A DNA stretch of 64,000 nucleotides, from the NCBI GenBank assembly GCA_028281575.1, contig JANQJP010000022.1, forward strand, positions 1 to 64,000. Reading direction: 5' to 3'. The stretch is from Cellvibrionaceae bacterium (GTDB taxonomy: Bacteria; Pseudomonadota; Gammaproteobacteria; Pseudomonadales; Cellvibrionaceae). Shown one piece after another: positions 1-64,000 of the stretch. Made by a program: the position numbers and the translations under genes. The notes beneath the pieces were generated by a model that was not told where the DNA came from, ran no database searches, and worked only from the letters and a program-made list of their open reading frames with translations. How positions within the stretch are numbered: the stretch's first letter is position 1; the number at the start of each line of letters is the position of its first letter.

Positions 1-230
1 TGGAGCGGATTCAAGCGAAGCACTGCTTCGTTCCGCGTAACGACCCTTATCTATGATTTTGGGCCGGCCCTGCTTGCAGGTATTCATGCGCTTTTTGAAT
101 ATATTACCGACACTCGAATGCTTCGAGGGCACAAATGTTGAAGTTTTTAGGATAAATGCTTCATGGGATTTGTTGTTAGTATAAAAATATCTTTTGTCGA
201 CGTGATGATCATCACCCGGGGAAATATGGG

Positions 231-905
231 TTAGTAGTTTAATTTATGGATACTCTGGTCGAATTGAATTCCATTTTTTTGCAGTGCCTCGCCGTCCAGT
301 TGACAACAATCATCGATAAGTTGCAGGCGACCGTCACTAAACCACTTCACTACCAGCGGATAGATTAAATGCTCCTGCTTCTGGACTTTTTTTGCGAGCG
401 AGGCGGCTGTCTCATTTTCTTCAATACTTACTTTTGATTGAATGATTATCGGACCACCGTCGAGATCTGCGGTGACAAAATGAATCGTTGCGCCATGTTC
501 ATTATCGCCTGCATCGATGGCGCGTTGGTGGGTATTTAAGCCTTGATATTTTGGCAGCAGTGACGGGTGAATATTCAATATACGCCCAGCGTAGTGGTCG
601 GTAAATACCGGTGTCAGTATGCGCATAAAGCCGGCAAGTACAACGAGGTCAGGGCCTTGAGAATCAATGATTTCTATCATTCTCTCGTCAAATGATTCTC
701 TGTTGGGAAAGGATTTATGATTGACAACAAATGCGGGAATACCGTGATTTGCAGCGCGTTCGATGCCTGCAACATTGTCTACGTTAGAGACAACGGCGCA
801 TATCTTTGCATCAATATCTCCGCGCTCAATAGTGTCAATCAGGGCTTGCAAATTTGTGCCGCTACCTGAAATAAGTACGACGATACGTGTTTTAAAATCT
901 GACAT
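231..905 (-). CDS. purN: Phosphoribosylglycinamide formyltransferase (GART)
   Basis: Transfers a formyl group from 10-formyl-THF to GAR, the third step of de novo purine synthesis, in the cytosol. The 224-residue protein has the nucleotide-binding GSGTNLQALID near residues 14–24 and the catalytic set N111 and H113 (in NIHPSLLPKYQG) and D149 (in DLDGGPI). Length is slightly above the usual ~212 because of a C-terminal tail. It starts 14 bp after the purM stop codon on the same strand, the usual purMN operon, so both are probably made from the promoter upstream of purM. Family assignment is secure. Confidence 0.97.
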   Translation of the reverse strand: MSDFKTRIVVLISGSGTNLQALIDTIERGDIDAKICAVVSNVDNVAGIERAANHGIPAFVVNHKSFPNRESFDERMIEIIDSQGPDLVVLAGFMRILTPVFTDHYAGRILNIHPSLLPKYQGLNTHQRAIDAGDNEHGATIHFVTADLDGGPIIIQSKVSIEENETAASLAKKVQKQEHLIYPLVVKWFSDGRLQLIDDCCQLDGEALQKNGIQFDQSIHKLNY

Positions 906-919
906 GTTTAGCCGTAGAC

Positions 920-1966
920 CTATTTGAGGATTTCCACTAGTGGGGTCTCAGTGTCACTAGCTATTATCTGTCCGATATTAAATACCTGCTCACCGCATGC
1001 TTCCAGTGTGGTTTTAGCGAGTTCGGCATCGGCTGAGGGCACGATGACTACCATGCCGATACCACAATTAAATGTTCGGTATATTTCGTTGTCATCGATA
1101 TGTCCGGTAGTTTTTAGCCAGTTAAATATCGATGGTAAAGTCCAGCTATTGCCATCTATTTGCGCTTTGGTTGCCGTTGGAAGAACTCTTGGAATATTTT
1201 CGAGCAGGCCACCGCCGGTAATATGTGACAGCGCGCTCACATTTACTGTTTGCAAAAGTTTTAAGATGGGTTGGACGTAAATTCGGGTCGGTTCCAAAAG
1301 TACTTCGCCGAGCGTCGACATTTCGAATGGCGTATCCAGTGGGATGCGGTTTGCATCGATAATTTTCCGGATAAGTGAATAACCATTGGAGTGAGGGCCG
1401 CTGCTGGCGAGCCCGAGCAGCGTGTCGCCTGCACTTACCCGGCTACCGTCCAAAATATCTTTTTTCTCGACAATACCGACGCAAAAGCCCGCGAGATCGT
1501 AGTCCTCGCCGGAATACATACCCGGCATTTCTGCGGTTTCACCACCGACCAGCGCGCAACCCGATAACTCGCATCCCGCGCCTATACCAGCCACGACTTC
1601 CGTCGCGTTGTCGACACTGAGCTTCCCCGTAGCGTAGTAATCCAAAAAAAAGAGAGGTTCTGCCCCACCGACAATAAGGTCGTTAACGCACATCGCGACA
1701 AGATCAATGCCGATTGTGTCGTGCTTGTTTAAATCCATCGCGAGTTTAAGCTTTGTGCCAACGCCATCCGTCCCTGCAACGAGCACTGGCTCTTCATAAC
1801 CTGTGGGGAGAGAGAACAGGGAACCAAAACCGCCCAGGCCCGTCATAACTTCAGGGCGACGGGTGCGCAGGGCTACCGACTTTATTCGCTCTACAAGCGC
1901 ATTGCCAGCATCAATATCTACGCCGGCGTCTTTGTAGGTAAAGGGTTTGGGGTGCTCAGAGCTCAT
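920..1966 (-). CDS. purM: Phosphoribosylformylglycinamidine cyclo-ligase (AIR synthetase)
   Basis: Closes the imidazole ring by ATP-dependent conversion of FGAM to AIR, the fifth step of purine synthesis. The 348-residue length matches the family. The AIRS N-terminal domain shows GTDGVGTKL (about residues 65–73) and the [11 protein letters not shown] segment; the C-terminal domain shows [13 protein letters not shown] and [13 protein letters not shown]. It is first in the purMN operon and divergent from the DUF2066 gene, with 165 bp between the two starts. I saw no convincing PurR operator in that gap. Confidence 0.97.
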
Positions 1967-2131
1967 AAGCGTGAACTTTCTCCATTTGCCTGATCGCCGT
2001 TCGGTGCGACCTTGGTCTAGTAAAGTGCGCGCATTCTAGCAACTTCGATGCATTTGTGCGACGCGAGCGTGCCAAGCGCTTCCGCTAAACTGCTACAATA
2101 ATCGCCCCTGAGGTATAGAGCGAAGGAATAC

Positions 2132-3247
2132 ATGCTAATACATGACAAAAAGTGCGCGATCGCGTTCGTCTTATTTTGTGGTTTGTTGCTCGCAACGTCG
2201 GTATTGGCGGAGTCAGAACGTTATTTTAAGGCAGATGTGCCTGTTAAATCGCAAAACCGTCAAGAACGTGTAAGTGCAGCGGAGCTTGGGATACTCGATG
2301 TTCTCGTACGCTTGTCCGGCTCTGAAAACGTGCGCTTCGATGATGCCCTGCTGGGTGCGACGTCACAGGCAATTAATTTTGTCGAGCAATTTCAATACGC
2401 GGAAGTGGAGGACGCTGAGCTCATCGCTCAGGGTTACAAAAATATCCTCCAGCTTTCATTTTCGCCTCGGGTGTTACGCAGTATGTTGCGTGATTCGGAC
2501 CATAAATTTTGGCCGATTAATCGTCCTGCGACGCTTGTTTGGCTGGTGGAAGATCACGCTGAGTTTGGCAAGCAGTTTGTACAGGGTGGAGCCGATGAAG
2601 CGGCCATTGTCAGCGGCCTGCAAATGTCGGCCGCTTACCGGGGTTTGCCGCTCTCTTTTCCGCTTTTGGATTTTCAGGACCAGACGGTGCTCAGCGCTGA
2701 GCAGCTTTGGGCACTGGATGAAGAAGTCATTCTTCAGGCATCACAACGCTATTCCGCAGATGTCATTTTGGTTGGTAAATATACGTCGACGTCCTCGGGC
2801 CAAACCTGGTCGAATTGGCAGTTTTTCCACGCTGGGCAAAATAGACTTTACGATAGGCGCGGCCCCGACGCCAGGCGTGTAGGTGAAGCGGCCATTCATC
2901 CACTGGCTAACTTTTTAGCTAATATGTACGCGATAGAGCTTACCAACGAGGATAAAAATTTAATTGCAATGCAGGTGAAAAATGTTCGAAGTTTTGCCGA
3001 CTATAAAAACCTGATGACCTTACTTGATGCCGAAGACTCAATTGTCGAAATCAAATTGGATGAAGTGACACGCGATGTATTGAGTTTGCGCCTGCGCTCG
3101 GAGGCGAATATCGAACAGCTTATCAGTATGCTTGCTCTTCGAGATTCGCTGAGTGCAGTTGTGGAAGTCGATCAATCAATTCCCGCCTGGCAGCGCGCTG
3201 CGCCGGGAAGTCACGCGAATCCCCTTATTTATCTTTGGCGTCCGTAA
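2132..3247 (+). CDS. DUF2066 family exported protein
   Basis: A 371-residue protein of unknown function. The N-terminus is a typical signal peptide (basic stretch DKKCA, hydrophobic core FVLFCGLLLAT, cleavage likely after SVLA), so it should act in the periplasm. The remainder resembles the DUF2066 family, whose gene commonly sits between purM and hda in Pseudomonas-like genomes, as here. GAAGGA lies shortly before the ATG. A TACAAT hexamer at about 2094 may be part of the promoter, but no good -35 accompanies it. The stop is 15 bp before the hda start, so the two are probably co-transcribed. Confidence 0.8.
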   Translation: MLIHDKKCAIAFVLFCGLLLATSVLAESERYFKADVPVKSQNRQERVSAAELGILDVLVRLSGSENVRFDDALLGATSQAINFVEQFQYAEVEDAELIAQGYKNILQLSFSPRVLRSMLRDSDHKFWPINRPATLVWLVEDHAEFGKQFVQGGADEAAIVSGLQMSAAYRGLPLSFPLLDFQDQTVLSAEQLWALDEEVILQASQRYSADVILVGKYTSTSSGQTWSNWQFFHAGQNRLYDRRGPDARRVGEAAIHPLANFLANMYAIELTNEDKNLIAMQVKNVRSFADYKNLMTLLDAEDSIVEIKLDEVTRDVLSLRLRSEANIEQLISMLALRDSLSAVVEVDQSIPAWQRAAPGSHANPLIYLWRP

Positions 3248-3262
3248 AATATAGATAAGTTG

Positions 3263-4012
3263 ATGAAAAATGTTTTTACACACACGCAGCTAAGTTTAGG
3301 TGTAGCTTTAAACGACGAGGCTACGTTTGAACATTTTTACGCTACCAATAAAACAAGTGCGCAAATAAAAACAGTCTTAGAAAAAATTACATCTTCAGAG
3401 CTAAGTTTGAGGCAGCAGTTTTTTTTGTCGGGGTCACCTGGCGTTGGTCTCTCTCATTTACTTCAAGCCGTTTGTCACTCGGCTTATGCTCGTGGTTTGC
3501 GAGCACAATATCTATCTTTGCGCGAATTAAAAACGTTTACCCCTGCTGATGTCTTAGATGGTATGCAAGACAATCACGTTTTGTGTTTAGATGATTTTGA
3601 ATACGGTTGTGGCGATTATGCTTGGGAAGAAGCAATTTTTCATCTTTACAATAAACTAAAAGATGCCGGGCATTGTCTTGTGATGGGCGCCCATAAAAGT
3701 TTGCGAACCTTGCCTATTGGCCTCGACGACCTGCAGTCGCGTCTCAAGAGTACAAGTATTTTCAGTTTATGCGATTTATCCGACGCGGAAAAAAAATATA
3801 TTCTGCGCGAAAAATCCAAAATTCGCGGTATCGAAATGTCAGAAGAAGTAGCGGCTTACATACTCAATAGGGCCTCACGCAGCATGCCTCAGCTGGTCAG
3901 TTTGCTCAACGAGCTAGACGACGTATCTCTTCAGCAGAAGCGTAAGTTGTCTATTCCCTTTGTGAAATCTGTTTTAAGCCAAAGCGAAGGGCGCGTAAAT
4001 CACGGTAAATGA
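3263..4012 (+). CDS. hda: DnaA regulatory inactivator Hda
   Basis: AAA+ protein that, with the sliding clamp, stimulates ATP hydrolysis by DnaA and so limits re-initiation. The N-terminal QLSLGVALNDEATFEHFY matches the clamp-binding start of Hda. The P-loop region GSPGVGLSHLL and Walker B-like VLCLDDF are present, and the C-terminal lid includes PQLVSLLNELD. The lysine of a standard Walker A, usually arginine in Hda, is leucine here. I chose the ATG at 3263; the TTG one codon earlier is less likely. About 249 residues, normal for Hda. It lies close behind the DUF2066 gene. Confidence 0.92.
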   Translation: MKNVFTHTQLSLGVALNDEATFEHFYATNKTSAQIKTVLEKITSSELSLRQQFFLSGSPGVGLSHLLQAVCHSAYARGLRAQYLSLRELKTFTPADVLDGMQDNHVLCLDDFEYGCGDYAWEEAIFHLYNKLKDAGHCLVMGAHKSLRTLPIGLDDLQSRLKSTSIFSLCDLSDAEKKYILREKSKIRGIEMSEEVAAYILNRASRSMPQLVSLLNELDDVSLQQKRKLSIPFVKSVLSQSEGRVNHGK

Positions 4013-4079
4013 GCTAAGCTAATAAAGATTGGTGATATTTGATAATACCTGGACCTTAGGTTTATGTTAGCTGTGTTCA

Positions 4080-4475
4080 GTGGATGGAAAGTATGGAACT
4101 GGAAACGATACAGTGATTGCCCCAGATGAAAAGCATGTATGGGATAAATCGTCGGCACTCGCTCGAGTCCGGGGTAGATCCGATCGTCTGATAAAGCTCG
4201 CCCAAAAGTTTATCGATGAATTACCCGTGGATATCGCGCAGTTAGAAGGTGCAATAAAAGAGCAAAACTACATCGATGTTCGTAATTGTGCCCATACGAT
4301 CAAAGGCGTGGCGGCGAATATGAGTGCTGAAGTTCTGCGAAGCATTGCTATGTCCATCGAAGCCGTAGCAATAGAAGAGCATTCGGCAGCGCTTGAAGAA
4401 GCGTTGGCACAACTAAAATTGGCTTTCCGCGATGTGGACATCGAATTGCATAAGTATATTGCGACTGGTGGATAA
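4080..4475 (+). CDS. Hpt domain phosphotransfer protein
   Basis: A 131-residue single-domain histidine phosphotransfer protein. The Hpt signature CAHTIKGVAANM places the phosphorylated histidine at H72, within a predicted four-helix bundle. It would relay phosphate between a hybrid sensor kinase and a response regulator; neither partner is adjacent, although an orphan two-receiver protein lies at 15366. The start is uncertain: GTG 4080 has no clear Shine–Dalgarno, and an in-frame GTG at 4110 would still keep the whole domain. It follows hda by 67 bp and may be transcribed separately. Confidence 0.82.
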   Translation: MDGKYGTGNDTVIAPDEKHVWDKSSALARVRGRSDRLIKLAQKFIDELPVDIAQLEGAIKEQNYIDVRNCAHTIKGVAANMSAEVLRSIAMSIEAVAIEEHSAALEEALAQLKLAFRDVDIELHKYIATGG

Positions 4476-4629
4476 AAGCCGCGCTCATTAACTGATCCTC
4501 CCACTCATGTCAGGTCGCGTATTTCATTTGTTTGCGTGACTAAAGTTCCAAGCGGGTAAAATCTACCTATCGAATGTCTTTTTGCTCGGCTATACTCTGC
4601 CGCTCTTTTTTTATCCAAATGGTAGCATT

Positions 4630-5382
4630 ATGAATAAGTTAGCGATGGCTGCGGGCGTAATCTCTGTATTTGCGCTTGTTGCTTGTAACGAAAAGTCGGG
4701 ATCGGAGATTGAAAGTGAGGTCTCTCTTGATACGCTCGAACAGAAAGTAGCCTACACCATTGGTGTGAGTATCGCGCAAAACACGCGCATTGATAAATTT
4801 GAATTTGATCAAGCCGCGTTTAACTTAGCCATAGAAGACGTGAAATCTGGTGCGGAAGCGCGTTTGAGTGACGAGGAAATGCGCGCAACTATGCAGGCCT
4901 TCCAAACTATGCAGCGTGAAATGATGGCGAAGGAAAGGCAGGAAGCTGCAGTTAAAAATCTTGCGGAGGGGCAGGCCTTTTTAAAGAGCAATGCTGAACA
5001 AGAAGGGGTTGAGGAAACAGATAGTGGATTGCAGTACAAGGTCATCACCGCTGGCACAGGTCCGATCCCTGCGCCCGAAGATCAAGTGCTTGTGCATTAT
5101 CGAGGAACTTTACTGGATGGCACCGAGTTTGACAGTTCCTATAAAAGAAATCAGCCCGCTACCTTTGGTGTGACCCGACTTATTCCCGGTTGGGTTGAGG
5201 CATTACAGTTGATGCCTGCCGGCAGTAAATGGGAGCTATTTATTCCGAGCAACCTCGCTTACGGCGAGTCGGGCAATCCCAGCATTCCGCCAAACTCTGT
5301 GCTTAAGTTTGAGCTTGAGCTGCTAGAAATCGTAGCTCGCGAAAACGATGAAGACGAGCAAACTGAGCCGACAGGCGAATAA
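4630..5382 (+). CDS. FKBP-type peptidyl-prolyl isomerase, lipoprotein
   Basis: Isomerises X-Pro bonds of envelope proteins, as the FkpA/Mip/FklB family does. I start it at ATG 4630: this gives a signal peptide ending in the lipobox LVAC (lipidated Cys at residue 19), whereas the upstream ATG at 4582 only adds unrelated residues. About 250 residues: an N-terminal helical dimerisation domain beginning near LEQKVAYTIGVSIAQN, then the C-terminal FKBP domain with VLVHYRGTLLDGTEFDSS, LIPGWVEALQLMPAGSKWE and YGESG. A TATACT at 4591 could be its -10 box. It converges on sppA, with a hairpin between them. Confidence 0.92.
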   Translation: MNKLAMAAGVISVFALVACNEKSGSEIESEVSLDTLEQKVAYTIGVSIAQNTRIDKFEFDQAAFNLAIEDVKSGAEARLSDEEMRATMQAFQTMQREMMAKERQEAAVKNLAEGQAFLKSNAEQEGVEETDSGLQYKVITAGTGPIPAPEDQVLVHYRGTLLDGTEFDSSYKRNQPATFGVTRLIPGWVEALQLMPAGSKWELFIPSNLAYGESGNPSIPPNSVLKFELELLEIVARENDEDEQTEPTGE

Positions 5383-5393
5383 GCGTTGTGAAA

Positions 5394-5430
5394 GACAAGC
5401 GTTGAAGGAAGTGTTGATTCAGCGCTTGTC
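5394..5430. terminator. Hairpin between convergent FKBP and sppA genes
   Basis: The 13-base arms 5394–5406 and 5418–5430 pair with one G·T position and an 11-base loop. The hairpin sits between two converging genes and could end transcription from either side. No U-rich tract follows on either strand, so intrinsic termination is not assured. Confidence 0.5.
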
Positions 5431-5437
5431 GTGATGT

Positions 5438-7285
5438 TTACGGAGCGAAGCACTCAATACATTTTGCATAAGCCTGTGGCATGGATGCTGAATGTTGATT
5501 AAGAAGTTCAATGTCAGTTTGAATATTGAGTGCTTTGGCTAAGTTCTTGACTGTTGCAACCGGCACAGGCGAGTCAACCAAACCATCAATACCTGTATCC
5601 GCTTGCTCCATAAGCGCGCGAATAAAGCGTTCCTGAGGACTGAGTTCACGTTTAATTTCTTCGACAGCGTATTGCTGCAAGCCCAGCTGCTTGGCCGCCG
5701 AAGCAAAGACATCTTCAAGCGAACCGAGTTTATCTACCAGACCAAGTTCGAGTGCTGTCTCTCCCGACCATACGCGACCTTGGGCAATCTCGTGAATATC
5801 TTCAGGACTGCTGTCTCGCGCGTCAGCTACAAGGTGTATAAAGCGCTGGTAGATATTGTCGACGCTGCTTTGAATAACGGTTTTGGTTTCGTCAGACATT
5901 TCCCGTTCCAGGTGAAATGCGTCGGCAATTGAAGATGTAGCAACGCCATCTGAATTCACACCAATCTTATTTAGACTCTCCGATACATTGGGCACGAGCC
6001 CGAACACACCAATTGATCCGGTAAGCGTTGCTGGCGTAGCCCAGACTTCCGTCGCCGGGGTTGCGATCCAGTAACCGCCCGATGCGGCAACTGAGCCCAT
6101 TGACACATATACGGGCAGGCCCTGCTCGCGGGCGAGCTCCAGTTCCTCTCTAATAACTTCTGAAGCAAAGGCACTGCCGCCGCCACTGTCAATGCGCAGC
6201 ACCAGCGCGTTAAGAGACTCGTTTTCTCGGGCTTGGCGAATGAGATTGCTCAGGGTCTCCGATCCGATACTTCCCTCTGGTTGGTACCCATCGAGAATAT
6301 TGCCGCTGGCGACAATAAGGCCAATTTTATTGTCATCCTCGCGCGGTTTTTTCAGTGTGGGATTGTTTAGGTAAGCGTACATGTCGATTGCGTTTATACC
6401 GATACCATCCTCGGATTCACCAAATTTTTCCTTAAGTATATTTTTTATCGTGTTGCGTGACGTAACGCCGTCGACGAGTCCATTTTCCAGAGCGAGTGTT
6501 GCTGCGTCGCCGTCAATGGCATCGAGTTTTGTGTGCAAGGTGTCGACAAAGCGTGAGATCGTGCCTTCGGGAAGCGTGCGTCTGGCTTCAACAGAGGCCG
6601 TATAGCGCTGCCATAATTGCGTTAACCAGGCGCTAACATGTTCGCGCGACGCCTCAGACATATCGTCGCGCAGAAAGGGCTCTACCGCGTCTTTGTAATC
6701 ACCGACGCGGAATACGTGAAATTTTAGCGCCAGTTTGTCGGCGGCATTTTTATAGTAATTTCTAAATACGCCAAAACCGGTGATGTAAAGCCCGCCCATA
6801 GAGTTTACGTATATTTCGTCTGCGTAAGTGGCCAGCAGGTACTGCTGCTGCATATAGCTGTCTGCGTAGGCGACAATCGGTTTATTGCTCTCTTTAAAAT
6901 ATTGCAGGGCCTGGCCGATTTCTTCAATCTTGCTCAGGCCGCCACTTTGAAGAAAGTCGAGGCGTAAAATAATTCCGGTGATTTGATCGTCATCACGTGC
7001 GAAACGTATCGCTTGTACGATGTCGCGTACAACCGTTTCGTCGAGCCTGTCGTTTTGTTGCAGGGCATCCATAAAGGTCGGGTTGTAGCTGGATTGGTCA
7101 ACAAGCACGCCTGAGGGTGCAATGAGCAGCGCAGAATTATTTGGAACTTCTATTTCCGGTGCAGCAGAAAGCGCTCCAATAAGCACCACGATAAACACCA
7201 AAAACACGACATTGAGCACCAATACCCGCAACCACGAGAGTGCCTTCCAAGCTGTTTTAACTACATCGAGAACGAATTTGAACAT
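5438..7285 (-). CDS. sppA: Signal peptide peptidase SppA (67 kDa type)
   Basis: Inner-membrane serine protease that degrades cleaved signal peptides in the periplasm. The 615 residues fit the long, tandem-domain form. There is one N-terminal membrane anchor (VLVLNVVFLVFIVVLIGALS, about residues 21–40). The catalytic lysine is K198 in GDYKDAVEPFLRDDMS, and the catalytic serine lies in SGGGSAFAS (367–375), followed by VAASGGYWIA and LTGSIGVFG. The gene is not part of the usual purMN–hda–wrbA neighbourhood, so it was probably placed here by rearrangement. A structured repeat lies about 75 bp upstream of its start. Confidence 0.95.
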   Translation of the reverse strand: MFKFVLDVVKTAWKALSWLRVLVLNVVFLVFIVVLIGALSAAPEIEVPNNSALLIAPSGVLVDQSSYNPTFMDALQQNDRLDETVVRDIVQAIRFARDDDQITGIILRLDFLQSGGLSKIEEIGQALQYFKESNKPIVAYADSYMQQQYLLATYADEIYVNSMGGLYITGFGVFRNYYKNAADKLALKFHVFRVGDYKDAVEPFLRDDMSEASREHVSAWLTQLWQRYTASVEARRTLPEGTISRFVDTLHTKLDAIDGDAATLALENGLVDGVTSRNTIKNILKEKFGESEDGIGINAIDMYAYLNNPTLKKPREDDNKIGLIVASGNILDGYQPEGSIGSETLSNLIRQARENESLNALVLRIDSGGGSAFASEVIREELELAREQGLPVYVSMGSVAASGGYWIATPATEVWATPATLTGSIGVFGLVPNVSESLNKIGVNSDGVATSSIADAFHLEREMSDETKTVIQSSVDNIYQRFIHLVADARDSSPEDIHEIAQGRVWSGETALELGLVDKLGSLEDVFASAAKQLGLQQYAVEEIKRELSPQERFIRALMEQADTGIDGLVDSPVPVATVKNLAKALNIQTDIELLNQHSASMPQAYAKCIECFAP

Positions 7286-7360
7286 TCAGTAATTCCAAAA
7301 AAGTGAATGGTTTTAATCTACGATGTTCAGTCTCAAACACTGTTGTTCCGTTAACTCGGA

Positions 7361-7523
7361 GAGGTATGAATTGCGCGCTTATACTAGAGACACGCTGTGA
7401 ATACGTCCATGTAAGCTCTCCACCAGCATTCCGACAACTGCTCCTGCGTTGTTCTAACACCCACCATCCATGGCGGGCGCCTGCTGGTGAAGGTCTCTAG
7501 TATAAGCGCGCAATTCATACCTC
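7361..7523 (+). repeat. Structured inverted-repeat element, copy A
   Basis: Outer arms 7361–7391 and 7493–7523 are perfect 31-base reverse complements. Inside are the inner stem CACCAGCA (7421–7428) with TGCTGGTG (7482–7489), the conserved TGCTCCTGCGTTGTTCTAAC (7439–7458), and a small hairpin around CCATCCATGGCGGG. The loops match copies B, C and D, but the arms are copy-specific. It fills most of the 316-bp gap between sppA and the DUF2069 gene and codes for nothing recognisable. Confidence 0.9.
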
Positions 7524-7601
7524 ATGCCTTGAATGAACTACGCAATCCTTCTAGGTGCGTGTGTTTCAGTGACATCACAAATAATGTTACAGCAATGCCG
7601 G

Positions 7602-7961
7602 CTAAAGGCCTTTTTGCAATCTTTGAGCGTAGCGACTGCAGAGCATGCTGGTAATGAATATGGTTACGGTAAGCGATAAAAACAAGTAATCATAAATGTT
7701 GGCGTCAGACCGTAAAGCGCCCATCACCGCCATTGTAAAGTAGAGCAAAATAATAAAACAAAGCCAGCTAAACGCTCGGTAGTGACGGCTTACTATGCTT
7801 GGCCCGAGCAACAGCAGGGGCAAGAGCTGCATACTGAAGATGGTCCAGTTTATGCCGCTCGGTCGCGTTGTATTCCAAAAAACGAATAGGCCAATCAGTC
7901 CTGTATAAGCGATGATGGTCAATAACCAAAAGGCGCGAAACTTGTGTAAATAGTTGTTCAA
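7602..7961 (-). CDS. DUF2069 family membrane protein
   Basis: A 119-residue integral membrane protein with four hydrophobic helices (roughly 12–30, 38–56, 62–84 and 90–108). It resembles the DUF2069 family, of unknown function, whose gene regularly sits beside wrbA and arsC in Pseudomonas-like genomes. Here it follows wrbA by 12 bp on the same strand, so arsC–wrbA–DUF2069 probably form one transcript. No catalytic motif is visible. Confidence 0.8.
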   Translation of the reverse strand: MNNYLHKFRAFWLLTIIAYTGLIGLFVFWNTTRPSGINWTIFSMQLLPLLLLGPSIVSRHYRAFSWLCFIILLYFTMAVMGALRSDANIYDYLFLSLTVTIFITSMLCSRYAQRLQKGL

Positions 7962-7973
7962 AATACTTTGGAT

Positions 7974-8934
<961 letters not shown>

Positions 8935-8994
8935 GGGTTATTGTGCGTCTCATTTCTAAGATAAGTAGCTTCACATCGTAAAGAGCAAGATGCA

Positions 8995-10257
8995 ATGGAT
9001 CAACAGTCGCTTTTAGATAAAACCCGTTTTTTCGGCCACGAAATATATGATTTTGTTCGGAATTTGGTCCGGGAATTCTTTGACAAAGGCTGCCAAAAAA
9101 ATGCGGCCGCCCTGACTTATATGACCTTGTTTGCGCTGGTGCCTATGTTAACGGTGACGTATTCCATGTTTTCGGTGATCCCGGCATTCAGTGGGGTTGC
9201 GGATCAACTTCACGCGCTGATATTTGACAATTTTGTGCCGGAAACCGGTGAGGAAGTGAAAGGCTATTTGGCAGATTTTTCTTCCCAAGCGCGAAATCTC
9301 ACCGGCATTGGTGTCGGTATGCTGGTTGTCACGGCGTATTTGATGCTGACAAATATTGAAAAGGCATTTAATGGTATTTGGGGAGTGCGGCAGGCGCGCA
9401 GAGGGCTTTCCAGTTTTCTACTCTATTGGGCCGTGCTCAGTATCGGGCCTTTTTTGTTGGGAGCGGGATTGCTTACGAGCACTTATTTGCTGTCGTTGAA
9501 GTTTGTCGTGCAGGAATATGATCAGCTCGGTGTGACGTCACTTTTATTCCGAGTTGTTCCGCTGTTTATGACGACAATCGCATTTACACTCTTGTTTGCG
9601 GCCGTGCCCAATTGTCGGGTACCGCTGAAATATGCGTTTATCGGGGGCTTTGTCACCGCCATTTTCTTTGAATTACTTAAAGCGGTATTCGGGGCGATGG
9701 TCGCCAATTCTAGCTTTAAGCTGATCTACGGTGCCTTTGCGGTTGTGCCGTTGTTTCTGCTCTGGATTAACCTGCTCTGGACGATTGTACTGACGGGCGC
9801 GCTGTTTGTGCGCAATTTGGCTGAGCACGGTTATGGCACACGTAATACGCGTTTATCTGATATTCGCGCCGTGCTGCATTGTCTGGCGATGTTTCGCAAT
9901 AAATCTCAAACCGGTAACGTTGTAAGCGACAGGGACTGCCTTAAAACCGGTGTGAGCCTCGTTCACTGGCAGGGTTTGCGCTCTCTTTTGGTGAAAAACA
10001 AATGGATCGCGGTTACGGACTCGGGGGCTTATAGTTTGTGCCGGGATTTGCGTGCCGTCACGATTTGGGATGTCGCGAGTCTGGTGAATATGCCGATCGA
10101 TGAAAAGATTCCCGATCGGACAAGCGTTAAATGTGATAAGCATACAGAAAACTGGTTGGAAGACTATTTTGGCCGGCGTCAGCGTGTTGAGGAGTATGCC
10201 CACGATGCGTTCAATATTACGCTTGAAGATTTGTTTGCTCAGGACGGGGCGGTGTAA
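8995..10257 (+). CDS. YihY/BrkB family inner-membrane protein
   Basis: A 420-residue protein in two parts. Residues ~30–275 form six membrane helices of the YihY/BrkB (formerly 'ribonuclease BN') family, with the conserved AALTYMTLFALVPMLTV near the start. The C-terminal ~140 residues are soluble and resemble a winged-helix-like extension found in longer family members. Function is not established; the old RNase BN label belongs to another protein. It is divergent from arsC, and its stop codon lies inside a hairpin shared with the convergent TonB-receptor gene. Confidence 0.9.
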   Translation: MDQQSLLDKTRFFGHEIYDFVRNLVREFFDKGCQKNAAALTYMTLFALVPMLTVTYSMFSVIPAFSGVADQLHALIFDNFVPETGEEVKGYLADFSSQARNLTGIGVGMLVVTAYLMLTNIEKAFNGIWGVRQARRGLSSFLLYWAVLSIGPFLLGAGLLTSTYLLSLKFVVQEYDQLGVTSLLFRVVPLFMTTIAFTLLFAAVPNCRVPLKYAFIGGFVTAIFFELLKAVFGAMVANSSFKLIYGAFAVVPLFLLWINLLWTIVLTGALFVRNLAEHGYGTRNTRLSDIRAVLHCLAMFRNKSQTGNVVSDRDCLKTGVSLVHWQGLRSLLVKNKWIAVTDSGAYSLCRDLRAVTIWDVASLVNMPIDEKIPDRTSVKCDKHTENWLEDYFGRRQRVEEYAHDAFNITLEDLFAQDGAV

Positions 10258-10267
10258 TACACCGCCC
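10247..10267. terminator. Hairpin on the yihY stop codon, convergent with TonB receptor
   Basis: The 9-base stem GGGCGGTGT / ACACCGCCC closes a loop of only three bases (AAT) that contains part of the yihY stop codon. It lies between convergent genes and is GC-rich, but has no following T-tract on either strand. Bidirectional termination is an inference. Confidence 0.55.
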
Positions 10268-10277
10268 AAACAGCGTT

Positions 10278-12722
10278 TTAGAAGCGCAGCGTACCTTCCA
10301 GCGCAAGTGTCATTGGACGGCGTACAATGGAATAGTGCGTATTTGTATTAAAGGTTGAATCAGACAGCGGCGCATTTGCGGAATAGGAAATCACATATTC
10401 ATCGAGCAGGTTTTTCCCGAGCAGCGCGACGGCCCAGTGCTTTGCTTCCAAAGCGAGGCGAGCAGATAGCATGGTGTAAGCGTCGATTTCCCCTTTGGGG
10501 TCGAGATTTACATGCACGTTGTGCCCATCAACTTGTTGCGCGTCAATAAAGCCCGCGAACTCGATTCCTCTAAAAATTTCTCTGCGATAGTCCAAGCTGA
10601 GATTCAGTGTGTAATCGGGCGTATAAACACCGCGCTTGCCGGTGTAATCACAGGTATCTATGACGTCGTCGCCGTCGAGGTCAACGCCATCGGGTGTTTG
10701 TCCCGCGTAGCAATTGCCGTTTTTGAAATCTTGATATTCAAAGTCCAGCCAGGAAAAGCCGTAGGCGGCGATGAGGTTGTCAGTAATTGCCCAGCGTCCA
10801 TCCACTTCTATGCCCTGGACAACCGTTTCGTTAGCGTTGCCGACGTTGAAACCGACGCCGCCATCGAATTGGCTTATCTGCAGATCTTCATAGTCGGTGC
10901 GATAGAGTGCGACGTTGACCTCACCGCGACCGTCGCCGACGGTAGATTTCATACCGAGTTCAAGTGCTTGTGCCGTTTCTTCCTCAAACTCAAAGAAAAG
11001 ATAGGGGTTTTCTTCGGTTTCAGGCGCGAGGCCCTGGGGTGCTGAGAAATTGCCGACGCTGTTGGAGCGGGGGTCGAAGCCACCTGCTTTAAAGCCCGTT
11101 GTAAAGGATGCATAGGTCATGATGTCTTCGTTCACGTCGTACTCAACACTGATCAGTGGTGTAAACGCGCTTTCACTGCGTGATTTTTGCACATTGTGAC
11201 CGCCCCATACCAAGGGCAAGGTAGAGGGTGGATCTGTGGGTAAAAATGCCGTCGTTGCTTGCTCGTTTTCAGCACGGAATGCGTTTAGATATAACCAACC
11301 TGCAACTGGATCGTTAAGCATTTCGCCCGTTGATGGGGTAAACAGTGCCAGGACTTTCGACGCTTCCTTCTCTTCTTCGGTGTAGCGTGCGCCGAACGTG
11401 ATGTGTAAACGGTCGCTCATATGCCACGTCGTCTGTCCAAATATCGACCAGGAATCTGATGTTTGATCAAAGTCTCGACGCAGGCCGGTATCGGCGAACC
11501 CGGCACTTACTGCGGAAACCAGGAAGTTATCTGTGGCGATGGGCAGTGAATCAAAGAACGTTTGGTCCCAGGTTTGATAAAACACGCCGGCGATCCAATC
11601 GACGCGTTTGTCGTCCGGCGAAGTGATGCGCAGTTCCTGACTAAACTGCTCGTAGGTTTCGCCGAGGGAGAGGTCGAGAATTTTGGTGCCAGTATCGTCA
11701 CAGTCGCAAAGCTCGTCGTATTCGAAGTCAAGCCAACCGGAAACAGCTGTAAAGGTATGGTCGTTAAACTCGTAGTCCAGGCTAAACGTCGTATTGTTAA
11801 TTTCGTTAATGCTGCTTTCATCGGCATCCATCTGCCGGAGAAAATCGCGATCTGACTCTATGTCTGGTTCGCCTAATATTGCCAGTGCTTGCGCGTAAGT
11901 TGCGCCACCTGCGGCAAGAGGTTCATCGAGGGTAATTTCTATGGGTCGGCCGCGTGTTTCAAATTCGTTCTTTTCTGTTTTTAAAAATAATCTCAATGCG
12001 TCGGTCGGTGTCCATTCCAGGCTAAGTCGAATCGCATCTTCTTCGGCGCTTGGCTCATCTGTGCCTTTAAATGTGTTAATAAAATAGCCTTCTTCCTCAT
12101 AAGATCTGTAGGCGACACGTGCGCGCAGTTCATCGGTAATGGGGCCAGATAGTACCGCGTTGACCTCGTCTTGCTCGTGCTCGAACTCGCGTGAAACGGT
12201 CAGTTTGCCTTCGAGTTCTTCTGTGGGACGGGCTGTTGTCAGATTGAGCGCGCCGGCAATGCTGTTTTTACCGAACAGGGTAGACTGAGGGCCACGCAGC
12301 ATTTCAGCGCGTTCCATATCCATCATCGGTGTGCGGAAGAGTTGTGCCCGCCCGTGATAAATACCATCGATATACATGCCCACACTCTGCTCAAACCCCT
12401 GGCTATTGTCCGAACCTATGCCCCGCACGCGCACCTGAGTACTAAAGCCGGTTTCGGTAAAGTGAATGTTGGGTAAGAAGACGGTGAGATCTTCGAGCGT
12501 TTCAATGCCGGCATCATCGATTTTTTGGCCACTAACCGCCGCGACAGAGATCGGCACATCTTGGAGACTCTCCTCGCGTTTTTGCGCAGTGACGATTTGT
12601 TCTTCGAGTCGGGGCCCTGTGTCAGTATTTTGTGTTTGCGCTGTGCTTTGGACTGAAACAAGAAGCAGCGCGAGGGCTGCTGGTCGGAAAAAATGCGTAT
12701 GACGGATATGATTGACACGCAT
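10278..12722 (-). CDS. TonB-dependent outer-membrane receptor
   Basis: Outer-membrane beta-barrel importing an unknown substrate with TonB energy. The start is ATG 12722, preceded by GGAGAT and giving a signal peptide ending near STAQ; the open frame extends further upstream but without signal-peptide character. About 814 residues. The TonB-box/plug region begins EEQIVTAQKREESLQDVPISV, the plug contains VRGIG and LRGPQSTLFGKNSIAGAL, and the barrel ends in phenylalanine (LEGTLRF) as outer-membrane proteins do. The plug resembles the broad group of TonB receptors for iron complexes, glycans and other organics. No transport partner or regulator adjoins it. Confidence 0.92.
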   Translation of the reverse strand: MRVNHIRHTHFFRPAALALLLVSVQSTAQTQNTDTGPRLEEQIVTAQKREESLQDVPISVAAVSGQKIDDAGIETLEDLTVFLPNIHFTETGFSTQVRVRGIGSDNSQGFEQSVGMYIDGIYHGRAQLFRTPMMDMERAEMLRGPQSTLFGKNSIAGALNLTTARPTEELEGKLTVSREFEHEQDEVNAVLSGPITDELRARVAYRSYEEEGYFINTFKGTDEPSAEEDAIRLSLEWTPTDALRLFLKTEKNEFETRGRPIEITLDEPLAAGGATYAQALAILGEPDIESDRDFLRQMDADESSINEINNTTFSLDYEFNDHTFTAVSGWLDFEYDELCDCDDTGTKILDLSLGETYEQFSQELRITSPDDKRVDWIAGVFYQTWDQTFFDSLPIATDNFLVSAVSAGFADTGLRRDFDQTSDSWSIFGQTTWHMSDRLHITFGARYTEEEKEASKVLALFTPSTGEMLNDPVAGWLYLNAFRAENEQATTAFLPTDPPSTLPLVWGGHNVQKSRSESAFTPLISVEYDVNEDIMTYASFTTGFKAGGFDPRSNSVGNFSAPQGLAPETEENPYLFFEFEEETAQALELGMKSTVGDGRGEVNVALYRTDYEDLQISQFDGGVGFNVGNANETVVQGIEVDGRWAITDNLIAAYGFSWLDFEYQDFKNGNCYAGQTPDGVDLDGDDVIDTCDYTGKRGVYTPDYTLNLSLDYRREIFRGIEFAGFIDAQQVDGHNVHVNLDPKGEIDAYTMLSARLALEAKHWAVALLGKNLLDEYVISYSANAPLSDSTFNTNTHYSIVRRPMTLALEGTLRF

Positions 12723-12935
12723 CGATGTATCTCCAGTGTTTATTTTGGGGTTGGCTGTTTGAGAGCAGGAGCGGCGGAGCTTAGATCCGACGATGGGCAT
12801 GAACGGCAAACGTCAAACTAGCTAACCTTGTTATTGTTTCGACACGTTATCTGTGTCATGTCCGAGTATAGGCCAAACGCTTCAGTAACGCAGGCTTTGC
12901 TTGACTCTTAGACGCATATAATAACGCTTTATATG

Positions 12936-12961
12936 AAAATTAAAACGCTTGTTTTAATTTT
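12936..12961 (-). terminator. A/T-rich hairpin downstream of the epimerase gene
   Basis: Two 11-base arms (12936–12946 and 12951–12961) pair perfectly around a 4-base loop, just after the epimerase stop codon at 12966. The 3' half read on the minus strand is T-rich, which suits an intrinsic terminator, although the stem is weak. Confidence 0.5.
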
Positions 12962-12965
12962 TTGA

Positions 12966-13973
12966 CTAGGCTTTGTAATAGCTTCGATACCATTCAACAA
13001 AAGCACTAATTCCCGTCTTTAACGGTGTGACAGGTTTAAAATCTGTGTAGTTGATGAGCTGACTGACATCGGCGTAGGTAGACGGAACATCTCCGGCTTG
13101 CATTGGCATCATGTTCTTTTGGGCCGTTACGCCAAGGCATTCTTCGATGGTTTCTATAAACCCGAGCAGGCTTACGGGTGCGTTATTGCCAATATTGAAA
13201 ACGCGATAGGGCGCGTAGCTGCTCGATGGATCCGGCGCTTTGCCAGACCAGTCGGTGTTGGCCGTTGGAATGGCATCGGTAACGCGAATCACGCCTTCAA
13301 CGATATCGTCGATGTAGGTAAAGTCGCGCGACATGTCCCCGTAGTTGTAGACATCAATAGTCTCGCCATTAAGAATTTTTTTAACAAATTTAAAATAGGC
13401 CATATCCGGGCGTCCCCATGGCCCATAGACAGTGAAAAAGCGCAAGCCGGTTGTGGGCAGGTCAAACAAGTTGCTATAGGTGTGCGCCATAAGTTCATTT
13501 GATTTTTTACTCGCGGCGTAAAGCGATACCGGATGATCTACGTTGTGTTTTTCACTAAACGGTTGCTGTTTATTCGCACCATAGACCGAACTGGATGAAG
13601 CGTAACTCAGATGCGGGACCTGACTGTTGCGACAACCCTCAAGAATATTCACAAAGCCAACAATATTGGAATCCACATAGGCGCGCGGGTTTTCGATTGA
13701 GTAGCGCACGCCGGCCTGGGCGCCGAGATGGCATACGCGCTCAAAGTCGTGATCTGAAAACAATTTATCTATGGCAGACCGATCGGCAAGGTCCATTTTA
13801 AAGAACGAGAAATTGGGGTGTTTTTCGAGTATCGCTAAACGGCTTTGTTTAAGTAAAACGTCGTAGTAGTCGTTGAGGTTATCGATACCGACGACGCTAT
13901 CTCCGCGCTCAAGAAGTTTTTGAATCAAGTGGAAGCCGACAAAGCCGGCGGCACCGGTGACGAGGAGTTTCAT
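12966..13973 (-). CDS. NAD-dependent epimerase, probable UDP-glucuronate 4-epimerase
   Basis: Extended short-chain dehydrogenase that probably interconverts UDP-glucuronate and UDP-galacturonate for surface polysaccharide. The 335 residues carry the Rossmann motif GAAGFVGFH (7–15), then [11 protein letters not shown], a hallmark of the glucuronate-epimerase branch. SSSSVYG and YAASKK supply the catalytic Ser/Tyr/Lys, and [13 protein letters not shown] and [11 protein letters not shown] follow. No other polysaccharide genes are adjacent. UDP-glucose 4-epimerase is a less likely alternative. Confidence 0.88.
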
Positions 13974-14134
13974 TCTTCTTGTTGCCCTTTTTAGGTTTAA
14001 GACTACTATTTTAACGCAATCTTGTTTGGGAATTCATCCGAGGTGCTGGGAATTACCCATGAGATCTGTTTAAATGGCGAACAATTTTTCCGTCCGCGGA
14101 TTTGGTTTCTTGTTAGCAGAGTTCTTTTATTTTC

Positions 14135-15286
14135 ATGCAGTTTTCTGAATTACCTCTTTCTTCTTCAATCCAGCAGGCACTCGCTGAATTAGGTTTTGTG
14201 GATTGTTCGCCAATCCAGGCGCAGTCTCTTCCGTTTACGTTGAACGGCCATGATTGCATGGGCAAAGCGCAGACGGGGACCGGTAAAACGGCGGCCTTTT
14301 TAATCGCGTTGTTTGAGTCGTTAATGAATGAGCCTGCGCCTGAAGAGCGCTATGCCGGTGAAGCGCGTGCCGTTGTGATTTCCCCGACGCGCGAGCTCGC
14401 ACTGCAAATAGAGATGGACGCCAGGGATATTGGCAAATATGCCGGTTACAACATTGTATCGTTGGTGGGAGGCGTTGATTACGAGCGACAGCGCAAGAAG
14501 CTGCATAACGATTTTGTTGATATCGTTGTCGCCACGCCGGGTCGCTTGTTGGATTTTTGTGAGAAGCGCGAGCTGTTTCTGGATCAGCTGGAGGTTTTGG
14601 TGATCGATGAGGCCGACCGAATGCTGGATATGGGCTTTATTCCGCAGGTGAAGCGAATCGAACGTTATTCCCCGCGCAAGCAATACAGACAAACAATGAT
14701 GTTCTCCGCCACGTTTTCCGATGATGTTTTGCGCCTGGCCGAGCGTTGGATGGTGGAACCTAAAAGCGTGGAAATCGAACCGGAGAGTGTGGCGACTGAC
14801 ACCGTTGAACAAAAGCTCTACATGGTTTCGGGAGACGAAAAGCTTGTGATATTAAAAAATATTATTGCAGGGACTCAGGTTTCCAGCGCGATGATTTTCG
14901 CGAACCGGCGTGATGAGTGTCGGCGATTGCACGATGCTTTGCGCTCTGACGGTCTGCAAGTAGGGCTGCTATCGGGTGATATTCCCCAGGCAAAACGCAT
15001 TAAAACGCTCAATGGTTTTAAGTCGGGTCGCCTTAAGTTTTTAGTTGCCACCGATGTTGCGGGCCGGGGTATTCATATCGATGGCGTCTCTCATGTGATT
15101 AACTATACCTTGCCAGAGGAGCCGGAAGACTATGTCCATAGAATTGGGCGCACCGGGCGTGCAGGTACCAGTGGCACGTCAATAAGTTTTGCATGTGAAG
15201 ATGACGCCTTTCGCCTGCCGAGCATTGAAGACCTGTTAGGCAGGCCGCTCATTTGTGAACATCCTCCCGAGCATCTGCTTCCTTAA
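14135..15286 (+). CDS. rhlB: DEAD-box RNA helicase, RhlB-like
   Basis: ATP-dependent RNA helicase; RhlB helps the degradosome unwind mRNA. The 383 residues hold all the usual motifs in order: Q-motif PIQAQSLP (about 26–33), Walker A AQTGTGKT (45–52), PTRELALQ, TPGRLLD, DEAD in LVIDEADRMLDMGF, SAT in MMFSATF, and the C-terminal HRIGRTGRAG. The C-terminal tail after the helicase core is short (ends EHPPEHLLP), without the basic extension of many RhlE/DbpA proteins. Assignment to RhlB rather than another DEAD-box group rests on overall resemblance. Confidence 0.85.
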   Translation: MQFSELPLSSSIQQALAELGFVDCSPIQAQSLPFTLNGHDCMGKAQTGTGKTAAFLIALFESLMNEPAPEERYAGEARAVVISPTRELALQIEMDARDIGKYAGYNIVSLVGGVDYERQRKKLHNDFVDIVVATPGRLLDFCEKRELFLDQLEVLVIDEADRMLDMGFIPQVKRIERYSPRKQYRQTMMFSATFSDDVLRLAERWMVEPKSVEIEPESVATDTVEQKLYMVSGDEKLVILKNIIAGTQVSSAMIFANRRDECRRLHDALRSDGLQVGLLSGDIPQAKRIKTLNGFKSGRLKFLVATDVAGRGIHIDGVSHVINYTLPEEPEDYVHRIGRTGRAGTSGTSISFACEDDAFRLPSIEDLLGRPLICEHPPEHLLP

Positions 15287-15365
15287 AGTTCGACTTTATT
15301 CTCTTAGAGCGTCGATAAAAACTGATCTACACTGGTTATAACGCCAATTGGAATGCAACCAGAGT

Positions 15366-16610
15366 ATGAAACCGGTCTTAGTTGTCGAAGACAGCCCGAT
15401 GGTCATGAAGATCATCAAGCATGTGCTGTCTCAAAGCAAACTCATTCAAGCTGAATATGCATCGAGCTTTGCAGAAGCAAAAGCGCTTGTAGAAGCACAG
15501 GGAAAAGATTTTTTTTGCGCGCTTGTTGACCTCAGCCTTCCCGATGCGCCGAGCGGCGAAGTCGTCGATTATACGCTGTCAAAAAAAATCCCCAGCATTG
15601 TTCTCACCAGTACTTTCGACGAAAAAAAACGCGAAGCGATGCTTGCCAAAGGCATTGTCGATTATGTTACCAAGGAAGGGCGTTACTCTTATGAGTTAGC
15701 CTTAAATACGGTTCATCGGCTAATCAAGAATACAGGTATAAAAGTACTGGTTGTCGACGATTCAAGTGTGCAGAGAAAAATGCTTCATCAGCTTTTAAGT
15801 TTGCATATGTACAATGTGCTTGAGGCGGAAGATGGTGTCGATGCAATCAAGGTTGTTCTCGAAAACCCCGATATCAGATTACTCATTACAGACTTCAACA
15901 TGCCGCGCATGGATGGTTTTGAACTAATTAAAAATCTGCGCGTTAAATACGAAAAAGGTGACCTGGTTATTATTGGTATTTCTTCGGACGAACAGGGTTC
16001 ACTGTCAGCAAAATTTATTAAGTATGGCGCCAACGATTTTCTCAAAAAACCATTTAATCACGAAGAGTTTTTTTGCAGAATTACCCATAATATTGAGTTT
16101 CTGGAATTAATCGAGCAAATTCGGGACGCTGCGAATCGTGACGAGCTCACGGGCGTGTATCACCGCCAGTATTTTTTCCGACAAGGTGCGGAACTCCATC
16201 ACAGTGCTCTGCAAAACGATACGCCGCTTGCTGCAGCTGTTATTGACCTCGATCATTTTGCTGATATTAATTTGGAACACGGCAATGAAATTGGGGATGA
16301 GTTGATACATCAACTCGCGCAGCGCTTGAGCAAGCTCTTCGATCGCTTTTTATTGGCACGAGCAGAAGGGCAGGCATATTTTGTCTTGATGCCTGGCCTC
16401 GACAACAATAAAGCGTGCGCCTATGTTGAAAAGATACGACAGCTTGTGAGTTCTGAAGACTTTCATGTGCAGGGACAAGTGCTGCGTATGACCTTTACCG
16501 CTGGAGTCAGCAACCAGCTGGAAGAAACGCTCGATGCGCATATCTTGCAAACAATGCATTGCTTAAAGCGCGCAAAGGATGCCGGTGGCGATTTGGTTCT
16601 AGGTGATTAG
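15366..16610 (+). CDS. Two-receiver response regulator with degenerate GGDEF domain
   Basis: Domains in order: REC1 (about 4–120; VLVVEDSPMVMK, acceptor Asp in LVDLSLPD), REC2 (about 125–245; VLVVDDSS, acceptor in LITDFNMPRMDG, FLKKPF), then a GGDEF domain beginning RDELTGVYHRQYF. The catalytic loop that should read GG[DE]EF reads EGQAY (within RAEGQAYFVLMP), so diguanylate cyclase activity is unlikely and a GTP- or partner-binding role is more probable. I start at ATG 15366; the upstream TTG at 15348 adds six residues. No sensor kinase is adjacent. The stop TAG lies in a short repeat shared with three other genes. Confidence 0.9.
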   Translation: MKPVLVVEDSPMVMKIIKHVLSQSKLIQAEYASSFAEAKALVEAQGKDFFCALVDLSLPDAPSGEVVDYTLSKKIPSIVLTSTFDEKKREAMLAKGIVDYVTKEGRYSYELALNTVHRLIKNTGIKVLVVDDSSVQRKMLHQLLSLHMYNVLEAEDGVDAIKVVLENPDIRLLITDFNMPRMDGFELIKNLRVKYEKGDLVIIGISSDEQGSLSAKFIKYGANDFLKKPFNHEEFFCRITHNIEFLELIEQIRDAANRDELTGVYHRQYFFRQGAELHHSALQNDTPLAAAVIDLDHFADINLEHGNEIGDELIHQLAQRLSKLFDRFLLARAEGQAYFVLMPGLDNNKACAYVEKIRQLVSSEDFHVQGQVLRMTFTAGVSNQLEETLDAHILQTMHCLKRAKDAGGDLVLGD

Positions 16611-16636
16611 TGTGAACAGGCCCTAGGGCTTTTTTT
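16607..16636. repeat. Stop-codon repeat (solo) and possible terminator
   Basis: TTAGTGTGAACAGGCCCT at 16607–16624 contains the TAG stop of the response-regulator gene and matches the sequence at the lptA stop (36569–36586) apart from one base (G for T in the GTGTKAAC part). It runs into CCCTAGGGC and a seven-base T-tract, which could act as a weak terminator; the stem can only form about four pairs. Confidence 0.6.
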
Positions 16637-16755
16637 GAGCTAGGCAGCGCGCCGATTTCGCTTCGTTGAATATGGCGCGAATAACACAACCATTCTTCGG
16701 CAGAAAATAGGGTGCTCAGTGTTCGTCAAAGTGACGTGCCTACAAATTTTTTGTA

Positions 16756-17541
16756 CTATTCAAGCACGTCAACGCTGTGCTGTTTTAGCTCATTGAGCCA
16801 AAAGATAGTGCCGCCGGTGACAGCTGCGGGCATGGCAAAAATATTGATTATGGGCACGATGCTGCAGCCCATTATCGTCGTGCCAAAGCCCAGGCTTGAG
16901 CGTATGCGACTCCAGAGACAATTGCGCATATCGTAAAATTCCACTTGATGGTTGTCCGCCGGATAGTCTGCATATTGAATCGCCATCGTCCAAGCTCCCC
17001 AAGTTAAGCCAATAAGTGGAGCGAGTATTTGTAATAAAGGAATAAAACCCACCAATATCATCAGCAATATCACCAGCAGTCCACGCATTAGAAAGTAGGT
17101 GAGCTTGCTTATTTCTCGCAGCAACACTCGCGGAATTAAACTCCAAAGCGTTTCAACGGGAAGTTCATTACCGGTGAGTATTTTTTCTGCGGATTCTGCC
17201 AATAGGCCGTAAAAAGGTGCGGCGATAACATTCGTAATGACATTAAAGGCATAACCGTAGAGGATTAGAAACAAAGCGCCGACGATAAACCACACAAACC
17301 ATTTAAAGGGTTCGACAACTGGCGCGAGCCATTCTGGAATAAACGCCATATCACTGTTGACGATCGACCAGAAATAGCTCAGCAGTAGACTGGTAAGCGC
17401 AATAAAAAGCACGCAGTTTACCGCTAGAGGTACAAGGATATATACGCGCAGCTTGGGGTGCCATAGTAGCCGTATACCCTCGATCATATAGTTGACACCG
17501 GCGCAGAAACTGTTGGATGGATAGCCAATTTTTGCCACCAC
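16756..17541 (-). CDS. cysZ: Sulfate transporter CysZ
   Basis: Inner-membrane sulfate importer feeding cysteine synthesis. The 261 residues show the CysZ/EI24 pattern: the opening NSFCAGVNYMIEGIRLLWHP, about four to six hydrophobic helices, and the central YGFNV-like segment YAFNVITNVIAAPFYGLLAE. Length agrees with E. coli CysZ (253). It lies 7 bp after a small PA4642-like gene and shares its direction. It converges on the response-regulator gene. Confidence 0.9.
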   Translation of the reverse strand: MVAKIGYPSNSFCAGVNYMIEGIRLLWHPKLRVYILVPLAVNCVLFIALTSLLLSYFWSIVNSDMAFIPEWLAPVVEPFKWFVWFIVGALFLILYGYAFNVITNVIAAPFYGLLAESAEKILTGNELPVETLWSLIPRVLLREISKLTYFLMRGLLVILLMILVGFIPLLQILAPLIGLTWGAWTMAIQYADYPADNHQVEFYDMRNCLWSRIRSSLGFGTTIMGCSIVPIINIFAMPAAVTGGTIFWLNELKQHSVDVLE

Positions 17542-17548
17542 GTTGCTC

Positions 17549-17848
17549 CTATATTTTAGCGCCGCCTGCTTTTAATGCGGATCGATACTCTGAAGCCTGA
17601 TGGTGCTCTTGGATTTCCTGCAACAGATTAAGCCCCCTTGGATTTTGCGCATTGATATCGTAATTGGCTTCGACAAAAAATTGTACGAAGGTAGTAAAAT
17701 TGTCTGCGTTCATGCTGCGGTAGGCCCGCTCCAAGCGAAGATAATCTGTGTTGATACAGTCGCGCGGTTCAATTTCCAAAAAACCTCTTACTCTATCGTC
17801 ACTAAATGTTTCGCCGAGTACTTTTTGTTTATCTTTTTTAAGTGCCAT
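17549..17848 (-). CDS. PA4642 family conserved protein
   Basis: A 99-residue soluble protein with no signal peptide or membrane segment. Its composition and the motifs LERAYRSM and NPRGLNLLQEI resemble the PA4642-type family of unknown function known from Pseudomonas and relatives. The C-terminal part could form helical repeats, but this is only an impression. It begins 2 bp after gatB ends on the same strand, so it is probably translated from the gatCAB message, with cysZ 7 bp downstream. Confidence 0.72.
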   Translation of the reverse strand: MALKKDKQKVLGETFSDDRVRGFLEIEPRDCINTDYLRLERAYRSMNADNFTTFVQFFVEANYDINAQNPRGLNLLQEIQEHHQASEYRSALKAGGAKI

Positions 17849-17850
17849 AA

Positions 17851-19293
17851 TTATTTTTCGAGTTTCTCTTGCAATATTTTGTTTAACTGTTGGGGGTTTG
17901 CCTGCCCCTTGGAAAGCTTCATCGATTGACCGACGAAAAAGCCGAGCATTTTGGGACGTTTTTCCGCGGGTGCATTGCGGTAATTTTCAACTTGCTGTGC
18001 ATTGTTGGCGATGACTTCATCGACAATTTTTTCCAGCGTGCCACTATCGCTCACTTGTTTTAAGCCTTTGGCTTCAATAATTCGGTCGACGTCACCCTCT
18101 TTATTCCAGAGTGCGTCAAACACGGTCTTGGCTATTTTGTTCGAAATAGTGCCATCTTTAATGCGCGCAATTAATTGCGCGAGATCAGCAGCGCTTATTG
18201 GCGCGTCGCCAATGTGTGTGTCATTTGCGTTTAGACGCGCGCTGACTTCACCCATAATCCAGTTGGCTGTGAGTTTTGGGTCCCCGCACTGCTCGGTAGC
18301 CGCTTCGAAAAAGTTTGCGGTGTTCAAATCCGTGCTGAGTAATTCTGCGTCGTAGCTCGATAGCTTATAGTCCGTTTCAAAACGTGTTTGGCGAGCACTG
18401 GGTAATTCAGGCAGTTGTTGTCTAATGTCACTGATATATGCTTCGTCTATGACGACGGGCAGTAAATCTGGACACGGAAAGTAGCGATAATCATTGGCTT
18501 CTTCTTTTGAGCGCATTGAGCGCGCGGAATGTGTATCGCCGTCATAAAGACGTGTCTCCTGAACGACGCTGCCGCCACTTTCCAAAAGATCGATTTGACG
18601 TTCTATTTCCTGTTCAATACAGCGTTCCATAAAGCGAAACGAGTTTAAATTTTTCGTTTCTGTCCGGGTGCCCAATTTCTGTTCACCTTTGGGTCGAATA
18701 GAAATATTTACATCGAAACGCATGGAGCCTTGAGACATTTCACCGTCACATATACCTAGGGAAGTGACAACGGAATGCAGTTTGCGCGCAAAGGCAACAG
18801 CTTCTTCGCCGCTGCGCATATCGGGTTCTGTCACAACTTCGATTAATGGTGTGCCGGCGCGGTTGAGATCGATGCCACTCATGCCGTGATAGTCTTCATG
18901 CAATGATTTGCCTGCATCTTCTTCAAGGTGGGCGTGGTGGACACGTATGCGCTTTTCCTCTTCACCTACCCGAATATCCACGTGCCCACCGACGACGATA
19001 GGTTTTTCGAGTTGCGTGGTTTGGTAGCCCTTGGGTAAATCCGGGTAAAAGTAATTTTTGCGTTCGAATACTGAGTGCTTATTGATTTCGGCATCAATGG
19101 CGAGGCCAAACATGGTCGCGAATTTATAAGCCTGTGCGTTCACAACTGGCAAGGTGCCCGGCATGGCCAAATCGATGGCACTGGCCTGGGTATTTGGCGC
19201 TGCGCCGAAAGCTGTACTGCTTCCGGAAAAAATCTTACTGTTGGTGGCAAGTTGAACGTGAATTTCCAAGCCAATAACGGTTTCCCACTCCAT
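17851..19293 (-). CDS. gatB: Asp/Glu-tRNA(Asn/Gln) amidotransferase subunit B
   Basis: Subunit of GatCAB, which converts Glu-tRNA(Gln) and Asp-tRNA(Asn) to the amidated forms. GatB binds the tRNA and activates the acyl group. I start at ATG 19293, giving [15 protein letters not shown], the normal GatB start, about 480 residues; the open frame extends another 22 codons into gatA without homology. Conserved [16 protein letters not shown] and RAGTPLIE are present, followed by a C-terminal YqeY-like domain. It follows gatA by 11 bp. Confidence 0.97.
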
Positions 19294-19304
19294 TTTTTTC
19301 AGCC

Positions 19305-20759
19305 TTAATTTATGTCTTTTGGGGTAAGCGAGTGAAAGTCCGTTTCCCGTTGAAAACAATGCGCGGCGTTTAATATGCGCGCCTCGTCGAAGTGTTTGCC
19401 GATGAGCTGAAGGCCAACCGGTTTGTCGTCAACGAGCCCACACGGGATGCTCATACCGGGGAGGCCGGCCAGATTGGCGGCGATGGTAAAAATATCCTCT
19501 AAATACATGGCCACGGGGTCGGCACCTTTTGCACCGAACGCAAAAGCGGGGCTGGGAGCGGTCGGCCCCAGTACGATATCTACACCTTCAAATGCCGCAT
19601 CAAAGTCATTTTTAATCAAGCGTCTGACTTGTTGAGCCTTGTGATAATAGGCATCGTAATAGCCGGCGGATAGGGCGTAGGTGCCGACTAAAATGCGGCG
19701 TTTTACCTCTTCGCCGAAACCTTCTCCCCGAGAGCGCTTATATAGGTCTTCGAGATTTTTCGGATTTTCACAGCGGTGGCCATAGCGCACGCCGTCAAAG
19801 CGGCTCAGATTGGCGGAGCATTCCGCCGGCGCAATAACGTAGTACGCCGGCACGGCAAGCGACGTATTTGGCAGCGATATCTCGCTTATTTTTGCGCCTA
19901 ATTTTTCGTAGGTGCCTATCGCTTCCTGCACTGCGGATGCCGTACCAGGATGCAAACCATCGCTGAAATATTCTTTGGGTACCCCGATGCGCATTCCATT
20001 GACACGGTTGTTTAAGCTCGCGCTGTAATCCGGTACATCTTTGGGGATATTGGTTGAGTCCTTCGGGTCGACGCTTGCCATTGTATTGAGCATTAGCGCG
20101 GCATCCTCAGCGGTTCTGGCAATAATCCCGCCCTGATCCAGGCTCGAGGCGAAGGCGATCATTCCCCATCGCGACACGCGCCCATAAGTGGGCTTGATAC
20201 CCGTGACGCCGCACAAGGCGGCGGGCTGGCGAATCGAACCGCCGGTATCAGTGGCTGTCGCAGCAGGGGTCAGAAGGGCAGCTACAGCCGCTGCTGAACC
20301 ACCGGAGGAACCGCCGGGAACACAGTCTTTCGCCCAGGGGTTGCGTACAGGCCCAAAAAAGCTTGTCTCGTTAGATGAACCCATCGCGAACTCATCCATA
20401 TTGGTCTTGCCAAGCATGACAGCCCCAGCGCGGCGATAGTTTTCTACAACTGTCGCATCGTAAGGGGGAACAAAGTTTTCCAGCATTTTGGAGCCACAGG
20501 TAGTGGGCGTACCATCTGTACAAAAAATGTCTTTATGTGCGATGGGAATGCCTAATAGCGGTGTTTCGTCGCCTGCGGCAAGCGCCTGGTCAGCAGACTG
20601 CGCCTGCTCAAGCGCGGCATCTTCAGTGACGCTGATAAAACTGTTTAGTTCGCTGTCGTACTTTTTGATACGTGCTAGATAGTGTTGGGTGAGTTCAACA
20701 CTGGAAAACGTTTTGTCCTTCAGTTTTTTAATTTGTTCTGTAATTGTTAGTTGGTGCAT
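19305..20759 (-). CDS. gatA: Asp/Glu-tRNA(Asn/Gln) amidotransferase subunit A
   Basis: Amidase subunit that releases ammonia from glutamine and channels it to GatB. The Ser-cisSer-Lys triad is visible: K76 in [10 protein letters not shown]151 in [11 protein letters not shown], and S175 in [11 protein letters not shown]. The 484-residue length is standard. It is the middle gene of gatCAB: 39 bp after gatC and 11 bp before gatB. Presence of GatCAB suggests that tRNA-dependent amidation supplies Asn-tRNA, Gln-tRNA or both in this organism. Confidence 0.98.
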
Positions 20760-20798
20760 TAAAAGAGTCCGCAGCCCGCAAATAATAAGAGTAGTGAT

Positions 20799-21080
20799 TT
20801 AGTCGATAACTTTTGGAACCAGATAAAGGCCGTCTTCAGTTTCGGGAGCAATGCCGAGAAATTTATCGCGCACATCATGCTCGCTTACCTCGTCAGCGCG
20901 CAATCGCTGGATAGCATCTAGTGGGTGTGCCATCGGCGTAACGCCTTCGGTATCGACCGATTTTAGCTGATCCACAAGCTTGAGTACGTCATTAATACTC
21001 GTTGCCGTTTCTTCAGCGACACTTGCATTTATGTCTATGCGCGCCAGGTGGGCGATGTTTTGTATATCTGAGGGCTCCAC
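20799..21080 (-). CDS. gatC: Asp/Glu-tRNA(Asn/Gln) amidotransferase subunit C
   Basis: Small (93-residue) subunit that wraps around GatA and stabilises the GatA–GatB complex. It shows the standard opening with IQNIAHLARI (6–15), then VDTEGVTPMAHP and the C-terminal FLGIAPETEDGLYLVPKVI. First gene of the gatCAB operon, divergent from mreB across 385 bp. Confidence 0.95.
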   Translation of the reverse strand: MEPSDIQNIAHLARIDINASVAEETATSINDVLKLVDQLKSVDTEGVTPMAHPLDAIQRLRADEVSEHDVRDKFLGIAPETEDGLYLVPKVID

Positions 21081-21412
21081 TAAAGTCTCCAGCCAGCGAA
21101 TCTTCCAACCGCTAAAAACGGGTGAGAAATTTTTGGGAAGTGCCGTACACGCAGCGTAAATACTGGATGTGAACGGCGCTAGGAAGCGCGATAAGTTAAC
21201 ATATTTACGCCTTGCTCAAAATCCCTTGCGTTGTTAGAGTGCCTACACTTTTTATTGGGACCCGTCGCCACTGATTGAAACATTGCTACTGGGGGCCGTT
21301 ATTGCGTGTTTGCCTCACTGGGATTTTACGCAAATATCACACTTCTCGCGTCTTATTCCGGCGCTTGTTTAGTCACAGCCGTGGCGATTCAATGAGTGTT
21401 GACACGTGCCAG

Positions 21413-21421
21413 TGCTACAAT
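21413..21421 (+). promoter_or_regulatory. Extended -10 promoter candidate for mreB
   Basis: TGCTACAAT is an extended -10 match 45 bp upstream of the mreB ATG. A TTGACA at 21399 is only 11 bp away, too close to be its -35, so the call rests on the extended -10. The rest of the 385-bp gatC–mreB gap (21081–21465) shows no gene and no clear repeat. Confidence 0.4.
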
Positions 21422-21462
21422 TCTTTTCAATGTGTGTGAGCACGGCATTCGTGTAGCTATAA

Positions 21463-22497
<1,035 letters not shown>

Positions 22498-22505
22498 GTT
22501 TAATC

Positions 22506-22530
22506 GGCGTTGCTCATCTTTAGCAGCGCC
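22506..22530 (+). terminator. Intercistronic hairpin between mreB and mreC
   Basis: GGCGTTGCT (22506–22514) pairs with AGCAGCGCC (22522–22530), one G·U, across a 7-base loop, 9 bp after the mreB stop. There is no T-tract. It may partly attenuate transcription or protect the mreB 3' end, keeping MreB above MreC/MreD; that role is inferred. Confidence 0.55.
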
Positions 22531-22565
22531 GCTCGCTTGGGCTGCAACAATGCGGAGAAAGTGCA

Positions 22566-23396
22566 ATTAAACCTCTATTCCGAAAAGGTCCCTCTCCTGG
22601 TCTTCGTTTAGCGCTTTGGGCTGCGTTTGCGCTGATACTGGCGTGTATCTATGTATACACAGATTGGTTGCATTCGCTCAAAAAGAAATCTCTCGATATC
22701 ACCTCTCAGTTCTATTGGGTCTCTGATCTGCCGTCCAAAGCGGAACAGTGGGCTGACAACCGCCTGGTGTCGCGTTCGCGACTGCTGCAAGAAAACAACG
22801 CCTTGCGCTCGGAAAACCTGGTGCTTAGCCAGAAAATTCTTAAAAATGCGGCGCTTGAAGCTGAGAACTTCCGCCTCAGACAGCTTTTAAATGCTTCCGA
22901 GGCTGTTGAGGACAGAGTTTTAATCGCTGAGCTCATTGGTGTTGCCCCCGACCCGCAATTACATAAGGTGATTATCAATCGTGGCGAAGTGCATGGTGTG
23001 TATGCCGGTCAAGCCGTACTCGATGCATTTGGGCTTATGGGGCAGGTTGTAGAGGTGGGTGAACGCTACTGTGTTGTGCTATTAGTGACGGATTCCACTC
23101 ATGCGCTGCCGGTAAAGGTGAACCGAAATGGCGTCAGGCTGGTTGCGGAGGGCGTCGGTAACCTATATGAGCTTAAGCTTAGACACGTGGCAAATACCCT
23201 GGACATTGGTGTCGGCGATTTGCTTGTAAGCTCAGGTTTGGGCGGGCGCTTTCCCGCCGGTTACCCAGTTGCGGAGGTGACTGAAGTCACGATTGATCAG
23301 GGGCGTGCGTTTGCGGAAGTAAAGGCGCGGCCAATGGCAAAACTAAATCGAAGTCGCCATGTTTTACTCGTTTTTGAACGGGAAAAGGAAGGCTAA
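22566..23396 (+). CDS. mreC: Rod-shape determining protein MreC, apparent ATT start
   Basis: Bitopic membrane protein linking MreB to the wall-synthesis machinery. Reading from 22566 gives [I]KPLFRKGPSPGLRL then a membrane helix, aligning with the MKP-F-RGPS start of E. coli MreC; coiled coil and paired beta domains follow (THALPVKV, SGLGGRFPAGYPVA). There is no ATG, GTG or TTG in frame between the stop at 22521 and a TTG at 22668, and starting there would delete the membrane anchor. GGAG at 22554–22557 lies eight bases before the ATT. CTG 22542 is the only other near-start. About 276 residues; a sequencing error is an alternative explanation. Confidence 0.85.
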   Translation: MKPLFRKGPSPGLRLALWAAFALILACIYVYTDWLHSLKKKSLDITSQFYWVSDLPSKAEQWADNRLVSRSRLLQENNALRSENLVLSQKILKNAALEAENFRLRQLLNASEAVEDRVLIAELIGVAPDPQLHKVIINRGEVHGVYAGQAVLDAFGLMGQVVEVGERYCVVLLVTDSTHALPVKVNRNGVRLVAEGVGNLYELKLRHVANTLDIGVGDLLVSSGLGGRFPAGYPVAEVTEVTIDQGRAFAEVKARPMAKLNRSRHVLLVFEREKEG

Positions 23397-23893
23397 TGAT
23401 GTTTGTCGAGAAGCACCCGTTGCTGTTTTATACGATGGTTGTGGTTTCTCTGCTGATAGCCATGCTCGTGGCTATTGCACCCTTTGCGCCAGAGTATCAG
23501 GTACTGCGGCCGGAATTGGTTTGTTTGTTAGTGATCTATTGGGTTGTGAGTGTGCCGCAACACCTGGGTATCAGTTTTGCCTTTTTGACGGGACTCGTTC
23601 AGGATTTGGTTGAGCAGTCTATTTGGGGGGCGCATGCGCTGGCGCTTTCGATTGTTGCCTATATTTGTGTGAGTTCCTATCAGCGTATTAAAAGTTATTC
23701 TATATGGCATCAGACAGCGTGGGTGAGTGTGTTGGTTGGTTTACATCAACTCGTTGTCAATTGGATGCAAAGCCTGGCCGGCTATCGATCGTCAACAATA
23801 TCTCTGCTGGCGTCTGTGATAATCAGTACTTTACTTTGGCCGGTATTGCTATCGGGCCTGCGTAGGTTGCGACAAAACTACCGAATGATTTGA
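23396..23893 (+). CDS. mreD: Rod-shape determining protein MreD
   Basis: Integral membrane partner of MreC in the elongasome. The 165 residues contain about five hydrophobic helices and the conserved LRPELVCLLVIYWV and GLVQDLVEQSIWGAHAL segments. Its ATG overlaps the mreC stop codon by one base (TAATG), so translation is probably coupled; a second ATG is the next codon. Length matches the family. Confidence 0.95.
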   Translation: MMFVEKHPLLFYTMVVVSLLIAMLVAIAPFAPEYQVLRPELVCLLVIYWVVSVPQHLGISFAFLTGLVQDLVEQSIWGAHALALSIVAYICVSSYQRIKSYSIWHQTAWVSVLVGLHQLVVNWMQSLAGYRSSTISLLASVIISTLLWPVLLSGLRRLRQNYRMI

Positions 23894-23899
23894 TTTTTG

Positions 23900-24535
23900 A
23901 TGCAAGCACCTTTTGACGACAACACCTCTCCAACGCCTGTCTCACTCCTCCAGTTAGCATCCAAATCGCCGCGCCGACGCGAACTCTTAGATCAGATTGG
24001 CGTCAGATATAGAGTGGTCGTCATAAATGTCGATGAGACCCGTGACGGGGACGAGGGCGCAGAAGCCTATGTGCTGAGGCTGGCGCGAGCAAAAGCGCGT
24101 GCGGGTTACGACGCCAGCCCCTCGAGCCCTACGCTCGGGGCAGACACGATAGTGGCTGTAGACAACAAAATACTTGGTAAACCGGATAGTGCAGTATCCT
24201 CAGCTGCTATGCTTAGGCTGCTTTCGGGCAGGTCGCACAGGGTAATCACCGCTTTGGCTATGTGTGAAGGTACCCGTCTTGAGCATAGGATAAGTTGCAC
24301 AGAGGTGCATTTTCGTAAGCTATCTGCGACGGAAATCGACAGCTATTGGCGGACTGGAGAAGCCGCAGATAAAGCGGGCTCCTATGGCATTCAGGGCTTT
24401 GGTGCAGTATTTGTAGAACGAATTCACGGCAGTTATTCAGGGGTGGTAGGTTTACCGTTGCAAGAAACAGCCGAACTTTGCAAGTGTTTTGGTATTCCTT
24501 GCTGGAGCGACCATGTGGAAGTTGATGTGCAATGA
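23900..24535 (+). CDS. maf: Maf/YhdE family nucleoside triphosphate pyrophosphatase
   Basis: Hydrolyses non-canonical or excess nucleotides (dTTP/UTP for the YhdE branch). Motifs: LASKSPRRRELLDQIG near the N-terminus, ADTIVAVDN in the centre, and YGIQGFGAVFVERIHGSYSGVVGLPL, which matches the YhdE-type signature. I use ATG 23900; a TTG immediately before is unlikely. About 211 residues. The position mreBCD–maf–rng is the classic order. The last four bases overlap the rng start (ATGA). Confidence 0.93.
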   Translation: MQAPFDDNTSPTPVSLLQLASKSPRRRELLDQIGVRYRVVVINVDETRDGDEGAEAYVLRLARAKARAGYDASPSSPTLGADTIVAVDNKILGKPDSAVSSAAMLRLLSGRSHRVITALAMCEGTRLEHRISCTEVHFRKLSATEIDSYWRTGEAADKAGSYGIQGFGAVFVERIHGSYSGVVGLPLQETAELCKCFGIPCWSDHVEVDVQ

Positions 24536-26016
24536 GCGATGAAATATTGGTTAATGTTGGGCCCACCGAGACGCGTGATGCGCTTATTGAGAACGGTGTG
24601 TTGCAAGAGGTCTATATTGAACGGGCTCAACGCAAGGGCTATGTAGGCAATATCTACAAAGGCAAGGTTGTTCGCGTATTACCCGGTATGCAAGCGGCCT
24701 TTGTTGATATTGGTCATGAGCGCGCGGGTTTTATTCACGTTGCGGATTTGGCACCAAAAGATGAAGACGGCGTTGAGCAACGCTTAAACGAGCATTGCGA
24801 TATTCGGGGCTTCTTACGTGAGGGGCAGGACCTGCTGGTACAGGTTGTGAAAGATCCTATTAGTACCAAAGGTGCGCGCTTAACCTCGCATTTAAGCGTT
24901 TCCGCCCGCTATCTTGTGTATATGCCTTACACCGATCATATCGGTGTATCCGCCAGAATTGAGGACGAAGCGGAACGCGATCGCTTGAAGAGCGTCGTTA
25001 ACAATTTAGCCGATGAGTATCGCGATAAGTACAAAGTTGGGGGCTTTATTGTCAGAACGGCGGCGGAGGGTGTTTCCGAGGATGAGTTTCGGGCTGATAT
25101 TCCCTTTGTGTTTCGCCTTTGGGAAGAGGCCGAGCGGGCAACTAAAAAAGCCAGAGCGCCGGCGGCAGTGCATGAAGACCTGCCGCTGTACATGCGCACG
25201 ATAAGAGACTTAATGCGTCCCAATATAGAAAAGGTGCGCATCGATTCGCGCGAAGCTTTTCAGAATATGCAAAGCTTTGCGAAGCACTACGCCCCCGAAA
25301 TTGGGGAAAAGCTGGAACACTATCCCGGAGAGCGGCCAATTTTCGATCTTTACAGCGTCGAAGATGAAATCCAGAAGGCTTTGGAGGTCAAGGTCAACTT
25401 AAAGTCGGGCGGCTATTTGCTGATCGAACAGACTGAGGCGATGACCACTATCGATGTAAATACCGGTGCTTTCGTCGGCCATCGAAATTTGGAGGAAACC
25501 ATATTTAAAACAAATCTTGAGGCTGCGGCGGCCATTGCGCGTCAGCTGCGTCTACGCAATATCGGCGGTATTATCATTCTTGATTTTATCGACATGGCTG
25601 ATGGCGAACACCAGCGCCAGGTGCTGAGGACGTTGGAAAAAAATCTCGAGCGGGATCGGGTCAAGACGGGAATCACCGGTGTATCGGAACTCGGTTTGGT
25701 GGAGATGACACGCAAGCGAACACGAGAATCGCTGACACAAATGCTGTGTGAACCTTGCCCCAGCTGTAATGGGCGGGGTAAGTTAAAGTCGCCTGAGACA
25801 GTGTGTTACGAGATCTTTCGCGAGATTCTGCGTGAGGCCCGGGCCTATGAGCGGGAGAGCTTTGAAGTTTTGGCGTCTCAGGTTGTTATTGATCGTCTGC
25901 TGGATGAAGAGTCTGCAAATGTCGCCGATTTGGAAGAGTTTATTCGCGGTACGATTCGTTTTCAGGTGGAAAGTATGTATCACCAAGAACAGTACGACAT
26001 TATTTTGTCGCAGTAG
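24532..26016 (+). CDS. rng: Ribonuclease G
   Basis: Endoribonuclease that matures the 5' end of 16S rRNA and cuts some mRNAs. The 494 residues show an N-terminal S1 domain (GNIYKGKVVRVLPGMQAAFVDIG), the catalytic metal-binding DVNTGAF and ILDFIDM, and the zinc-link CEPCPSCNGRGK used for dimerisation. It lacks the long C-terminal scaffold of RNase E, hence RNase G. It overlaps maf by four bases and is followed by yhdP after 12 bp. Confidence 0.97.
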   Translation: MSDEILVNVGPTETRDALIENGVLQEVYIERAQRKGYVGNIYKGKVVRVLPGMQAAFVDIGHERAGFIHVADLAPKDEDGVEQRLNEHCDIRGFLREGQDLLVQVVKDPISTKGARLTSHLSVSARYLVYMPYTDHIGVSARIEDEAERDRLKSVVNNLADEYRDKYKVGGFIVRTAAEGVSEDEFRADIPFVFRLWEEAERATKKARAPAAVHEDLPLYMRTIRDLMRPNIEKVRIDSREAFQNMQSFAKHYAPEIGEKLEHYPGERPIFDLYSVEDEIQKALEVKVNLKSGGYLLIEQTEAMTTIDVNTGAFVGHRNLEETIFKTNLEAAAAIARQLRLRNIGGIIILDFIDMADGEHQRQVLRTLEKNLERDRVKTGITGVSELGLVEMTRKRTRESLTQMLCEPCPSCNGRGKLKSPETVCYEIFREILREARAYERESFEVLASQVVIDRLLDEESANVADLEEFIRGTIRFQVESMYHQEQYDIILSQ

Positions 26017-26028
26017 ACTAGGTCCTAA

Positions 26029-29000
26029 GTGTTTAGAGTTAAGACGAAATATTTGCGCGTAATCTCGCGGCGTTTCTGGGGAATCTTCTTCAGCTGCATT
26101 ATCGCGTTTGCCGTTGTGGTGCAAATCGGCCGCCAGGCATTTCCGCTGATGAACGACTACCGCCATTTAATTGCTGAAGCCTTGGGCGATCAGCTCGGTG
26201 TCGAGATAGAGATAGAGAGCATCACGGCGGAATGGCGGGGGCTTCGCCCGGAGGTGGTGCTAAGTGGTTTGTCAGTGCTCTCGAAAGAACGCCAGGTCAT
26301 TTTTACCGTGGCCAAAGCGCAAGCCGAGCTAAGTATTCTCGATTCTTTTCTTCAAGAAGGTTTTGCCTGGCGCACGATTACATTTGAGAGTTTAGAAACG
26401 AGTTTTGAGCAGAGAAAAAATAATACATGGCACATTCGCGGTTACAGTGGCGGCACAGCGAATACTGACAACCCCTTTAGTTTTGACGACCCTCTCGACA
26501 TTTTCCTTTTTGGCCGGCGGGTAAATATTGTCTCAGCGACGCTTAATTTTGATTTTTATAACGGCAAGCAGTCGCAAATCGCCATTCCCGAAATTCGTTT
26601 GGACAATGATCGTTTCTTCCACCGTATGACTGCGGTTTTTAATCTTGAAGAGACAGAGAGTTTGCGAGTTGTTGTCGAGGGTTATGGCGATCCTCGCAAC
26701 AAAGAGAAATTTGCTGCGGTCGGATACGCACGTTTAAAGGATGTGCCAACGTCGGACATTTATTCTGCGCTAGTGTTAAGCGAAACGCATAAAGATACCC
26801 CTCTGGACCTTCCAGGTCGGAACAAGGTCAATGTCGAGTTGTGGTTTAAAGGTTCTCTGCGGTCGGGGATGACGGCTAAGGGTAGGCTCAGTGTCGACGG
26901 TTTGCCGGCTGAGCTCGACGATGTTTTTGACTTTCCCGAAAAGCTCGTTACAAATTTTAGCGCAGCGTGGAACGATCGAAGTGGATGGTTTTTGAATCTG
27001 CAGGATATAGAGCTGGATTGGGTTGGAAGAGAAATGCCCGTAGATACCATTGCGTTCTATGGAAAAAGTACCACAGCAGGCATGAGAGTTTCTGAAATTG
27101 ATGTGGGCGATTGGGTGGATATGGCGCTCTCGTCGATACACGATCAAGAAAGCGAATTGTATAAAGCCATTTCCGCTTTACACCCAACGGGAATTTTGCG
27201 CAATTTGGATATTCAGCTCACGTCGCCTGAGCAGGGATATTTTAGCTTAAAGTCTTACGTTGAAGACGGCGCGGTTAACGACTACAAGGGCAATCCTGAA
27301 TTTCGGAATGTCGACGGTTATATTGAAACCAATTTACGTGGCGGCTTTGCGGATATTTCCGTAAAAGATGATTTTTATTTACATGTTAAACGAGCGTACG
27401 ACAAACCATTTGTATTCGATGATGTGGATGGGCAACTAAGTTGGCGCACCGATCTCGACAAAAAAATTGCTTATTTAAACTCTTCGCTCATTAAAGGAAG
27501 TTACCAGGAAAGCCCGATTCGTGCGGCTTTTGCAATGACCTTACCTTTTTCACAAGAGCTGGGCGAAGCGCGTATGGATCTCACTATTCATGCGGATAGC
27601 GGGGATGTTGTCGATCATGCACTTTTCGTCCCGAATAATATTCCACCGGAGTTAAATCAATGGTTAGGCGATGCGCTCACCGATGGGACCGCAAGCGACA
27701 TTAATTTGCTATTTAGCGGTTCGCTTGATCAGTCGCCGAAGTACCCCGCGAGTTATCAGTTTGCAACGACAGTTGCAATGAAACATTTTCGTTTCGATCA
27801 CTATTGGCCGGTACTTGAAGATGTCAAAGGCATGGTCATGATTGATTCTAATGTCGTCAGTGCACGTTTATTTGAAGCTGAAATGCAAGGGAATATTGTT
27901 AATAAAGCTTCATTTTTCATGCCGGAAGCTGCAACGGATAAAGAGATGATGATGTATGTAAATCTCGATACCCACGGCGATTTAAAAAACGCAAAAAAAA
28001 CCATACTCGATAGCCCGTTACGCGAGATATTTGAACCGGTAATTCGCACTTGGAAACTGCAGGGAAACTATCAAGCCGCTATGCAACTGCAGATTCCTTT
28101 AATAGAAAACGAAGACAAGCTTGACTACGATATCGTTTTCTCACTTGATGATGCGAACCTTTATATGGAAGAAGAGGCGCTGCTTTTTGAAAACATCGGT
28201 GGTAACTATCACTATGCCAAAGTGTCGCTGCTTGAGTCTGATACTTTTAGTGCGAGTCTTTGGGGTGAAGTATTTCAGGTAAATTTTAGCAGCGACATAG
28301 AACGGCGCATTGTCGATCTGAATTTTAATGGCCGCGTCAATACGCCGGCGTTAAAGGCATGGATGCAAAGACCGGAAATGGTTTTTCTCAATGGCGATTT
28401 CGACACGCATGGGGTGATGCATATTCCTCACGACCTGGATTCCGGCTTGGATTTCACAACGATGAAGTTATATTCGGATCTAAAAGACGCTGATATTTCT
28501 CTGCCGCAGCCCTTTCAAAAACCTCCTGGCGAAGAGGTGGACTACCAATTAGAAATCATTTTCGAAGAGGCAATGACGCGCTATGCTTTTGCTTTAAACG
28601 ATATTTTGCGCGGCAAATTGAATCAAACGGAGACCGATTTGGCCTTGGCTGTTGCGATTGGCGATACATCAGAGCCGATGCCCGATCTCGACTGGGGTAC
28701 CTTGCGTATCAACGGCGTGCTGGCTAACGCCGTGTATGAAGACTGGGGTGTCGCTATCGAACGCTACGAAGCTGAATTTATAGCCATAGAAGAGGCAGCC
28801 AAAGCCAGGGGGGAACCACCGCTGGCACAAGATGAATTGTTGACTGAGTCAGCGCTGTTGATTCAACAACTAAATTTGGCAGAGCTCGTTTTTGAAGATC
28901 TTAATCTGGCAATAACAGGCTCCGAGCTGGGTTGGATTTTGAGTGGTCAAAATGATTTGTTTGTCGGTGAAATATTCGTCCCTATCGATGTCAACGACCG

Positions 29001-30018
29001 CGTTCAGGTGAATATAGATTATCTTTCGCTGTTTGAAGAATATGCAGATATAGATACGTCAGAACTTGAGCAAGTGAGTTCCTTAACGGATATTGATTTT
29101 GCCGATATCGATCCCGCAGATGTTCAAATCGCTCAGTTGAAAATGGAAAAGGAAGACTGGGGCCGTTGGAATTTTTCGGTCGACCCCATTGAAAACGGGC
29201 TCGAGTTTAGCAATGTGCATGGTGAAATCAGAAATTTGAAGCTGGGGCAAAAAACACCTGCGACATTTGTCTGGACGGCCGATGGCGACATACATACAAG
29301 CCATTTTATTGGTGATATTACTGCGAAAGATGTCGGTGACGTTCTCGTCGCTTGGGAACAGGAGAGGTTGCTGGAAAGTACGGAGGCGAAATTCAGTATT
29401 GATGCGAGTTGGGATGAACCACCGGATATGGTATCGCTGACAAATATTTACGGTGATATTAGTTTAGAGATGACTTCCGGGAGTTTTATTCGCGGTGCAG
29501 AAGCTGGAGAAAATCCGTTGCTGCGTTTAATAGCTCTGTTTAATTTTGACACGATTGCCAGACGCCTGCGTTTAGACTTTTCTGATTTGGCGGCCAAAGG
29601 GTTTGCGTATGACAAGGTTAAGTCTGATTTGAGCTTTGCCAATGGAATTGTTACGTTTTCTGACCCGCTTATTGTTGAGTCCAGCTCGTCTAAAATGCAA
29701 ATGGCTGGGACAATTGATTTAATCGAAGAAGATATCGATAGTGAATTGGTTGTCACGTTGCCGGTTGCAGGCAATCTCGCGGTTGCCACTGCTTTTATTG
29801 CCGGTCTTCCAGCGGGTCTGGGTGTATATGTTGTGAGTAAAATGTTTGACAAACAGGTCGACAAAGTCTCGAGTATCAATTACAGCATAGCTGGCTCTTG
29901 GGATGACCCGAAAATAAAAGTAAGAAAAGTTTTTGACGATACTGCAGCGAAGAAAAAAGGCGATAAATTAAAGAAAAATAAGAAGCCGTCATCTGAAGAC
30001 AAGGTTGCAGAGAATTAG
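26029..30018 (+). CDS. yhdP: YhdP family AsmA-like lipid-transport protein
   Basis: Very large (1329 residues) inner-membrane-anchored periplasmic protein. YhdP, with TamB and YdbH, is thought to bridge the envelope and move phospholipids to the outer membrane. The N-terminal anchor is FWGIFFSCIIAFAVVV (about 16–31), followed by the AsmA-like VEIEIESITAEWRG. A long repeating beta structure fills the middle, and a C-terminal DUF3971/AsmA-like region with PVAGNLAVATAFIAGLPAGLG precedes a lysine-rich tail. The start is GTG 26029. Last gene of the mre–maf–rng unit; convergent with darP, 4 bp apart. Confidence 0.94.
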   Translation: MFRVKTKYLRVISRRFWGIFFSCIIAFAVVVQIGRQAFPLMNDYRHLIAEALGDQLGVEIEIESITAEWRGLRPEVVLSGLSVLSKERQVIFTVAKAQAELSILDSFLQEGFAWRTITFESLETSFEQRKNNTWHIRGYSGGTANTDNPFSFDDPLDIFLFGRRVNIVSATLNFDFYNGKQSQIAIPEIRLDNDRFFHRMTAVFNLEETESLRVVVEGYGDPRNKEKFAAVGYARLKDVPTSDIYSALVLSETHKDTPLDLPGRNKVNVELWFKGSLRSGMTAKGRLSVDGLPAELDDVFDFPEKLVTNFSAAWNDRSGWFLNLQDIELDWVGREMPVDTIAFYGKSTTAGMRVSEIDVGDWVDMALSSIHDQESELYKAISALHPTGILRNLDIQLTSPEQGYFSLKSYVEDGAVNDYKGNPEFRNVDGYIETNLRGGFADISVKDDFYLHVKRAYDKPFVFDDVDGQLSWRTDLDKKIAYLNSSLIKGSYQESPIRAAFAMTLPFSQELGEARMDLTIHADSGDVVDHALFVPNNIPPELNQWLGDALTDGTASDINLLFSGSLDQSPKYPASYQFATTVAMKHFRFDHYWPVLEDVKGMVMIDSNVVSARLFEAEMQGNIVNKASFFMPEAATDKEMMMYVNLDTHGDLKNAKKTILDSPLREIFEPVIRTWKLQGNYQAAMQLQIPLIENEDKLDYDIVFSLDDANLYMEEEALLFENIGGNYHYAKVSLLESDTFSASLWGEVFQVNFSSDIERRIVDLNFNGRVNTPALKAWMQRPEMVFLNGDFDTHGVMHIPHDLDSGLDFTTMKLYSDLKDADISLPQPFQKPPGEEVDYQLEIIFEEAMTRYAFALNDILRGKLNQTETDLALAVAIGDTSEPMPDLDWGTLRINGVLANAVYEDWGVAIERYEAEFIAIEEAAKARGEPPLAQDELLTESALLIQQLNLAELVFEDLNLAITGSELGWILSGQNDLFVGEIFVPIDVNDRVQVNIDYLSLFEEYADIDTSELEQVSSLTDIDFADIDPADVQIAQLKMEKEDWGRWNFSVDPIENGLEFSNVHGEIRNLKLGQKTPATFVWTADGDIHTSHFIGDITAKDVGDVLVAWEQERLLESTEAKFSIDASWDEPPDMVSLTNIYGDISLEMTSGSFIRGAEAGENPLLRLIALFNFDTIARRLRLDFSDLAAKGFAYDKVKSDLSFANGIVTFSDPLIVESSSSKMQMAGTIDLIEEDIDSELVVTLPVAGNLAVATAFIAGLPAGLGVYVVSKMFDKQVDKVSSINYSIAGSWDDPKIKVRKVFDDTAAKKKGDKLKKNKKPSSEDKVAEN

Positions 30019-30022
30019 CTTA

Positions 30023-30541
30023 TCAATGTTGTGCGATGACACTTTGGATTAACTTAAATAGTTTGCGTGAATGCACCGGGGCTTTTTCCGATGTTCTTTC
30101 CTGGGCAATGGCTCTCAAATTCTGCAGTAACTGCTGGCGGCTTGTTTCAGGGTAGTTTTCCAGGAAGTCATTCAGAGCGGGCGGTCCTTCGTGAATTAAC
30201 CGGTCTCTCCATTGTTCAACCAAATGAAATTGGCGTGTTTCTCTATGGCGTTCTTCTTGCAGAAGCTCCCATTGCTGTTTAATGGCTTCAGTGTTTTCAC
30301 TGCGCATTAATTTGCCGATGAACTGGCTTTGTCTGCGCAGTGCATTTTTGTGTTTTATTTTTTTGTAATCATTTATTGCTTTGTGCAGTACGTCACTCAG
30401 GCTAAATGATGCAACGAGTTTTTCGGGTAGCTGAGCGATGGCAATACCGAGTTCTTGTAGCTCAGCCATCTCTGCTTTGCGCTGGGTTTTGCTTTTATAA
30501 TCGCCATCGTCACCCCATTCATTCGCGTTATCGTCTTCCAT
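30023..30541 (-). CDS. darP: Ribosome biogenesis factor DarP (YjgA)
   Basis: Binds late 50S precursors and helps shape the peptidyl-transferase centre. The 172 residues are charged and helical, with KSKTQRKAEMAELQELGIAI near the N-terminus and ALRRQSQFIGKLMR in the middle, both characteristic of YjgA. It lies 15 bp after mgtE in the same direction. In Pseudomonas tldD and pmbA flank this gene; neither is present here. Confidence 0.92.
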   Translation of the reverse strand: MEDDNANEWGDDGDYKSKTQRKAEMAELQELGIAIAQLPEKLVASFSLSDVLHKAINDYKKIKHKNALRRQSQFIGKLMRSENTEAIKQQWELLQEERHRETRQFHLVEQWRDRLIHEGPPALNDFLENYPETSRQQLLQNLRAIAQERTSEKAPVHSRKLFKLIQSVIAQH

Positions 30542-30556
30542 TTTCTTTATCTTTAT

Positions 30557-31930
30557 TTAACTGTAAAAGACTGTCGCCAGGCCGAGAAATGCGAGAAAAC
30601 CTACAACGTCGGTAATGGTTGTAAGTGTGACGCCTCCAGCTAGCGCAGGGTCTACTTTGAAGGATTTGAGCATTGATGGCACGAGTACGCCGGCCACGGC
30701 AGCGGTAATTAAATTGATTATCATGGCGGCGCCAATAATAAAGGTCATGATTGGATCGTTAAACCAAATGCCTGCGATGGCGCCCATAATTAGCGCCCAC
30801 AACATACCGTTGACCAGTCCGACACCAAGCTCTCTCGACAGCAGCCAACGCTGGTTGTTTGGGCCAATTTGACCGGTTGCGATGCCGCGTATAACCATCG
30901 TGAGTGTCTGTGATCCGGCAACCCCTCCCATGCTGGCGACAATGGGCATAAGTACGGCCAGCGCGACAACCTTGTCAATCGTTTCTTGAAAAATATTAAT
31001 AACGCTGGATGCGAGCAGGGCAGTTAACAAATTCACCCCTAGCCAGATCGCACGCCTTGGTGTCGCACGGCTGATGGGGGCAAACGTATCTTCATCTTCA
31101 TCGAGACCCGCCAGGCTCATGAGCGAGTGGTCGGCTTCTTCGCGGATCACATCCACAACATCGTCAATCGTAATTCGCCCCAATAACTTGCCATCATCGT
31201 TTACAACGGGAGCGCTAATCCAATCGTGTTGTTCAAATAATTTTGCTACCTCAACATCTTCCATTTCCGCGCGAATCGCATTGGTGTCAGTGACCATGAC
31301 CTCGCGTACGGTAATATTGGGCTCGGTTGTTAACAGGGTGCTCAATGGCAAGAGACCTAAATAATCGTCTTTGCGGTTTACGACGATAAGATTATCGGTT
31401 GACGGTGGCAGTTCATCGTGGCGACGCAAATATCGAAGTACGACTTCGAGGGTAAATCTCGGTCGCACGGTAATGGTGTCTGTATTGGTAAGACCACCTG
31501 CTGTGTCTTCAGGGTAGGGGAGAATTTTTTCTACACGTTCGCGATCTTGGTTGCTCATCGCGGCGAGTACTTCTTGAATGACTTGCTCGGGTAACTCCTG
31601 CAATATGTCGACGAGGTCATCCGTTTCAAGTTCGCTGGTGAGTTCAGCGATGTCTTCGGCTTCAATACTGGTAAGGTAATTTGACCTAATGTCTTCAGGA
31701 AGTTCTTCCAAGACTTCGCCGAGTGTATTTTTGTCGACAAAATCCCAGATAACTGAGCGCGATGGCGGTGGAGCGGATTCGATCAGGCGCGCGATTTCCA
31801 CTGGGCGTAAGCCGTTTATCATCTGTCTCAGCTGAAGCATGGTGCCTTTGCCAACCAGGTCTTGCAACTTGCCGAGATGGGCCTGGGTCATACTCGCGTT
31901 GCTAACGGTTTCTTCTGGCGCTGCCTGCAT
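30557..31930 (-). CDS. mgtE: Magnesium transporter MgtE
   Basis: Mg2+ channel gated by cytosolic Mg2+. Domain order: MgtE N-domain (about 20–135, with EVLEELPEDIRSNYL and LQELPEQVIQEVL), two CBS domains (about 140–265), the connecting plug helix, then five membrane helices including the pore signature SMGGVAGSQTLTM. The 457 residues match the family. It is transcribed toward darP and upstream of no other gene in the window on that strand. Confidence 0.95.
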   Translation of the reverse strand: MQAAPEETVSNASMTQAHLGKLQDLVGKGTMLQLRQMINGLRPVEIARLIESAPPPSRSVIWDFVDKNTLGEVLEELPEDIRSNYLTSIEAEDIAELTSELETDDLVDILQELPEQVIQEVLAAMSNQDRERVEKILPYPEDTAGGLTNTDTITVRPRFTLEVVLRYLRRHDELPPSTDNLIVVNRKDDYLGLLPLSTLLTTEPNITVREVMVTDTNAIRAEMEDVEVAKLFEQHDWISAPVVNDDGKLLGRITIDDVVDVIREEADHSLMSLAGLDEDEDTFAPISRATPRRAIWLGVNLLTALLASSVINIFQETIDKVVALAVLMPIVASMGGVAGSQTLTMVIRGIATGQIGPNNQRWLLSRELGVGLVNGMLWALIMGAIAGIWFNDPIMTFIIGAAMIINLITAAVAGVLVPSMLKSFKVDPALAGGVTLTTITDVVGFLAFLGLATVFYS

Positions 31931-31984
31931 GCTTTAAATCACTGTGATTTTGGGTTTATGTCAAATCGGGTAGCTTTGTTGTGC

Positions 31985-32254
31985 TTACTCATCTTCACCG
32001 AAACGATCATCTATTAAGGACTTAAGCGCCTTAATCGCTTTAATTTCATCGTCGCCTGAGACCGATACCGTAATATCGCTGCCCTTTGCTGCAGCGAGAA
32101 GCATCAGCGACATGATGCTTTTGCCATCAATTTGTTTGTCGGCAAAGGTAACAGAAATTTTGCTGGAAAATTTGTTCGCCGTGTTTGCAAACTTGGTCGC
32201 TGCTCGCGCGTGCAAACCCAGCTTATTAATAATTGTAATTGTTTCTTCCTGCAT
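31985..32254 (-). CDS. ptsO: Phosphocarrier protein NPr (HPr-like), nitrogen PTS
   Basis: Small (89 residues) phosphocarrier that passes phosphate from enzyme I-Ntr to PtsN. The active histidine is H15 in NKLGLHARAATKF; the second conserved segment is GKSIMSLMLLAAAKG. The acidic tail is typical. It is downstream of rapZ and ptsN, as in Pseudomonas, but here a hairpin element lies in the 190-bp gap to rapZ and may reduce co-expression. Confidence 0.94.
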   Translation of the reverse strand: MQEETITIINKLGLHARAATKFANTANKFSSKISVTFADKQIDGKSIMSLMLLAAAKGSDITVSVSGDDEIKAIKALKSLIDDRFGEDE

Positions 32255-32325
32255 AATTTTGGTCCCGATGGAGGAATATATTGTATCTCAGCAAGGTCTG
32301 CCGCTTCTTAATTAAATAATATTCT

Positions 32326-32423
32326 ACCTGAGGTGTATTTGTGTGTTTTTTGGACGTATCACCGGTACGTGAACGCTTTGAGGACAAACTTGACAAAGTG
32401 TTTAAATTAAATACACCTCAGGT
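32326..32423. repeat. 98-bp hairpin element between ptsO and rapZ
   Basis: Terminal arms ACCTGAGGTGTATTT (32326–32340) and its exact complement (32409–32423) enclose two smaller stems: ACGTA…TACGT around 32354–32370 and AACGCTTTG…CAAAGTGTT around 32372–32403. The AT-rich ends and non-coding interior look like a small non-autonomous mobile element. It is unlike the 160-bp family. No second copy was found in the window. Confidence 0.65.
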
Positions 32424-32444
32424 TATATTTTGTTTTTTTAGGTC

Positions 32445-33308
32445 TTAACCGTCATTGAGTTGGCGATGACGTGTTTGTACGTTGTTATATTTTGTTTTAA
32501 GGCGCTGTGCAATTTTTTCAGCCAAATAAACTGATCTGTGCATTCCTCCGGTACAGCCGATCGATATGTTTAGGTAGCTGCGGTTGTTCTGCTCAAACTC
32601 CGGTATCCATTTTTCAGCAAACAGGGTGATATCTTCCGCCATGGAAAGGACTTCCGCTTTCTCGTTGAGAAATGCCTGAACTTCCGGCTCCAATCCCGAC
32701 TTTTTGCGCAGCGCGGTGTCCCAATACGGATTGGGCAGGCAGCGTACGTCAAAGAGAAAGTCGGAATCCACTGGCACGCCGAATTTGAACCCAAAGGATG
32801 TCAGCATGATGGCGATGCCCTGGCTCTCTGATCCGATGAGTTGACGCTTTACCGCGCTGCGCAGTTCGTGCAGATTGAGGCTACTTGTGTCGATGGTGAC
32901 ATCAGCCAGCGACGCGAGAGGTGCCAGTATCAGATCTTCTTCTGATATCGCTTCGTGCAGTCCCGTGTCGAGATCCGTCAATGGGTGTTTGCGCCGGGTT
33001 TCACTAAAGCGCCGCAGCAACACCTCCTTGGAAGTGTCCAGGTATAAAACCTTAAAGGCATCGCTGGCAACTTTTACGGATTCAAATAGTTTGGGAAGCG
33101 CGCCGAGGTCGCTGTCGATATTGCGTGCGTCAATGCCGATGGCGAGCCTCGCTGATTCGGCATTTTCCCGCAGTCTGAGCTTTTCGATTAGCACGGGAAG
33201 TAGGCTTACCGGCAAATTGTCTATGCAGGTAAAACCTTCGTCCTCTAACAAGTTCAGTGCAGTGGTTTTTCCCGAACCTGATCGACCTGAAATTACCAAA
33301 ATTTGCAT
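32445..33308 (-). CDS. rapZ: RNase adapter / nucleotide-binding protein RapZ
   Basis: In enterobacteria RapZ presents the sRNA GlmZ to RNase E, tuning glucosamine-6-phosphate synthesis. The 287 residues carry the P-loop [12 protein letters not shown] near the N-terminus, [11 protein letters not shown] in the middle, and the C-terminal [14 protein letters not shown] signature. It starts 9 bp after the ptsN stop, as in the conserved rpoN–(hpf)–ptsN–rapZ–ptsO cluster. Confidence 0.96.
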
Positions 33309-33317
33309 GTATTGGAC

Positions 33318-33776
33318 TCACTCAGCGATGGCTGCTTGAAATAACTCTTCACGCGTTTTTGCGGCCCGTACACGCGCTACATAATCTTTATTTTGAAGTG
33401 CCTCAGCTAGCGCGGCGAGCCGCTCGAGGTGGGCTTTTTCAGAATCTTCAGGCACCACCATCGCGAATACTACATCGACGGGTTGCTGATCGATCGCGTC
33501 GAAATCTATCGGTTCGCTAAGTGTGATACATGTACAAAAAGTTCTGCCGTCAGTGTGGAAGCGACAGTGGGGGATGGCTACGCCTGCACCAATACCTGTC
33601 GAGCCGAGTCGTTCGCGGCTTATAAGGTGTTTAAATAACGTCGCAGCGTCAATATCCGCAAATTTTTGCGCGAAAGCTTCCGCGACTTTATCTAATACAC
33701 GTTTTTTACTGACGCCTTCTTGTTGTACGAAGACCAGATCTTCGGAAAGTATCGATTTAATCCACATAAGGTTCAA
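33318..33776 (-). CDS. ptsN: PTS IIA-like nitrogen-regulatory protein PtsN
   Basis: EIIA-Ntr, a phospho-regulated protein that adjusts potassium transport and stress responses. The phosphorylated histidine is H70 in GAGVAIPHCRFHTDG; SERLGSTGIG precedes it as SRERLGSTGIG. 152 residues; a second ATG three codons in is an alternative start. It should follow hpf and rpoN, but its upstream 331 bp is filled by a large inverted-repeat element instead of hpf, which may separate it from the rpoN promoter. Confidence 0.95.
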   Translation of the reverse strand: MNLMWIKSILSEDLVFVQQEGVSKKRVLDKVAEAFAQKFADIDAATLFKHLISRERLGSTGIGAGVAIPHCRFHTDGRTFCTCITLSEPIDFDAIDQQPVDVVFAMVVPEDSEKAHLERLAALAEALQNKDYVARVRAAKTREELFQAAIAE

Positions 33777-33795
33777 CTTTAATGACAGGCCGGTT

Positions 33796-34109
33796 AGGGT
33801 CTGTTAACACTACTTTAGCGACACTTGCTGGAGGCCATTTTATTGCCAGCAAGGCGTCGGGAGTGACATGCAGTCACTCTACATGAACGACCGACAACGC
33901 AGCTGGCGGTAAAATAGGACCAGCCCTCGACAATTGTTCCTGCATTGTTCTATTACGCCACAGCCATGTGGCTATTCGGGTTGCGCCTGAAAAACCCTCA
34001 CTTTGCGTTGCTCATTATTTATCTGGAGCAACCAAACTACATTCTTTGCGCCTTAATTGAGGGTTTTTCAGGCGCAACAGGTGCCGCTAAAGTAGTGTTA
34101 ACAGATCCT
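33796..34109. repeat. Large compound inverted-repeat element, copy E, in place of hpf
   Basis: Outer arms 33796–33820 and 34085–34109 are complementary over 25 bases with one mismatch, and begin AGGGTCTGTTAACACTA. Within lie an imperfect stem (about 33833–33850 with 33902–33921), a hairpin AGTGAC…GTCACT, and a core TTCCTGCATTGTTCTA closely matching the 160-bp family. A nested perfect 20-base inverted repeat (33981–34000 with 34058–34077) encloses GTTGCTC…GAGCAAC. The right arm overlaps the rpoN stop codon. It fills the 331-bp gap between rpoN and ptsN. Confidence 0.8.
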
Positions 34110-35628
34110 AGACAAGCTGTTTACGTTCATTTGAGGGAGGTATACCCAGTGATTCCCTGTATTTGGCAATGGTTCGACGTGCAACTTTGATACCTTGTTC
34201 TTCAAGCAGGCCGGTCATTTTTGAGTCGCTAAGCGGTTTCCTGGGGTTTTCAGCCGCGACGAGCTTTTTAATAATTGCCCGAATAGCCGTCGATGAACAT
34301 TCGCCTCCAGACTCCGTTGCAACATGGCTGGAGAAGAAGTACTTAAGTTCAAAAATTCCCTGCGGTGTGTGCATGTATTTTTGGGTAGTCACGCGGGAAA
34401 TGGTGGATTCATGCATGCCGACGATTTCCGCGACGTCATGCAATACCATCGGTTTCATCGCTTCGGGTCCAAAATCCAGAAATCCCTGTTGTTTTTCAAC
34501 AATGCACGTGGCGACCTTGAGCAGGGTCTCATTGCGACTCTGAAGGCTTTTTAGAAACCAACGCGCCTCCTGGAGGTTGTCGCGAATAAATGTGTTGTCC
34601 GTACTCGTATCGGCGCGTTTAACCAGTGATGCGTAATCGGAATTAATGCGAATTTTAGGCGCAATTTCTGGATTTAACTGCACGGTCCAGCGGTTATTTT
34701 CTTTTTTGACAAATACGTCCGGTACGACATATTCGGTTGTGCTGGAGTCAATAATATCGCCGGGGCGGGGGTTGAGATTGTGGATAACACCGATAATTTC
34801 CTGTAAATCTTTTTCCTTAACTTTCAACTTACGCATCAGCGTTTTAAAGTCCCGACTGCCAAGCAAGTCAAGGTGGTTTTCAATAAGCTCTCTGGCTTTC
34901 TGGACTTCGAAAAGGTTTTGGTCGAGCTGGCCGAGCTGAATAAGCAAGCATTCGCGCACGTCCCTGCTCGCGACACCGAGAGGGTCGAACTGTTGGATTC
35001 GGCGCAGGACGGCAATAACTTCATCTTCCTCAAGGTCCTCGAGCTCTCGTGCCAAACCATCGCCAATATCTTCCAGGCTTTGGCCGAGCATACCGTTCGG
35101 CGTCACTGCATCAATGATTGCTTCGGCAATATGGAGGTCCCGGTCGCTCATGGGCGTAAGGTTTAGCTGCCAAATCAGGTGATCAGTAAGGCTTTCAGTA
35201 ACTGCGCGTCTACTGTCAAAATCAAAATCTTCGTTGTCGGATTTGGCTAAACCGGTATTGCTAAATGAATTGGCCTGGTAAACATCGTCCCAGCTAGTAT
35301 CAACCGCGAGATCGGTGGGGATGTCGTCGCTCCAATTATTATCGAGCATGTTTTCTTCAGGAGCATCCTGGTCACTCGTGCTGTCGTTTTGGCTTGTGCT
35401 ATTTAGTTCTTGCGCGGGTTTGTCTTCGCTGTTGCCGTTGGCGGTGTTGTTCTCTGCGGGACTGGCATCTTCGTGCTCGTTAACTTCCAGTAGCGGGTTG
35501 CTTTCGAGTGCTTCCTGGATTTCTGCTTGCAAGTCCAGAGTGGAAAGTTGCAGGAGGCGGATAGCCTGCTGCAACTGAGGAGTCATCGTTAGTTGATGAC
35601 CTATTTTTAGCTGGAGGGATTGCTTCAT
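34108..35628 (-). CDS. rpoN: RNA polymerase sigma-54 factor
   Basis: Alternative sigma factor needing enhancer-binding ATPases. The 506 residues contain the region I activator-interacting segment ([19 protein letters not shown], 5–23; LESNPLLE), an acidic glutamine/serine-rich region II (about 52–115), the core-binding and DNA-binding domain, and the C-terminal RpoN box [10 protein letters not shown]. The stop TAG coincides with the arm of the copy E repeat, so the last codons abut the insertion. A promoter candidate lies about 92 bp upstream, and lptB is 207 bp away. Confidence 0.97.
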
Positions 35629-35719
35629 ACGAGTTGCGAACTACTCACACACATTTGTTAAACCTCGTATTGCTGTTAGGGTCTTGCTCCTAACGACAAG
35701 CCTTGGTGCTGCTATGCTA

Positions 35720-35748
35720 AGTTTAGTCTCGTCCGGGCGGACTCGCAA
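35720..35748 (-). promoter_or_regulatory. Sigma-70 promoter candidate for rpoN
   Basis: On the minus strand TTGCGA (35748–35743) and TAAACT (35725–35720) are separated by 17 bp. Each matches the consensus at four of six positions. The spacer contains GTCCGCCCGGAC, a small dyad that could be an operator. Confidence 0.38.
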
Positions 35749-35835
35749 TGATTTTGGCTGAATTTAAAAGCAAGCTTTATGCCGGTAGTAAAAAAAGAAC
35801 TTGACAAATATTTAAGAGCTTGTTCATTTATTTTT

Positions 35836-36561
35836 TTAGAGAGTAAAGTGCTGACCTAAATAGACTTCGCGCACTTTTTTATTGTTGAGTACAGTTTTGG
35901 CGTCGCCTTCAGCCAAGATTTGGCCTTCGGATACAATGTAGGCCTTTTCACAAATATCCAATGTTTCGCGGACGTTGTGATCTGTGATAAGGACGCCAAT
36001 TTGCTTTGCCCGAAGCTGCAAAATAATGCCTTTAATATCACTCACAGAAATTGGATCGACACCGGCGAAAGGTTCATCGAGAAGAATAAATTTAGGTTCG
36101 CTCGCCAGGGCTCGCGCAATTTCCACACGTCGGCGTTCGCCACCAGAAAGCGCCATGCCCAGGCTGTTTTTTATGTGGGTAATGTGAAATTCTTCCAGCA
36201 GAGCGTCCAGTTTTTCTTTGCGGGCGGCCCGGCTCAAATCTGTACGTGTTTCTAAAATCGCGCAGATGTTTTCGGTAACTGTTAATTTCCTAAAAACAGA
36301 TGCTTCTTGTGGCAGGTAACCCAGACCGCACTTTGCCCGGCGGTGTATCGGCAGTTGGCTGATTTCCGTATCGTCGATAAAGACTTTGCCACTATCGGGT
36401 TTTACGATGCCCGCGATCATGTAAAAACATGTTGTTTTACCTGCGCCGTTCGGGCCGAGTAAACCCACGACTTCGCCCGCGCTAACGTGTATTGACACAT
36501 CGACAATAACGTTTCTGCCTTTGTAGCTTTTGGCAAGATTATGGGCTTGAAGTTGAGACAT
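35836..36561 (-). CDS. lptB: LPS export ABC transporter ATP-binding protein LptB
   Basis: ATPase that powers LPS extraction by LptFG. The 241 residues show Walker [11 protein letters not shown]-loop [11 protein letters not shown], signature [15 protein letters not shown], and Walker [14 protein letters not shown] with the following ITDHN switch histidine. It is last in the yrbG–kdsD–kdsC–lptC–lptA–lptB unit. The 21-bp gap from lptA carries a copy of the stop-codon repeat. Confidence 0.98.
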
Positions 36562-36568
36562 GCAGTTA

Positions 36569-36586
36569 AGGGCCTGTTAACACTAA
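36569..36586. repeat. Stop-codon repeat (solo) between lptA and lptB
   Basis: AGGGCCTGTTAACACTAA covers the lptA stop codon (TAG on the minus strand, 36585–36583) and fills most of the lptA–lptB gap. It matches the sequence at the response-regulator stop (16607–16624) with one change, and the arms of copy E (33796 and 34109). Confidence 0.6.
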
Positions 36587-37101
36587 TTATCAGACTCTAG
36601 CAATTTTGGTGGGATGACCATTTTCACCCGTTTTTTTGAATCGGAGCCGTTCAAGGTACTACCGGCTTTTACGACGGCATTTTTTACATCATATTCGATG
36701 GTATTGCCACTTAAACTTGTGCCTTCCTGGTTGAGCGATGCATCTCCCTGTAGTAGCAGAGATTTGCTTTTGACTTCATATTCGAGTCTTACTGCTGCTG
36801 CTTTCACCGGAACGGCGTCAATTTCAGGTGTTTGTTGGAAGTGAGCGGGTGTGCCTTTGGCGACGACGCGGGTTGCGCGGTCAATGTTGCCGTGGATCAC
36901 GACTTGGTCTGCTTTAATTTTCATGCTGCCCTGCTGCATGACGACGTTGCCCGAGTAGGTAATTGTGCCCGCTAGCTCGTTATATTCGAGCGCTTCTGAC
37001 TCCAGAAACAAGGGTTGTTCCGCGTCAGAAGGGAGTGCGAACGTTTGAGTTGCCAGAGAGAGAGAACATGCCCAAATAAGCAGGCAGCGCAGGTTTGTCA
37101 T
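36583..37101 (-). CDS. lptA: LPS transport periplasmic protein LptA
   Basis: Periplasmic bridge that carries LPS between LptC and LptD. The 172 residues begin with a signal peptide ending near QTFA, then the OstA/LptA beta-jellyroll with EALEYNELAGTITYSGNVVM and VIHGNIDRATRVVAKG. It overlaps the lptC stop by 4 bases, so translation is coupled. Its stop lies within a short repeat. Confidence 0.94.
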   Translation of the reverse strand: MTNLRCLLIWACSLSLATQTFALPSDAEQPLFLESEALEYNELAGTITYSGNVVMQQGSMKIKADQVVIHGNIDRATRVVAKGTPAHFQQTPEIDAVPVKAAAVRLEYEVKSKSLLLQGDASLNQEGTSLSGNTIEYDVKNAVVKAGSTLNGSDSKKRVKMVIPPKLLESDN

Positions 37102-37688
37102 CGACTCAATATCTCGGGCTCGTGTTGCCCTTTAACGTTGTTAAGCAGCTGAATCTTCCTTTCAGTCAAATTGGCGACCATGCCGACGGCGGTGATCACG
37201 CCGATTGTTGAGTTAATTGTAACAGGCTCTTCAGTACTCGCCACTTTACTCGAGGGGTCTAGGGTCAATGACTCTGAGTTCATGGTGGTGGTCTTGCCAT
37301 CAAGGTCTTTGTTTATGATGTGTACCTGCTGTTCAAGTGTAATGATATTGCTTGGGTCCACGCGGCCATTTTCTGCATGGATATACCATGGCGTATCATC
37401 GTGGAAAATGACAATGCTGGGGTTTTCTACCGAGGTATAGGCATCCGCCGGATTCTCTTCAGGCCTAAAGTGGCTTAGTTTGGTCGACTCAAAGGTGTAA
37501 TTGAGGCTGCCATCTTCGTTGTAATAGCGCGTTGACGCGTTGTTGGCAAAGGCGTAGGGGAAAATGTTCTGCTCTGGTTCCACATCAAATTCGCCGAGAA
37601 TATCGCGTGGTGAGTCAAAAAAGTAGAGCATCACACCGATGACAATCAGGGCTAAGCCAGCAGAGAAAGATAATCTAATAACTGACAT
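37098..37688 (-). CDS. lptC: LPS export protein LptC
   Basis: Bitopic inner-membrane protein handing LPS from LptBFG to LptA. I start at ATG 37688: MSVIRLSFSAGLALIVIGVM gives a clean membrane anchor, whereas the upstream start adds residues inside kdsC. About 196 residues, with the conserved DGSLNYTFESTKLSHF region and a C-terminal jellyroll ending VITAVGMVANL. It overlaps the kdsC end by 14 bp and lptA by 4 bp. Confidence 0.92.
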   Translation of the reverse strand: MSVIRLSFSAGLALIVIGVMLYFFDSPRDILGEFDVEPEQNIFPYAFANNASTRYYNEDGSLNYTFESTKLSHFRPEENPADAYTSVENPSIVIFHDDTPWYIHAENGRVDPSNIITLEQQVHIINKDLDGKTTTMNSESLTLDPSSKVASTEEPVTINSTIGVITAVGMVANLTERKIQLLNNVKGQHEPEILSR

Positions 37689-38223
37689 AGTGAGATAAAG
37701 CGTCTCGATATGTGTTTTGGCCAAGCATCAGCAAATCACAGATTTCGCGCACTGCACCTGCACCGCCGTTTTTACTTGTGACCCAATGGGCGTGTTCAAT
37801 GACTTGCCAGTGTGCATTTTTGACGGCGAGAGACAGGCCGACGCGGGTCATTGCACTCAGGTCCGGCCAGTCATCTCCCAGGAATGCGATTTCATCAAGT
37901 GCACAGGGAAAGGTTTGGCGCAGTTCTTCCAGTGCGGTAAATTTATCTTCGCGCCCCTGAACTAGCAACGTGACACCCAAATCCGCAGCGCGCTTTTCGA
38001 CAAGTTTACTTGTTCTGCCTGTAATGATGCCGACCTCAACCCCGCTTTTACGCAGCATTTTTATTCCGTGACCGTCCAAGGTATTAAATGCTTTAAATTC
38101 ATTGCCCTGGTTATCAAAATATAACTTGCCGTCGGTTAACACGCCATCGACATCCAGGAGCAGCAGGCGAATACGGCCCACTTTCTCACGCAACTGTGCA
38201 TTTTTAAGTGCTTCTTCAAGCAT
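37675..38223 (-). CDS. kdsC: 3-deoxy-D-manno-octulosonate 8-phosphate phosphatase KdsC
   Basis: HAD phosphatase that releases Kdo for lipid A core. The 182 residues show the nucleophile pair D24/D26 in LLDVDGVLTDG, then IITGRTS and FLGDDWPDLSAM for the later HAD motifs. The short cap-less form forms tetramers in known homologues. It starts 2 bp after kdsD. Confidence 0.95.
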   Translation of the reverse strand: MLEEALKNAQLREKVGRIRLLLLDVDGVLTDGKLYFDNQGNEFKAFNTLDGHGIKMLRKSGVEVGIITGRTSKLVEKRAADLGVTLLVQGREDKFTALEELRQTFPCALDEIAFLGDDWPDLSAMTRVGLSLAVKNAHWQVIEHAHWVTSKNGGAGAVREICDLLMLGQNTYRDALSHYVSY

Positions 38224-38225
38224 TT

Positions 38226-39203
38226 TCAGTATATTCCCGCTCGCAGTAGATCATGCATATGTACGACGCCAACTGGACACTCGTGTTTATTTCTGACCAC
38301 GAGTGCTGTAATTTTGTTCTCTTCCATCACCTTTAACGCTTCCGCTGCGAGTGATTCGTCATCCACTGTCAGCGGTTTTGCGGTCATTACGTCACCTACG
38401 ACCGTTGAGTTCAGGTCGATGGACTTGTTGACACAGCGGCGCAGATCACCATCGGTAAAGATGCCGATAAGTTGGTCCTGTTCGTCCACTATTGTTGTCA
38501 TTCCGAAGCCCTTGGATGTCATTTCAGTCAGCGCACTGCTGAGCAATGCGGCATGCTGAACCTTGGGAAGTTCGGCGCCGGAATGCATTAAGTCACGCGT
38601 TCTTAAGAGCAGTTTTTTGCCGAGCGCGCCGCCGGGGTGGGAAAACGCAAAATCTTCTGAGCTAAAACCGCGCGCTTCGAGCAGTGCAATCGCGAGCGCA
38701 TCTCCCATAACGAGTGTCGCCGTCGTGCTCGATGTAGGTGAGAGGTTTAACGGACAGGCTTCTTCTTCGACGCTGACGTCGAGGTTTACTTCGGCAAACT
38801 CCGCCAGCTGCGATTTGCGATTGCCGCTAAAGCTGATGATGGTATTGCCAAGTCGCTTGAACATGGGGATTAAGGTCAGCAATTCGTTGGTGGAGCCCGA
38901 ATTGGATATAGTGATGACCACGTCGTCGCGCGTAATCATGCCGAAATCTCCGTGGCTCGCCTCGCCGGGGTGAACAAAAAATGCCGGTGTGCCTGTGCTC
39001 GCGAGGGTAGCCGCGATTTTATTGGCAATATGGCCTGATTTGCCTATGCCGGTCACGATAACACGCCCTTTCGCAGCCAAAATTATCTCGCAAGCGCGGG
39101 CAAAGTCTTCACCTATTCTGTCGATAATTTGCAACACCGCGTTGCTCTCTTTTTCGGCAGCGCGTTTACCCGAGGTGATAAACGCGTTGTTGGAATTACT
39201 CAT
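38226..39203 (-). CDS. kdsD: Arabinose-5-phosphate isomerase KdsD
   Basis: Converts ribulose-5-phosphate to arabinose-5-phosphate, the first step of Kdo synthesis. The 325 residues comprise an SIS domain (about 40–180; GIGKSGHIANKIAATLASTG, SNSGSTNELL, HPGEASHGDFGM) and two C-terminal CBS domains (about 210–325; DLMHSGAELP, IFTDGDLRRC). It lies 8 bp after yrbG in the Kdo/LPS transport cluster. Confidence 0.96.
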   Translation of the reverse strand: MSNSNNAFITSGKRAAEKESNAVLQIIDRIGEDFARACEIILAAKGRVIVTGIGKSGHIANKIAATLASTGTPAFFVHPGEASHGDFGMITRDDVVITISNSGSTNELLTLIPMFKRLGNTIISFSGNRKSQLAEFAEVNLDVSVEEEACPLNLSPTSSTTATLVMGDALAIALLEARGFSSEDFAFSHPGGALGKKLLLRTRDLMHSGAELPKVQHAALLSSALTEMTSKGFGMTTIVDEQDQLIGIFTDGDLRRCVNKSIDLNSTVVGDVMTAKPLTVDDESLAAEALKVMEENKITALVVRNKHECPVGVVHMHDLLRAGIY

Positions 39204-39211
39204 ATTAGGCC

Positions 39212-40207
39212 CTAAGCCTGAGTTGCCTGAACGAGCACAAATATGTAGGCAAGATAGCTTAAAAGCAAGAGCCCTCCACTCAGCCGTCCGATATAAGCGT
39301 TCGATCCGCGCATGCGCAGCGCTAACAAAATTAAGATGGACAACGCGAAGGTAAGCCCCGCCATTGTCAGATAGTCGCGATAGAAAACGGCTGTTTCGTA
39401 GCTAATTGGGTCGATAATCCCCGGGAGTGACATGACAGCCAGTAAGTTAAAAATATTTGAGCCTATAACATTGCCGAGCGCGATATCGTGCAGACCCTTC
39501 ATTGCGCTGACGACCGATGCCGCGAGTTCGGGCAGGCTAGTGCCTATCGCGAGCACGGTAAGCCCAATAATGAGTGGACTCACGTGAAAATACTCTGCAG
39601 TCGACTGTGCTCCCCAAACGAGCACTTTAGAGCTCAGGATCAATACCCCGAGGCCGAGTAAAAACCATAGAGCCGCAGCGGTGTTGCCCATCGGTTTGAT
39701 CTCTTCTTCCTGCGCCTGCTCAGTTGCGGAGAAGGATTTACGTTTGCGCCAAACGATCAGTGCGAGCGCCGGAATTAATGCAACCAATAAAATGAGACCT
39801 TCAACGCGGCTAAGCTTCGCGTCAATTAGGAAAAAACCGGCGATAACGGTAATTACCAGCAGGATAGGCATTTCATCTTTGAGAATATGCGTCTGGACTG
39901 GAATCCGCGCGATTAGCGCCGTGATCGCGAGTACCAAGCCTACATTGGCAATATTAGAACCGAGGGCGTTGCCGACAGCGATATCGCCAGCGCCGGCGAG
40001 TGCGGCATTCAGTGATACCAGTACTTCGGGCGCGGAGGTGCCAAATGAAACGATGGTCAAGCCTATAATCATGGGCGTGACGCCAAAGTTGAGCGCGAAG
40101 GCAGCGGCGCCGGCGACAAATCTGTCCGCGGCCCAAATCAAGCCGACAAACCCCGCGAGAATGGCTAAAACTGCGACATAAATTGTGGGCACGTTGTCAA
40201 GTAACAA
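39212..40207 (-). CDS. yrbG: Calcium/sodium antiporter, YrbG family
   Basis: CaCA-superfamily cation exchanger of the inner membrane. The 331 residues form about ten helices in two homologous halves, each with the alpha-repeat: FGTSAPEVLVSLNAALAG…AVGNALGSNIANVGL in the first and IGTSLPELAASVVSAMKG…ALGNVIGSNIFNLLAV in the second. The middle loop (about 150–165) is charged. It leads the yrbG–kdsDC–lptCAB unit and is divergent from mlaC across 232 bp. Confidence 0.94.
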   Translation of the reverse strand: MLLDNVPTIYVAVLAILAGFVGLIWAADRFVAGAAAFALNFGVTPMIIGLTIVSFGTSAPEVLVSLNAALAGAGDIAVGNALGSNIANVGLVLAITALIARIPVQTHILKDEMPILLVITVIAGFFLIDAKLSRVEGLILLVALIPALALIVWRKRKSFSATEQAQEEEIKPMGNTAAALWFLLGLGVLILSSKVLVWGAQSTAEYFHVSPLIIGLTVLAIGTSLPELAASVVSAMKGLHDIALGNVIGSNIFNLLAVMSLPGIIDPISYETAVFYRDYLTMAGLTFALSILILLALRMRGSNAYIGRLSGGLLLLSYLAYIFVLVQATQA

Positions 40208-40439
40208 AATGCAATCTCCGTTTGGGTGAGCCGGTTTAGCGACTTGGGATTAATGGGGTAAAATAGCGCGGTTTTTTTGGGCACTGAATAGCTGATCGTT
40301 TTGGCGAAGCGCAATATTATAGGTCGGACGAAGTAATGTCAGCTTGTGTTCATAAATAACGCCCTAATATTGGGGTAATATTTTTCGGTTAAAACGCGTC
40401 CAATGGCGTATCTAATTCATATGGGGTGGGAGAAAGCTC

Positions 40440-41066
40440 GTGACTAGGCTAACCAAGGTTTTCACTTTTGCTGCATTGTTGGTATTGGCAGTTTTTAGTT
40501 ATGGCGCGGAAGACGTCAAGGCTCAATCTGAGCTTACACCAGAGGAAGTTGTCGAAAAAGTTACAGATGAACTTTTGTCGTTTGTTAAGGCCAACGCAGG
40601 TATCCTGGATGAAGATTCTGAAGAGTACTTCTTTGGCGTGAAACGTGTGCTTGATCCAGCGGTAGACTTTGAATCTATTTCAAAAAGCGTTATGGGTAAG
40701 CGCTACTGGCTGGAAGCATCTGAAGAACAGAGGAAAGAGTTTGTTACGGTTTTCACTTCCAGCTTGGTTCGTACTTACGGCAAGGGAATGGCCAATTTTA
40801 CCGACCTTGACATCACGGTTGAATCTTCGCGACCTTCTGACAAAAACCCCAAAGTATATTATGTGCAGCAAACGGTAAAGACACAGTCGGGTGGCAACAA
40901 AATTTTATATACCATGCGCAAAGACGAATACGGTTGGCGTGTACGCAATGTGATTCTCAACGGTATTAATCTCGGCAAAACCTCGCAGTCCCAATTCTCC
41001 GAAGCTGTTAAAGCAAACAAAGGCGATGTGGGCGTGGCGATAAGTAATTGGGGTAAGACCATCTAA
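40440..41066 (+). CDS. mlaC: Phospholipid-binding protein MlaC
   Basis: Periplasmic carrier shuttling phospholipid between the outer-membrane MlaA complex and the inner-membrane MlaFEDB transporter. The 208 residues have a signal peptide (LTKVFTFAALLVLAVFSYGA) and the Tgt2/MlaC features FGVKRVLDPAVDFESIS, VMGKRYW and WRVRNVILNGINLGKT. The start is GTG 40440 with GGGAG upstream. In most genomes mlaFED precede and mlaB follows; here both are absent, leaving mlaC alone between yrbG and ibaG. Confidence 0.93.
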   Translation: MTRLTKVFTFAALLVLAVFSYGAEDVKAQSELTPEEVVEKVTDELLSFVKANAGILDEDSEEYFFGVKRVLDPAVDFESISKSVMGKRYWLEASEEQRKEFVTVFTSSLVRTYGKGMANFTDLDITVESSRPSDKNPKVYYVQQTVKTQSGGNKILYTMRKDEYGWRVRNVILNGINLGKTSQSQFSEAVKANKGDVGVAISNWGKTI

Positions 41067-41177
41067 GCGCCGACCTTTCAAATTTGTTGAGTTGGGTGCT
41101 ATTGCTGGGCTTTTTGATTAGAATGGCGGGCTGTTTCGTCAACGTTTTTTGTACGAGTTAATCCAGCGAGCCCCAAC

Positions 41178-42688
<1,511 letters not shown>

Positions 42689-42710
42689 TAAGGTAATTAA
42701 TAGGTAGTTT

Positions 42711-43349
42711 ATGTCGCGTTTAACTGTTGCTTTGACCAAAGGTCGCATTTTGCAAGAGACCTTGCCTCTGTTAGCTGAGGCAGGCATTACACCAGCAGAA
42801 GATATTTTTTCCAGCCGCAAGCTCACCTTTGAAACAAGCTCTTCCGACGTCCGCCTATTGATTCTGCGTGGCAGTGATGTGCCAACATATGTAGAGTTTG
42901 GCGCGGCTGACATCGGTGTTGCGGGCAAAGATACTTTGTTGGAGCACGGTGGTGATGGTTTTTACGAACCGCTGGATTTAGGTATCTCGACTTGTCGGCT
43001 GATGACTGCCGGTGTTGTTGGCAAGCAGTCTTCAAACGGTCGTATGCGTGTTGCGACGAAATACGTCAACCTTGCAAAACAGTATTACGCCACTCAGGGA
43101 AGGCAGGTCGATATCATCAAACTCTATGGGGCGATGGAATTGGCGCCCATCCTCGATCTTGCGGATGAAATCGTGGATATCGTTGATACGGGCAATACCC
43201 TCCGCGCCAATGGTCTGGAACCGCGCGAAACCATCGCTGAAATAAGCTCGCGACTCATTGTTAACAAAGCCTCAATGAAAATGAAACATCAGCAAATAGA
43301 GGCATTTGTTGGCGCGCTCAGTGCTGCAGTCGACGGGAGTTCCAAGTGA
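42711..43349 (+). CDS. hisG: ATP phosphoribosyltransferase, short form
   Basis: First step of histidine synthesis. The 212 residues are the short HisG form, which needs the HisRS-like HisZ subunit for activity and regulation; hisZ is not in the window. The sequence shows [27 protein letters not shown] and the PRPP-binding [16 protein letters not shown]. It follows murA by 22 bp and precedes hisD by 49 bp. Confidence 0.96.
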
Positions 43350-43398
43350 GCTTAACGCAAAATGGTATTTACGCCATGTTTAGCCGAGGGTCGAAATA

Positions 43399-44706
43399 AT
43401 GACTCAGGCTCTGATAAAACGCGTGGCGAGCTCGGACAATGATTTCGACGATGTGTTGGCACAGCTGCTTGCGTGGGAAGACACTCAAAACGAGCGCGTG
43501 TTAAGCGCTGTCAAATCTATCCTTGTTGATGTTAAGCGTCGCGGCGATCTAGCGCTTATCGATTACACAAATAAGTTTGATCGACGCGCTGTCGCTGATT
43601 CAAGCGAGCTGTTGATTGATCGAAACCAGATCGAATCCGCTGCCGCGCGTATTGCCCCTGAGCTCTATGCTTCCCTCGCGGACGCGGCTGAACGAATTCG
43701 CGGTTACCACGAGAAGCAAAAGCAAGACAGTTGGCAATATACGGATGCGACAGGCGCAATTCTCGGCCAGAAAATTACACCTTTGGATCGTGTTGGTTTA
43801 TATGTTCCAGGTGGTAAAGCTGCCTACCCGTCGTCAGTGCTGATGGCTGCGATCCCTGCGAAAGTCGCGGGTGTGACAGAAGTTGTGTTGGTGTCTCCTG
43901 CGCCGGACGGCATCACTAGTGATGTGGTACTTGCCGCTGCGAAGATAGCCGGCGTCGATCAGGTGGTTACGGTTGGCGGCGCCCAGGCCGTTGCTGCACT
44001 GGCGTACGGGACCTCATCTATTCCTAAAGTCGATAAAATTGTCGGCCCCGGCAATATCTACGTTGCGACGGCCAAGCGGGAAGTGTTTGGGCTCGTTGAT
44101 ATTGATATGATCGCCGGACCGTCTGAAATCCTGATTGTTTGTGATGGTGCCACCGATCCGGATTGGATTGCGATGGATTTGTTTTCGCAAGCGGAGCACG
44201 ATGAGCTGGCACAGGCGATTCTACTGAGTCCCGATGCCCAGTTTCTCGACGCGGTACAGTCCAGTATTGAAACCCTATTACCGTCTTTGGAGCGAAGCGA
44301 AGTTGTTAAGCAATCGATCACAAATCGGGGAGCCTTAATTAAGGTGGCCGATATGGATGAGGCGATAGCGCTTGTTAATCGTATTGCCCCTGAGCATCTT
44401 GAATTGTCCGTGGACGAGCCTGAAAGGTATCTGGGAGCGATTCGCCATGCCGGTGCCATATTTATGGGACGTCATACATCGGAATCGCTCGGTGACTATT
44501 GTGCCGGCCCAAATCATGTACTGCCGACATCGGGGACAGCGCGATTTTCTTCGCCGCTGGGCGTCTACGATTATCAAAAACGCTCATCAATTATTCACTG
44601 TTCGCCGCAATCTGCTGGAGAGCTTGGCAAAATAGCGTCGGTTTTGGCGCGTTCAGAATCGCTCGAAGCCCATGCGCGCTCCGCGGAATATCGCATCAAG
44701 AAATAG
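43399..44706 (+). CDS. hisD: Histidinol dehydrogenase
   Basis: Catalyses the last two oxidations to histidine with zinc and NAD. The 435 residues include [34 protein letters not shown], the zinc-binding [10 protein letters not shown], the catalytic RIAPEHLEL, and [19 protein letters not shown]. In Pseudomonas hisC follows directly; here a structured repeat (copy B) and a membrane-protein gene follow instead. Confidence 0.98.
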
Positions 44707-44787
44707 TTCGTTAGCGAAATACAAAGCTTTTTTGTGATGTTGCTTAAGTCCTTGCCTCTATAAGGGGTGGTGTTTTTAAGCGGACAC

Positions 44788-44949
44788 GAGACATAAATTG
44801 TGTACTTGCACTAGAGACACGCCGTGAATACGTTCATGTAGGCTCTGCACCAGCATCTCGACAACGGCTCCTGCGTTGTTCTAATGTCCGCCATCCGTGG
44901 CGGAACTTGCTGGTGAAGGTCTCGAGTACAAGCACCCAATTCACGCCTC
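44788..44949 (+). repeat. Structured inverted-repeat element, copy B
   Basis: Outer arms 44788–44818 and 44919–44949 pair at 24 of 31 positions; most differences are T/C changes that still allow G·T pairing. The inner stem CACCAGCA (44848–44855) with TGCTGGTG (44908–44915), the hairpin TCCGCCA/TGGCGGA, and the CTCCTGCGTTGTTCTAA core match copy A. It occupies the 352-bp gap after hisD and appears older than the other copies. I see no gene in the rest of that gap. Confidence 0.85.
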
Positions 44950-45064
44950 TCCGAGTTATTGGTACATTCCTATTGCTTTTGAGCACTTTTAATAGATACT
45001 TGCCTATCCACGGTGTTGCCGTTACTACATCAAAATAAAACTAATTTAACGAGTGTAGATGCTT

Positions 45065-45835
45065 ATGAGTGACAACAATCCTTATGTAGCCCCCGACGCC
45101 GATTTATCGGCCCCTAATGAACCAGGAATATTTGCCCTCGATACTCCCAGGGGAGTGAGTATTGGCAATGGCGTCAACTGGATTGGTGAAGGTTTTGGTT
45201 ATTTTAAAGCGAGCCCCGGTCCATGGTTGCTGGCAATGATTGTTGGTTTTGTGATTCTAATAGCGTTATCTATTGTGCCTTTCATCAATATACTTGCGGG
45301 CTTTATTTCTTATGTATGGCTCGGCGGTTTTATGCTGGGTTTGAAAGCACAATACGATGGTGAAAAGTTTGATATCAAATATTTGTTCGCGGGTTTTCAA
45401 AATAAATTTGGGCCCTTGTTGCTCTTGTCTGTAGTTGTAGCGGTGATTCACTTTGTGGTTTGGGCAGCCATTTTGGGTTCAATGGCTTTTCAACTTATGA
45501 GTGTAGGTGGGGCACCCGATCACTCCTCATTTGATTTTACGTCGTTACTGTTGAGAATACTGATAGGCATATCGTTAACCCTGCCTCTGGTGATGGCCGC
45601 TTGGTTTGCCCCGGCGTTGATAGTCCTCCATGATGTGCAGGTTTTTGATGCGATGCGCTTGAGCTTTGCCGGATGTTTAAAAAACGTATTGCCTTTTTTA
45701 CTCTACGGCATTGTCGCTTTGTTGTTTCTATTTGTCGCCGCGTTACCGCTTGGTTTGGGTTTGTTGGTAGTGGTTCCGTTATTGTTCGGATCGATCTTCG
45801 CTTCGTATCGCGATATTTTTGTTCGTGAAGGTTAA
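45065..45835 (+). CDS. BPSS1780-like integral membrane protein
   Basis: A 256-residue membrane protein of unknown function, starting at MSDNNPYVAP (ATG 45065; an ATG two codons earlier is possible). The N-terminal ~60 residues are soluble and proline/aspartate-rich, followed by about five to six hydrophobic helices. The arrangement and the segment FALDTPRGVSIGNGVNWIGE resemble the BPSS1780 family of bacterial membrane proteins. It converges on the degS-like gene, 16 bp apart, and is preceded by repeat copy B. Confidence 0.65.
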   Translation: MSDNNPYVAPDADLSAPNEPGIFALDTPRGVSIGNGVNWIGEGFGYFKASPGPWLLAMIVGFVILIALSIVPFINILAGFISYVWLGGFMLGLKAQYDGEKFDIKYLFAGFQNKFGPLLLLSVVVAVIHFVVWAAILGSMAFQLMSVGGAPDHSSFDFTSLLLRILIGISLTLPLVMAAWFAPALIVLHDVQVFDAMRLSFAGCLKNVLPFLLYGIVALLFLFVAALPLGLGLLVVVPLLFGSIFASYRDIFVREG

Positions 45836-45851
45836 TGATAGCTGCTGGCCG

Positions 45852-46985
45852 CTACTGAATGGCTTGCGGCCCGGCTGACAACACTGCTTCGAGCTGGAGT
45901 TGTTGTTCGCCACGCATAATATCGATTAACACCACGTCGCCTGGGCGCAATTCTCCAAATTCTTGAATTGCGCTCAACATACTTGTCACGGGTTCACCAT
46001 TAATTGCCGTGACGATATCACCCGTAATCAATCCCGCGACATCGGCTGGACCGTTTTCATATAAGTCGGTAATCAGGACGCCATCGTCAACTCTCAGGTT
46101 TAATGCTTTGACCACTTGGGGATTTATGTCCAGTGCGGTTACGCCGAGCCAACCCCGCACAACGCGCCCGTGCTCAATGATATCTGCTAGTGCCTGGATG
46201 GCGCGGTCGGCGGGTATCGCAAAGCCAATGCCGCTTGCGTCACCGTAATAGGTTTGGCGCAAATCGCCAATGTTGATGCCCAGTAACCTGCCGTTGGCGT
46301 CGATCAGCGCGCCACCCGAGTTACCGGGGTTTATCGCTGCGTCGGTTTGGATAAAATTTTCATAGTGGGAGATTTTCAAACCCTTGCGGCGCGTGCCGCT
46401 GATAATGCCTTGCGTCACGGTTTGACCGACGCCAAAAGGATTGCCAATTGCCAAGACAACGTCGCCGACCCTAGCCTCATCGGGGTTGCCGATTTCGATT
46501 GGTTGCAAGTTATTGAGGTCGATTTTGAGAATCGCCATATCGTCTTCTTTGCTCACGCCGACAATTTGCGGTTCTGCATCGCGACCATCCTGAAGTGCAA
46601 CTCTAATCTCGGTGGCCCACTCAATGACGTGCAAATTCGTAATGATGTAACCATCTTCGCTGACCACGACGCCTGAGCCTGTGGTTGGAAGTACCTGTTG
46701 TTGAGGGTTCTCGTAGCGGCCGAAGGCGCTGTTGTAGCGGGGACGCGCAGGCTGCTGGCGCAGCGTATATATATTGACAACAGATGGCGCAGCGCGATCG
46801 ACGGCTGCTGCATATGAAACGGGCTCCAAATGCTCATTTACTTTGGCTTCGAGCATTTCGGTGAGTCTTTGCTGAATAGGCAGGTTAAACGACTCGGGAA
46901 AAAACAACATTATCGATAACGCACAGACCAAGCCGAAAAGAAAAGGCCCACTGACGTAGGCGATAACTTGATAAATCTGCCGCAT
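45852..46985 (-). CDS. algW: Periplasmic serine protease DegS/AlgW
   Basis: Membrane-anchored protease that senses misfolded outer-membrane proteins and cuts the anti-sigma factor RseA/MucA. The 377 residues have one N-terminal anchor (about 8–30), the trypsin-fold triad H119 (ITNLHVIEW), D149 (SKEDDMAIL) and S223 (INPGNSGGAL), and a single C-terminal PDZ domain (about 280–370). One PDZ plus an anchor separates it from DegP. The location next to zapG–zapE–rplM matches algW in Pseudomonas. Confidence 0.93.
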   Translation of the reverse strand: MRQIYQVIAYVSGPFLFGLVCALSIMLFFPESFNLPIQQRLTEMLEAKVNEHLEPVSYAAAVDRAAPSVVNIYTLRQQPARPRYNSAFGRYENPQQQVLPTTGSGVVVSEDGYIITNLHVIEWATEIRVALQDGRDAEPQIVGVSKEDDMAILKIDLNNLQPIEIGNPDEARVGDVVLAIGNPFGVGQTVTQGIISGTRRKGLKISHYENFIQTDAAINPGNSGGALIDANGRLLGINIGDLRQTYYGDASGIGFAIPADRAIQALADIIEHGRVVRGWLGVTALDINPQVVKALNLRVDDGVLITDLYENGPADVAGLITGDIVTAINGEPVTSMLSAIQEFGELRPGDVVLIDIMRGEQQLQLEAVLSAGPQAIQ

Positions 46986-47043
46986 GGTTATTCCTAATTT
47001 TTATTATGTCGTTGCGGGAGAAAAGAACATTTCGTCAGGTAAC

Positions 47044-47538
47044 TCAGCCTGCTTTTTGGTTCTCTTCTTCTGTTTCAATGTCTGTTGCTGTTGGCTCAGT
47101 GCGTTCGATATCGTCGAGGCCGTATTCTTCGCTAAGTGTGCCTGTTTGACCCGGCACTTTCGGTGCCCAATCCCGCGGCGCTTCGACCTGCTGCTCATCG
47201 ATGTCCGCAGAGGCTTCAATGCCAAGGCTTTTGTCGCCGGCGGCCATCATTTGGCGAGTAATTTCAGGGTTGGTGAGGTTGAGCGCCCCTTTGGCCAGAT
47301 GGTCGTGGACGTCTTTGTAGTTGCGGGTGAGATTGTGCACAAGTTCGGCGGTATCGGCGAAGTGCTGTGCTACTTCCCGCTGATATTGATCTAATTCCTG
47401 GCGCGCTGTTTTTAAGCTCTCTTCCAGCTGTTTTTGCTGTTCTGGTGGGAACATGGTTCGACTGATAAGTGCCCCCAGTAAACCACCAATGCAAAAAATG
47501 ATTGCAGCAACCATAATTAAAACTTCTAGTGAAAACAC
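47044..47538 (-). CDS. zapG: ZapG (YhcB, DUF1043) division-associated protein
   Basis: Inner-membrane protein that links division and elongation machineries. The 164 residues show one N-terminal helix (VLIMVAAIIFCIGGLLGALI), a coiled coil (about 32–85; QQKQLEESLKTARQELDQYQ), then a disordered acidic tail. The start is GTG 47538 with AGGAGG seven bases upstream, a strong site. It lies upstream of algW in the same direction, 58 bp apart, and is divergent from zapE. Confidence 0.86.
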   Translation of the reverse strand: MFSLEVLIMVAAIIFCIGGLLGALISRTMFPPEQQKQLEESLKTARQELDQYQREVAQHFADTAELVHNLTRNYKDVHDHLAKGALNLTNPEITRQMMAAGDKSLGIEASADIDEQQVEAPRDWAPKVPGQTGTLSEEYGLDDIERTEPTATDIETEEENQKAG

Positions 47539-47691
47539 CCCTTAACCTCCTAACAGAACTTTGAAACGTTCGAAGCAAATATCACTGTACTTATTTCTAT
47601 GATACATAAAAACCGGCGCAAGATATGGACCAAGCCTGAAAATTTGCTAAATTGGTGTGCTTAAGTCTTTAAGTCTAGTTGAGTTTGTCAG

Positions 47692-48801
47692 ATGCAAGAT
47701 CTTTCCCCGCTCGATCGTTATCGCCAAGATTTGGAAATACAGGGCTTTGTTCGCGACGAAGCTCAGCAAGCGGCGATTGAATTACTGGACGACTTATATC
47801 GGCGCCTGTTGCAACAGGCAGAGGAAGGTTCATTCGCGAAAAAAATACGTTTGAAACTGGGTTTTGCAAAGAAGCGTCCAGTCACAGGCGTGTATTTTTG
47901 GGGAGGGGTCGGTCGTGGCAAAACGTATCTGATGGATGTGTTCTATGACGCACTTCCGATCACCACGAAATTGCGCACCCACTTTCATCGCTTTATGCGC
48001 TCTGTGCATCAAGAATTAAAAACCTTAAAAGATCAAAAAAATCCTTTGGAAATTGTTGCCGAGCGTTTTGCCGACAAATACCAGATCATTTGTTTTGACG
48101 AATTTTTTGTCGTCGATATTACTGACGCGATGATCCTCGCTAATCTTTTAGACGGCCTTTTCAGGCGTGGGGTGACACTTGTTGCCACCTCAAATATTGC
48201 ACCCGAAGGTCTCTATGAAAATGGTTTGCAGCGCCAGCGGTTTTTACCTGCTATAGATTTACTCTTGCAATACACACACGTCGTAAACGTAGATGGCGGT
48301 GTAGACTATCGTTTACGCGCATTAAAACAAAGCGAGCTCTACTTCAGTCCGGTGGATGAAGCTGCGGAAAAAGCACTTGCCGCTTGCTTCGCCCGTTTGG
48401 TGCTCAGTGATGCTCACGTGTGCGCAAATAAAGCTATTGAAGTAGAAGGGCGTATTATTCGCGCTGTGCGCGAAGCTGAAGGGGTTGCGTGGTTTGAGTT
48501 TACCGAGCTTTGCGATGGTCCCAGGTCGCAAAATGACTATATAGAGCTCGCCCGCGAATACCACACCATTATTGTTCAAAATGTGCCTGTCTTTAGTGAA
48601 AGTAATGACGATCAGGCGCGACGTTTTATTTATCTGATCGATGAATTTTATGATCGGAATGTCAAGCTGGTCATTTCTGCGGCTGCGCCGTACACCGAGC
48701 TCTATGTTTCAGGCCGGTTGGCTTTTGAGTTCCAGCGGACCCAGAGCCGCCTGCAGGAAATGCAAAGCGAAGACTACCTTTGTGCCGCGCATAAGGGCTA
48801 G
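47692..48801 (+). CDS. zapE: Cell division ATPase ZapE (AFG1 family)
   Basis: AAA+ ATPase that acts at the Z-ring under stress. The 369 residues carry the P-loop FWGGVGRGKTYLMD (about 65–78), Walker B ICFDEFFVVDITDAMIL, and the AFG1-specific TSNIAPEGLYENGLQRQRF. It is the usual neighbour of rplM–rpsI in Pseudomonas. Its TAG stop is the first three bases after the edge of a perfect 22-base palindrome. Confidence 0.94.
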   Translation: MQDLSPLDRYRQDLEIQGFVRDEAQQAAIELLDDLYRRLLQQAEEGSFAKKIRLKLGFAKKRPVTGVYFWGGVGRGKTYLMDVFYDALPITTKLRTHFHRFMRSVHQELKTLKDQKNPLEIVAERFADKYQIICFDEFFVVDITDAMILANLLDGLFRRGVTLVATSNIAPEGLYENGLQRQRFLPAIDLLLQYTHVVNVDGGVDYRLRALKQSELYFSPVDEAAEKALAACFARLVLSDAHVCANKAIEVEGRIIRAVREAEGVAWFEFTELCDGPRSQNDYIELAREYHTIIVQNVPVFSESNDDQARRFIYLIDEFYDRNVKLVISAAAPYTELYVSGRLAFEFQRTQSRLQEMQSEDYLCAAHKG

Positions 48802-48820
48802 GGCCTGTTAACAGGCCCTA
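48799..48820. repeat. Perfect 22-base palindrome on the zapE stop codon
   Basis: GGGCCTGTTAACAGGCCC, flanked by TA on both sides, is an exact palindrome whose first TAG is the zapE stop. Each half is the GGCCTGTTAACA word found at the lptA and response-regulator stops and in the arms of copy E. It could be an element collapsed to its two ends. A terminator role is possible but no T-tract follows. Confidence 0.7.
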
Positions 48821-48843
48821 AACAAATGTCCACCAAAATTTGC

Positions 48844-48872
48844 TTGAAAACTGATCAGCCAATCTGTAGAAT
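48844..48872 (+). promoter_or_regulatory. Sigma-70 promoter for rplM–rpsI
   Basis: TTGAAA (48844–48849) and TAGAAT (48867–48872) are separated by exactly 17 bp, five matches of six each or close. The GC-rich CCGCGCTCC just after the -10 is typical of promoters repressed in the stringent response. It lies 77 bp before the rplM ATG. Confidence 0.65.
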
Positions 48873-48948
48873 CCGCGCTCCTTTTATCGGGCATGCCGGG
48901 CGATTTGCACGGCTGCGGGAATCAGTACCATCGTAGGGCAACCATAAC

Positions 48949-49377
48949 ATGAAGACTATTAGTGCCAACCCTCAGACAGTCAAACACGACTGGTACGTTG
49001 TCGATGCAACTGGCAAGACATTGGGTCGTCTTGCTGCGGAAATCGCACATCGGCTGCGTGGAAAACATAAACCAGAATTCACACCTCACGTTGATTGCGG
49101 CGATTACATCGTTGTCACAAACGCGGGAAAAGTGAGCGTTACCGGCAATAAAGCAAAGAACAAGAAGTACTATAGCCACACTGGCTATGTCGGCGGTATT
49201 AAAGAAATCAGCTTCGAGAAGTTGATCGATAAAGCACCAGAGCGCGCAATTCAATTTGCGGTGAAAGGTATGCTGCCGCGAGGACCTCTTGGTCGAGCGA
49301 TGTTTAAAAAACTCAAAGTCTACGCCGGTGAGCAACATCCTCATGCTGCTCAACAGCCGCAAGAACTAAATATTTAA
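48949..49377 (+). CDS. rplM: 50S ribosomal protein L13 (uL13)
   Basis: Early-assembling 50S protein. The 142 residues are standard, with the opening [20 protein letters not shown] and the conserved [20 protein letters not shown] and [20 protein letters not shown]. It is co-transcribed with rpsI, 14 bp downstream, from the promoter at 48844. Confidence 0.99.
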
Positions 49378-49391
49378 GGGGCTAAGTCAAG

Positions 49392-49784
49392 ATGGCAGCA
49401 GAACAGTATTACGGAACGGGTCGACGCAAAACGTCGACAGCACGTGTTTTTATTTCTAAGGGTACCGGCAATATCGTTGTTAATGGTCGTCCATTAGAAG
49501 AATATTTTGGTCGCGAGGTTGCACGCATGATCGTGTTGCAACCATTGCAATGCACAGACCACGTTGAAAGCTTCGATGTCAATGTCACTGTTAAGGGGGG
49601 TGGTAGCTTTGGTCAGGCGGGTGCGATTCGTCACGGTTTGACTCGTGCTCTAATGAGTTATGACGAAGCATTGCGTCCTTCTTTGCGCGAGGCTGGTTAC
49701 GTTACCCGTGATTCGCGTGAGGTTGAACGTAAAAAGGTCGGTTTACGCAAAGCGCGGAAAAAGCCGCAATTCTCCAAGCGTTAA
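49392..49784 (+). CDS. rpsI: 30S ribosomal protein S9 (uS9)
   Basis: 30S protein whose C-terminal tail contacts P-site tRNA. The 130 residues include [16 protein letters not shown], the central [15 protein letters not shown], and the conserved C-terminal KKPQFSKR. A clear intrinsic terminator follows. Confidence 0.99.
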
Positions 49785-49795
49785 TTTTTTTCAAA

Positions 49796-49823
49796 GAGCC
49801 CGGCCTATGTCCGGGCTTTTTTT
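49796..49823 (+). terminator. Intrinsic terminator of rplM–rpsI
   Basis: AGCCCGG (49797–49803) pairs with CCGGGCT (49811–49817) across a 7-base loop and is followed by an unbroken run of T. The remaining gap to petA (to 50202) shows no gene that I can support; GGTTCAAATCC near 49854 looks like a tRNA T-arm, but no cloverleaf surrounds it. Confidence 0.9.
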
Positions 49824-50202
49824 AATCATATCAGTCTGGTGCTGGGGACTTTGGGTTCAAATCCTATCTTCTGGCTAAAACGACGATTGAGTTTGTTTGC
49901 GTTTACTAACCTCCAAGATGCTGTCGTGTATGGTGATTTCTTGTCGCCTTGTGTTGATAGGAGAATTTCTATACCATAGCGCAAACTTTGAGGCTGACCG
50001 TCGCTGCGAACATGCAAAAGGCCTTTACTATCTCGGCGTTTTCGCCACGACAACAATAATTACACCGTCCGCGTGCTTAGCGTCTATCTTTTAAACAAGT
50101 GTTGTCCTCGCATGTTTAGCCCTGGCCAGATATGCATTGGCAATGTAACTGCAGTGTGTGAGCCTATAAACAGACTAATAATAAAAAGGGGAGACTTTCT
50201 TC

Positions 50203-50796
50203 GTGAGTAAAAGTGGTGTGAATGAGGAGCGTCGCAGAGTGCTTACGGCGATGACTTCGGTCGTTGGTGCGGCTGGAGTAGTCGGAGCTGCCGTGCCATT
50301 TGTTGGTTCGTGGAACCCGAGCGCAAAAGCGAAAGCGGCCGGAGCTCCGGTTGAAGTCAATATTGGTAAGCTTGAGCCAGGCCAGATGATAACGGTCGAA
50401 TGGCGCGGTAAACCCGTCTTTGTTGTCCGGCGCACGCCGGAAGCGATTGCAAGCCTGGAGAAGGTGGAACCCACGCTTCGCGATCCCGATTCAGAAAAGT
50501 CGATACAACCCGATTATGTTAAAAATAAGGCCCGGGCGATTAAAGAAGAAATCGTTGTCTTGCTGGGACTCTGCACTCACCTGGGTTGTGCACCTACGTA
50601 TAGGCCCGAAGTGGGCGCTGAAGATTTGGGCGGTTCAGAATGGCTCGGTGGCTTTTTTTGCCGTTGCCATGGGTCAAAGTTTGACCTGGCTGGCCGTGTG
50701 ATGGCAGGTGTACCGGCCCCGACGAATTTAGAAATTCCGCCCTATAAATATTTGAGCGATGACGTATTGCTCATTGGCGAAGACCAGGAGGCGTAA
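50203..50796 (+). CDS. petA: Ubiquinol–cytochrome c reductase iron–sulfur subunit (Rieske)
   Basis: Rieske protein of the bc1 complex, moving electrons from ubiquinol to cytochrome c1. The 197 residues have a Tat-like N-terminus (RRRVLTAMTSVVGAAGVVGAA) that also anchors it, and the cluster ligands in CTHLGC (about 126–131) and CRCHGS (about 149–154). The start is GTG 50203 with AAGGGGAG upstream. The b–c1 fusion gene begins 2 bp after its stop. Confidence 0.97.
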   Translation: MSKSGVNEERRRVLTAMTSVVGAAGVVGAAVPFVGSWNPSAKAKAAGAPVEVNIGKLEPGQMITVEWRGKPVFVVRRTPEAIASLEKVEPTLRDPDSEKSIQPDYVKNKARAIKEEIVVLLGLCTHLGCAPTYRPEVGAEDLGGSEWLGGFFCRCHGSKFDLAGRVMAGVPAPTNLEIPPYKYLSDDVLLIGEDQEA

Positions 50797-50798
50797 CG

Positions 50799-53042
50799 AT
50801 GACAAATTGGCTTGCTGGATTTTGGACTTGGCTGGACGATCGCTTGTCGATCCAAAGAACGTGGGACTACCACATGGCCAAGTACTACGCGCCGAAAAAT
50901 TTTAATTTTTGGTATTTCTTTGGTGTCTTGTCTCTCTTTGTTCTCGTCAATCAGCTACTGACGGGTATCTGGTTAACGATGCACTATGTACCCACTGCTG
51001 AAGGTGCTTATGGTTCAGTGGAATATATTCGCCGGGATGTTCCGTATGGGAACCTACTGCAACGACTTCATGCTGTTGGTGCATCGATGTTTTTCGTTGT
51101 TGTCTATCTGCATATGTTTCGCGGGCTTATGTACGGTTCTTATCGGGCGCCGCGCGAACTTGTCTGGATTTTCGGCATGTTTATTTATGTTGCGCTTATG
51201 GCCGAAGCCTTTTTGGGGTATGTCCTTCCCTGGGGGCAAATGTCGTATTGGGGTGCGCAAGTTATTGTAAATTTATTTGGTGCGATTCCTTTTATCGGTG
51301 AAGGGCTGGTTGAATGGATTCGCGGCGATTACTTAATTTCGGGCGCGACGTTAAATCGGTTTTTTGCTTTGCATGTTGTTGCGGTGCCCATCGTTTTGCT
51401 TGGTCTGGTTGTCCTGCATATTCTTGCCTTGCATGAGGTCGGTTCGAATAATCCCGACGGTGTGGAGATCAAGAAGAATAAAGATGAAAACGGTGTGCCG
51501 CTGGACGGCGTGCCGTTTCACCCGTATTACACCGTGCATGACTTGGTGGGTATTACGGTTTTTCTATTTGTTTTCTTGGGCATAGTCTTTTTTGTTCCAG
51601 GTTTTTGGGGTTATTTTTTGGAATATGCCAATTTCGAGCAGGCAAATAACTTAAAAACCCCCGAGCACATTGCGCCCGTTTGGTATTTCACACCTTTTTA
51701 CGCAATTCTGCGCGCTGTTACTTTTGATTTAGGTGGCGTATTTACGGCTAAGTTTCTCGGCTTTATTGCTATGGTTCTGGCTATCGTCGTGTTGTTTTTC
51801 TTACCTTGGCTGGACAAAAGCAACGCCAAATCTATTCGCTATAAAGGTTGGTTGCCTAAAATAATGTTAATTTTGTTTGCTGCGACATTCGTCGTTTTAG
51901 GTAAGCTGGGCCTCGACTCGCCGACGCCGGAAAAAACATTGTTAGCGCAGATGTCGACAATATTTTATTTTGCTTTTTTCCTAACGATGCCCGCATGGAC
52001 CAACTCGGGGCGTATAGGCCCGTTAGGTGTTCTTATCTCGGGCACTTTGGGTATTTGGATTTTATATATCACATTTAAAGCGCTTTGGGGTGAATTTGGC
52101 AGTGACGCGTCGGGTCATGTGGCCTGGATGTTGTATTTGTATGGCATTGTTTTAGGTTTGTTTGTAGTGCTCCTGCCTTGGCTAGCTGCAATAGATTCAG
52201 AACAGCCTGTTCCCGAGCGTGTTCAAATGAAAGGGCTTGGTAAACCTCTCGTTTTGGGCGCATTGGTCTTATTTGTTGTCCTTGTTGCGCTGCCGCTTAA
52301 ATCTGTCGCCGCTGGCGGCGGTGGCTGTGGCGACGTGCCGTGCGAACACGCGCACGTTGATTTAAAAGATAAGGCGTCTTTACAGCGCGGCGCCAAGCTC
52401 TTTGTGAATTATTGCATGGGTTGTCACTCCGCGAATCATTCTCGCTATGAGCGGGTCGCTGATGATTTGGGCATTCCCCACGACTTGATGTTGGATAATT
52501 TGGTATTCACCGATCAAAAAATTGGCGAACTTATGACCATAGCTATGGCGCCCGAGGAGAGCAAAAAATGGTTTGGTGCAACACCGCCTGACCTTACCTT
52601 AGTGGCACGTGCACGACCCTCAGCCCCTGACTGGCTGTATACATTTTTAAAAAATTTCTATCAGGATGACTCTCGACCCACAGGTGTAAACAATAGAGTG
52701 TTTGCCAATGTGGGTATGCCTCATGTGTTGCTCGAGCTGCAAGGCTTGCAGACGTGTGCGCCCGGACCCAAACGCGATAGCCATGGAGACGTCGTGCGCG
52801 ATAAGCAGGGCGAGATTGTTGTCGACCAATGTGCTTCTTTGACGGTGAGCGATGTACAGGGATCAATGTCGGAAGAAGAGTTTGACCACGCTGTTCACGA
52901 CTTAGTGAATTTTATGACCTATATGGCTGATCCTGTTGCAGAGTCTCGCAAGCGCATGGGTATATACGTTTTTCTATTTTTAGGTGTATTGCTCGTATTT
53001 ACCGTGCTGCTCAATCGCGAATACTGGAAAGACATCCACTAA
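50799..53042 (+). CDS. Fused cytochrome b – cytochrome c1 subunit of the bc1 complex
   Basis: One 747-residue reading frame holds petB and petC. Cytochrome b: heme ligands H91/H105 and H192/H207, and the Qo motif PVWY (293–296), a variant of PEWY seen in beta/gamma-proteobacteria. Residues ~402–465 form an extra segment with two hydrophobic helices inserted before the QPVPERV end of cytochrome b. Then LVLFVVLVALPLKSVAA (about 489–505) looks like the c1 signal peptide, followed by CMGCH (539–543), axial M640 in NVGMPHVL, and a C-terminal anchor (about 722–738). It is likely cut by signal peptidase into b and c1, as shown for FbcH of Bradyrhizobium. Confidence 0.95.
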   Translation: MTNWLAGFWTWLDDRLSIQRTWDYHMAKYYAPKNFNFWYFFGVLSLFVLVNQLLTGIWLTMHYVPTAEGAYGSVEYIRRDVPYGNLLQRLHAVGASMFFVVVYLHMFRGLMYGSYRAPRELVWIFGMFIYVALMAEAFLGYVLPWGQMSYWGAQVIVNLFGAIPFIGEGLVEWIRGDYLISGATLNRFFALHVVAVPIVLLGLVVLHILALHEVGSNNPDGVEIKKNKDENGVPLDGVPFHPYYTVHDLVGITVFLFVFLGIVFFVPGFWGYFLEYANFEQANNLKTPEHIAPVWYFTPFYAILRAVTFDLGGVFTAKFLGFIAMVLAIVVLFFLPWLDKSNAKSIRYKGWLPKIMLILFAATFVVLGKLGLDSPTPEKTLLAQMSTIFYFAFFLTMPAWTNSGRIGPLGVLISGTLGIWILYITFKALWGEFGSDASGHVAWMLYLYGIVLGLFVVLLPWLAAIDSEQPVPERVQMKGLGKPLVLGALVLFVVLVALPLKSVAAGGGGCGDVPCEHAHVDLKDKASLQRGAKLFVNYCMGCHSANHSRYERVADDLGIPHDLMLDNLVFTDQKIGELMTIAMAPEESKKWFGATPPDLTLVARARPSAPDWLYTFLKNFYQDDSRPTGVNNRVFANVGMPHVLLELQGLQTCAPGPKRDSHGDVVRDKQGEIVVDQCASLTVSDVQGSMSEEEFDHAVHDLVNFMTYMADPVAESRKRMGIYVFLFLGVLLVFTVLLNREYWKDIH

Positions 53043-53066
53043 CGTTTATTTGTTTTACCTGTTTAG

Positions 53067-53098
53067 CCCGGTATTTCCAAATGCCGGGTTTTATTTTT
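53067..53098 (+). terminator. Intrinsic terminator of the petABC operon
   Basis: CCCGGTATTT and AAATGCCGGG (53067–53088) form a stem with one G·T pair and a tight loop, followed by TTTTATTTTT. It sits between the bc1 genes and sspA. Confidence 0.85.
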
Positions 53099-53122
53099 AT
53101 TGAAGATTAAGTTGAGGAAATT

Positions 53123-53773
53123 ATGGCGGTTGTCGCAAAGCGCTCATCGATGACATATTACTCCGATGGTTCTGATCACTATAGTCATCGTGTGCGAATT
53201 GTTTTAGCTGAAAAAGGGGTTACGGCGGATATTATTGAAATCGACCCAATCAATTTGCCTGAAGACGTTAAGCAAATTAATCCGTACGGGAACTTACCAG
53301 TATTGCTTGATCGAGATTTGGGATTGTATGAAACGCACGTGATGATGGAATATCTCGATGAGCGCTTCCCCCATCCTCCTTTACTTCCCGTTTATCCTGT
53401 AGCTCGTGCAGAGAGCCGCCAGTTTATGTATCGTATCGAGAATGACTGGTGCCCATTGGTCAAGACAATGGGCTCAGGAAAAAACAAAGAGGCGGCGGCA
53501 CAGGCCGCGAAAGAATTGAAAGACGGCCTGGTGACAATTGCGCCTATCTTTGCGGAAAAGCCGTTTTTTATGAGCGAAGAATTCTCGCTGGTCGATTGCT
53601 GTCTTGCACCGATATTGTGGCGTTTAGATGCCTTCGGAATCACTATCCCGCGCACACGCCAAACGGCAGCTTTACTGGAATACACTGAGCGCTTGTTTGC
53701 TCGGGATTCGTTTAGAGAGAGTTTGTCTGAAGCTGAACTCGAGATGCGCCCCAGTTACTATATCAAGTCATAA
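53123..53773 (+). CDS. sspA: Stringent starvation protein A
   Basis: Glutathione-S-transferase-like protein that binds RNA polymerase in stationary phase and acid stress. The 216 residues have the N-terminal thioredoxin-like part (SMTYYSDGSDHYSHRVRIVL, PYGNLPVLLDRDLGLYETHVMMEYLDERFPHPPL-type region) and a helical C-terminal domain with EFSLVDCCLAPILWRL. It lacks the catalytic residues of true GSTs. It is followed by sspB after 15 bp, downstream of the bc1 operon as in Pseudomonas. Confidence 0.95.
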   Translation: MAVVAKRSSMTYYSDGSDHYSHRVRIVLAEKGVTADIIEIDPINLPEDVKQINPYGNLPVLLDRDLGLYETHVMMEYLDERFPHPPLLPVYPVARAESRQFMYRIENDWCPLVKTMGSGKNKEAAAQAAKELKDGLVTIAPIFAEKPFFMSEEFSLVDCCLAPILWRLDAFGITIPRTRQTAALLEYTERLFARDSFRESLSEAELEMRPSYYIKS

Positions 53774-53788
53774 AGGCCTCACCTTCTT

Positions 53789-54184
53789 ATGGTCATGACC
53801 TCAAGTAAGCCCTACATGCTGCGCGCGTTATACGAGTGGATTGTCGACAATAACTGTACGCCGCACATTGTTGTAGATGCGCATACGAGTGGGGTTAGCG
53901 TGCCACAGGAATATGTCAACAAGAACGGTGAAATCGTATTAAATATCGCTCCTGGCGCTGTTCAGGAGCTGGATTTAGACAACGATGCCACCAGTTTTAG
54001 CGCCAGGTTTGCTGGCGTTTCCCACCAGATATATGTTCCCAATGTTGCGATTCTGGGGATTTACGCGCGTGAAAACGGTCGGGGCATGATGTTTGATCTC
54101 GAGCCTGAACCGGAGCCCGAGCCGCCGGATCCCGATGATTTGGAGCCATCTCTTAAGCGTCCCAGCCTGCGTGTTGTGAAATAG
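53789..54184 (+). CDS. sspB: ClpXP adaptor SspB
   Basis: Delivers ssrA-tagged and other substrates to ClpXP. The 131 residues show SKPYMLRALYEWIVDN, the substrate-groove GVSVPQEYV and FSARFAGVSHQIYVP, a flexible linker rich in proline and glutamate (EPEPEPEPPDP), and the C-terminal ClpX-binding tail RPSLRVVK. It is coupled to sspA and convergent with the M48 protease gene. Confidence 0.95.
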   Translation: MVMTSSKPYMLRALYEWIVDNNCTPHIVVDAHTSGVSVPQEYVNKNGEIVLNIAPGAVQELDLDNDATSFSARFAGVSHQIYVPNVAILGIYARENGRGMMFDLEPEPEPEPPDPDDLEPSLKRPSLRVVK

Positions 54185-54195
54185 CGCGAGTAAAA

Positions 54196-56148
54196 CTACT
54201 CCTGATAAGCAGCATCTAGCGGCAGCGGGCAGTCGAGGGTCATTGCAATCGCGCGTAAAACCAACTTTTCGCGCTCTGAATACTGTTGGTCATGTTCAGC
54301 CACTTTGGCTACAGCTTTTAGAAGCAGTGGTTTTTGCAAGGGATGAAGCTGGCGTAAATTGTTCAATGCTGAGTCCAATGCACTTAACGCTGTGTCCAAG
54401 ACAACTTCAGATGTATCGTTGCGCCAGATGGTCTGCATACCCTCGCTGTAACTCGCCTGATGGTGTCGGGCATCGCCCAGGCGCGCAACAAAACCCAGCA
54501 ACTTGGCGGCGTCGCTGCGCAGACTTTCAAGCGCTTTAAAACCACCCGGCTGAGCGGCACTGCGAAAGCCAGAGAGCACGATGTTGCGCAAACTCCACTC
54601 AAATACCGTCACACGCTTATCGGCGCGAATAAGGGTGTCCATATTCTCACAAAAAACAGCTTGTTGAGGTGCAGAAAGCGCCAGCAATGCCGGTTGTGCA
54701 AGCATAAGCAGCGGTAGCTTGAGGTGGCTTGGTAAAGTACGAGCCTGATTGGCAATACGCGTAAATTCGCGAAAAGTGGCGGGGTGCGCACGTGCTTTTA
54801 GTCGCTTGACCTGTACATCGCGAATGGTTTGGTTCTTGTCGAGCAGAAGTGCATAGATGAGTGCTCTCGCCTGATAGGGGGTATGGCACGCCCGACGCAG
54901 TTCCTCCGGCAGTGATGTAAGCAGTATGTGAGAAGCATTAAGCTGCTCAGGCAAAATTGAACCGGCGCATTCGATGGCGTCAACGGGGGCTCGCTTGCCT
55001 TCGCTGGGCGCAAAACCTGAGATATTTGCTTCGGCTGAATCGGTGGCCGCGCTTTTTTTAAACGGTTTTTCCTGAGTCGGTTTGGCCCCTTCGCTTATTT
55101 CCTTTTCAAGTGGATATTCCCCGTTGGGCAACACTCTCGCTATCCTCAGGTCTAAATCAGGGTGAGTTGCAAAGAGCTTGGCGAAAAAAGAGCTCACGCC
55201 ATTGGCAAAATAGAAGTGACTAAATTCAGAGGCATTGGAGGGTAAAAGTGTTGAACCATAGCTTGCCATTTTTATCTTATAAAGTGCGCCCGCTATGCCT
55301 TTCGGGTTACGCGTATATTGCACAGCTGAAGCATCGGCGAGGTACTCTCTTTGACGGCTCACGGCGGCTTTAATCATATTGCCAAAAAAAGTGCCGCCGA
55401 AACCAATGGCCATTAAGCCAAGGCCCAATAGCGCAAGTTGTGCACCGTCTTTTCTGCGTGAGGAGCCATAGTGGCGGCGGTGTCCCGTCGCCCGTACGAG
55501 GAAAGAGCCGATCAAGCCTATGACCAAGATGCCGTGCAACGCCGCCAAGAGCCGCATATTCAGGCGCATATCACCGTGGTAAATATGACTGAACTCGTGC
55601 GCGATGACGCCTTGCAGCTGGTCTCTGTTGAGCGCGTGAATGCAGCCGCGGGTAACACCGATCACCGCGTTGGAGATATCCGTACCCGCTGCAAAGGCGT
55701 TGATACCCTCTTCATCTAGCACATAGACGCGCGGAACCGGGCTGCCTGAAGCAATGGCCATTTCCTCAACGATGTTTAAAAGACGCAGCTCGATCTGGTC
55801 GGCGGATTCGTGCAGCAGCAATCTACCCCCGAGAGACTCAGCAACAAAAGCGCCTCCTTTGCGCAATTCGCTTGCTTTAAACATGCTGCCCATTGTCACC
55901 ACAAGGCCTACGCCCGCGCTGAGCCAAAGCATGGTTTCGGAAGTGACGACTTTTAGCAGGTGCTGAGCAAATCCGAGGTTTTGGCTATTGATCGCACTTA
56001 CACTCGATGAATTGGCTTGCATGAAGTACATGAAAACCGCGAGCATAATCCCGGTGACAGCGATCAGAATGATCACTGCAAGAACAAGCAGGAAAACCAG
56101 GCTGGCACTTTTTTTTCGCGCGTCGTCCTGGTGCTCAAAAAAGTTCAT
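54196..56148 (-). CDS. M48 family membrane metalloprotease
   Basis: Zinc protease of the HtpX/M48 group. The 650 residues have two membrane helices before residue 90 (about 17–42 and 73–90), the zinc motif HEFSH (184–188) in VIAHEFSHIYHGDM, another two helices (about 200–255), and the downstream EYLADASAV that supplies the third ligand. Beyond the M48 domain, about 300 residues are helical with no recognised domain; this C-terminal part is longer than in HtpX. It lies 19 bp after the lemA gene, a common pairing. Confidence 0.9.
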   Translation of the reverse strand: MNFFEHQDDARKKSASLVFLLVLAVIILIAVTGIMLAVFMYFMQANSSSVSAINSQNLGFAQHLLKVVTSETMLWLSAGVGLVVTMGSMFKASELRKGGAFVAESLGGRLLLHESADQIELRLLNIVEEMAIASGSPVPRVYVLDEEGINAFAAGTDISNAVIGVTRGCIHALNRDQLQGVIAHEFSHIYHGDMRLNMRLLAALHGILVIGLIGSFLVRATGHRRHYGSSRRKDGAQLALLGLGLMAIGFGGTFFGNMIKAAVSRQREYLADASAVQYTRNPKGIAGALYKIKMASYGSTLLPSNASEFSHFYFANGVSSFFAKLFATHPDLDLRIARVLPNGEYPLEKEISEGAKPTQEKPFKKSAATDSAEANISGFAPSEGKRAPVDAIECAGSILPEQLNASHILLTSLPEELRRACHTPYQARALIYALLLDKNQTIRDVQVKRLKARAHPATFREFTRIANQARTLPSHLKLPLLMLAQPALLALSAPQQAVFCENMDTLIRADKRVTVFEWSLRNIVLSGFRSAAQPGGFKALESLRSDAAKLLGFVARLGDARHHQASYSEGMQTIWRNDTSEVVLDTALSALDSALNNLRQLHPLQKPLLLKAVAKVAEHDQQYSEREKLVLRAIAMTLDCPLPLDAAYQE

Positions 56149-56167
56149 TCTAGGGCTTTAAGGAGCG

Positions 56168-56764
56168 TTAAAAAGAGATTTTTGGCGCGTTCTGAATTTC
56201 GGCGGAATCTTCGAATTCCAGCAGCTTGGCGTCAGTGGGATGGCCAAAAAAGCCCGCAAAAAATACCGGTGGAAAGCTCTGTCGATAGCTGTTGTAAGCC
56301 GTGACAAAATCGTTAAATGCCTGGCGGGCAAAAGCGACTTTATTTTCGGTGCTTGTCAGCTCTTCAGACAGTTGCTGCATATTCGTATTGGCTTTTAGGT
56401 CTGGATAGGCTTCGACCACGACGTTTAATTTTCCAAGCGCACCGGCCAGCATATTTTCAGCGCTCGCTAAGCCCTGTATCGCAGCGGCATCTCCGGGGTT
56501 TGCCGCGGCAGCTTTGAGGCCCGCCAATGCGGTATTGCGCGCAGCAACCACTGCCTCGAGCGTTTCTCGTTCATGGGAAAGATAGGCTTTTGCCGTTTCC
56601 ACCAGGTTGGGAATAAGGTCGTAGCGGCGTTTGAGTTGCACCTCAATCTGTGCGAAGCCATTTTGGTAGCGATTTTTTAGCGCGACGAGCTGGTTGTAGA
56701 TGGAAATAATATAAAAGACTGCGGCCGCGAGAACGACAAGCGTGATAATAGTGGAGAGCGACAT
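56168..56764 (-). CDS. lemA: LemA family protein
   Basis: A 198-residue membrane-anchored helical protein. The N-terminal helix ([19 protein letters not shown]) is followed by [25 protein letters not shown]-type coiled region, the diagnostic LemA segment, and [18 protein letters not shown] near the end. Function is unknown. It is the first gene of a pair with the M48 protease and divergent from the thiolase gene. Confidence 0.92.
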
Positions 56765-56886
56765 AGACGATCCTTATTTGCGTTAACAGGCTCCAAGCTA
56801 CTGACGCGCATATTGCTTAAGTCAGTGGAGAGATGTTGCGAGCCAGCTTAAACTGTTTTTATGACTTTCTGCAAACGGTGACCAAC

Positions 56887-58059
56887 GTGAATGATCCTAT
56901 TGTTGTTGTCGGAATGGCCCGCACACCCCTCGGTGCGTTTTTGGGTCAGTTCTCCAAGATTTCTGCGCCAAATCTGGCCGCACATGCCGTTAGGGCGGCG
57001 ATTGCGCAAGCAGGCGTGGGCAGTGAATCAATAGATGAGTTGATTATGGGCTGTGTGCTTCCCGCAGGTGTCGGGCAGGCACCCGCGCGGCAGGTATGCC
57101 GTTTTTCCGGCTTGGATGACTCTGTTGTGACGATGACCGTGAACAAGGTATGTGGCTCGGGGATGAAGAGTGTCGAGCTGGCTGCCCAAAGTTTGATCTT
57201 GGGACAGGCCGACTTCGTTATCGCAGGTGGCATGGAAAATATGTCGCTAGCGCCACATCTGCTGGCACGCGCGCGCGCTGGTTTGCGTTTCGGGCCAACT
57301 GAATTGCTCGATCATATGTACACCGATGGCTTAGAAGACGCATATGAACGGGTCCTTATGGGCGAGTTCGCTGAACGAACAGCGGAAAAATATGGCCTGA
57401 GTCGAGACGATCAGGATCGCTATGCCGCGGAGTCTGTTACCCGCGCTCAGCGAGCGATTAGCGAGGGGAACTTTCGGGAAGAAATTTGCCCGGTTGAATT
57501 ACCCAAGTCGGGTGCGATCGTTAATGACGACGAAAGTCCGATGAAGTTAAATATCGAAAAAATAAAACACCTAAAACCCGCATTTAGAGAAAACGGTTCA
57601 GTGACAGCCGCAAACGCGAGCTCAATTGCAGATGGCGCAGCGGCGCTGCTATTAACGCGGCAAAGTGTGGCTGAGTCGCAAGGCTTAGAGATTTTAGCTC
57701 GCTTGGATGGTTTTCAGTCTGCCGGGCAAACACCTGAAACATTTACCACTGCGCCAATTACCGCGATACAAAAATTGTTGGAAAAAACGCATATTGACGT
57801 TGCGGATGTGGATCTTTGGGAAATAAATGAAGCCTTTGCTGTGGTGCCGATGGCGGCAATGCAAGTATTGGATATCGAGCACACGAAACTCAATGTTAAT
57901 GGCGGGGCATGCGCTTTAGGCCATCCACTCGGTGCAAGTGGTGCGCGTATTTTGGTTACGCTTATCGCAGCGATGCGCCGCATGGAAAAAAGCGTGGGTG
58001 TCGCCAGTTTATGTATTGGTGGCGGTGAGGCGATGGCGGCGGTTGTTCGCTGCGATTAA
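56887..58059 (+). CDS. Acetyl-CoA C-acetyltransferase (thiolase II)
   Basis: Condenses two acetyl-CoA or cleaves acetoacetyl-CoA. I prefer GTG 56887 (VNDPIVVVGMARTP): it places the active cysteine (in VNKVCGSGMKS) at residue 89, as in known thiolases. An ATG at 56833 would add 18 unlike residues. About 390 residues with NEAFAVVP, GGACALGHPLGASGAR and CIGGGEAMA. It lies alone, divergent from lemA and convergent with the peroxidase gene; no PHB genes adjoin it. Confidence 0.9.
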   Translation: MNDPIVVVGMARTPLGAFLGQFSKISAPNLAAHAVRAAIAQAGVGSESIDELIMGCVLPAGVGQAPARQVCRFSGLDDSVVTMTVNKVCGSGMKSVELAAQSLILGQADFVIAGGMENMSLAPHLLARARAGLRFGPTELLDHMYTDGLEDAYERVLMGEFAERTAEKYGLSRDDQDRYAAESVTRAQRAISEGNFREEICPVELPKSGAIVNDDESPMKLNIEKIKHLKPAFRENGSVTAANASSIADGAAALLLTRQSVAESQGLEILARLDGFQSAGQTPETFTTAPITAIQKLLEKTHIDVADVDLWEINEAFAVVPMAAMQVLDIEHTKLNVNGGACALGHPLGASGARILVTLIAAMRRMEKSVGVASLCIGGGEAMAAVVRCD

Positions 58060-58140
58060 CTACAAATTCAGAGTGTTTAACGTTCTTTTAACTAAAACGA
58101 CTAAGAAAACTGAATTTACGGCTTAGTTAGCTGTGTCAAT

Positions 58141-59391
58141 CTACTCATCCAACATCATTAAAAACGCGAGCATTGCATCTAGTTCGTTCCCTGTTAAGGG
58201 CATTTCTTTAAGCTCGTGATCGCCTTGAGGTGGTTGCGTGTAGTGATTTAAGACTTCTTCAAGGGTGTTAAATCGGCCGTCGTGTAGATACGGCGCTGTC
58301 AATTTTAGGTTACGTAGCGATGGTGTTTTAAACGCACCACTTAATGGAATATGGTGTTGAGTAGGGTCGAGAAAACGCAGCTGATGGCAGTCTTCTTTTT
58401 TTGCGTCACTGTAGGGGCCAAGGCAATTAAACTCATCCATCAGTACCGCTCGAATGCCAAGAACTCTGCCAAAATCCAAATTGTCGCCTTGAAAATTGCC
58501 GGTGCCGATATTGTGGAACCCGCCATTTGTTAGTAATGCGCCATTGTGGCACTGCAAGCATTGTGTTTTTTCAGCATCAATAAACAGTTTTATACCCTGT
58601 TTTTCTTGATTTGACAGTTTAATACCATAGTTTTGAATACCGAACAGCTGTTCTACATATTTATCGAAACGCGTTTTTTTCGGTAGTAGCGTTCGTTCGT
58701 AAGCAGCAATGGCTTTTCCTATATTGGCAAATGCATTATTTGTTTTATTACGCCTGTCTGCTGAAATTCGATACCAGTTATCTTGCAGCTGTGCATTACC
58801 AATCGGTGTGGCATCGACAATATTTTTGGAATTATATAATTCGATTGGCAACTTGCCGAAAAGCTGTTCATAGGCGTGTAAGTAATTTTTATCATTACCC
58901 ACTTCCCACAATACTCGGGTTCGACTGCTGCCCATTTCTTTCGCCGCTTCAAAAGGTACCAGGGCTTGAGACCACAATGAGTCGCGGCGGCCATCCCAAT
59001 ACAACCAACGCAACCAGGCACTGGCGACAATTGTCGGTGTGTTGCGTGATGTTTGACCGAGCCCAACGCCGACTTTTATTTGGTCGGTAAAATAGCGTTC
59101 AGGTTGATGGCATGACGCGCAAGAGATTTTTTTATTTCCGCTAAACCGTGTATCGAAAAATACGCGTTTTCCAAAATCTGCCGCCTGCGGGTTATCTGCG
59201 ACACGATTTGAAGGGCTGGGTGGCGCGGGTGGTAATGCGGTAAGTGAGAGTGAGTGTAAAATGCGCAGTTCTTTATCTGTCCACTCTGGAGGAGACGCGA
59301 GAGCATATGTGCTCACTAAATATAAAGTGAAAGCTAGAAGTAGTTTTGAAATGAAGTCCGAAACATGGGGTGGGTACAACTTTCTAGACAC
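58141..59391 (-). CDS. Exported di-heme cytochrome c peroxidase family protein, disturbed 5' end
   Basis: Periplasmic di-heme protein of the CcpA/MauG family, reducing peroxide or oxidising another partner. Two heme sites, CASCH (about residue 91) and CLQCH (about 278), and NTPTIVASAW between them are visible. The signal peptide ISKLLLAFTLYLVSTYALA is intact, but there is no normal start just before it: repeat copy C has entered there. The nearest usable codon is GTG 59391, inside the repeat arm (about 416 residues). The frame stays open through the repeat to ATG 59565 and 59700, so a longer product with repeat-encoded residues is possible. Confidence 0.75.
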   Translation of the reverse strand: MSRKLYPPHVSDFISKLLLAFTLYLVSTYALASPPEWTDKELRILHSLSLTALPPAPPSPSNRVADNPQAADFGKRVFFDTRFSGNKKISCASCHQPERYFTDQIKVGVGLGQTSRNTPTIVASAWLRWLYWDGRRDSLWSQALVPFEAAKEMGSSRTRVLWEVGNDKNYLHAYEQLFGKLPIELYNSKNIVDATPIGNAQLQDNWYRISADRRNKTNNAFANIGKAIAAYERTLLPKKTRFDKYVEQLFGIQNYGIKLSNQEKQGIKLFIDAEKTQCLQCHNGALLTNGGFHNIGTGNFQGDNLDFGRVLGIRAVLMDEFNCLGPYSDAKKEDCHQLRFLDPTQHHIPLSGAFKTPSLRNLKLTAPYLHDGRFNTLEEVLNHYTQPPQGDHELKEMPLTGNELDAMLAFLMMLDE

Positions 59392-59519
59392 GCTGTAAAT
59401 ACTTCCCTGTAAGCTCTGCACTCGCTCCCGACAACTGCTCCTGCGTTGTTCTAACACCCGCCATCCATGGCGGGCGCCTGCGAGTGAAGGTCTAGAAAGT
59501 TGTACCCACCCCATGTTTC
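59360..59519 (+). repeat. Structured inverted-repeat element, copy C
   Basis: Perfect 30-base outer arms (59360–59389 and 59490–59519). The inner stem is CACTCGC (59419–59425) with GCGAGTG (59480–59486), different from copies A and B yet still complementary. The hairpin CCCGCCATCCATGGCGGG and the TGCTCCTGCGTTGTTCTAAC core are present. It lies across the 5' end of the peroxidase gene and faces copy D, 243 bp away, in opposite orientation. Confidence 0.92.
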
Positions 59520-59762
59520 TCAGTGCCAATCGAATAAAAACTGTCCGTAAAAAGCTTTGTAACATTTGAGAGACTTTCCTTTCAAGCCTATACAGCAATA
59601 CGTAACCCCAAAAAAACAGTTCTATAAACCCACCAAAGTTTTCGGAGAGGAAAATTTTACTAGATAAATAATAAGGCTCTTTTTTTACACAAACACGCAA
59701 ATGTCTTGTTGACTATTAAATTATTTTTTTAAACTAATATTGAAGCAAACGAGTATTTCAAA

Positions 59763-59921
59763 GGTATGGGCAGGGTAGCTTAACTCTAGACCTTCACCCG
59801 CAGGCGCCCGCCATGGATGGCGGGTGTTAGAACAACGCAGGAGCAGTTGTCGGGATGCGGGTGCAGAGCTTACAGGGAAGTATTTACAGCGTGTCTAGAG
59901 TTAAGCTACCCTGCCCATGCC
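59763..59921 (-). repeat. Structured inverted-repeat element, copy D
   Basis: Outer arms 59763–59791 and 59893–59921 pair at 28 of 29 positions. The inner stem is CACCCGCA (59795–59802) with TGCGGGTG (59856–59863), again copy-specific but complementary. The core is in the opposite orientation to copy C. It lies between the peroxidase gene and the FixH/YtkA-like gene; the 59520–59762 stretch between C and D is AT-rich and shows nothing else clear. Confidence 0.92.
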
Positions 59922-59952
59922 CTCTCAAATCTACAAGCTCGTATGAAATTAC

Positions 59953-60369
59953 TCAAAACTCAACATCAAAATCAACACGAACCTGGTCTGACGCTTGCGC
60001 TGTTTGAATGGCAAACAAAAGCGACCACCGTCCAGACATATTAAATAACAAACCTTCAATTAAGTATTTTCCGTCACCAAGATAGTGTGTTACTTGAGGT
60101 TTTGACGGAAGACCATGCCCGTGATTTTCCATGCCACCACCAATGCCAATACGTGCATTTTCCAAAGGTATGTTTTTAGCGTCGTTCACCTGAACCACCC
60201 ATTGATGGTATTGGCCGATAAGTGGCTGCCCATTTTTAGGATAAATCACAATATTAAAATGTTGGTTTACACTGGAAGCTGCATATTTTGCCCCAGTGTC
60301 AGATGCATATGTTAAATACGCAAGTGCCAGCATAAAGCTGGCACTTGCAAAGATTAAGAAGGATTTCAC
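59953..60369 (-). CDS. Exported FixH/YtkA-like small protein
   Basis: A 138-residue protein with an N-terminal signal peptide or anchor (MKSFLIFASASFMLALAYL, GTG start). The mature part resembles the YtkA/FixH beta-sandwich: GGGMENHGHGLPSKPQVTHY, GDGKYLIEGLLFNMSGRWSL. Histidines and methionines in MENHGHG could bind copper; that is inferred. It starts 3 bp after the stop of the large lectin–peroxidase gene, so the two are surely co-transcribed. Function is unknown. Confidence 0.75.
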   Translation of the reverse strand: MKSFLIFASASFMLALAYLTYASDTGAKYAASSVNQHFNIVIYPKNGQPLIGQYHQWVVQVNDAKNIPLENARIGIGGGMENHGHGLPSKPQVTHYLGDGKYLIEGLLFNMSGRWSLLFAIQTAQASDQVRVDFDVEF

Positions 60370-60372
60370 GGA

Positions 60373-63300
60373 TTAATGTGTTCCCATAATTTCCACTTCT
60401 GCAAGGCTCAGTATACCGCGCCCTACAATTTGAATGCGAACATAACGGCCGCTTCTATTCGCATTAAACGTGGTTTCACGCCCAGCAACAGCCGAGTACT
60501 GTAACACTGCGACACCCGCCTGATTGAGTGTGGTATTTAAATCTTTATTTGTAAACGGAACATCTGAAATAAACACATAGAAATTGGCTAAACGATTCGT
60601 ACAACAATCGGTACGATTCCATAAGCGAATCGTTTCTAAGTTGTGTACCTCGCCTAAATCAATTTCCCACCACGCATCGTTTTGAAGATCGGTATGGGTA
60701 ATGGATCTATTGCGCCAAACGCCGCTGGTGTTGTTATCAATAGCGCGTTCGGGCACACCACCCCACGCGAGTGTAGATTGCGATACCGCTTTGCCTAAAG
60801 CAACATTTTCTGCAACGGCTGGTGGAGGTTCCGGTGTTGGAGTGGGTGTCGGTGTAGGTTCTGGCGTTGGCTCAGGGTCTGAACCTTCTGAATTTGAAAA
60901 TGTCACTGTATTTGGTGCACTGGTTTGCGCAAACTCACCCGCGTGAATAGCCGCACCCCACGTAACACCATCGTCACTTGCATACACTTCAAACGTTTTG
61001 ATCGTGCCGTTACCACCACCGGTCCGCGGCAGATAGGTGAAGCCTGATACTTCGTGCTCGACGCCCATATCAATCACAAAGTGATGCGGATGCTGAGGGT
61101 CATTTGCACTGCCGGGTTGTGATGCCCACTCGGTGTGCCAGATAGTAGCTGCATTTCCGTCAATCGCGTTGGTGGCCGCACCATTTTCACCAGACAATTC
61201 TTCGCTAGTAGCGCTGACAAGCCAATTGCTGCGATCAATAGTCTGCCCGTTTTCGTCGAGCAAATTAAATTCTGCCACTGAGGTCCACGGGTTATTATTT
61301 ATTTCCGATAAGGCAGTAAGTCGGTAGTAACGGTAGGCTTGACCATTAGTACCACTGGAAACGCTATCGCCCAACTGTCGCAAAAACTCGGCGATAGCCT
61401 GAGCATCGGCATTGGTAATACCTGTGTTTGTGTGTGCTAGTACAGCGTCTTCAATCGTTGCGGCAGAACCATCGTGAAGATACGGCGCGCTTGCCCAAAG
61501 CCCTAGAAGGGTTGGTGTATCAAAACCATCCAGCGCTGCGCCTAAACGATCGCCACTTTCCAAATCTACCGTACCGATATCATGGCGCGCAGCGGTTGCC
61601 GAATCTGTTGCAATAACACCCGTGTGACATGAAGCGCAGTTGTGCTGCTCAAAGAGTTCTGCGCCCTGAGTTGCAAGTGGTGTTGCATCGTGTGGACTGA
61701 CTTCCACTCGGTTGAGCGATTCAAGATAGGCCGCAAGCGCATCCAGGTCGCTGCTCAAACCCGCTTTAGTGTCACCCAAGGGTTCGCTGCGCGTACCCGC
61801 ATTAAAGTCGGCGTCGGACATTAAGCCCGTACCACCAGCAAAGCCGCGAATCTGGCCTTCAAAGTCCTGTATTTCGTCGAAGTTGCCTGTCCAGTGCAAT
61901 AAACCATGCCCGGTACCCGCCTTTCCGAGCAGAGACGTTGTGTTGCGCAGGCCTTCACCAAACTGTGTGAAGTCCCATACACGGCCGTCGTGCTTGCCTT
62001 CTTTGTGGCAGGATGCGCATGACATATAACTATCACGAGACAAACGAGTATCGGCCGCATCGTAGAACAATTGCTTACCAAGCAAGACTTGTGGTGTTAG
62101 CGTTTCATTGGAAACAACATTAATTTCAGTGAGCACATCTTCAACGGGCAGTTCCGTTGCAAAAGCATCGCGCAAATTAAAACGCGAAATACTGCGGCTC
62201 ATAAAGTTGTGCACGTAAGCGATAGTGCTATCGCTTGAGAAGGCAACAGACTGCGGCGCCAAACCGGTATCGAGGCGCATCAGCTCGAAGCCGAGTTCGG
62301 TATCGTAAACAACAAGCTCGCGACTGGTTTCCAACGTAATAAGTAGGTAACGGTTGTCGCCGCTGAATGCTGCGCTGGTGGCCACACTTGAGTCGTCGTG
62401 ATCAATACCGAGATTAATCTCACCTGTCGCCAAAGCGATATTTGAGGTATGGGCACGCACAGTTTGGTCAAACGACATACCGGGTTTCGCACGCAGTGCG
62501 CCAGAATCGACATTGTCTTTTTTACTCGGCACATACGCGCGTGCAGAGTCAAAGCTGATCGCCGCAGCGCCCAAGTAATTTGGCAGGCCAGGTCCCGTAG
62601 ATTCGCCTACTGGCGTTTCATCAAAGGGGATGCCGATGGTATTGGTAAGGCTCATTGTGGACGGGCTTACGACAAATACTTCGGCAAGTGCGGCATTCAT
62701 ATCGGGTGCAATCGTATCTTCGCCAGGTGCGAAAGGCGTAACAAAGTTGCTTACCAGTAATTGCGAATCATCCAGTGCTATAGATACATGACGCGGCGTG
62801 CCGGATAAAGTCACACTCTGAACAAGTGCATTTGTGGTGGCGTCGCGCTGCTGCAATGTCGCTGTTGCTTCGAGCACAACATAGTAATGCGTACCGTTGC
62901 CATCAAACACAATACCGTGCGGCTGAGCATTACTCGGTAAGCTAATGCTTGTTTCGAGCTGCAGGTTATCGGTATTGATAACTGAGATCGTCGCCGAATG
63001 CTTATTGGTCACATAAACATGGTCAGACGCGGTGGACCGCGCAAGCGCCCAGGGTTTTTCACCAACGGCGATTTCGGCAATTAATGCTCCTGAATCATTC
63101 GAAACAGAGACAGAGCTATTATCTGGGTTAACGTTCCAAATACGGTCTTGCCCGTTGTGGTTTTCGACAATCAAGGTGCCCGACTGGCGCGGAAACTCCG
63201 GTAGTGGAGCAATACTGCCGTCGCGGCTTGGATCGTTTGGAAACGGATCGGCATTGTCACCAACACCATCGCCGTCAGAATCACGCGTTTCGCTTGCGTT

Positions 63301-64000
63301 GTTCGGGAAGGCATCGCTGTTATCGCCTACGCCATCAGCATCGCTGTCTCGCGTTTCAGTCGCATCATTCGGGAAAGCGTCAGCGTTATTTCCAACACCA
63401 TCACCGTCACTGTCTTGTGTTTCAGATGCATCATTGGGGAAAGCATCGGTGTTGTCACCAACACCGTCGGCATCGGAATCTTGTGTTTCACTTGGGTCAT
63501 TTGGAAAAGCATCCTGGCCGTCGGGAACGCCGTCTCCGTCAGTATCAACCACAACTGGCGGCGTGGTGGATAACGTAAATTCACGCACACGTTGGTCGTT
63601 ATTCAAGCCACCTGTTGCGCCGGTAAACGCTATACGCAGTTCGCTGTCACCGCCGAAGTAAGTATTCGACAGATCACCGGAGACAGAACCTAAAACCGTG
63701 CCATCTAACTGCAGCGTAAGCGTTTGACTCGCGGCATTCCAATTCACCTCCAGCGTATGCCATTGGCCATCTTCAATGTTGCCAAGCAACACGGGGGCAA
63801 TAACTTGCGCCATCGCCGGTGTTCTTGGGCTACCCACTACGGTGGGTGTGCCTGTATCCGTATCCCAAGCCGCAAAATGATCGAGCGCGGGATCAGCGAT
63901 AGTGCCGCCATTGCTCCAGGTATCGAACTCAAAGGCTAAACCGTTTTGAATACCCCAAGCGCCTAAACCTGGGCCAGTAAGTGCACTTATCGCTTGTGCC
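60373..64000 (-). CDS. Giant secreted lectin–TSP3–beta-propeller–di-heme peroxidase–discoidin protein (5' end outside window)
   Basis: At least 1208 residues; the frame is open to the window edge, so the true start lies beyond 64000. Order from the N-terminus: L-type lectin fold (GLAFEFDTWSNGG at the edge); five 22-residue calcium-binding thrombospondin type 3 repeats; a YVTN-type beta-propeller (VYVTNKHSATISVIN); a peroxidase-like cytochrome domain with CASCH twice (MSCASCHKEGKHDG and NCASCHTGVIATD); an F5/8 type C domain; a Pro-Thr linker; and a second F5/8 type C domain at the C-terminus. It should be at or outside the cell surface, binding glycans while carrying two hemes. It resembles the surface di-heme peroxidases of some bacteria. 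Confidence 0.88.
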   Translation of the reverse strand, partial: AQAISALTGPGLGAWGIQNGLAFEFDTWSNGGTIADPALDHFAAWDTDTGTPTVVGSPRTPAMAQVIAPVLLGNIEDGQWHTLEVNWNAASQTLTLQLDGTVLGSVSGDLSNTYFGGDSELRIAFTGATGGLNNDQRVREFTLSTTPPVVVDTDGDGVPDGQDAFPNDPSETQDSDADGVGDNTDAFPNDASETQDSDGDGVGNNADAFPNDATETRDSDADGVGDNSDAFPNNASETRDSDGDGVGDNADPFPNDPSRDGSIAPLPEFPRQSGTLIVENHNGQDRIWNVNPDNSSVSVSNDSGALIAEIAVGEKPWALARSTASDHVYVTNKHSATISVINTDNLQLETSISLPSNAQPHGIVFDGNGTHYYVVLEATATLQQRDATTNALVQSVTLSGTPRHVSIALDDSQLLVSNFVTPFAPGEDTIAPDMNAALAEVFVVSPSTMSLTNTIGIPFDETPVGESTGPGLPNYLGAAAISFDSARAYVPSKKDNVDSGALRAKPGMSFDQTVRAHTSNIALATGEINLGIDHDDSSVATSAAFSGDNRYLLITLETSRELVVYDTELGFELMRLDTGLAPQSVAFSSDSTIAYVHNFMSRSISRFNLRDAFATELPVEDVLTEINVVSNETLTPQVLLGKQLFYDAADTRLSRDSYMSCASCHKEGKHDGRVWDFTQFGEGLRNTTSLLGKAGTGHGLLHWTGNFDEIQDFEGQIRGFAGGTGLMSDADFNAGTRSEPLGDTKAGLSSDLDALAAYLESLNRVEVSPHDATPLATQGAELFEQHNCASCHTGVIATDSATAARHDIGTVDLESGDRLGAALDGFDTPTLLGLWASAPYLHDGSAATIEDAVLAHTNTGITNADAQAIAEFLRQLGDSVSSGTNGQAYRYYRLTALSEINNNPWTSVAEFNLLDENGQTIDRSNWLVSATSEELSGENGAATNAIDGNAATIWHTEWASQPGSANDPQHPHHFVIDMGVEHEVSGFTYLPRTGGGNGTIKTFEVYASDDGVTWGAAIHAGEFAQTSAPNTVTFSNSEGSDPEPTPEPTPTPTPTPEPPPAVAENVALGKAVSQSTLAWGGVPERAIDNNTSGVWRNRSITHTDLQNDAWWEIDLGEVHNLETIRLWNRTDCCTNRLANFYVFISDVPFTNKDLNTTLNQAGVAVLQYSAVAGRETTFNANRSGRYVRIQIVGRGILSLAEVEIMGTH
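63217..63546 (-). repeat. Five tandem 66-bp units encoding thrombospondin type 3 repeats
   Basis: Each unit encodes 22 residues of the form DSDxDGVGDNxDAFPNDxSET, with regularly spaced aspartates that bind calcium in TSP3 repeats. The units differ at synonymous and a few coding positions, so they are not recent copies. They form a rigid calcium-dependent spacer between the lectin and the beta-propeller. Confidence 0.9.

Follow-up and report, generated by a model that had tools for sequence, protein, structure and literature searches.

How does translation of mreC begin in a genome whose mreC frame offers no ordinary start codon where the conserved N-terminus of the protein begins? The question arises in the 64,000-nucleotide stretch of Cellvibrionaceae DNA that we analysed (the window), in which mreB, mreC and mreD follow one another in that order (Table 1).

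The mreC start in the window and its relatives

The window mreB ends with TGA at 22495-22497. The mreC frame is closed by TAG at 22521-22523 and stays open from 22524 to the TAA at 23394-23396; no ATG, GTG or TTG lies in frame between that TAG and the ATT at 22566, the sole CTG being at 22542, and the first canonical in-frame codon is TTG 22668, which encodes residue 35 and lies beyond the membrane segment. Read from the ATT, MreC begins I-K-P-L-F-R-K-G-P-S, and its isoleucine aligns with residue M1 of E. coli MreC, M-K-P-I-F-S-R-G-P-S (PDB 7EFT). The gene product matches the MreC family PF04085 (G000:C16:22935-23372) and the PDB entries 6ZLV and 7EFT; with its MreC domain, N-terminal membrane anchor and mreB and mreD neighbours, it belongs to the MreC family.

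Table 1. Features of the mreB-mreC-mreD region of the window
Feature	Coordinates	Strand	Basis and remarks
mreB	21466..22497	+	ORF; ATG start; upstream gene of the operon; tblastn anchor
Intercistronic hairpin CGGCGTTGCT-CATCTTT-AGCAGCGCCG, 10 pairs, 7-nt loop	22505..22531	+	Folding; without T-run
GGAG, Shine-Dalgarno core	22554..22557	+	8 nt before ATT; position conserved across 131 loci
mreC start codon ATT	22566..22568	+	Sequence, relatives, class survey, 7EFT alignment, Shine-Dalgarno placement
mreC, ATT to TAA, 276 aa	22566..23396	+	ORF, relatives, PDB match
Hydrophobic membrane-anchor segment, about residues 15-31	22608..22658	+	Sequence and conserved aligned columns; boundaries by eye
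mreD	23396..23893	+	ATG overlaps mreC stop (TAATG)

To place this codon among its relatives, we combined a relatives search with a GTDB search, giving 62 related loci in which some genomes occur twice; they include Agaribacterium, Exilibacterium, Cellvibrio, Marinimicrobium, Pseudoteredinibacter, Candidatus Endobugula and Marinobacter. At all 62 the mreC start codon is ATT, ATC or ATA (ATH in DNA, AUH in mRNA), and the closest relative, whose MreC protein is 76% identical, reads GGAGAAGCAGCA-ATC. At one locus (L060) a TAA stands immediately 5' of the mreC ATT, and three others (L003, L017 and L025) have a stop two codons ahead of the start; stops adjoining the ATH exclude an upstream start for such loci. 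An AUH codon lacking any usable canonical alternative, the spacing of the Shine-Dalgarno sequence and the retention of AUH in relatives together identify the window start as near-cognate, and these alignments confirm, at the level of sequence, that the window mreC begins with ATT. The preliminary description of this locus, which had put the start at this ATT eight nucleotides after GGAG and had seen no in-frame ATG, GTG or TTG upstream, was thus correct on both points, and its proposed comparison with orthologues, in which a normal start in sister species would have counted against it, returned only ATC or ATT in the sisters.

As a separate observation, mreC in one genus within the window's own family (L185) apparently starts with TTG at the same position.

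Start codons across the Gammaproteobacteria

We surveyed the class with another 130 loci, for the most part a single one from each GTDB family (families being counted by code), locating mreC behind mreB and placing its first codon with an N-terminus profile. Among the 157 alignable loci, defined by a profile match that extends to position 1 or 2 and with close relatives counted in, 142 start with ATH (ATT 77, ATC 47, ATA 18); the others have ATG (10) or GTG, TTG, GTT, GAG or GCA (1 each). Among 110 GTDB families, ATH occurs in 66 (strict count) to 71 (including hand-read cases) and ATG in 10, leaving about 29 without an assignable start or with other starts. Judged from these alignments, an AUH start of mreC is a class-wide feature present in most sampled gammaproteobacterial families, and not the local oddity for which it had initially been taken; the few lineages with ATG, TTG, GTG or GTT indicate that AUH is dispensable for mreC. 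At 16 loci outside the class (L232-L247) the N-terminal motif is absent and starts appear canonical.

In a genus sample around genome G055, very likely Pseudomonas, that comprised 31 loci from 30 genomes, every mreC starts with ATC or ATT, preceded by GAGG or a comparable Shine-Dalgarno sequence. In one family (L150), about 80 nt after mreB, mreC apparently starts with GTT, reading GGAGGTTCCT-GTT-AAACAC.

The assignment of the start itself was examined at 131 distinct ATH loci. At 113 of them no in-frame ATG, GTG or TTG occurs from the upstream stop to the ATH. The strongest anti-Shine-Dalgarno pairing falls 3-8 nt before the ATH at 125 of the 131 loci, whereas shuffles place it there at 36 loci on average and at 48 at most, and the mean pairing energy upstream of ATH is -7.4 kcal/mol versus -4.5 shuffled. 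Conservation sets in at the same point: columns -14 to -5 carry about 4 bits of amino-acid entropy and the Shine-Dalgarno columns -4 and -3 somewhat less, and the values fall to 0, 0.5, 0.9 and 0 at columns 1, 2, 4 and 5. Columns 1-16 belong to the best-conserved part of the MreC N-terminus, with I, K, L, F and R nearly invariant, and codon 2 is AAA at 98 of the 131 loci while codon -1 varies (GCC, ACC, CCT). As a control, a canonical codon was found no more than 10 codons from the aligned start in 45/45 mreB, 45/45 mreD and 36/36 rng genes, versus 16/47 for mreC.

These data weigh on three ways in which the start might not be AUH. That a sequencing or assembly error had removed an ATG or GTG, a source the preliminary description had asked to be checked, has nothing to recommend it beyond the rarity of ATT and is vanishingly improbable, given that isolate and metagenome assemblies made independently in different laboratories, sisters of the window genome among them, share ATH at the same codon. 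Translation from the upstream CTG 22542 or some other codon, which would make the isoleucine codon internal, accords with that CTG being in frame and open in the window; we nonetheless regard it as highly improbable because a stop lies at codon -2 in 17 of the 131 loci and at codon -1 in one, and because the frame 5' of ATH, with its variable codon -1, is unconserved. Slightly less remote, yet still very unlikely, is that a canonical codon downstream (TTG 22668 in the window, GTG at codon 17 in Pseudomonas) is the real start of a short MreC whose upstream conservation is accidental. A downstream codon is what gene callers restricted to ATG, GTG and TTG would choose, and it fits the numbering published for P. 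aeruginosa, but such a start would remove or halve the membrane anchor and leave the highly conserved columns 1-16 untranslated, the Shine-Dalgarno sequence is positioned for ATH, and E. coli MreC starts at column 1.

The P. aeruginosa numbering can be traced to one codon. Published MreC residues are numbered P114, F115, R175, E188 and R190, and both the cytoplasmic portion and the membrane region are assigned to the first 14 residues (PMC8137920). MreC of a Pseudomonadaceae locus (L230), which shares 164 of 176 residues with the P. aeruginosa chain 6ZLV, has all five residues 16 positions later when counted from its ATC, and its codon 17 is GTG, the first canonical in-frame codon, within the hydrophobic segment. 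The 16-residue offset and the position of this GTG imply that the published protein starts at a GTG within the membrane helix and lacks the first 16 residues; genome annotation thus appears to have cut off the true MreC N-terminus. If so, many database MreC proteins would be too short, and the cytoplasmic tail M-K-P-(L/I)-F would be absent from constructs and alignments built on the published P. aeruginosa numbering. In the Pseudomonas-like loci L198-L228, too, the published residues lie 16 positions later counted from ATC.

Apparent AUG avoidance, Shine-Dalgarno strength and a proposed control of MreC dosage

We then asked how the AUH codon has been kept. On a quick tree built from concatenated MreB and MreC fragments, with short alignments and a parsimony count that underestimates changes, the wobble base of the start codon moved among T, C and A at least 47 times, as against 9 changes between ATG and ATH. 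Changes involving G are therefore 9 of 56, against the half expected under equal chances (p = 1e-7, a rough figure), and this rough tree count agrees with the raw start-codon frequencies. That ATG, one point mutation away, was reached only about 9 times suggests that it is selected against and not simply missed. The Shine-Dalgarno sequences differ in strength: those of ATH mreC genes pair at -7.3 kcal/mol versus -3.6 for ATG-type mreC (p = 9e-6), and -7.6 kcal/mol versus -3.3 for mreB of the same loci (p = 9e-8).

A weak Shine-Dalgarno sequence with AUG would also yield low output, which argues against a start codon that serves weak translation and nothing else; joining a strong Shine-Dalgarno sequence to a weak codon hints that the start is regulated and not simply weak. 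The same strong sequence could, however, make up for the weak codon, in which case MreC would reach ordinary levels. Indeed, AUH might be the true start and yet a passive relic, compensated by the Shine-Dalgarno sequence, with ordinary MreC output and no IF3-dependent control. We consider this unlikely, though well short of negligible: the very strong Shine-Dalgarno sequence beside AUH and the weaker one beside ATG are what compensation predicts, and some lineages did switch to ATG, but a relic free to change should have reached ATG more often relative to the many exchanges among T, C and A.

The account that we prefer, and hold to be very probable from the sequence patterns, is that mreC initiates at a near-cognate AUH that is kept off AUG, lies behind a strong Shine-Dalgarno sequence and would be discriminated against by IF3, which would result in low MreC output. 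The strong Shine-Dalgarno sequence would hold the ribosome on the mreC mRNA, and the initiator tRNA, expected to read the window's ATT as formyl-methionine, would pair with AUH with its third base mismatched. IF3 would discriminate against this complex, so that the final initiation step would be slow and IF3-sensitive; the preliminary description had likewise expected weak, IF3-discriminated initiation from an ATT start, a consequence with which our analysis agrees. MreC synthesis would then be slow but would increase under IF3 limitation. MreD may follow MreC output because the mreD start overlaps the mreC stop in the window (TAATG), an arrangement that suggests translational coupling, and MreC and MreD may be held below MreB, as the preliminary description had proposed. 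The likely benefit would be control of MreC dosage, which is plausible because a proposed switch of cell-wall synthesis depends on how much MreC there is in relation to MreD and PBP2 (PMC8137920). More tentatively, and in our estimation rather doubtful than probable, IF3 per ribosome may set MreC dosage through AUH and the strong Shine-Dalgarno sequence in most Gammaproteobacteria, linking elongation and cell shape to the state of translation. For cell-shape research mreC would offer a simple test of MreC dosage, and for translation research a widely conserved natural target of IF3.

Precedents and the intercistronic region

To our knowledge, only a few AUH starts have been documented in bacteria. 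Initiation complexes on codons besides AUG, GUG and UUG are destabilised by IF3, which represses noncanonical starts (PMC5472188); in a reconstituted system IF3 prefers strong third-base pairs and reduces the reading of AUU by CAU (PMC10158994). The start codon of infC is AUU in E. coli and AUC in Streptomyces (PMC5472188). Like mreC, infC has a near-cognate AUH behind a clear Shine-Dalgarno sequence, conserved across species and with IF3 discrimination expected, but it controls its own discriminator, whereas mreC serves cell shape and has no feedback role. In the window genome, infC (L194, G000:C50, near 11 kb) reads GGAG-AAATACACA-ATT-AAT-AAT (GGAGAAATACACAATTAATAAT), with a GTG and a TTG upstream in frame, and it probably starts at ATT as well.

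Other precedents share parts of this arrangement. In E. coli pcnB an AUU start limits translation (Binns and Masters 2002, as cited in PMC13009471), and as in the low-output reading of mreC the product is wanted in small amount; the pcnB of the window genome, however, has an ATG near its beginning, and the mreC AUH spans many families. Streptomyces sigR has a GTC start repressed by IF3, and a canonical codon upsets its balance with its partner (PMC5472188). It parallels mreC in having a noncanonical start, an extended Shine-Dalgarno sequence, dosage set against a partner encoded next to it, and misannotation in genomes, but it differs in codon and phylum, and its IF3 repression is experimental whereas that of mreC is inferred. 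Output in S. aureus is lowered by AUA and AUU starts that carry extended Shine-Dalgarno sequences, and one of these starts reacts to growth medium (PMC13009471). The genes ccpN (AUA) and cvfC1 (AUU) resemble mreC in their AUH codon, extended Shine-Dalgarno sequence and group-wide conservation, with reduced output in their case; they differ in having been reported for staphylococci and mapped by ribosome profiling (PMC13009471). In the open-access literature searched, we found no paper linking mreC to an AUU, AUC or AUA start. The AUH start is a kind already known from infC and pcnB; what is unusual is its breadth across a class: the gene concerned is an essential part of the elongation machinery, and most sampled families of this major class share the start.

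The 106-nt mreB-mreC region of the window folds marginally better than shuffles (z = -1.3). The hairpin behind mreB, to which the preliminary description had attributed part of the low MreC and MreD expression, does exist in the window with its 10 pairs, but it varies elsewhere and is no general part of the feature. A terminator scan of the window did not call it, Rfam gave no family match, and the nearest relative (L002) has no comparable stem. Mean stem potential in the relatives is 11.6 versus 7.6 shuffled, but the structures differ, and the mreB-mreC distance ranges from 11 to several hundred nt; we therefore rejected the hairpin as a conserved partner of the AUH start. A six-codon ORF (ATGCGGAGAAAGTGCAATTAA, ATG 22550 to TAA 22570) overlaps the Shine-Dalgarno sequence and the ATT in another frame; it was discarded as a coupling device because the nearest relatives lack its ATG in their aligned upstream sequence. 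Several Cellvibrio genomes (L039, L045, L046, L050 and L056) carry an mreB-mreC hairpin of their own, ending in CGGGCTTC and unlike that of the window.
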